The notes under the pieces are model-generated. The model was not told the origin of the DNA and searched no databases. It saw only the letters and a list, made by a program, of their open reading frames with translations. Below, in pieces: positions 1 to 32,634 of a stretch of 32,634 nucleotides of DNA; position 1 is the first letter of the stretch, and every line of letters starts with the position of its first letter. The translations under genes and the position numbers were made by a program. The stretch lies in contig JACDCH010000363.1 of the NCBI GenBank assembly GCA_013694495.1, positions 1 through 32,634 on the forward strand. The letters run 5' to 3'. Source of the DNA: Acidimicrobiia bacterium (lineage in GTDB: Bacteria > Actinomycetota > Acidimicrobiia > Acidimicrobiales > JACDCH01).

Positions 1-2
1 GG

Positions 3-953
3 TCAGCGTGAACCGTGGTCACCGGACTGGTCGCCAGGGTGAAATCGGTTCGGCCCGCCTTCGACGGCTGTCAGGTGGTCGAGGAACAAGCGGGCTGTTG
101 GCGGCAGGTCCTCGTCCATCCGGGCGATGACGTGCCACGACTTCGGGCGCGGGCCACCCGCGATGGCCCACTCCTCGAGGTCGCCGTTGTCCAACTCCCG
201 CCCCACCGCGTCGCGAGAGATGAGGGTGATGCCAAGACCCACTTTGACGGATTCGCGGATGGCGCCGTTGGAGCCCAGTGTCAGCCTTGGTGGGACGATG
301 TTCAGGTCATCCAGCAGCTCGAGGACCGTCGCGCGAGTGCCCGAGCCTGGTTCGCGCAACAGCCACACGCTTCTTTCCAGTTCGGCGGACGGCACGAGTC
401 GGGCGGTCCGCCGCCGCGTTCGGCGCTGGCCGTTCGAGCTCGATGCGGCCACGACGACGAAGCTGTTCGGTCTGGTCGCCTTCGTGCAGAACCGCCCAAG
501 CGGCGGAGGGCGTCCGCCGATGGCGACGTCGACTTCGTGGTTGTCGAGCATCTCCAAGACGCGAGCCCGATTCCCGACCTCGAGAGTGACCTCGACGTGC
601 TCGTAGCGGGTTCGAAAGGTCGCTAGGAATCCGGGCACGACGTGCTCGCCGGCGGTCGTCACCGCGGCAAGCCGAACCCGACCCCGCTCGGGGTCAGTCC
701 CACCGGCGACCGCAGCAACGGCTTCATCGAGAAGGCCGAGTATCCGCCGGGCATAGCTGGCGAACACTTCGCCCTGCGAGGTGATCACCAGTCCACGGCC
801 TTCTCGCTGAACAAGCGACACGCCCAGCTCCTTCTGCAATGCAGCGAGCGCCGCTGACACGGCAGGTGGGCTCACGAAGAGGCGCTCCGCGGCCTTTCGG
901 ACCGACCCGGTTGCGGCGATCTCGACGAATGTCCGTAGCTGGGTCGGCGTAAT
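3..953 (-). CDS. cbbR: LysR-family transcriptional regulator, CbbR-like; canonical start not visible (ORF from GTG at 875; homologous N-terminus reaches about 953)
   Basis: ORF 3..875 has a LysR effector domain. Upstream in-frame codons read TPTQLRTFVEIAATGSVRKAAERLFVSPPAVSAALAALQ, a typical LysR wHTH. Divergent from cbbL. Confidence 0.88.
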   Translation of the reverse strand: MTPTQLRTFVEIAATGSVRKAAERLFVSPPAVSAALAALQKELGVSLVQREGRGLVITSQGEVFASYARRILGLLDEAVAAVAGGTDPERGRVRLAAVTTAGEHVVPGFLATFRTRYEHVEVTLEVGNRARVLEMLDNHEVDVAIGGRPPPLGRFCTKATRPNSFVVVAASSSNGQRRTRRRTARLVPSAELERSVWLLREPGSGTRATVLELLDDLNIVPPRLTLGSNGAIRESVKVGLGITLISRDAVGRELDNGDLEEWAIAGGPRPKSWHVIARMDEDLPPTARLFLDHLTAVEGGPNRFHPGDQSGDHGSR

Positions 954-974
954 AGTTCAACCATAGCTTACGGA

Positions 975-990
975 TCAGATGCTCATCTGA
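975..990. promoter_or_regulatory. Perfect inverted repeat TCAGATG-CT-CATCTGA in the cbbR/cbbL intergenic region, candidate CbbR operator
   Basis: 7-bp arms with 2-bp spacer read directly; lies between the divergent cbbR and cbbL starts. Confidence 0.5.
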
Positions 991-1007
991 CATGGACACG
1001 CTAATGA

Positions 1008-2528
<1,521 letters not shown>

Positions 2529-2538
2529 GAGGACCGAG

Positions 2539-2973
2539 ATGCGCATCACCCAAGGGACCTTCTCGTTCTTGCCCGACCTCACCGACGACGAGATCAAGGC
2601 GCAGATTCGATACGCCATCGCCAACGGCTGGGCACTGGCCGTCGAGTACACCGACGACCCGCACCCCCGCAACAGCTACTGGGAGATGTGGGACCTCCCC
2701 ATGTTCGACGTCGTCGACGCATCCGGGGTCTTCCTTGAAGTGACGAGATGCCGCGAGGCCTTCGCCAACCACTACGTCAAAGTCACGGCCTACGACCCGA
2801 GCCACTGCCGACAGACAACCGCCTTCGACCTCATCGTCAACCGACCAGCGATCGAACCGGGCTTCCGCCTCGACCGGCAAGAGGTCAGCGACCGCCAGAT
2901 CCGATACACGGTGCACTCCTATGCATCCGAACAGCCTCACGGCGAGCGGTACCGGAGCGGCAGCTCCCAATGA
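2539..2973 (+). CDS. cbbS: RuBisCO small subunit with red-type C-terminal extension
   Basis: [57 protein letters not shown]...; C-terminal hairpin segment [24 protein letters not shown]. Confidence 0.97.
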
Positions 2974-4040
2974 GCGAGCCCGAGCCCGAGCCCGGTTCCG
3001 AGCCGGCTCGGCCGTTCTCCATCCGCAGGGACGGGGACGACAACGCAGCAGGTGACGGCGCGCGCGCGCCCGACGCCAGCGGCAGCGACGCCGAGACAGT
3101 CCCGGACCGCCTGCCGGATGACGCCCTCGTCGACGTGCGATCGGAGCAGGAGGCGGTTCACACGCAGGAGGTGCTCGACCGGCTTGACCGCGAGCTGGTC
3201 GGTCTCGTGCCGGTCAAGTCCCGTATCCGGGAGATCGGGGACCTGCTCCTTGTCGATCGGTTGCGTGAGCGGTTCGGGATCGAGTCGAGCCGCCCGACGC
3301 TGCACATGTCGTTCACCGGCAGCCCCGGCACGGGGAAGACGACGGTCGCGCTGCGCATGGCCGAGTTGCTGCACCGGCTGGGCTACCTCGCAAAGGGGCA
3401 CATGGTGAGCGTCACCCGCGACGACCTTGTCGGCCAGTACATCGGCCACACCGCTCCGAAGACGAAAGAGGTGCTGAAGCGGGCCATGGGCGGCGTGCTG
3501 TTCGTCGACGAGGCGTATTACCTCTACCGCCAGGAGAACGAGCGCGACTACGGACAGGAGACAATCGAGATCCTGCTGCAGGTGATGGAGAACCAACGCG
3601 AAGACCTCGTGGTGATCCTGGCGGGCTACAAGGACCGGATGGACGAGTTCTTCCAGTCCAATCCCGGCATGAGCTCGCGCATCGCCCACCACATCCACTT
3701 CCCGGACTACACACGCGATGAGTTGGTGCAGGTGGCGGGCCTGATGCTGGCCCAGCAGCACTACGAGCTCTCATCCGAAGCGGAAACCGCCTTCGAGGAC
3801 TACCTCGAGCGGCGCATGCGCCAACCCCGCTTCGCCAACGCTCGCAGCGTGCGCAACGCCCTCGAGCGAGCCCGGCTACGTCAAGCGGCGCGCATCGTGG
3901 CCGAGGCGAGGACCGATCTCGGCAAGGCCGACCTCATGCAGATAGAAGCGGCCGACATCCTCAGAAGCCGCGTGTTCGACGACGACAGCGCTACCTGCAC
4001 TGGCGAGCCGCCACAGGAAACCATCGACGAAGGGGCCTGA
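2970..4040 (+). CDS. cbbX: CbbX, AAA+ red-type RuBisCO activase with Pro/Glu-rich N-terminal extension
   Basis: GSPGTGKTT Walker [14 protein letters not shown] Walker [20 protein letters not shown]. True start MSEPEPEPG overlaps the cbbS stop (ATGA); the longer ORF from 2748 runs over cbbS. Confidence 0.96.
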
Positions 4041-4041
4041 C

Positions 4042-4995
4042 GTGCCGGACAAGCAGATGACCATCCAGCGAGTCGTCGGGGGCAACGGGCTGGCGGGCGC
4101 ACGGCCCATCATGCTCGTCATCGCCGGCGATAGCGCGGCCGGCAAGACCACCCTCACCCGCGGTCTGGTGGACGCCCTCGGGGCCGAGCGGATCACCCGC
4201 GTCTGTGTCGACGACTACCACCGCTACGACCGAGCGGAGCGGAAGACACTGCCGTTCACACCACTGCACCCGGACTGCAACTACCTCGAGATCATGGAGC
4301 AGCATCTTCAACTCCTCTCGCTGGGCCAGCCGATCCTCAAGCCTGTCTACGACCACCATGACGGATCACTCGGTCGGCCGGTGCTGGTCGAGCCCCGTGA
4401 ATTCATCGTCGTTGAGGGGCTGTTCCCGCTGTACTCCAAGTTGGCACGCGCCTGTGCCGACATCACCGTGTTCCTCGACCCGCCCGAACAGCAGCGACGC
4501 GACTGGAAGGTCCGTCGGGACACGACCCGGAGGGGATATACCGAGGAGGAGGTCCTGCGCGATCTTGACAAGCGCGAACGGGATTCGGCCGACTACATCC
4601 GCCCGCAGCGGACGCATGCAGACATCGTCGTGCGGTTCGCGCCGATCGAGGAGCGGGGCGAGCCGCCCGACGCGCCGCCATCCGCGATGGTGCTCCTTCG
4701 CCCGACGATCCGTCACCCCGATCTGTCGTCCATCCTCGGTGAGGACACCCGCCAAGCCATGCACCTCAAGCTGCTTCGCGACGACGACGGCAAGCCGGTC
4801 GACGCGCTGCACGTCCACAACTACGCGTCGCCCGAGACGGCCCGGAGTGTCGCCGAAGCGATCTGGCGAGAGCTCGGTGTACCCGAGCCGCTACCCGACT
4901 CCCTGGGCGAGATCGAGCCCGGCAACGTGAGCCCGGCGCTCGGCCTGACCCAGCTCATCTTGCTGTTTCACCTCTTCCAAGCGCAGCGGGCGTGA
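4042..4995 (+). CDS. cbbP: Phosphoribulokinase
   Basis: GDSAAGKTTLTRG P-loop, VDDYHRYDRAERK, LKPVYDHHDGS, FIVVEGLFPLYS; GTG start directly after cbbX. Confidence 0.95.
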   Translation: MPDKQMTIQRVVGGNGLAGARPIMLVIAGDSAAGKTTLTRGLVDALGAERITRVCVDDYHRYDRAERKTLPFTPLHPDCNYLEIMEQHLQLLSLGQPILKPVYDHHDGSLGRPVLVEPREFIVVEGLFPLYSKLARACADITVFLDPPEQQRRDWKVRRDTTRRGYTEEEVLRDLDKRERDSADYIRPQRTHADIVVRFAPIEERGEPPDAPPSAMVLLRPTIRHPDLSSILGEDTRQAMHLKLLRDDDGKPVDALHVHNYASPETARSVAEAIWRELGVPEPLPDSLGEIEPGNVSPALGLTQLILLFHLFQAQRA

Positions 4996-5113
4996 CACCG
5001 ACGAGGAGGCGTGCGGTACTCGCGGCTCGCGCCGGCGGTCACGCCTCGGCTTCTGCGACCTGCTCCATCCGCCGTGGAAGGACCACTCGAGCGCATGCGC
5101 TGGAGGACAGACC

Positions 5114-6157
5114 ATGAGCACCGGTGCGCGAGTGGCGATCAACGGGTTCGGGCGTATCGGCCGCAACGTGTTCCGGGCCGTGCTCGAGCGCCCGGACAGC
5201 ATCGACATCGTCGCCGTGAACGACGTCAACGATCCCGAGATGCTGGCTTACCTGCTCGAGTTCGACACGGTCAGGGGGCACCTGCCTGAACCGGTTGAGC
5301 TGGTCGGCAACCGCCTCCGGGTTGGTGACAGCACCGTCCATCTGTCAGGAGAGCGCGAGCCGCTGCGGTTGCCGTGGAACGACCTGGGCATCGACGTCGT
5401 CGTCGAAGCGACCGGCTACTTCACGGTGGGCAGCGACGCCAGGCGACACATCGAGGCGGGCGCAGGGCTCGTGGTCATCTCGGCGCCGGCGACGGGTGCC
5501 GACATCACGATCTGCATGGGCGTCAACGAGGACCGATTCGATCCACGCCACCACGCGGTGATCTCCAACGCGTCATGCACGACGAACTGCCTCGCGCCGA
5601 TGGCACTAGTACTCCACCAACGCTTCGGCATCGAGTCTGGATTCATGACGACCATCCACGCGTACACGAACGACCAGAAGCTCGTGGATCTCCCGCACCG
5701 CGGCCACACCCGCGATCAGCGCCGGGCCCGCGCCGCGGCCCAGAACATCGTCCCGTCCACGACCGGCGCGGCGGTCGCGATCGGTGAGGTGATCCCTGAC
5801 CTGCGCGGCCTGCTCGACGGCATGGCAGTGCGAGTGCCGGTACCGGACGGGTCACTCACCGACCTGGTCTGCACCCTGGCCGAGCCGGTGACGATCGAGC
5901 AGGTGAACGATGCGTTCATGGAGGCGGCGCTCACGGACCGCCTGCGCGGGATCCTCGCGGTCACTTCCCGGCCCCTCGTCAGCTCCGACATCCTCGGCAA
6001 CCGCCACTCCTGTGTCATCTCAGCCTGTGACACCATGGCCCGGGGTCGCCACGTCAAGACGCTCGCCTGGTATGACAACGAGTGGGCCTACGCCCACCGC
6101 CTCGTCGATCTCTCCGCCCACATCGACGCCAGCCGTCGCGCCGCCGCGACGCCGTGA
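5114..6157 (+). CDS. gap: Glyceraldehyde-3-phosphate dehydrogenase, type I
   Basis: INGFGRIGRNVFRA, ISNASCTTNCLAP active site, WYDNEWAYAHR. Confidence 0.97.
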   Translation: MSTGARVAINGFGRIGRNVFRAVLERPDSIDIVAVNDVNDPEMLAYLLEFDTVRGHLPEPVELVGNRLRVGDSTVHLSGEREPLRLPWNDLGIDVVVEATGYFTVGSDARRHIEAGAGLVVISAPATGADITICMGVNEDRFDPRHHAVISNASCTTNCLAPMALVLHQRFGIESGFMTTIHAYTNDQKLVDLPHRGHTRDQRRARAAAQNIVPSTTGAAVAIGEVIPDLRGLLDGMAVRVPVPDGSLTDLVCTLAEPVTIEQVNDAFMEAALTDRLRGILAVTSRPLVSSDILGNRHSCVISACDTMARGRHVKTLAWYDNEWAYAHRLVDLSAHIDASRRAAATP

Positions 6158-6349
6158 CGGCCGGGCTTCACTCGCCCGCGATGAGCCGCTCGGTGCACTC
6201 GTGAGGCTGCCTCGCTCGTGGCCGCCGTCTCAGCAACGGCAGTCGAAGAGACCGGATGCCAGCTTCACTGCTACCACCTTGTCGGTGCCGGCGGGGTGCC
6301 AAGGCCGCCGCTCGCGACCGGTGAGCGACCTGCTGCGGGTCCTCGGTGT

Positions 6350-6694
6350 CTACTCCCGCTGGGACATGAGGCAAACGCCCAGATCCATCAGGCCCGGCAC
6401 GCACGGATCGATGATCTGGTAGAGGACCCGCTGTCCGTCGCGGCGGGCGTGGACGATGCGCTGATCGGCGAGACGCTGCAGCTGGTTGGAGACCGCCTGT
6501 TGGCTGGCCCCGATCGCCTCGGCGATGTCGGAGGGGCTGACCTCACCGGCGAGGTAGATGACGTGCAGGATGCGGAGCCGGTTGTCGTTGGCCAGGACCT
6601 TGAACAGCTGGGCCAGGTCGCCGGCGGACGCGTCGGCCATCAAGTCGCCGCTGAGATGGGGGAACGGGTCCTTGCGAGGCGGGGGCATTGCCAA
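6350..6694 (-). CDS. ArsR/SmtB-family metalloregulator with C-terminal Cys pair (PCVPGLMDLGVC)
   Basis: LFKVLANDNRLRILHVIYLAGEVSPSDIAEAIGASQQAVSNQLQRLADQRIVHARRDGQRVLYQI wHTH; ATG at 6688 is an alternative start. Confidence 0.93.
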   Translation of the reverse strand: MAMPPPRKDPFPHLSGDLMADASAGDLAQLFKVLANDNRLRILHVIYLAGEVSPSDIAEAIGASQQAVSNQLQRLADQRIVHARRDGQRVLYQIIDPCVPGLMDLGVCLMSQRE

Positions 6695-6703
6695 CTCCGA
6701 TAG

Positions 6704-6719
6704 TACATGGTTCTATGTA
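6704..6719. promoter_or_regulatory. Candidate ArsR-family operator TACATGG-TT-CTATGTA
   Basis: Near-perfect 7+2+7 inverted repeat (one mismatched pair) between divergent arsR-like gene and membrane protein gene. Confidence 0.55.
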
Positions 6720-6722
6720 ATA

Positions 6723-7785
6723 ATGAACATCGACGTGAATCCTACGACTCCGATGGCCCGTGCACGGGTGATGCCGGTGTCGGGGCGTGAGAACCTTCTC
6801 ACCGTCCTGTTCGGGTTGTGGATGACGGTCGGGTTGTTCCTGGACGGGTACTTCCACCAGAACCTCGATGGCGACTCGGAATCGTTCGTCACCCCGTGGC
6901 ACTGCGTCTTCTACGCCGGCTTCGCTGCGTCGGCTCTGTGGCTGGCGACGATGTCCCGCCGCCGGGCCCCGGGAGGGGTCGACTGCCGGCTCGGGTTCCT
7001 CCCGCCGGGCTACGAGGGTGCCCGCATCGGGATCGTGCTGTTCGCGTTGGGCGGCGCCGGTGACGCCGCCTGGCACGCCGCCTTCGGGGTCGAGCGCGGC
7101 GTGGACGCGCTGCTGAGCCCCACCCACCTCGTGCTCTTCGTCGGCTTGGTGCTGATCCTGACCGCCCCCTTGCGCGCCGCAAGGGCCGCGCCGTCGGCGC
7201 CGCCGAGTCCCTGGCTGGTCGTCGGCTCGGTCACCACCGCGACCGCGCTGGTGGGCTTCTTCCTGAACTTCGCATGGGGACTCGGCATCGCCGCTCTCGT
7301 GCGCGTCCCGTACGACCCCGTCACCGAGGTGGGCGAGACCCCGGTCATCGCCGGAGTCGCCAGCATGCTCGTGACCACCGCGGTGCTCTTCGGTGCGGCC
7401 CGGCTCCTGCTGAGCAGCGGGCGTGTTCCCGCCGGTGCACTCACCGTGCTGTTCGGCGTCGTTGCATTGCTCGTCTCGGTCGCCTTCGACGAGGACGCCG
7501 AAGGCGTCGCGGCCGCGCTGGCCGCCGGCGTCGCGCTCGACGTCCTCCTGGCTTCGGGCGCCAACCGACGACAGCGCGCTGGCGTCCTCGCCGCGATGTT
7601 CGGTCTCGTGTCCGCCGGGCTGTGGCTACTCTACCTGGGGCTGCTCCGTGTACTCGATGGGATCGAGTGGCAGCCGGAGATCTGGTTGGGCGCCACCGCT
7701 CTGAGCGGCCTCGCCGCCTACGCCATCGCCGCCCTCGCACCGCTCGACCACGACCGGCTCCGGCCGCGGAGGGAGACCCACGATG
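6723..7785 (+). CDS. Polytopic membrane protein of unknown function with conserved-looking His/Asp/Glu in or near TM segments; 3' end uncertain
   Basis: LLTVLFGLWMTVGLFLDGYFHQNL...SFVTPWHCVFYAGF...GDAAWHAAFGVERGVDALLSPTHLVLFVG; several hydrophobic segments. Its frame has no stop until 8732, across arsM. Confidence 0.75.
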
Positions 7786-8536
7786 AGACGGGACAGCTCC
7801 ATCGAGTCCGTACGGCAGCGCTACGCGGCGCTCGCGACAACCGCCGCGCAGGGCGCCAGCTGCTGCACCCCCGACGAACAGGCCGTCTTCGGCGCCTCGC
7901 GCTACGCGGACGACGACCTCGACGCGATCCCCGAGACCGCCACGGCGGCGTCGCTCGGCTGTGGCAACCCGACCGCCGTCGCCGACCTCGCCGAAGGCGA
8001 CATCGTGCTCGACCTCGGTTCCGGCGGCGGCATCGACGTCATCCTCTCCGCACGGCGCGTCGGCATGACCGGCAAGGCCTACGGGCTCGACATGACCGAC
8101 GAGATGCTCGACCTCGCCCGCCGCAACGCCACCGAAGCCGGCGTCACCAACGTCGAGTTCCTCGAGGGCCTCATCGAGAGGATCCCGCTCCCCGACGCCC
8201 ACGTCGACGTCGTCATCTCGAACTGCGTCATCAACCTCTCCAGCGACAAGGACGCCGTCATCGCCGAAGCCGCGCGGGTGCTCCGGCCAGGGGGCGTTCG
8301 CGGTCAGCGACGTCATCGCCGACCCCGACATGGACGACGCCACCCGCGCGGAGGTGGAGCGGTGGACCGGCTGCGTCGCAGGCGCGCTCACCCGAGACGA
8401 CTACACCCGGCTGCTCCAAGCCGCCGGCCTCACCGATATCGAGATCATCGAATCCCATCGGGTGCACGCCCACGCCAGCTCGGCGATCATCCGCGCCCGT
8501 AAGGCGACGGAGAGTCGCTCGTCGAGCAGACCGTGA
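7783..8536 (+). CDS. arsM: Arsenite S-adenosylmethyltransferase (ArsM), split by a frameshift near 8290-8297
   Basis: [48 protein letters not shown]; continuation [31 protein letters not shown]...[10 protein letters not shown] is in the +1-shifted frame. Confidence 0.9.
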
Positions 8537-8540
8537 TCGC

Positions 8541-8704
8541 CACCCAACGCCGCCGACCACGGCGACGACGGTCCCGTCGGCCTGGAGGCGGGTGATGACC
8601 GTGACCTTGTCCGCGGGGAGCACGTCGGCGATGCCGACCTCCGCCGCGATGGCCCGGGCGGCTCGTTGGTTGGCGCCGGTGAGAAGCAGCCGCAGGTCAT
8701 GCCC
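8541..8704 (-). pseudogene. Relic of a heavy-metal P-type ATPase (hinge region)
   Basis: Minus-strand reading DLRLLLTGANQRAARAIAAEVGIADVLPADKVTVITRLQADGTVVAVVGGVG matches TGDN...EVGI...LPEDK...[11 protein letters not shown], then coding sense is lost. Confidence 0.75.
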
Positions 8705-8724
8705 TCGACCCGGTCGGTGTGCGG

Positions 8725-9171
8725 TCAGGTGACGTCGATGGCGAGCTTCATGCCGCCGTCGTAGTGGCCGGGCTGGTGGCAGCCGATCTCGAGGCTGCCG
8801 GACTCGTCGAAGGTGTGGGTGAGCTCGGCGGTGTCGCCGGGCTCGACGGTGACGGCGCCGCTGTCGCCGTGGCCGCTGCCGTGCTCGTCGCCTTCGGCCT
8901 CGCGCATGTCCATCTCGTGGCCGTCCTGGGCGGCCGTGTCACCCACGAAGGCATCGTGGGCGACCTCACCGGTGTTGGTGAACACGAAGCGGACCGTCTC
9001 GCCCCGGTTGACGTCGACAGAGTCGGGTTCGAACACGTTGTCGGCCATGTCGATCTCGACGGTCCGCACGTCGCCGTTGCCGGCGGTCGCGTCGTCATCG
9101 CTCCCGCAGGCGGCTCCGCCGATCGCGAAGAGGGCGACGGCGGCGAGGGCGAGGGTTCGGTGGCGGTTCAT
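8725..9171 (-). CDS. Cupredoxin-like (plastocyanin/azurin) lipoprotein
   Basis: Signal with lipobox-like GGAAC; DMADNVFEPDSVDVNRGETVRFVFTNTGEVAHDAF; GCHQPGHYDGGM supplies Cys-His-Met type 1 copper ligands. Confidence 0.9.
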   Translation of the reverse strand: MNRHRTLALAAVALFAIGGAACGSDDDATAGNGDVRTVEIDMADNVFEPDSVDVNRGETVRFVFTNTGEVAHDAFVGDTAAQDGHEMDMREAEGDEHGSGHGDSGAVTVEPGDTAELTHTFDESGSLEIGCHQPGHYDGGMKLAIDVT

Positions 9172-9397
9172 GGGTGGTCTCCAGGGGGGTGTGGGGGTTG
9201 TGATGGCGCAGCATCAGGGCGATGCAGACGAGTGCCGCGACCACGCCGAGGGACGGCGCGCTGGCGGGGCCGGTGGTCATTCCGAGCATCGAGGTCAAGA
9301 CCACGATGGCGAGCATCGGCCCGGCGCAGCACGCGGCGAGGGCGAGCAGCAACCTTCGCTCCCGCAGCGCACCGGGTGGCTGCTGGCCGCTGTTCAT
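9095..9397 (-). CDS. Small two-TM protein with vicinal cysteines in TM1 (ACCAGP; MerT/MerF-like motif)
   Basis: [26 protein letters not shown]...[21 protein letters not shown]-coupled to the copB stop; 3' end overlaps the cupredoxin start. Confidence 0.65.
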
Positions 9398-11554
9398 CGT
9401 TGGCCTGCCGGGGTGGGAGCGCCGTCGGCCACGTGATCGTCACCGTCGTTCGCGGCGCTGGGCGCTTCGATCGTGTTCATGTCGGTGATGGGTCGGGGGC
9501 GGAGGTCGAGCCGTCTGAGCAGTTGGGCGTTGGCGGCGACAACGATGGTGGAGACGCTCATCAGGACGGCGCCGACCGCGGGGGGCATGGTGATCCCGGC
9601 CCACTGGAGGGCACCGGCGGCGACGGGGATGGCGATGACGTTGTATCCGGCGGCCCAAGTGAGGTTCTGGAGGGACTTGCGGTAGGTGGCCTTGGACAGC
9701 TTGATGATGGAGATGACCGCTCGTGGGTCCGAGCTGGCCAGGATCAGACCGGCGGACTCGATTGCCACGTCGGTGCCGGCGCCGATGGCGATGCCGACGT
9801 CGGCGCGGGCGAGGGCGGGGGCGTCGTTCACACCGTCGCCGACCATGGCCACGTTGAGGCCGCGGCCCTGGAGCTCGGCGACCTTGGCGGACTTGTCTTC
9901 GGGGAGGACCTCGGCGAACACCTCGTCGACCCCGAGGTCGGCGCTGACGGCGTCGGCGACCTGGTGGGCGTCGCCGGTGATCATCACCACGCGGCAGCCC
10001 ATCTGGCGGAGCTGCTCGACGGCCTCGCGGGCCTCGGGGCGGATCTCATCCTCGAGCGCGAGGGAGCCGACGATCTCGGCTCCCTTGACCCAGGTAGAGG
10101 ACCGCGGCGCCCCGCTCCTTCCAGCCGGCGGTCTGCTCGGCGAGGTCGGCCGGTTCGGTGAGCTGGCGCTCCCGGAGCAGGACCGGGCCCCCGACGGCGT
10201 AGGCGGCTCCTTCGACGGTGGCTTCCACGCCGCGTCCCGTGATCGAGCGGAAGTTGGTGGCCTGGGCGACGTCTCCCCACTGGTGCGCCGAGGTGACGAT
10301 GGCGCGGGCGAGGGGATGCTCGCTGTCGGCCTCGACGGCGCCAGCGATGCGCAGGATCTCGTCGTCGGTGTGTCCTGCGGTGGCGGCGACACCGATCACG
10401 ACGTGCTCGCCCTTGGTGAGCGTGCCCGTCTTGTCGAACAGGACGGCGTCGATGGTGCGGCTGGCCTCCAAGGCGAGGCGGTCCTTGATCAGGATGCCGT
10501 TGCGGGCCGCCATCGCACTGGACAGCGACGTGGTCAACGGGATGGCGAGGCCCAACGCATGCGGGCAGGAGATCACCAGCACGGTGACGACTCGCACCAC
10601 GGCCTCGTTGCCGTCGCCGAGCAGTGTCCAGACAACCGCGGTGACGATCGCGGCGCTGACGGCCACGTAGAACAACAGCGCGGCGGCCCGGTCGGCCAGC
10701 ACCTGGCTGCGGGACTGTGACTCTTGAGCCTCAGCGACGAGACGGCCGATCCCGGCCAGGGCCGTGTCGTCGCCGACGGCACTCACCCGCACGCGGATCG
10801 CCGAATCGGTAGACACCGTGCCGGCCACGACCCTGCCACCGACGGTCTTGGCCACGGGGCGGGACTCGCCGGTGATCATCGACTCGTCGAGCTCGGCGTC
10901 GCCGTCGACGATCTCCCCGTCGGCGGGGACGCGGCCACCGGAGCGGACCAGGACCACATCACCCACGCGGAGGTCAGCAGCAGGGATGGTCTCGACGGAA
11001 CCGTCGGCGGCCACCCGCTCGGCCTCGTCGGGCAGCAGCGCGGCGAGGGCCGCGAGGGCGTCCTGGGCCTGGCCCAGGGCCTTCATCTCCTGCCAGTGCC
11101 CGAGCAGCATGATCGAGATCAGCGCGCCGAGCTCCCACCAGAAGTCGAGGTCGAACCAGTGCAGCGACGTGGCCATCGACGCGCCGTAGGCGACGGTGAT
11201 CGCCATGGCGATCAGCAACATCATCCCCGGTTGGCGGTCTCTGGCCTCCTGGACCCCGCCGGCCAGGAACGGCCACCCGCCCCACACGAACACGAACGTG
11301 CCGAGCACCGGACCGACCCAGTCCATCCCGTAGAACTCGAGCTCGTAGCCGAACCAGTCCATGACCATGTGGCTGGTGACGACCAGCGGCACGGTCAGGA
11401 GCAGGCTCCACCAGAACCGGCGCCGGAACATCTCGACGTGGTGGCCGGCGTGCTTGCCGCCGTGGCCGGGCGACACCGTGGTCATGCCCGCGTCGCGGTG
11501 GGCCGCGGTCGGGTCGGTCGTGTGGTGATCGTGGGTGGGGTGTCCGGTCGTCAT
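9394..11554 (-). CDS. copB: Copper-type P1B ATPase with CPH motif (CopB-like), split by a frameshift near 10088-10090
   Basis: [54 protein letters not shown]; His-rich N-terminus. ORFs 10046..11554 and 9394..10392 are two halves of one protein. Confidence 0.92.
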
Positions 11555-11564
11555 CGCAGGGTCC

Positions 11565-11846
11565 TCACGTCTTCAACAGCCGCTGGACCGCGTCCGTCGC
11601 CTCGGTCAGCTTCTGTTCGGCTTCGGGTCCCCCCGCCGCTACGGCGTCGGCGACGCAATGGCGGAGGTGGTCGTCGAACATCCCGACGGCGACGCTCTGC
11701 AGGCCCTTCGTCGCCGCCGAGATCTGCGTCAGCACGTCGATGCAGTAGCGGTCCTGCTCCACCATCTGGGCGATGCCGCGCACCTGCCCCTCGATACGTC
11801 GGAGACGCCCCAGCAACTCGTCCTTGTTCATCTCGTAGCCGGGCAT
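11565..11846 (-). CDS. csoR: CsoR-family copper-sensing repressor
   Basis: MNKDELLGRLRRIEGQVRGIAQMVEQDRYCIDVLTQISAATKGLQSVAVGMFDDHLRHCV; C...HxxxC ligand pattern. Confidence 0.95.
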   Translation of the reverse strand: MPGYEMNKDELLGRLRRIEGQVRGIAQMVEQDRYCIDVLTQISAATKGLQSVAVGMFDDHLRHCVADAVAAGGPEAEQKLTEATDAVQRLLKT

Positions 11847-11856
11847 GGAGGGGACT

Positions 11857-11873
11857 ATACCCCGGTAGGGTAT
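11857..11873. promoter_or_regulatory. Candidate CsoR operator ATACCC-CGGTA-GGGTAT
   Basis: Inverted repeat just upstream of csoR with the TACCC/GGGTA arms typical of CsoR sites. Confidence 0.8.
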
Positions 11874-12023
11874 TAGCAGCAACCGGGTGAACGACCGGTG
11901 CGCCATCTCGCCGTCGAAGCGCCTGCATGACCGAGCGAGACAGCCGGGCCGGGTCGATCTGGCCGGCTCGAGCCGCCTCGAACATCTCCTCGATTTCCGG
12001 CCGGGCTGACTTCGGCCCTGCCT

Positions 12024-12735
12024 CTACGCCCAACCACCGGCGTAGGCGACGAACTGGCCGGTCGTGAATCGGCTGGTCCCGTCGAGGAAGGGCATGCAGA
12101 ACGAGGCGAACTCCTCCATCGTGCCCAACCGGCCGAGCGGAACCTGGGCTTCGATCTTGCGGCGGACCTCTGGGTCGGTCGCGCCGCTGGCTTGCAGGAA
12201 GCCCGGGAAGTCCATGAAGTTCGTGCCCACTGCGTTGACCTGGACGCCGTTGCTGGCCACCTCGTCGGCGACATTGCGCGTGAGCATCGTGGCGCCGGCA
12301 CGAGCCGATGAATACAGCGGCGCGCCCGGTGTCGGGCGGGCGGCAGACGCGCTGGTGATCACCAGGATCTGCCCGTCGCCCTGCGCGATCATCGGATCAA
12401 CGACAGCTTTGAGAAAGCGAAACGGCGCTTCGAGACAACCCGCCACCACCGTCCGAAGGTCCTCGACGGTCGAGTTCACGAATCTTCCGGTGACGATCTG
12501 CCCGGTAGCCGCCACCGCGGCGTCAAGGCGCCCGAATCGTTCCACGGCGGCGTTCACCAGTGCCGGTGCCGAGTCGGGCTTGGCCAGGTTCCGGACCCCC
12601 GTGACCACCTCGACTGAAGCGCCGAGAGCTTCGAGCTCGTCGACGAGCCCGTCGCAGGGTCTCCGATCACGAGGTTGTGATCGCGTCGCGCCACCGCAGC
12701 TGCGGGGAATCCACTCACCGGGGCGGTGGTCAGAC
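12024..12735 (-). CDS. SDR-fold protein resembling halohydrin dehalogenase (HheG-like); 5' portion degenerate or frameshifted near 12650
   Basis: RFGRLDAAVAATGQIVTGRF; ITSASAARPTPGAPLYSSARAGA (S-x12-Y-x3-R); VNAVGTNFMDFPGFLQAS; VPLGRLGTMEEF...TTGQFVAYAGGWA. N-terminal VSGFPAAAVARRDHNLVIGDPATG is in another frame. Confidence 0.7.
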
Positions 12736-13342
12736 GTCGGTGGCCGGCCCAGAACCGCTGGAGGATCACCGCGCTGCTGGCCGCGGCGGCGAGGGGGAGG
12801 CCGACGGTCGGTGTCCCGCCCCAGGCGTTGGGCCAGCCCCGTCGCCACCACAGGGTGGCGGCGCCGACCCAGAGGGCGGAGGACGCGGCGGTGGCTGTGA
12901 AGGCCCGCTGCTTCGACGGGCCGACGGCGACGGCGGTCGCGATGGCGATGTCGATGGGGACGTAGGCCGGGAGGGTGGCGAGGCACTGGCCGACGCTGCA
13001 GCCGACGCCCTTCCCGCCCCGGAACTGCTTGGTGACGGGGTAGCAGTGCCCGACGACCGCGGCGACCGCGGCGATGTGCTGGCCCGTGTCGCCGGCGACG
13101 AGGCGCCCCACTCGGGTGGCGATGGCGCCTTTGGCGATGTCGGCGGCCATGACCCCATACCCCCAGCGGGCGCCGAGGACGGCGGCGGCGTTGGCACCAC
13201 CCGGGTTGCCGGAGCCGTGCTCTCGCAGGTCGACTCGCCCACCGCTGGCCAGGCGGGCGGCCACGTCGGCCGACGGGACGAGACCGGCCGCGTAGCCGGC
13301 GGCAGCCGCCGCGGCGACCCTGGTCCAACGGTGGCCGGTCAT
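12700..13342 (-). CDS. PlsY-family glycerol-3-phosphate acyltransferase; 3' end unclear
   Basis: LREHGSGNPGGANAAAVLG, AAVVGHCYPVTKQFRGGKGVG, multiple TM segments; start ATGA-coupled to the upstream methyltransferase. Confidence 0.85.
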
Positions 13343-14121
13343 CCTGATGCCTCGGTGCGCTCGAGCACGATACGGCGCAGGGGCACGGTGAGCGTGCTGC
13401 CGATGCGGCCGGCGAGCACTCGACGGCCCGCGTCGAGGCGGGCGGGGTCGATGCCGGGGAGGTAGATCGACGTGAGCAGCTCGTCGGCATGAGCGGCGGT
13501 GTCGAGCGGGAGCGTGAACGCGAGCCGCTCGTCGTCGCTCACCTGCAGTCCCACCGCGGTGGTTGCTTGCCGTAGTGCGGCGGGTCGAAGGCGGTTGTCG
13601 TTCGGGTAGCGGATCCGTTGGCGGAGGGCGACCTGGAGGCGTCCGTATGTCACGGCGTGGCGCCAGGGAGTCGGCCCGCCGGCGGGCAGCACGAGCGTGG
13701 CCCGGCCGCCAGGTCGCAGCACGCGAGCGAGCTCGCTGAGCGCCTCGGCGACTGGATCGATGATCTGCATGCCCATCGAGCAGGTGGCTGTGTCCAGGGC
13801 TCCGGTGCGGATGGGAAGGCGGGTCGCGGATGCGCGCATCACCGGGCCCCGTTGGCGGTCGCGGGCGGCGCCGAGCTCGGCGGCCGATGTGTCGGTACCG
13901 ATCCAGCCGTGGAGCCGGTCGGCCATCGGGCCGCTCCCGCAGGCGAGGTCGAGGATCGGCCCGGGCCGGTCGGCCAGCGGCTGCGCGCACCACTGGTACG
14001 GGTCGATCCCGTCGGCGTGGCAACGGTTGAGGATGCGCTCGGTGATGCCAGGTCGATCGGCATGGAAGCGCTGTAGGTAGGCGGCCCAGGGGGGGTTCGG
14101 GGACGGGTGGAGGGCCCTCAT
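13339..14121 (-). CDS. Class I SAM-dependent methyltransferase
   Basis: [46 protein letters not shown]; start MRALHPSPNPPWAAYLQRFHADRPG. Confidence 0.88.
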   Translation of the reverse strand: MRALHPSPNPPWAAYLQRFHADRPGITERILNRCHADGIDPYQWCAQPLADRPGPILDLACGSGPMADRLHGWIGTDTSAAELGAARDRQRGPVMRASATRLPIRTGALDTATCSMGMQIIDPVAEALSELARVLRPGGRATLVLPAGGPTPWRHAVTYGRLQVALRQRIRYPNDNRLRPAALRQATTAVGLQVSDDERLAFTLPLDTAAHADELLTSIYLPGIDPARLDAGRRVLAGRIGSTLTVPLRRIVLERTEASG

Positions 14122-14140
14122 CGCGTGGTTCGAGCTTGCA

Positions 14141-14956
14141 TCAGATCGGGTGGAAGACGGCCCCGAAGGTCCCGGCGCCGGTGTGGGCGGCCACTGATGG
14201 GCCGACGAGATAGCGGGTGGTCTCGGCCACGTTCGGCAGCGAGCCCAGCGCCTGTTCGAGGTCATCGGCGACATCGGGGGCGTCGGCGTGGCCGATCCCG
14301 ACGCGCAGCGGCCCTGGGTGTGACGCCACCTGGGCAGTCATGACGGCCACCGCGTCGGCTTCGGAGGTGACCCGGTCCAGCTCGTGCATGTCGGGTCCGG
14401 TCGACGCGAAGACCGGCACCCCGACTCCGTCGTGCACCGCGAGCCGTCCGCCAGCGGCGGCGCGGGAGATCTCGCCGATCGTGAACACCGACCGGGCGTC
14501 GACGGCGACCGCGGTTGCCGCCTGCGCGGCCTGATCGAGACCGGCGCCGGAGGCGAGCACCTCAGCGGCCCGCCACACGCAGCAGCCCTCGATGAACGAC
14601 GCGGTCCCGGTGTCCACGATCTCGACGGGCACGCCGATCTCCCGGGCCGCCAGATGAACCGCGCTGACGGTCGCAGACTGGTTCGAGCCGACGTGGATCG
14701 ACAGGATCGACTCCGCGCCCCCCGCGACGGCCCGCCGGTACGTGGCCAGGACCTCCCCCGGAGAGGGGGCCGCGGTGCTGATCGACTTGCCGCTGCGCAG
14801 CTGGTCGTAGAACTCGGGGAGATCGATCTCGCGCTCGGGGCGAGCCAAACCGTCGACCACGATCGTGAGCGAGACCTCGAGGATGTCGAAGCGGGCGGCC
14901 AGCTCGGCGGGGAGCATGGCGTTGGAGTCGGTGACGATGCGAGCAGCGATGGGCAC
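14141..14956 (-). CDS. DegV-family (fatty-acid-binding/FakB-like) protein
   Basis: ARIVTDSNAMLPAELAARFDILEVSLTIVVDG, TAAPSPGEVLATYR, SILSIHVGSNQSATVSAVHLAA, VEIVDTGTASF; GTG start preceded by GGAGG. Confidence 0.92.
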   Translation of the reverse strand: MPIAARIVTDSNAMLPAELAARFDILEVSLTIVVDGLARPEREIDLPEFYDQLRSGKSISTAAPSPGEVLATYRRAVAGGAESILSIHVGSNQSATVSAVHLAAREIGVPVEIVDTGTASFIEGCCVWRAAEVLASGAGLDQAAQAATAVAVDARSVFTIGEISRAAAGGRLAVHDGVGVPVFASTGPDMHELDRVTSEADAVAVMTAQVASHPGPLRVGIGHADAPDVADDLEQALGSLPNVAETTRYLVGPSVAAHTGAGTFGAVFHPI

Positions 14957-15070
14957 AGCATGACCTCCGGGTTGGCGACGGGAGCGGCCGCCGCGATCGG
15001 GAACCCGGTCGACGGGCGGCGGACTTCCCGACAGGGAACTGGGTCGCGGAATCCGTAGGGTTCCCTCGGC

Positions 15071-15247
15071 ATGGATCCCAGTGATGGCGGCCTGCGACGG
15101 TTGCACAACGAGGACCGGGGATTCGATTCGAACCGCGGTGGGGTCACGCTCGACGAGGCCGTGGCCTGGGCGACCATCGGCGAAGCCCAGGCGATGCACG
15201 CCACCGGCACCGCCGCCGCCCCGCTCGATCCCAGCGTCCTGAGATGA
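15071..15247 (+). CDS. Small ORF, 58 aa, overlapping the flavoprotein start by ATGA
   Basis: MDPSDGGLRRLHNEDRGFDSNRGGVTLDEAVAWATIGEAQAMHATGTAAAPLDPSVLR*; below the size limit of the ORF track. Confidence 0.6.
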   Translation: MDPSDGGLRRLHNEDRGFDSNRGGVTLDEAVAWATIGEAQAMHATGTAAAPLDPSVLR

Positions 15248-16626
15248 GCGGTCCCGTGGACGCCCCCGACCTGCTCGTCATCGGAGGCGGCGCTGGCGGC
15301 ATCTCCGCCGCGCAGGCCGCCGCCCGGCGCGGCGCCTCGGTGCTGATCGTGCAGGACGGGCCGATCGGTGGCGACTGCACCTTCACGGGCTGCGTGCCTT
15401 CCAAAGCGCTGCTCTCGGCGGCCGCGGCGGGCACCGGGTTCGACGAGGCCATGGCCCGGGTCCGCCACGCCGTCGGGACGATCGCCTTGAACGAGGACGA
15501 CGACGCCATGGCCGCCCAGGGCATCACGGTCCGACACGGTCGGGCGACCTTCACCGCGCCCGGGGTGGTCGACGTCGACGGCACCACGATCCGGGCGAAG
15601 CGCATCATCGTCGCCACTGGCGCCGGACCGGACATCCCCCCGATCGAGGGCCTCGGCACGATCGATGTCCTCACCAACGAGACCCTCTTCGAGCTCGAGC
15701 GCCAGCCCGAGTCGATGGCCGTCCTCGGGGGAGGGCCGATCGGCGTCGAGATGGCGCAGGCCTTCGCTCGGCTCGGCACCCGGATCACCCTGATCGAAGC
15801 CGAGGACCGGGTGCTGCCAGGCGAGGAGCCCGAGGCGTCGACGATCGTCGCCAGCGCGCTCCAGGCCGATGCCGTCGACCTACGTGTCGGGGCCCGGCTC
15901 GAACGGGTCGAGCCCGCCCCTGACGGCGCCCGCCTGCACCTCTCCGCCGGTGCACCCGTCGACGTGGAACGGGTGCTTGTGGCCATCGGCCGGCGCCCGA
16001 CCAGCGGCGGCTTCGGGCTCGAGGAGATCGGCGTCACGCTCGACGAACGCGGCTTCGTGGTGACCGACGCCACCATGCGTACCGCCGTGGCAGGGATCTG
16101 GGCCGTCGGCGACGTCACCGGGCGGCTCCAGTTCACCCACGCCGCCGCCCGCATGGGCCTCATCGCCGCGGACAACGCCCTCTCCCGGCTGGCGCGGGTC
16201 CGGCCGAAGCGGTTCGACACCGCCGCTGTCCCCTGGGTCACCTTCACCGACCCGGAGGTCGCCCACGTCGGCATGACCGAAGCCCAGGCCGCCGACCACG
16301 ACGGCCGGGTGGCGACGGTGCCCTTCGACGCCTTCGACCGAGCCATCGCATCCGGGCGCACCGGCGGGTACGTCACGCTCATCGCCGGACCCCGACGGGT
16401 CCTCGGCAACGCCGGGGGTGGCCGGCTCCTCGGTGCCACCATCGTCGGCCCGTCCGCCGGCGAGCTCGTCAACGAGGTCGCCCTGGGCATCCACACCGGC
16501 ATGTTCGCCGGCCGCCTCGCCCAGACCGTCCACGCCTACCCCACCTGGTCGATGGCCCTGCAGATCGCGGCCGGCCAGCTCTTCTTCGAGGTCGACGGCC
16601 GCGGCCACCGCCCCGCCCGCCGCTGA
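15244..16626 (+). CDS. FAD-dependent pyridine nucleotide-disulfide oxidoreductase (Lpd/MerA-like, lacking MerA C-terminal vicinal Cys)
   Basis: LVIGGGAGGISAAQAAARRGA, GGDCTFTGCVPSKALL redox CxxxxC, GGGPIGVEMAQAFARLG, GIWAVGDVTG; C-terminal HAYPTWSMALQ. Confidence 0.93.
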   Translation: MSGPVDAPDLLVIGGGAGGISAAQAAARRGASVLIVQDGPIGGDCTFTGCVPSKALLSAAAAGTGFDEAMARVRHAVGTIALNEDDDAMAAQGITVRHGRATFTAPGVVDVDGTTIRAKRIIVATGAGPDIPPIEGLGTIDVLTNETLFELERQPESMAVLGGGPIGVEMAQAFARLGTRITLIEAEDRVLPGEEPEASTIVASALQADAVDLRVGARLERVEPAPDGARLHLSAGAPVDVERVLVAIGRRPTSGGFGLEEIGVTLDERGFVVTDATMRTAVAGIWAVGDVTGRLQFTHAAARMGLIAADNALSRLARVRPKRFDTAAVPWVTFTDPEVAHVGMTEAQAADHDGRVATVPFDAFDRAIASGRTGGYVTLIAGPRRVLGNAGGGRLLGATIVGPSAGELVNEVALGIHTGMFAGRLAQTVHAYPTWSMALQIAAGQLFFEVDGRGHRPARR

Positions 16627-16799
16627 CACGGAAGGGCCGCGTGCTGGTCGAGGTTGGAACGACAGGGGCCGCGACGAAGAGCTTGTGGCTCCACCGGTGG
16701 TCATCCCTCGCGGAGCCTTGCCCACGACGGGAGCCGGGCAGCCGGCAGGAGAGCGCCACGACATCGTCTGAAGCGCCCCGGGTCTGGTGACTGCTCTGG

Positions 16800-17666
16800 A
16801 TGGTCATAGTGTGCTGGCTTGACCCGGCATTCGTCCCGACTCCGAACCTGAGGGGATCACTCACCTTGCCCCCTGAGCACCACCCCGAGGGCGGCTCTTC
16901 CTCCCCCCATCTGGGAGCGGAGGAGGTGCCGGGAGATGGGTCGACGCCGGTCGTGGAGCAGACGTCGACCGGCTCAGTCGATCTCCGGCGCATGGCCGCC
17001 ATCCCGGCCAGTAGCGACGTGGTCGATGGCGCGCTGCGCCTGGTGGTCGCCCTCGCCGCAGCGACGGTCGGCGGTGCGGACGGTGTGAGCGTGTCACTCG
17101 AACGCCGCGGGGAGTTGATGACGGTGGCATCGAGCGACGAAACGGTCCTCCAGATGGACCACGACCAGTACGCCACGGGGCAGGGTCCTTGCGTGGCTGC
17201 CGCCCGGGAGGGCCGTTGGTTCCACGTCGAGTCGCTCGACGAGGAGTCACGCTGGCCGGACTTCATCCCTCGCGCCATCGAGGGGGGCATCCACAGCATC
17301 CTCTCGACGCCCTTGGTGACTGAGGCTCGCCCGGTCGGTGCTCTCAACATCTATTCCAACACCAACCGAGCCTTCGGCACGACCGAGCAGGAGCTCGCGG
17401 CCCTGTTTGCAACCCAGGCCTCCGGGATCCTCGAGAACGCCGGCGCCCACGTCCCCGACGAACAAGTCGCTGCCCAGCTCGACGACGCCCTCCGGTCCCG
17501 GGAGGTCATCGCCCAGGCCCAAGGCGTGCTCATGGAACGCGACGGCCTCTCCCCCGATGACGCGTCGGCGCAGCTCCGGCGAACAGCCCGCGAGGCCGAC
17601 ATCACGCTCCGTCGCCTCGCTGAGAACATCGTTGCAGCCGCGGCCGGCCGAGGGCCTCGAACCTGA
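16800..17666 (+). CDS. GAF-ANTAR domain regulator (start may be 16992)
   Basis: GAF core DGVSVSLERRGELMTVASSDETVLQMDHDQYATGQGPCVAAAREGR; ANTAR LDDALRSREVIAQAQGVLMERDGLSPDDASAQLRRTAREADITLRRLAENIV. Confidence 0.92.
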   Translation: MVIVCWLDPAFVPTPNLRGSLTLPPEHHPEGGSSSPHLGAEEVPGDGSTPVVEQTSTGSVDLRRMAAIPASSDVVDGALRLVVALAAATVGGADGVSVSLERRGELMTVASSDETVLQMDHDQYATGQGPCVAAAREGRWFHVESLDEESRWPDFIPRAIEGGIHSILSTPLVTEARPVGALNIYSNTNRAFGTTEQELAALFATQASGILENAGAHVPDEQVAAQLDDALRSREVIAQAQGVLMERDGLSPDDASAQLRRTAREADITLRRLAENIVAAAAGRGPRT

Positions 17667-17682
17667 TGGCTTCGTCGTGCTG

Positions 17683-17907
17683 ATGGAAGAACTCCAGCGG
17701 GCGAGGGGGGAGCTGGCGCTCTCCGTCGGTGACCTGTGGTACCGGTACTTCACGCTCGGCGGGATGAGCACTGCGCTCGAGCTCGACGCGTACCTCTACG
17801 GCGCGCTCAGTCCCAGCGACCGCGACCGCGATCTCATCGCTGTCGCCCTCAACGAACGCTTCTCCGAGCTCGACCGCGATCACCCGATCCCGTACTCGGA
17901 CGACTGA
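17683..17907 (+). CDS. Small conserved-looking protein, 74 aa, unknown function
   Basis: MEELQRARGELALSVGDLWYRYFTLGGMSTALELDAYLYGALSPSDRDRDLIAVALNERFSELDRDHPIPYSDD immediately after GAF-ANTAR. Confidence 0.7.
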   Translation: MEELQRARGELALSVGDLWYRYFTLGGMSTALELDAYLYGALSPSDRDRDLIAVALNERFSELDRDHPIPYSDD

Positions 17908-18772
17908 GCCTGTCGCCCATAGCTCCACGACAGAACGACTCGCTTTTCGGCTGCGTCCTTCCGTTCCCCGTGGTCGCCGAGATGCGCTTCGGTGCCGAGA
18001 TCGCTGGCTGGGGCGCAAGGAGGCGAAGGGCTCTCGAGCGACTCGTCGGCCAGGGTGAGCAGCGTGGCCGCCGACAAAAACGTCTGGTGCCGGTCGGGAT
18101 CGCCGGGTGACAGGAGGCCGGCCGCTTCGACGCCATCCGCCCGGCCCGGCCCGGGTCCCCGGGGGCGATGGCCGCCGCCTCGAGGAGCCCGGTCACGAGC
18201 TCGTCGACCGAGGTCACGCCCACCCGCCGTCCCGCCCGGCGGTCTCGTTGTGGTTTCCGCCTGTCCCGCAGATGAACGGTGAGCAGCCGCCGGCGGTGGC
18301 GACCGTGGCCGCGACCGCCAGCGCCGCGACCCCCCGGGCTCGCTGGCGATCGCGGGCCGGTGTCTCGTCGTGGTTGGCCCGGAGGCCGGCGTGGGCCGCC
18401 TCGGCGGCGAGCACCAGGCTCGTCGCCGAGGTCAGGTTGGCCAGGCCGAGGAAAGAGGTTCGGCGATGCGCCGAAGTCCAGGTCGAGCTCGAGGCACTCG
18501 ATCGAGGCCGACGTGTCGAAGAAGGTGGGGAGCTCCAACGCGGATCCACCGGGCGCCTCTCCGCAGAGCGGGTTGCGGGGGTACCCGACGATGGCATCGA
18601 GGCCGGCGTGCTCGCTCGTGCCCGACTCGACGGATCTCGCAGCCTCGCCCTCGGTTGGGCGAGGCGGTTCGATCGCAGAGGGGCGCCCGGGTAGCGATCG
18701 CCGGTCCCAGCGAGGTCATGTCGCGCTCAACGGCGGGCAGATGGGCCGGATGCGTCGCTCGACCCGCTCGGT

Positions 18773-19489
18773 TCAGGCGGCGCAGCCCTCGGCGGTGGCG
18801 TCGCTGACCTCGATGCCGCCGTTCCCGTCGGCGTCGGCGCAGGCCGCGGTCCCATCGGCGCGTGTGACCTGGATCGGGGCGTCCTCACCGTTGAGGGCGT
18901 CGGTGCCCCCAAGGAGGATGGCGTCCGGGTCCGTGGGCCCGAGGCCCCAGATCACCGGGCAGTCCGATCCCTCGGGCTGGTAGATGAGGGCAACCTCAGC
19001 TTCGCCCGTGCCGCGCAGCGTGATACCGATGACCTCGCCGTAGCCGGCCAGGCCGAGGTCGGTGAAGATCGGCTGGAAGGTGCCGGCTGCCGCCGCCACC
19101 GGCTCGGCCGGTTCGAGGCCGCAGCGGACCACCACGTTCCAGTCGCCGGGCACGTCCTCGTCGCCCTCGGCGGTGACGAGGAAGGCACCACCGGCGCCGG
19201 TGGAGGCCCGGCAGCTGCCGAACAGGACCTCGGTCAGCTCGCACTCCCGGTCGGCGATCGTGGCGTCGAGCCCGCTGGCACCGTTTCCGCCGGGGGCGAA
19301 GGCGGTGTCCTCGCCGAGGATCTCAGCGGTCGCTCCCGAGCCGCTGTCGGTGGTCGTGGTCTCGTCGCCTGCCGCCTCGGTTGTGGTGATGGCATCACCG
19401 TCGCCCTCCTCGGCGTCGTCGCCTGCACCCCCGCAGGCGGCGATGAGCAGGAGGAGGGCCGCGGTGAGGGCGATGGTTCGGACGCGCAT
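18773..19489 (-). CDS. Secreted lipoprotein of unknown function
   Basis: MRVRTIALTAALLLLIAACGGAGDD lipoprotein signal and Thr-rich linker, then a Cys-containing soluble domain. Confidence 0.8.
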   Translation of the reverse strand: MRVRTIALTAALLLLIAACGGAGDDAEEGDGDAITTTEAAGDETTTTDSGSGATAEILGEDTAFAPGGNGASGLDATIADRECELTEVLFGSCRASTGAGGAFLVTAEGDEDVPGDWNVVVRCGLEPAEPVAAAAGTFQPIFTDLGLAGYGEVIGITLRGTGEAEVALIYQPEGSDCPVIWGLGPTDPDAILLGGTDALNGEDAPIQVTRADGTAACADADGNGGIEVSDATAEGCAA

Positions 19490-19784
19490 GGCCGTGATCC
19501 TTCCACCTGCATCGACCAGCTCCGCCGAGATTGGCGCCGACCCGACCCGCATCGTCTTGGGGCGAGTGACCCGCGGCTCAGGGTCGGAGATCGCGCAAAC
19601 GCCACGGAGATGCGTCGAGGAGTCGAGGTCGACGGTCAAGGCGCGCCTTCTCGGGCGCGGTCGGCTGCGTGTTCACGCTCCAGCTCGTCGATCAGCGGGG
19701 GCCGCCGGGTTTCGGACGCGCGTGCGTGGGGCAGCCCGACGCAGCGGCCGGGCCTCGACCGCACCGTCGAAGGGAAGCGAAAAC

Positions 19785-21932
<2,148 letters not shown>

Positions 21933-21933
21933 C

Positions 21934-22350
21934 GTGCCGAACGGGATCGACCTCATCCTCGCCGACCACCAGGCCGTCTCGGCCGCCTTCGACGCCTTCG
22001 AGTCGACGCTCGACGCGACGATCGTCGCCCGGATCATCGATCAGCTCAGGGCCCACGACGACGCCGAACACGCCGCGCTGTACCCGCTTGCCGCCATCGT
22101 CCTCGAGGACGCCGCGCTGCTCGACGCCTCGCTCCAGGCCCACGCCGGCGTGAAGCGCCAGATCGACCACCTGCGCGCCCAGGAGGGCGCCCCGTTCGTC
22201 GAAGCGGTCGCCGGCCTGCGAGCGCTCGTGGACGCGCACGTCGCCGACGAGGAGAAGCGGTTGCTGCCGGCGTTGCAGGCGGCCGCCACCGAACGCCAGC
22301 TCGACGAGCTCGGCGGCCGGATCCTCCAGGCGAAGCAGCGCGTCGGGTGA
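21934..22350 (+). CDS. Hemerythrin HHE-domain protein
   Basis: LILADHQAVSAAFDAFE, HDDAEHAALYPL, HAGVKRQIDHL, HVADEEKRLLPAL; GTG start 1 nt after the katE stop. Confidence 0.9.
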   Translation: MPNGIDLILADHQAVSAAFDAFESTLDATIVARIIDQLRAHDDAEHAALYPLAAIVLEDAALLDASLQAHAGVKRQIDHLRAQEGAPFVEAVAGLRALVDAHVADEEKRLLPALQAAATERQLDELGGRILQAKQRVG

Positions 22351-22351
22351 G

Positions 22352-22384
22352 CGCTTCCACCGGAGGGGGCGGCCGGTGGAAGCG
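22352..22384. terminator. Bidirectional stem-loop CGCTTCCACCGG-(AGGGGGCGG)-CCGGTGGAAGCG
   Basis: 12-bp perfect stem with 9-nt loop between convergent hemerythrin and arsC stops. Confidence 0.85.
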
Positions 22385-22395
22385 GGGCGAGCGGG

Positions 22396-23040
22396 TCAGG
22401 CGGGTTCGGCGCCCAGCGATGTGAGCAGGCCGCGGACTCGGCGTCCGATCTCGTCGCGGATGGGGCGGACGGCGTCGACGTCCTGACCGGCGGGGTCGGG
22501 GAGCTCCCAGTCCTCGTAGCGCTTGCCGGGGAACAGCGGGCATGAGTCGCCGCAGCCCATCGTGACCACGACGTCGGCGGCTTGGACGATCTCGTCGGTC
22601 CAGGGCTTGGGGAACTCCTGCGCGATGTCGATGCCGACTTCGGCCATGGCCAGCACAGCGGAGGGATTGATCTCCTTGCCGGGCTCGGAGCCGCCGGACC
22701 AGGCGACGGCGCGGTCATCGGCGAGGTGGTTGAACCAGCCCAAGGCCATCTGGGAGCGGCCGGCGTTGTGAACGCACAGGAACAGAACGACGGGACGTCC
22801 ATCCCCGCTCTTGCCTTCGACCTTGGCGAGCGCTCGGAGGCGCTGTCGGGCGAACTTCTCCGCCATCAGCGGGAGGAAGGGGACGATGCGGGCGCCGCTG
22901 GCGAACTGGTCACAGCTGGTGACGAGGAACTGCTCGATGGTCTCGGTGCCGAAGATCCCGTCGAACTCGCGGTGCAGGGCGTTGGCGGCGAGGCGCAGGG
23001 CCTGCTGTTGTTCGAGGGTGAGGTCATCCATGAAGGGCAT
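22396..23040 (-). CDS. arsC: Arsenate reductase (LMW-PTP fold) with N-terminal helical domain
   Basis: VLFLCVHNAGRSQMALGWFNHLA, VVTMGCGDSCPLFPGKRYEDWELPDPAG. Confidence 0.93.
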   Translation of the reverse strand: MPFMDDLTLEQQQALRLAANALHREFDGIFGTETIEQFLVTSCDQFASGARIVPFLPLMAEKFARQRLRALAKVEGKSGDGRPVVLFLCVHNAGRSQMALGWFNHLADDRAVAWSGGSEPGKEINPSAVLAMAEVGIDIAQEFPKPWTDEIVQAADVVVTMGCGDSCPLFPGKRYEDWELPDPAGQDVDAVRPIRDEIGRRVRGLLTSLGAEPA

Positions 23041-23053
23041 GCCGGGTCTCGTT

Positions 23054-23764
23054 TCAGGCGGCTTCGGATCGGTCGTGGGGGACGATGAGATCGAGAGCGG
23101 GGGCGTTCGGGAACAGGAACCGGGCCAGCGCGATGGCGGCGATGCCGCCGGCCACCTGGGCGGTGATGAACCCGGGGGCGGAGGAGGGCTGGATCCCGGC
23201 GAAGGTGTCGGTGAGGGTGCGGCCGATGGTGACGGCAGGGTTGGCGAAGCTGGTCGAAGACGTGAACCAGTAGGCGGCGGCGATGTAGCCGGCGACGGCG
23301 AACGGTGCGGTCGAGGACCTCCCGGAGTGCACGACCCCGAGGATGACGATGACGAGGCCGAAGGTGGCGACGACCTCGCCGAGGAGCAGGCCGCTGGTGT
23401 CGCGGGCGTGGGTGGAGAGGGTGATGGCGTCGAGGTCGAACATCAGGTTGGCCACCACGGCGCCGGCGCAGGCCCCGACGACCTGAGCGGGGAGGTAGGC
23501 GAGCAGCTCTCGGTTCGTGAGGCCACCCAGGATTCGGTCGGCGAGGGAGACGACGGGGTTGAAGTGGGCGCCCGACACCGACCCGAAGGCCAGGATCAGT
23601 GCGACGAGCCCACCGGCGGTGGCCGTCGAGTTCTCCAACAGCTGCAGACCGACATCGTCGGGGGAGAGCCGCTGGGCGAAGATCCCCGAGCCGACCACGA
23701 CCGCGACCAGCAGGGCCGTGCCGACGGCCTCTGAGGTGGCCTTGCGCGCCAGCGTGGGCGTCAT
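23054..23764 (-). CDS. aqpS: MIP-family aquaporin/aquaglyceroporin, AqpS-like
   Basis: SGAHFNPVVSLADR and SFANPAVTIGRTLTDTFAGI dual NPx motifs; six hydrophobic segments; lies between arsR and arsC. Confidence 0.9.
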   Translation of the reverse strand: MTPTLARKATSEAVGTALLVAVVVGSGIFAQRLSPDDVGLQLLENSTATAGGLVALILAFGSVSGAHFNPVVSLADRILGGLTNRELLAYLPAQVVGACAGAVVANLMFDLDAITLSTHARDTSGLLLGEVVATFGLVIVILGVVHSGRSSTAPFAVAGYIAAAYWFTSSTSFANPAVTIGRTLTDTFAGIQPSSAPGFITAQVAGGIAAIALARFLFPNAPALDLIVPHDRSEAA

Positions 23765-23768
23765 CGGT

Positions 23769-24086
23769 TCAGCAGCACGGCCGGCGCTGCTCGCCGTTGC
23801 TCGGCGCTGCGCTGGCGAGGGAGACGAGCTCCCGGCCAGCAGCCTCGAGGGGTTCGGTGCGGAGCCGGTAGTAGGTCCAGTACCGGTACTTGGATGACTC
23901 GACCAGCCTGGCGTCGCGCAGGACGCGGAGGTGATGACTCACGAGCGGCTGGGGAACGTCGAGCTCCTCGACGAGGTGGCACACGCACAACTCCTCGGCG
24001 GCGAGGAGCTGCACGATCCGCAACCGCAGCGGCTCGGCGAGGGCCTTGACGGCCTCGAGCAGCGTCGCATCTACATCGACCTTCAT
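23769..24086 (-). CDS. arsR: ArsR-family arsenic-responsive repressor
   Basis: KALAEPLRLRIVQLLAAEELCVCHLVEELDVPQPLVSHHLRVLRDARLVESSKYRYWTYYRL with ELCVCHL metal-site motif. Confidence 0.95.
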   Translation of the reverse strand: MKVDVDATLLEAVKALAEPLRLRIVQLLAAEELCVCHLVEELDVPQPLVSHHLRVLRDARLVESSKYRYWTYYRLRTEPLEAAGRELVSLASAAPSNGEQRRPCC

Positions 24087-24215
24087 CGTTATGGATGCTG
24101 ACTGATGTGGATGGGTTCGTCAAACGAACGCCAGGTGAACGCCGACGGATTCAGCCGATCGGCGGCGCCCTTCATCTCGGGCTGCGCACCACGTCGCCGG
24201 CCGAGGCGGGCGCGA

Positions 24216-24566
24216 CTACCTCGCGCAGTCGAGGCACCACGGCGTCGCGGGACGGGCCTCGAGGCGGTGAGCGTCGATGGCGCGGCCGCAGGTCGAGCAA
24301 GAGCCGTAGGTGCCGGCCGAGAGGCGAGCGAAAGCGTCCTCGACCTCGGCGAGGACGGCGCGGGCCTCTCGCAGCAGCGCGTGGATCTGTTCGCGCTCGA
24401 AGGCGATGGTGGCGCCTTCGGGGTCGTGCTCGTCGTCGGTGGCCACCAGTTCGGACGCCTGGATGATGTCGCCGTGCGTTCGGGCGAGTGCATCGATCTG
24501 AGTGAGCAGCCGCCGGCGCTCCGCGCCCAGGGCAGCCAGGACGACGTTCGTCTGCTCCGAAGGCAC
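24216..24566 (-). CDS. DksA/TraR-type C4 zinc-finger protein
   Basis: EVEDAFARLSAGTYGSCSTCGRAIDAHRLEARPATPWCLDCAR. Confidence 0.92.
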   Translation of the reverse strand: MPSEQTNVVLAALGAERRRLLTQIDALARTHGDIIQASELVATDDEHDPEGATIAFEREQIHALLREARAVLAEVEDAFARLSAGTYGSCSTCGRAIDAHRLEARPATPWCLDCAR

Positions 24567-24644
24567 GCCCCATTCTGCGCAGCCGCTCCGAGGCCGCTAA
24601 CCCGTCCGGTGGTCCGACACCGTTCTCGACGTTCGAGCTCGGCG

Positions 24645-25331
24645 CTAGCCCGTGCCCCCCTTGTCGTCGGCGGTGCCCGGCCGCACGAGGCCGGTCTCGT
24701 AGGCGGCGATCGTCGCCTGTACGCGATCGCGAACCCCGAGCTTGCGCAGCAGGTGGTTGACGTGGCTCTTGACCGTGGCTTCGCTGAGGAACAGCCTCGT
24801 CCCGACCTCGGCGTTGCTGAGGCCCTGCGCGATCAGGCGCAGGACCTCGATCTCGCGATCGGTGAGCTCGGCCAGGGCCGCCGAGGTCCCACCCGGAGGA
24901 GGTTGCTCGACGAAGCGCTCGATCAGTGATCCGAGCACCGCGGCGGCGAGGACGGGCTCACCGGCGGCGACTGCGTGGATCGCCCGCCGAAGCTCGTCCG
25001 GGCGGCTGCTCTTGAGGAGGAAGCCGGATGCCCCGAGCCGGAGGGCGTCGTACACGTTGCGGTCCCCGCCGAAGGTGGTCAGCACGAGGATCCTCGGGGC
25101 ATCTGCCGACGGTTGGCTCGCGAGCAGGCGCTCCAGGGCGACGAAGCCGTCCACGTGCGGCATGTGGAGGTCGAGGAGCACGACCGCGGGACGCAGCTCG
25201 CGAGCGAGCGTGATGGCTTCGGCACCGTCGGTCGCCTCGGCCACCACTTCGAGCTCGGGGTCCGACTCGAGGAGCAGGCGCAGCCCTTGCCGGACGAGCG
25301 CCTCGTCGTCGACGAGGAGGATGCTGATCAC
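24645..25331 (-). CDS. NarL/LuxR-type response regulator
   Basis: ILLVDDEALVRQGLRLLLES receiver; ELTDREIEVLRLIAQGLSNAEVGTRLFLSEATVKSHVNHLLRKLGVRDRVQATI HTH; GTG overlaps the kinase stop. Confidence 0.96.
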   Translation of the reverse strand: MISILLVDDEALVRQGLRLLLESDPELEVVAEATDGAEAITLARELRPAVVLLDLHMPHVDGFVALERLLASQPSADAPRILVLTTFGGDRNVYDALRLGASGFLLKSSRPDELRRAIHAVAAGEPVLAAAVLGSLIERFVEQPPPGGTSAALAELTDREIEVLRLIAQGLSNAEVGTRLFLSEATVKSHVNHLLRKLGVRDRVQATIAAYETGLVRPGTADDKGGTG

Positions 25332-26455
25332 GTGACGACGCGCAGCGGGAGCTCGGCGTGCACTTCCCACCCGTGGGCGGTCGGGCCGGCGGAGAAGCTC
25401 CCGCCGAACAGCGCCACCCGCTCTCGGAGCCCGCGTAGGCCTCGACCCTCGCCCCGAATGGTGGCAGCGCGGTCGGGGCCCGAGCGGCGGTCACGGATGA
25501 GGACCTCGAGCGCTCCGCTGCGCTCGCCGATCTCCACCCGCACGGCCCCGCCGCCGCAGCGGAGCGAGTTGGTCAGCGCTTCCTGGACGATCCGGTAGGC
25601 CGACAGCTCGACGCTGCGGTCGGCGCCCTGCACCGGATCGAGGAGCAACTCGACCTCCAGGCCGGCGGTACTCATGCGGTTGCAGAGCTCTCGAACGTCG
25701 CCCAGCCCGACCATGCCGTCGCTGGCCTCCTCCCCGCCGCTGAGCATCCCGAGCAGGCGGTGGAGCTCGCCCAACGCCTGACGGCCGGCGTCCTCCACGA
25801 CCCCCAGGGACTGCTGGACCGTGGGGGCAGCCTCCGGCGACGCGGCGCGGGCCGCCCCGGCGTGGAGGACCATCAGCGACAGGCCGTGGGCGACGATGTC
25901 ATGCAGCTCGCGAGCGACGCGTGCCCGCTCCTGATCGATCGCCTCACGCTCCCGGCGTTCGTGCTCGTCGACCTCTCGCTGCCGATGCTCCTCCCCGACA
26001 CGCACCGCAGCCGCCAGCGCCCAGACGGCGACGAGCACCGAGACGTTGCCGACCTCGTCGGCGACCACGATCTCGTCCTCGATGAGCAGGATGCACTCCA
26101 CGCCGACGAGCGTGACCACCAGCCCGATCCACCGTCGAGCCGGGTCGGGGTGGCTGCCGGTGGCGTGCGTGGCGACGAGCAGGGCGACGAACTGCGCCGC
26201 GGCGCCGAAGACGTCGCCGCCCCAGAGCGTCTGTGCCGTGAGGGCGGCGGCAGCCACGGCGGCGCAACCCAACGGGGCGACGCGGCGCAACGCGACCGAC
26301 AGCGTCATCACTGCGAAGGCCAGGTGGTTGAAGACGATCGCCCCATCGACGAACTCGGCCCGCGACAACTCCCACTGGTTCCACGCCGTGAGTCCGACGG
26401 CGACCGCGCCGTCCACGACGACCGGTCGCCGCAGAAGGTCCCGCATCGTCGGCAT
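25328..26455 (-). CDS. Sensor histidine kinase (HisKA_3 type)
   Basis: ERARVARELHDIVAHGLSLMVLHAG H-box, YRIVQEALTNSLRCGG, GEGRGLRGLRERVALFGG; N-terminal TM segments. Confidence 0.93.
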   Translation of the reverse strand: MPTMRDLLRRPVVVDGAVAVGLTAWNQWELSRAEFVDGAIVFNHLAFAVMTLSVALRRVAPLGCAAVAAAALTAQTLWGGDVFGAAAQFVALLVATHATGSHPDPARRWIGLVVTLVGVECILLIEDEIVVADEVGNVSVLVAVWALAAAVRVGEEHRQREVDEHERREREAIDQERARVARELHDIVAHGLSLMVLHAGAARAASPEAAPTVQQSLGVVEDAGRQALGELHRLLGMLSGGEEASDGMVGLGDVRELCNRMSTAGLEVELLLDPVQGADRSVELSAYRIVQEALTNSLRCGGGAVRVEIGERSGALEVLIRDRRSGPDRAATIRGEGRGLRGLRERVALFGGSFSAGPTAHGWEVHAELPLRVVT

Positions 26456-26576
26456 GGTACGGACACGGCCGACCGTCGTCGTCGCTCGGAAGGTCGTCGT
26501 AGAACCAACTCGAGGTGGACTGATCACCACCCCGCGGTGGATGCCGGCCCTGGTCGAAGCCTCGATGATCGCTGGC

Positions 26577-27185
26577 ATGCGACTTCGAACGACGACCAGC
26601 GTGCTTGTGGCAACAACCTTCGCCTTCGGGCTCGCCGCCTGCGGCGACGGCGGCTCGAGCACCGCGACGACAAGTGAGGCTGACGACGTCGCCGCTGGCG
26701 CCGAGGAGGAGGCGGAGGTCAACCCCTGCTCGCCCGAGGCGCCGGCAGAGGAAACGGCGTTGGAAGGCGAGCCCGCCGCGCCCGGGGCACCGATCACCGA
26801 CGTCGTCGCCGTCGACTACGCCTTCGAGGGCGTCCCTGAGACGCTTCCGTCCGGCGAGCACGGCTTCACCCTGTCCGGTACGGGTGACGAGTTCCACGAG
26901 CTCGCGCTCGTTCGGGTCGACGACGACCGCCCCGTTGAGGAGATCTTCGACCTTCCCGAATCCGAGCAGGAGGCGATCAGTGAGTACCTGGGCGGGATCA
27001 CGGCCTGCCCCGGCGAGACCTCCGCCGAGCCGCTGGGCGCTTCGCTCGAGCCCGGCCGCTACGTCCTCGTCTGCTTCGTCCCGGTCGGGACGACCCCTGA
27101 CCTTCGGGGCGACGCCCTGCCCGCCGCTTACGAGAACCCGCCCCACTTCACGGAGGGCATGGTCGCAGAGCTCACCGTCGAATGA
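26577..27185 (+). CDS. Secreted lipoprotein with cupredoxin-like ligand pattern
   Basis: MRLRTTTSVLVATTFAFGLAACGDGG signal/lipobox; GDEFHELALV, GRYVLVCFVP, NPPHFTEGMVAELTV. Confidence 0.8.
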   Translation: MRLRTTTSVLVATTFAFGLAACGDGGSSTATTSEADDVAAGAEEEAEVNPCSPEAPAEETALEGEPAAPGAPITDVVAVDYAFEGVPETLPSGEHGFTLSGTGDEFHELALVRVDDDRPVEEIFDLPESEQEAISEYLGGITACPGETSAEPLGASLEPGRYVLVCFVPVGTTPDLRGDALPAAYENPPHFTEGMVAELTVE

Positions 27186-27293
27186 CCCTCGGTGCAGGCT
27201 GTCCCGGAGCGGGGTCTGCCAGGCAGTCCTCGCAACCCTGGCTCGACGGGTCACCTCGGCGGCGGTGTCGAGGTGCGTGCAGGTGTCAGCCAT
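27186..27293 (-). pseudogene. Possible remnant of a UBP-type zinc-finger protein
   Basis: Minus strand MADTCTHLDTAAEVTRR in one frame, then GCEDCLADP in another; resembles the CTHLDTI...VTP...GCEDCLA start of UBP-type zinc fingers, with the rest missing. Confidence 0.5.
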
Positions 27294-27521
27294 CGTCGCC
27301 TCCGGTCGGCCGGTCGAGCGCAGCCCGATCCCAGTCGCCTGTCGTAGCGGCCGCTTCGTAGGTCTGCGCAGTCCTGCCAGTCGGCCACCGGGATCGAAGG
27401 CCAGCGTTCGGTGCGGGTCGGAGGCATGGCCCTTCTCTCTCGCGGAGGCGGCATGCTCTCGTCGGTCGCCGACGGGTGCGTGTCGCACCCCGAGGCGGTG
27501 AGCGTCTGCGGCGCCGCGTAG

Positions 27522-27782
27522 TCAGCCCGCGCTCGGCGCCACCCGAGCGACCAGCCCGGCGTCGTCGGGGAACTCCGCGGCGTGCTCGAGCGCCAGCCCG
27601 ACGGCGCGGTCCCGATCGCCGCACACCACCAACGCGGCGATCTCGACGACTTGGCGCTCCCGTCGGGCGGTGGAGCGACTCTGCTGGTGCGCCCGGGCGA
27701 TGTGGCCGGCGGCGGTGACGTCGTCGCCGCCGTGGGCGGCCATCACGGCGAGCAGGGCGTGCTCGATGGCGAGGTGGGTCAT
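27522..27782 (-). CDS. Small helical protein, 86 aa, unknown
   Basis: MTHLAIEHALLAVMAAHGGDDVTAAGHIARAHQQSRSTARRERQVVEIAALVVCGDRDRAVGLALEHAAEFPDDAGLVARVAPSAG; divergent from SARP gene. Confidence 0.6.
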   Translation of the reverse strand: MTHLAIEHALLAVMAAHGGDDVTAAGHIARAHQQSRSTARRERQVVEIAALVVCGDRDRAVGLALEHAAEFPDDAGLVARVAPSAG

Positions 27783-27861
27783 GGTGGCAGCGTGCGGCGG
27801 GGGGCTGACGCGGAGCTGAGCTCCCACTGAAGGCGCTCGACGGCAGGGATACCGTCGCCGC

Positions 27862-30800
27862 ATGCACATCGGGTTGCTGGGTGAGCTCGAAGTGCTCGAC
27901 GACGAGGGCAACGAGATCGCGATCGCGGGGGCGAAGCTGCGGGGACTGGTCGCGATCCTGGCGCTGCACGCCGGCCGTGTGGTTCCTGCCGCGCAACTGG
28001 TCGACGCGCTGTGGGGTGAGGACCCGCCGGCGGCGGTTCGCAACGGGCTGCAAGGGCTCGCGTCCAAGCTTCGCCGCGCGTTCGGCTCGTCGGACCTGGT
28101 CGTCATGCGCGGCGACGGCTACGCCCTCGACCTGGCGCCCGATGCGATCGACGTCGGCAGGTTCGAGCGATGCGCCGCAGCGGGCCGGGCGATGGCCGCC
28201 GCCGGGGACCTCGGTCGGGCCGTCGACCTGCTCGTCGAGGCCGATGCCCTCTGGCGGGGGGATCCGCTCGCCGACTTCGTCTATGAGGAGTTCGCGTCGG
28301 CGGCGATCACCAGGCTGTCCGAGCTCCGACTCGCCGTGCTCGAGGAACGGCTCGACCTCGAGCTCCAGCTGGGCCGGCACCAGCGGGCCACCGTCCAGCT
28401 GGAGGAGCTGGTCGTCGCCCACCCGCTCCGGGAGGGCTTCCGGCGGCTGCTGATGCTCGCCCTGTATCGCAGCGGGCGGCAGGCCGAGGCGCTCCGGGCG
28501 TTCCAGGAGGGCCGCCTCCTGTTGGGCGAGGAGCTCGGCCTCGAACCGGGTCCGGAGCTGCGGCGGTTGGAATCGGCGATCCTCACGCACGACCCGTCGT
28601 TGACCCTGCCGGCTGCGCCACCGCCGGTCCCGGGGATCGGTGCAGCGTCCCGCCCGGTGATCCCGGACGCGCTGACGCCGCTGGTCGGCCGAGACGCTGA
28701 GCTGCTCGAACTGGGGCGCCTGTTCGCGGACCAGCGCTTCGTCACGCTCGTGGGGCCGGGCGGGGCCGGCAAGACCCGCCTCGCCCTGGAGGTCGGACGG
28801 GCCGCAGCCAGAGGACGGCGCGCGGGCGGCTGCCTGGTCGAGCTGGCGCCGGTGGGCGATCCCGCCGGCGTCCCCCTCGCAATCGCCGCCGCGCTCGGTC
28901 TGCCCGACCCGGGCCGCCTCGCCGAGCTGATCGGCGAGCAGGACCTGGTGCTGGTGCTCGACAACTGCGAGCACCTGATCGACGCCGCGGCCGAGGTCGC
29001 CGAGGGTCTGTTGCGTCGCTGCCCCCGGCTGCGACTCCTCGCCACCAGCCGCGAGGGGTTGCGCGTCGGGGGCGAGACCATCTGGGCGGTGCCACCCTTG
29101 GGTCCCGAGGACGCGGTCCGCCTCTTCATGGCGCGTGCCGAGGCGTCGGGCGCGGCGATCGAGCGCTCCGACCCGCAGCGCATCGCCATCGCCGACATCT
29201 GCGCCCGGCTCGACGGCTTGCCGCTCGCCATCGAGCTGGCGGCCGCCCGCACCCGAGCCTTCCCGGTCGCTCAGATCGCCGATCGGCTGAACGACCGGTT
29301 CCGCCTGCTCACGGGTGGCTCTCGCACCGCCCTTCCCCGCCAGCAGACGCTGCGCGCCGTCGTCGACTGGAGCTACGAGCTCCTCTTCGACGACGAGCGA
29401 CGTGTCTTCGAACGGCTGAGCGTGTTCCCCGGCGGTTGCACCGTTGCCACCGCAGAAGACGTGTGCACTGACGACGTCGTCGTCGCGGCCGACGTCGCCG
29501 ATCACCTGCAAGCCCTCGTCGAAAAGTCCCTGGTCGTCGCCGTGCCCGCCGGTGACGGGCTGCGGTTCACCCAGCTGCAGACGCTCGCCCACTACGGCCG
29601 CGAGCGACTGACCGAGCGGGGCGACGCGGTCCGCGTCCGCGACGCCATGGCCGGGCACTTCGCCCGGCTCTGCTCCGAGAGCGCGCCCGCCTTCACCGGC
29701 GACGGGCAGCGAGCGTGGCTGCGGGCGATCGACCTGGAGCACGACAACCTCAGGGCGGCGCTCGACTGGGCCGTCGCCAACGACGACGCGGAGACGGCGC
29801 TCCTGATCGCCGGCGGTGCCGCCTGGCCACACTGGTTGACCGGCATGGTGGTGGAAGGCCGGCGCTGGCTCGACGACGCGTTCGCGTGTCGCGGCGAAGC
29901 GGACGAACGAACGCGCGCGCTGGGACTCACCGGTCGCGGCCTCCTCGACTTCCTGGCCGGCGCCACCGAGCACAGCGACGAGGACCTGGCCGCGGCACTG
30001 GAGATCTTCGAGCGCCACGGCGATGTCGAGTCGATGGCGCTGGCCCACTCGTTCTACGCCGAGCAGGCCGCCGTCCGGGGCGATCTGGACGAAGCCCGCC
30101 GCCGCCGAAGGGTCGTCCTCGACTCCTACGGGGACGCACCTTCCGACCCGTTCGCGGCCGCCGCCCGTACGTACTCGCTGGCGAAGTTGGCGCTCCTGAA
30201 CGGCGACATCGACGAGGCTGAGCGTCATTACCGGGCCGCCACCGAGGGCTTCGGGCGCCTGGATCGCCCGGTCATGAACTCGATATGCCTCGGGATGGTC
30301 GCCGACTTCGACGAGCGCGCCGGTGACCACCCGGCGGCGATCAGGACGCTCGAGGCGGCCATCGAGACGAACGAGTCGCTGCTCGGCGGCTTCACCGGGT
30401 CGCTCCAGGCCCGCCTCGGCTGGGTGCTGCTGCACGACGGCCAGCCGGCACGGGCCGAGGCCGTCTACCAGCAGGCGCTCGAAGCCGCTCGCCGGGTGCA
30501 GCACACGATGGTGGTCTTCCAGGCCCAGGGCGGGTTCGCAGTCCTGCACCGCCTCCACGGGCGGGACGACGAAGCCGCCGAGGCGGCCACCGAGGCATTG
30601 GCGCTGTATCGGGCCGACGGGTTCCACCGGTTCCGCAACCGGATCGACCCCACCGCCGACCTGCACGCCGCCGCCGCGGTGTGCTGCGACGTGCTTGCCG
30701 CGATCGCGGCCGAAGGGGACGAGCCGGAGCGGGCGGCGACGCTGCTCGGCCACGCCGATCGGCTGCGGGACGACGCAGACGTCGACGTCCCGGGGTTCCA

Positions 30801-30915
30801 GAGGGCCACGATCCAAGGAGCCCGGGAGGCTGCGCTGGCGGCCCTCGACGCAGCCGCTTTCACCCTCGCCTTCGACCGGGGCCGGCACGGCGACGGGGTG
30901 CCTGCAATCCCCTGA
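27862..30915 (+). CDS. SARP/AfsR-like regulator: wHTH-BTAD, NB-ARC ATPase, TPR-like C-terminus
   Basis: MHIGLLGELEVLDDEGNEIAIAGAKLRGLVAILALHAGRVVPAAQLVDALWG; LVGPGGAGKTRLALEVGR; LVLDNCEHLIDAAAEVAEGLL; TPR-like repeats. Confidence 0.95.
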   Translation: MHIGLLGELEVLDDEGNEIAIAGAKLRGLVAILALHAGRVVPAAQLVDALWGEDPPAAVRNGLQGLASKLRRAFGSSDLVVMRGDGYALDLAPDAIDVGRFERCAAAGRAMAAAGDLGRAVDLLVEADALWRGDPLADFVYEEFASAAITRLSELRLAVLEERLDLELQLGRHQRATVQLEELVVAHPLREGFRRLLMLALYRSGRQAEALRAFQEGRLLLGEELGLEPGPELRRLESAILTHDPSLTLPAAPPPVPGIGAASRPVIPDALTPLVGRDAELLELGRLFADQRFVTLVGPGGAGKTRLALEVGRAAARGRRAGGCLVELAPVGDPAGVPLAIAAALGLPDPGRLAELIGEQDLVLVLDNCEHLIDAAAEVAEGLLRRCPRLRLLATSREGLRVGGETIWAVPPLGPEDAVRLFMARAEASGAAIERSDPQRIAIADICARLDGLPLAIELAAARTRAFPVAQIADRLNDRFRLLTGGSRTALPRQQTLRAVVDWSYELLFDDERRVFERLSVFPGGCTVATAEDVCTDDVVVAADVADHLQALVEKSLVVAVPAGDGLRFTQLQTLAHYGRERLTERGDAVRVRDAMAGHFARLCSESAPAFTGDGQRAWLRAIDLEHDNLRAALDWAVANDDAETALLIAGGAAWPHWLTGMVVEGRRWLDDAFACRGEADERTRALGLTGRGLLDFLAGATEHSDEDLAAALEIFERHGDVESMALAHSFYAEQAAVRGDLDEARRRRRVVLDSYGDAPSDPFAAAARTYSLAKLALLNGDIDEAERHYRAATEGFGRLDRPVMNSICLGMVADFDERAGDHPAAIRTLEAAIETNESLLGGFTGSLQARLGWVLLHDGQPARAEAVYQQALEAARRVQHTMVVFQAQGGFAVLHRLHGRDDEAAEAATEALALYRADGFHRFRNRIDPTADLHAAAAVCCDVLAAIAAEGDEPERAATLLGHADRLRDDADVDVPGFQRATIQGAREAALAALDAAAFTLAFDRGRHGDGVPAIP

Positions 30916-31011
30916 GCGGGCACTTCAGCGGCAACGCAGTACGAGGTCAGCGGCCTCCGGGATGGTGCAGCGGTCCCCGCAGACCCCGCGGGCCCACCCC
31001 AGGAGGACCTC

Positions 31012-32634
31012 GTGAGCGCATTCCTGTACCGCCTCGGTCGCACCAGCGCCCGGCACCCGTTCCGGGTGCTGGGCCTCTGGCTCGTGGCCGCCATCGCCGT
31101 CATGGCACTGCAAGGCAGCGCCGGGGGTGAGTTCGAGGACAGCGAGCGCGTGCCCGGCGTCGAGTCCCAGCACGCCGCCGATGTCCTGAACGACCGGTTC
31201 CCGAGCCAGGGCGGCGTCACGGCCCGGGTCGTGCTCCACACCGACGACGGTCGACTCGATGACGCCGACCACGCAACCACCGTCGAGCAGGCCCGCGCCC
31301 AGCTCGCCGAAGGTGCCGACGTCGCCGGCGTCACGGACCCCTTCGGATCCGAGTCCGCTGCCGTCAGCGCCGATGGGAAGGCCGCCTACCTCGATGTCAC
31401 CTACGCCCTGGACAAGCTCACCGCGACGCAACTCGACGACGCCATGGCCGTCACCGACGTGGCGAGTGCCGACGGAGTGCAGGTCGAGCTCACCGGCTCC
31501 CTCGCTCTGCTGGCGACGGACGACCCGAGCAGCGAGCTGATCGGCGTGGGCGTCGCCATCCTCGTGCTGCTGGTCGCCTTCGGGTCGGTGGTGGCGATGG
31601 GGCTTCCGATCGTGACGGCGCTCATGGGCATCTTCGTCGGCGCCGCCGGCGTGGGCGTGCTGACCGCCGTCCTGGACGTCCCGGAGTTCTCCCTGATCCT
31701 GTGCGCCATGATCGGCCTCGGCGTCGGCATCGACTACGCGCTGTTCATCGTCACCCGGCACCGCCAGCACCTCCACGAGGGCATGAGCGTCGAGGACGCC
31801 GCCGGCACCGCCGTCGCCACCGTCGGCCAGGCCGTGCTCTTCGCCGGCACCACCGTCGTCATCGCCATCCTCGGCCTGTTCCTCGCTGGCCTCCCGGCCA
31901 TCAGCGGGATGGGCGCCGCCGTGGCGCTCGTGGTGACCGTCTCCATGGCGGCCGCTGTCACGCTGCTCCCCGGCCTCCTGGGCCTGGCCGGGACCAGGAT
32001 CGACAGGCTCTCGATCCACCGCAAGGCGAACGTCGCCAAGCCGGCCGAGCAGACCCTCGCCGGCCGCTGGGCCCACCACGTCGGGAACCACCCCGTCCCC
32101 TACGCCGTCTTGGGTCTCGTGGCCCTGTGCGCCATCGCCATCCCGGCGCTCAGCATGCGCATCGGCGTGCCCGACGACGGCAACGCCCCCACCGGGACGA
32201 CCCAGCGCGTTGCCTTCGACCAGCTGGCCGCAGGCTTCGGCCCGGGGTTCAACGGCCCCATCCTGGTCGTCGTCGAGCTCCCCGCATCCGGCGGACAGGC
32301 GGTCGTGGAGCGGGTCCATGACGCGCTTCGGGCGGATCCGGGCGTCGCTGCGGTGACGGCTCCGGTCTACAACGCCGCCGGCGACACCGCCGTGCTCACC
32401 GCCAACCCCACCACCGCCCCTCAGGACGAGCGCACCGACCAGCTCATCCGCCACCTCCGCTCCGAGGTCCTCCCCGCAACCGTCGAGGGCACCGAGGCGA
32501 GGGTGTCGCTCACCGGCCAGGCGATGGTCACCGACCTGACCGACCGCATCACGGACCGGCTTCCGATCTTCATCACCGCTGTCGTAGCGATGTCATTCCT
32601 CCTGCTAATGGTCGTCTTCCGGTCGATCCTGGTC
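31012..32634 (+). CDS. MMPL/RND-family transporter, truncated by window end
   Basis: Own translation from GTG after AGGAGG: VSAFLYRLGRTSARHPFRVLGLWLVAAIAVMALQGSAGGEFEDSERVPGVESQHAADVLNDRFP...MIGLGVGIDYALFIVTRHR; not in the ORF track. Confidence 0.93.
   Translation, partial: MSAFLYRLGRTSARHPFRVLGLWLVAAIAVMALQGSAGGEFEDSERVPGVESQHAADVLNDRFPSQGGVTARVVLHTDDGRLDDADHATTVEQARAQLAEGADVAGVTDPFGSESAAVSADGKAAYLDVTYALDKLTATQLDDAMAVTDVASADGVQVELTGSLALLATDDPSSELIGVGVAILVLLVAFGSVVAMGLPIVTALMGIFVGAAGVGVLTAVLDVPEFSLILCAMIGLGVGIDYALFIVTRHRQHLHEGMSVEDAAGTAVATVGQAVLFAGTTVVIAILGLFLAGLPAISGMGAAVALVVTVSMAAAVTLLPGLLGLAGTRIDRLSIHRKANVAKPAEQTLAGRWAHHVGNHPVPYAVLGLVALCAIAIPALSMRIGVPDDGNAPTGTTQRVAFDQLAAGFGPGFNGPILVVVELPASGGQAVVERVHDALRADPGVAAVTAPVYNAAGDTAVLTANPTTAPQDERTDQLIRHLRSEVLPATVEGTEARVSLTGQAMVTDLTDRITDRLPIFITAVVAMSFLLLMVVFRSILV

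Follow-up and report, generated by a model that had tools for sequence, protein, structure and literature searches.

Halohydrin dehalogenases (HHDHs) turn halogenated alcohols into epoxides and are prized by chemists; few have been characterised, and they are useful for making chiral alcohols. HheC and HheG natively dehalogenate beta-haloalcohols to epoxides by means of Ser-Tyr-Arg and, in the reverse reaction, open epoxides with azide, cyanide, nitrite and similar anions (PMC11976700, PMC10099379). HHDH motif 2 is defined by S-x12-Y-x3-R in place of S-x10-14-Y-x3-K (PMC11976700). The G type is the HHDH type known to accept cyclic epoxides (PMC10099379), and an HheG homologue with a short DPAE linker has been described from an Actinomycetota/Acidimicrobiia bacterium (PMC11536340). 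What HHDHs do in nature is only presumed: they would detoxify or degrade haloalcohols that occur naturally (PMC11536340). Here we analyse a 32,634-nucleotide stretch of acidimicrobial DNA (the window) and conclude, with a probability of about 93%, that it carries a G-type halohydrin dehalogenase gene from an uncultured acidimicrobial actinomycete, and that the 5′ end of this gene is missing in the present sequence.

A G-type halohydrin dehalogenase core

The core of the gene comprises 209 codons and a stop on the minus strand (12024..12653), running from DGLVDELEALG to AYAGGWA, with its 209 residues encoded at 12027-12653. Translation of the frame ending at 12024 includes ITSASAARPTPGAPLYSSARAGA, then NAVGTNFMDFPGFLQAS and, immediately before the stop, TTGQFVAYAGGWA. 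Over these 209 residues the core is 74% identical to PDB 7WKQ, 71% to AbHheG (8H8Y) and 48% to HheG, and about 30-33% identical to HheC, HheA2 and 6A41; the nearest proteins from Acidimicrobiia MAGs reach 71-78%. Among PDB sequences, phmmer ranked 7WKQ, labelled 'halohydrin dehalogenase', first (E = 3e-101), followed by AbHheG (8H8Y) and its mutant 8HQP and then by HheG chains at ~1e-54, with the first non-HHDH SDR appearing only at ~1e-18. Given an E value of 3e-101 to 7WKQ, the resemblance to HHDHs is not due to chance. The GC content of the core by codon position is 0.69/0.51/0.82.

The catalytic residues of the family are present. HHDH motif 2, S-x12-Y-x3-R, is read directly from the sequence as SASAARPTPGAPLYSSAR (12300..12353, minus strand), exactly as the original prediction described it, and is common to every relative that covers this region. 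The classical SDR signature, Y-x3-K together with TGxxxGxG, is broken in the core by Arg at the Lys position; seven ordinary SDRs taken from the same genome for contrast all carry Y-x3-K. Alignments also identify GTNFMDFPGF (12198..12227, minus strand), which we take from HheC structures to be the halide/nucleophile loop; its counterparts are GTNYMDFPGF in HheG and GPNYLHSEDS in HheC.

In a maximum-likelihood tree of HHDHs and the seven own-genome SDRs, the HHDHs stand apart from these SDRs with support of 100/98. HheG falls in a G-type clade (98/97) with the other HHDH types outside it, HheB, HheE and HheF having been left out of the tree, and the window core groups with 7WKQ, AbHheG and Acidimicrobiia MAG proteins (97/86), in clades separate from HheC (1PWX), HheA2 (1ZMO) and the 6A41 dehalogenase. 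The phylogeny proposed as a check on the original prediction places the core inside the G-type clade, not among ordinary SDRs, and the assignment to HHDHs is upheld by alignment and tree alike. The proposed likeness to HheG holds at the level of the G type, but the closest characterised proteins are 7WKQ and AbHheG, HheG itself being only 48% identical.

Homology suggests HHDH chemistry for the window gene. An intact relative would use an SDR fold in which no nicotinamide cofactor takes part. Its Ser and Tyr would hold and deprotonate the hydroxyl of a beta-haloalcohol with the help of Arg, and the alkoxide would displace the halide into a pocket that motif 1 and the GTNF loop shape between them, after which the epoxide would depart. 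In reverse, azide, cyanide, nitrite and similar anions would be expected to open epoxides.

The damaged 5′ end and its surroundings

The window keeps the back four-fifths of the HHDH gene; the front, including part of the halide pocket, is gone. BLAST of 7WKQ and relatives, which matched different frames on either side of the break, located an N-terminal remnant, AAAVARRDHNLVIGDP, in the plsY reading frame (12656..12709, minus strand). Residues 20-38 of 7WKQ match AAAVARRDHNLVIGDPA at about 12656-12709, in a frame neighbouring that of the core, and the homology from residue 35 onward sits in the core's frame. Since pieces of 7WKQ match two different frames, we place a one-base frame change near 12655. 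The family's first ~19 residues have no counterpart here, and translation upstream of the core recovers neither an HHDH start codon nor motif 1 in any of the three frames; a frameshift or partial deletion had rightly been suspected at this end. Motif 1 (T-x4-F/Y-x-G), which lines the nucleophile pocket, has gone with the 5′ end, so that the window copy is only part of an HHDH gene and not a complete HHDH. No frame before the core contains GxxxGxG, but the stretch where it would lie is itself missing; intact relatives lack the Gly-rich NAD(P) motif (T-G/A-x3-G/A-x-G) and have their motif 1 at the corresponding position. With no start, first beta-strand or motif 1, and with a frame break as well, the gene as it reads here would be expected to yield no active enzyme.

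At the junction (12710..12740, minus strand), three-frame translation shows the end of plsY reading on into the HHDH remnant with no intervening stop, and with no HHDH start or motif 1 in between. The plsY gene, encoding glycerol-3-phosphate acyltransferase (12735..13342, minus strand; PF02660, E = 3e-28), is 47-69% identical to relatives in the order and has lost its natural stop in the junction; intact plsY relatives, at plus-strand loci, terminate about where the junction lies. A second HHDH copy or a stray N-terminus was sought elsewhere in the 88%-complete assembly, and none rose above noise.

A methyltransferase gene and DegV accompany plsY upstream of the HHDH gene, and downstream lie a CsoR-type metal-sensitive repressor (11565..11906, minus strand; PF02583, E = 2e-28) and a copper-type P-ATPase (9394..11554, minus strand; PF00122 and PF00702). 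The ATPase is split over two frames by a break near 10080, with PF00122 and positions 1-80 of PF00702 in one frame and positions 85-191 of PF00702 in the other; together with the break in the HHDH gene, this makes at least two frame breaks in 2.6 kb of the contig. Between the HHDH gene and CsoR is a short ORF, RPEIEEMFEAARAGQIDPARLSRSVMQALRRRDGAP (11851-12033, minus strand). Searches of 59 related genomes gave no match to it, and Pfam returned no family above cut-off; it may be a gene fragment. GC content falls to 0.66-0.67 at 11500-12500 (HHDH core and CsoR) against 0.70-0.75 on either side. Since plsY, CsoR and the short ORF were sought beside HHDH in related loci and none was there, the copper neighbourhood is treated as incidental, with no copper-HHDH link. 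The copper genes that the original prediction set beside the HHDH gene are present, but they are not conserved neighbours.

With the copper ATPase frame-broken 2.6 kb away, an assembly error rivals a pseudogene as the explanation of the damage, and we lean slightly towards the former. At odds a little better than even, the organism has an intact HHDH gene whose 5′ end was lost during assembly through an indel combined with a misjoin or a collapsed stretch. Besides the second frame break, this reading draws on the draft state of the assembly (665 contigs, 88% complete), on plsY lying beside HHDH in no relative examined, and on the remaining 209 codons, which contain no stop, keep every catalytic residue and retain 74-78% identity to relatives, unlike a long-dead gene; a one-base indel alone, however, cannot account for the missing start and motif 1, so that a misjoin is needed too. 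Somewhat short of even odds, but still plausible, is real damage: a recent pseudogene, formed when a deletion joined the tail of plsY to an internal part of the HHDH gene. The plsY frame does enter the HHDH remnant without a stop, and the GC3 of the HHDH stretch is slightly below that of its neighbours (0.82 vs 0.89-0.93), as an acquired gene might show, yet the remaining 209 HHDH codons show no decay, and the frame break in the nearby ATPase, a gene expected to be intact, points to sequence error. That the protein is an ordinary SDR dependent on NAD(P), in which Arg has replaced Lys by chance, is highly improbable: Pfam and NCBIfam do return only generic SDR families for the core, the kind of whole-protein annotation that had been anticipated, but the 74% identity to a crystallised HHDH, the HHDH-specific GTNF loop, the tree position and the Y-x3-R shared by dozens of relatives all argue against it.

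Relatives, motif 1 and a recurrent sulfatase

Across GTDB genomes, 57 loci encode a relative of this HHDH. Those with at least 50% identity are mostly from Acidimicrobiia, with single cases labelled Geodermatophilaceae, Gammaproteobacteria and Dehalococcoidia. A G-type HHDH match at E <= 1e-35 occurs in 46 of the 299 sampled genomes of the window's order; the original prediction spoke of a sparsely sampled family, but G-type HHDHs are fairly common there and not rare.

Motif 1, counted directly from the N-terminal sequences of the relatives, reads [A/S/G/T]-x4-Y-x-G-P in intact proteins. Within the window's sub-clade (L009-L036, L069 and L073) another residue stands in for Thr in 29 of 30 proteins while Tyr and Gly are kept, the position being occupied by Ala (22), Gly (3), Ser (2), Asn (1), His (1) and Thr (1); the sister group containing HheG has Thr in 11 of 11 readable cases. 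The replacement is clade-wide but not new, as two such variants have already been published. These counts show that the published Thr-first pattern would miss most of the sub-clade and, since the relatives' usual motif 1 departs from the consensus, a match to that consensus would be no clean test even of an intact copy.

The sole hint to a natural substrate found in our analysis is a recurrent sulfatase. A PF00884 sulfatase of ~770 residues (identity at least 57%) lies near HHDH in 12 of 40 unselected related loci, or 8 if five near-identical freshwater loci are taken as one, and a weaker sulfatase stands beside HHDH at L034. Loci with a sulfatase within ~4 kb of an intact G-type HHDH are L011, L012-L015, L019, L021, L022, L025, L026, L031 and L036, and also L071; at the freshwater loci, genes for an acyl-CoA dehydrogenase and a Rieske oxygenase come next. 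No sulfatase was present in 20 arbitrary 9.3-kb regions taken from five genomes that carry HHDH, giving p = 0.012 by Fisher's test (9/36, L034 included, vs 0/20), where the sulfatase count comes from unselected loci only and the genomes for the arbitrary regions were partly hand-picked. HHDH and sulfatase share a contig within ~4 kb in at least 12 of the 46 HHDH genomes. The association is suggestive only, since the loci are related to one another and such sulfatases abound in the order (187 of 299 genomes). There is no sulfatase near the window HHDH; those of its own genome lie on other contigs and are 43-46% identical.

Chrysophytes and marine phytoplankton have chlorosulfolipids, which are sulfate esters carrying chlorine (PMC13413282), and desulfation followed by dehalogenation would suit such molecules; the literature searched yielded no link between HHDHs and sulfatases. 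It is conceivable, though we consider it unlikely, that the job of the widespread sub-clade with A/G/S-x4-Y-x-G is to dehalogenate sulfated halohydrins, for example algal chlorosulfolipids, together with the neighbouring sulfatase. If true, HheG-type enzymes would gain a natural substrate, which at present is only assumed.

Comparison with characterised halohydrin dehalogenases

HheC (1PWX), HheA2 (1ZMO) and 6A41 share the HHDH fold and Ser-Tyr-Arg with the window protein but differ from it in their low identity (about 30-33%) and separate clades. HheG of Ilumatobacter coccineus (5O30) is nearer, being G-type, 48% identical and equipped with a GTNYMDFPGFL loop; unlike the window's clade, it keeps the motif-1 Thr (T-MATG-Y-V-G) and has a long flexible loop at 39-47 that this clade does not have. 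AbHheG (8H8Y; 71% identity) has the same motif 2, the same loop and a short linker, but is intact, with motif 1 reading S-DTRY-Y-V-G. The closest counterpart is 7WKQ, which at 74% identity shares S-x12-Y-x3-R and the NAVGTNFMDFPxFLxASGAxDPE loop, and whose HNLVLGDPAE is matched by HNLVIGDP in the window remnant; 7WKQ carries DPAE at the short-linker place described for the HheG homologue. It differs in its intact N-terminus with G-DASF-Y-V-G, of which the window copy has nothing. The window copy is unusable as it is, whereas dozens of intact relatives are usable. It is a damaged new member of a known enzyme family, the intact close relatives of which are already known and crystallised.
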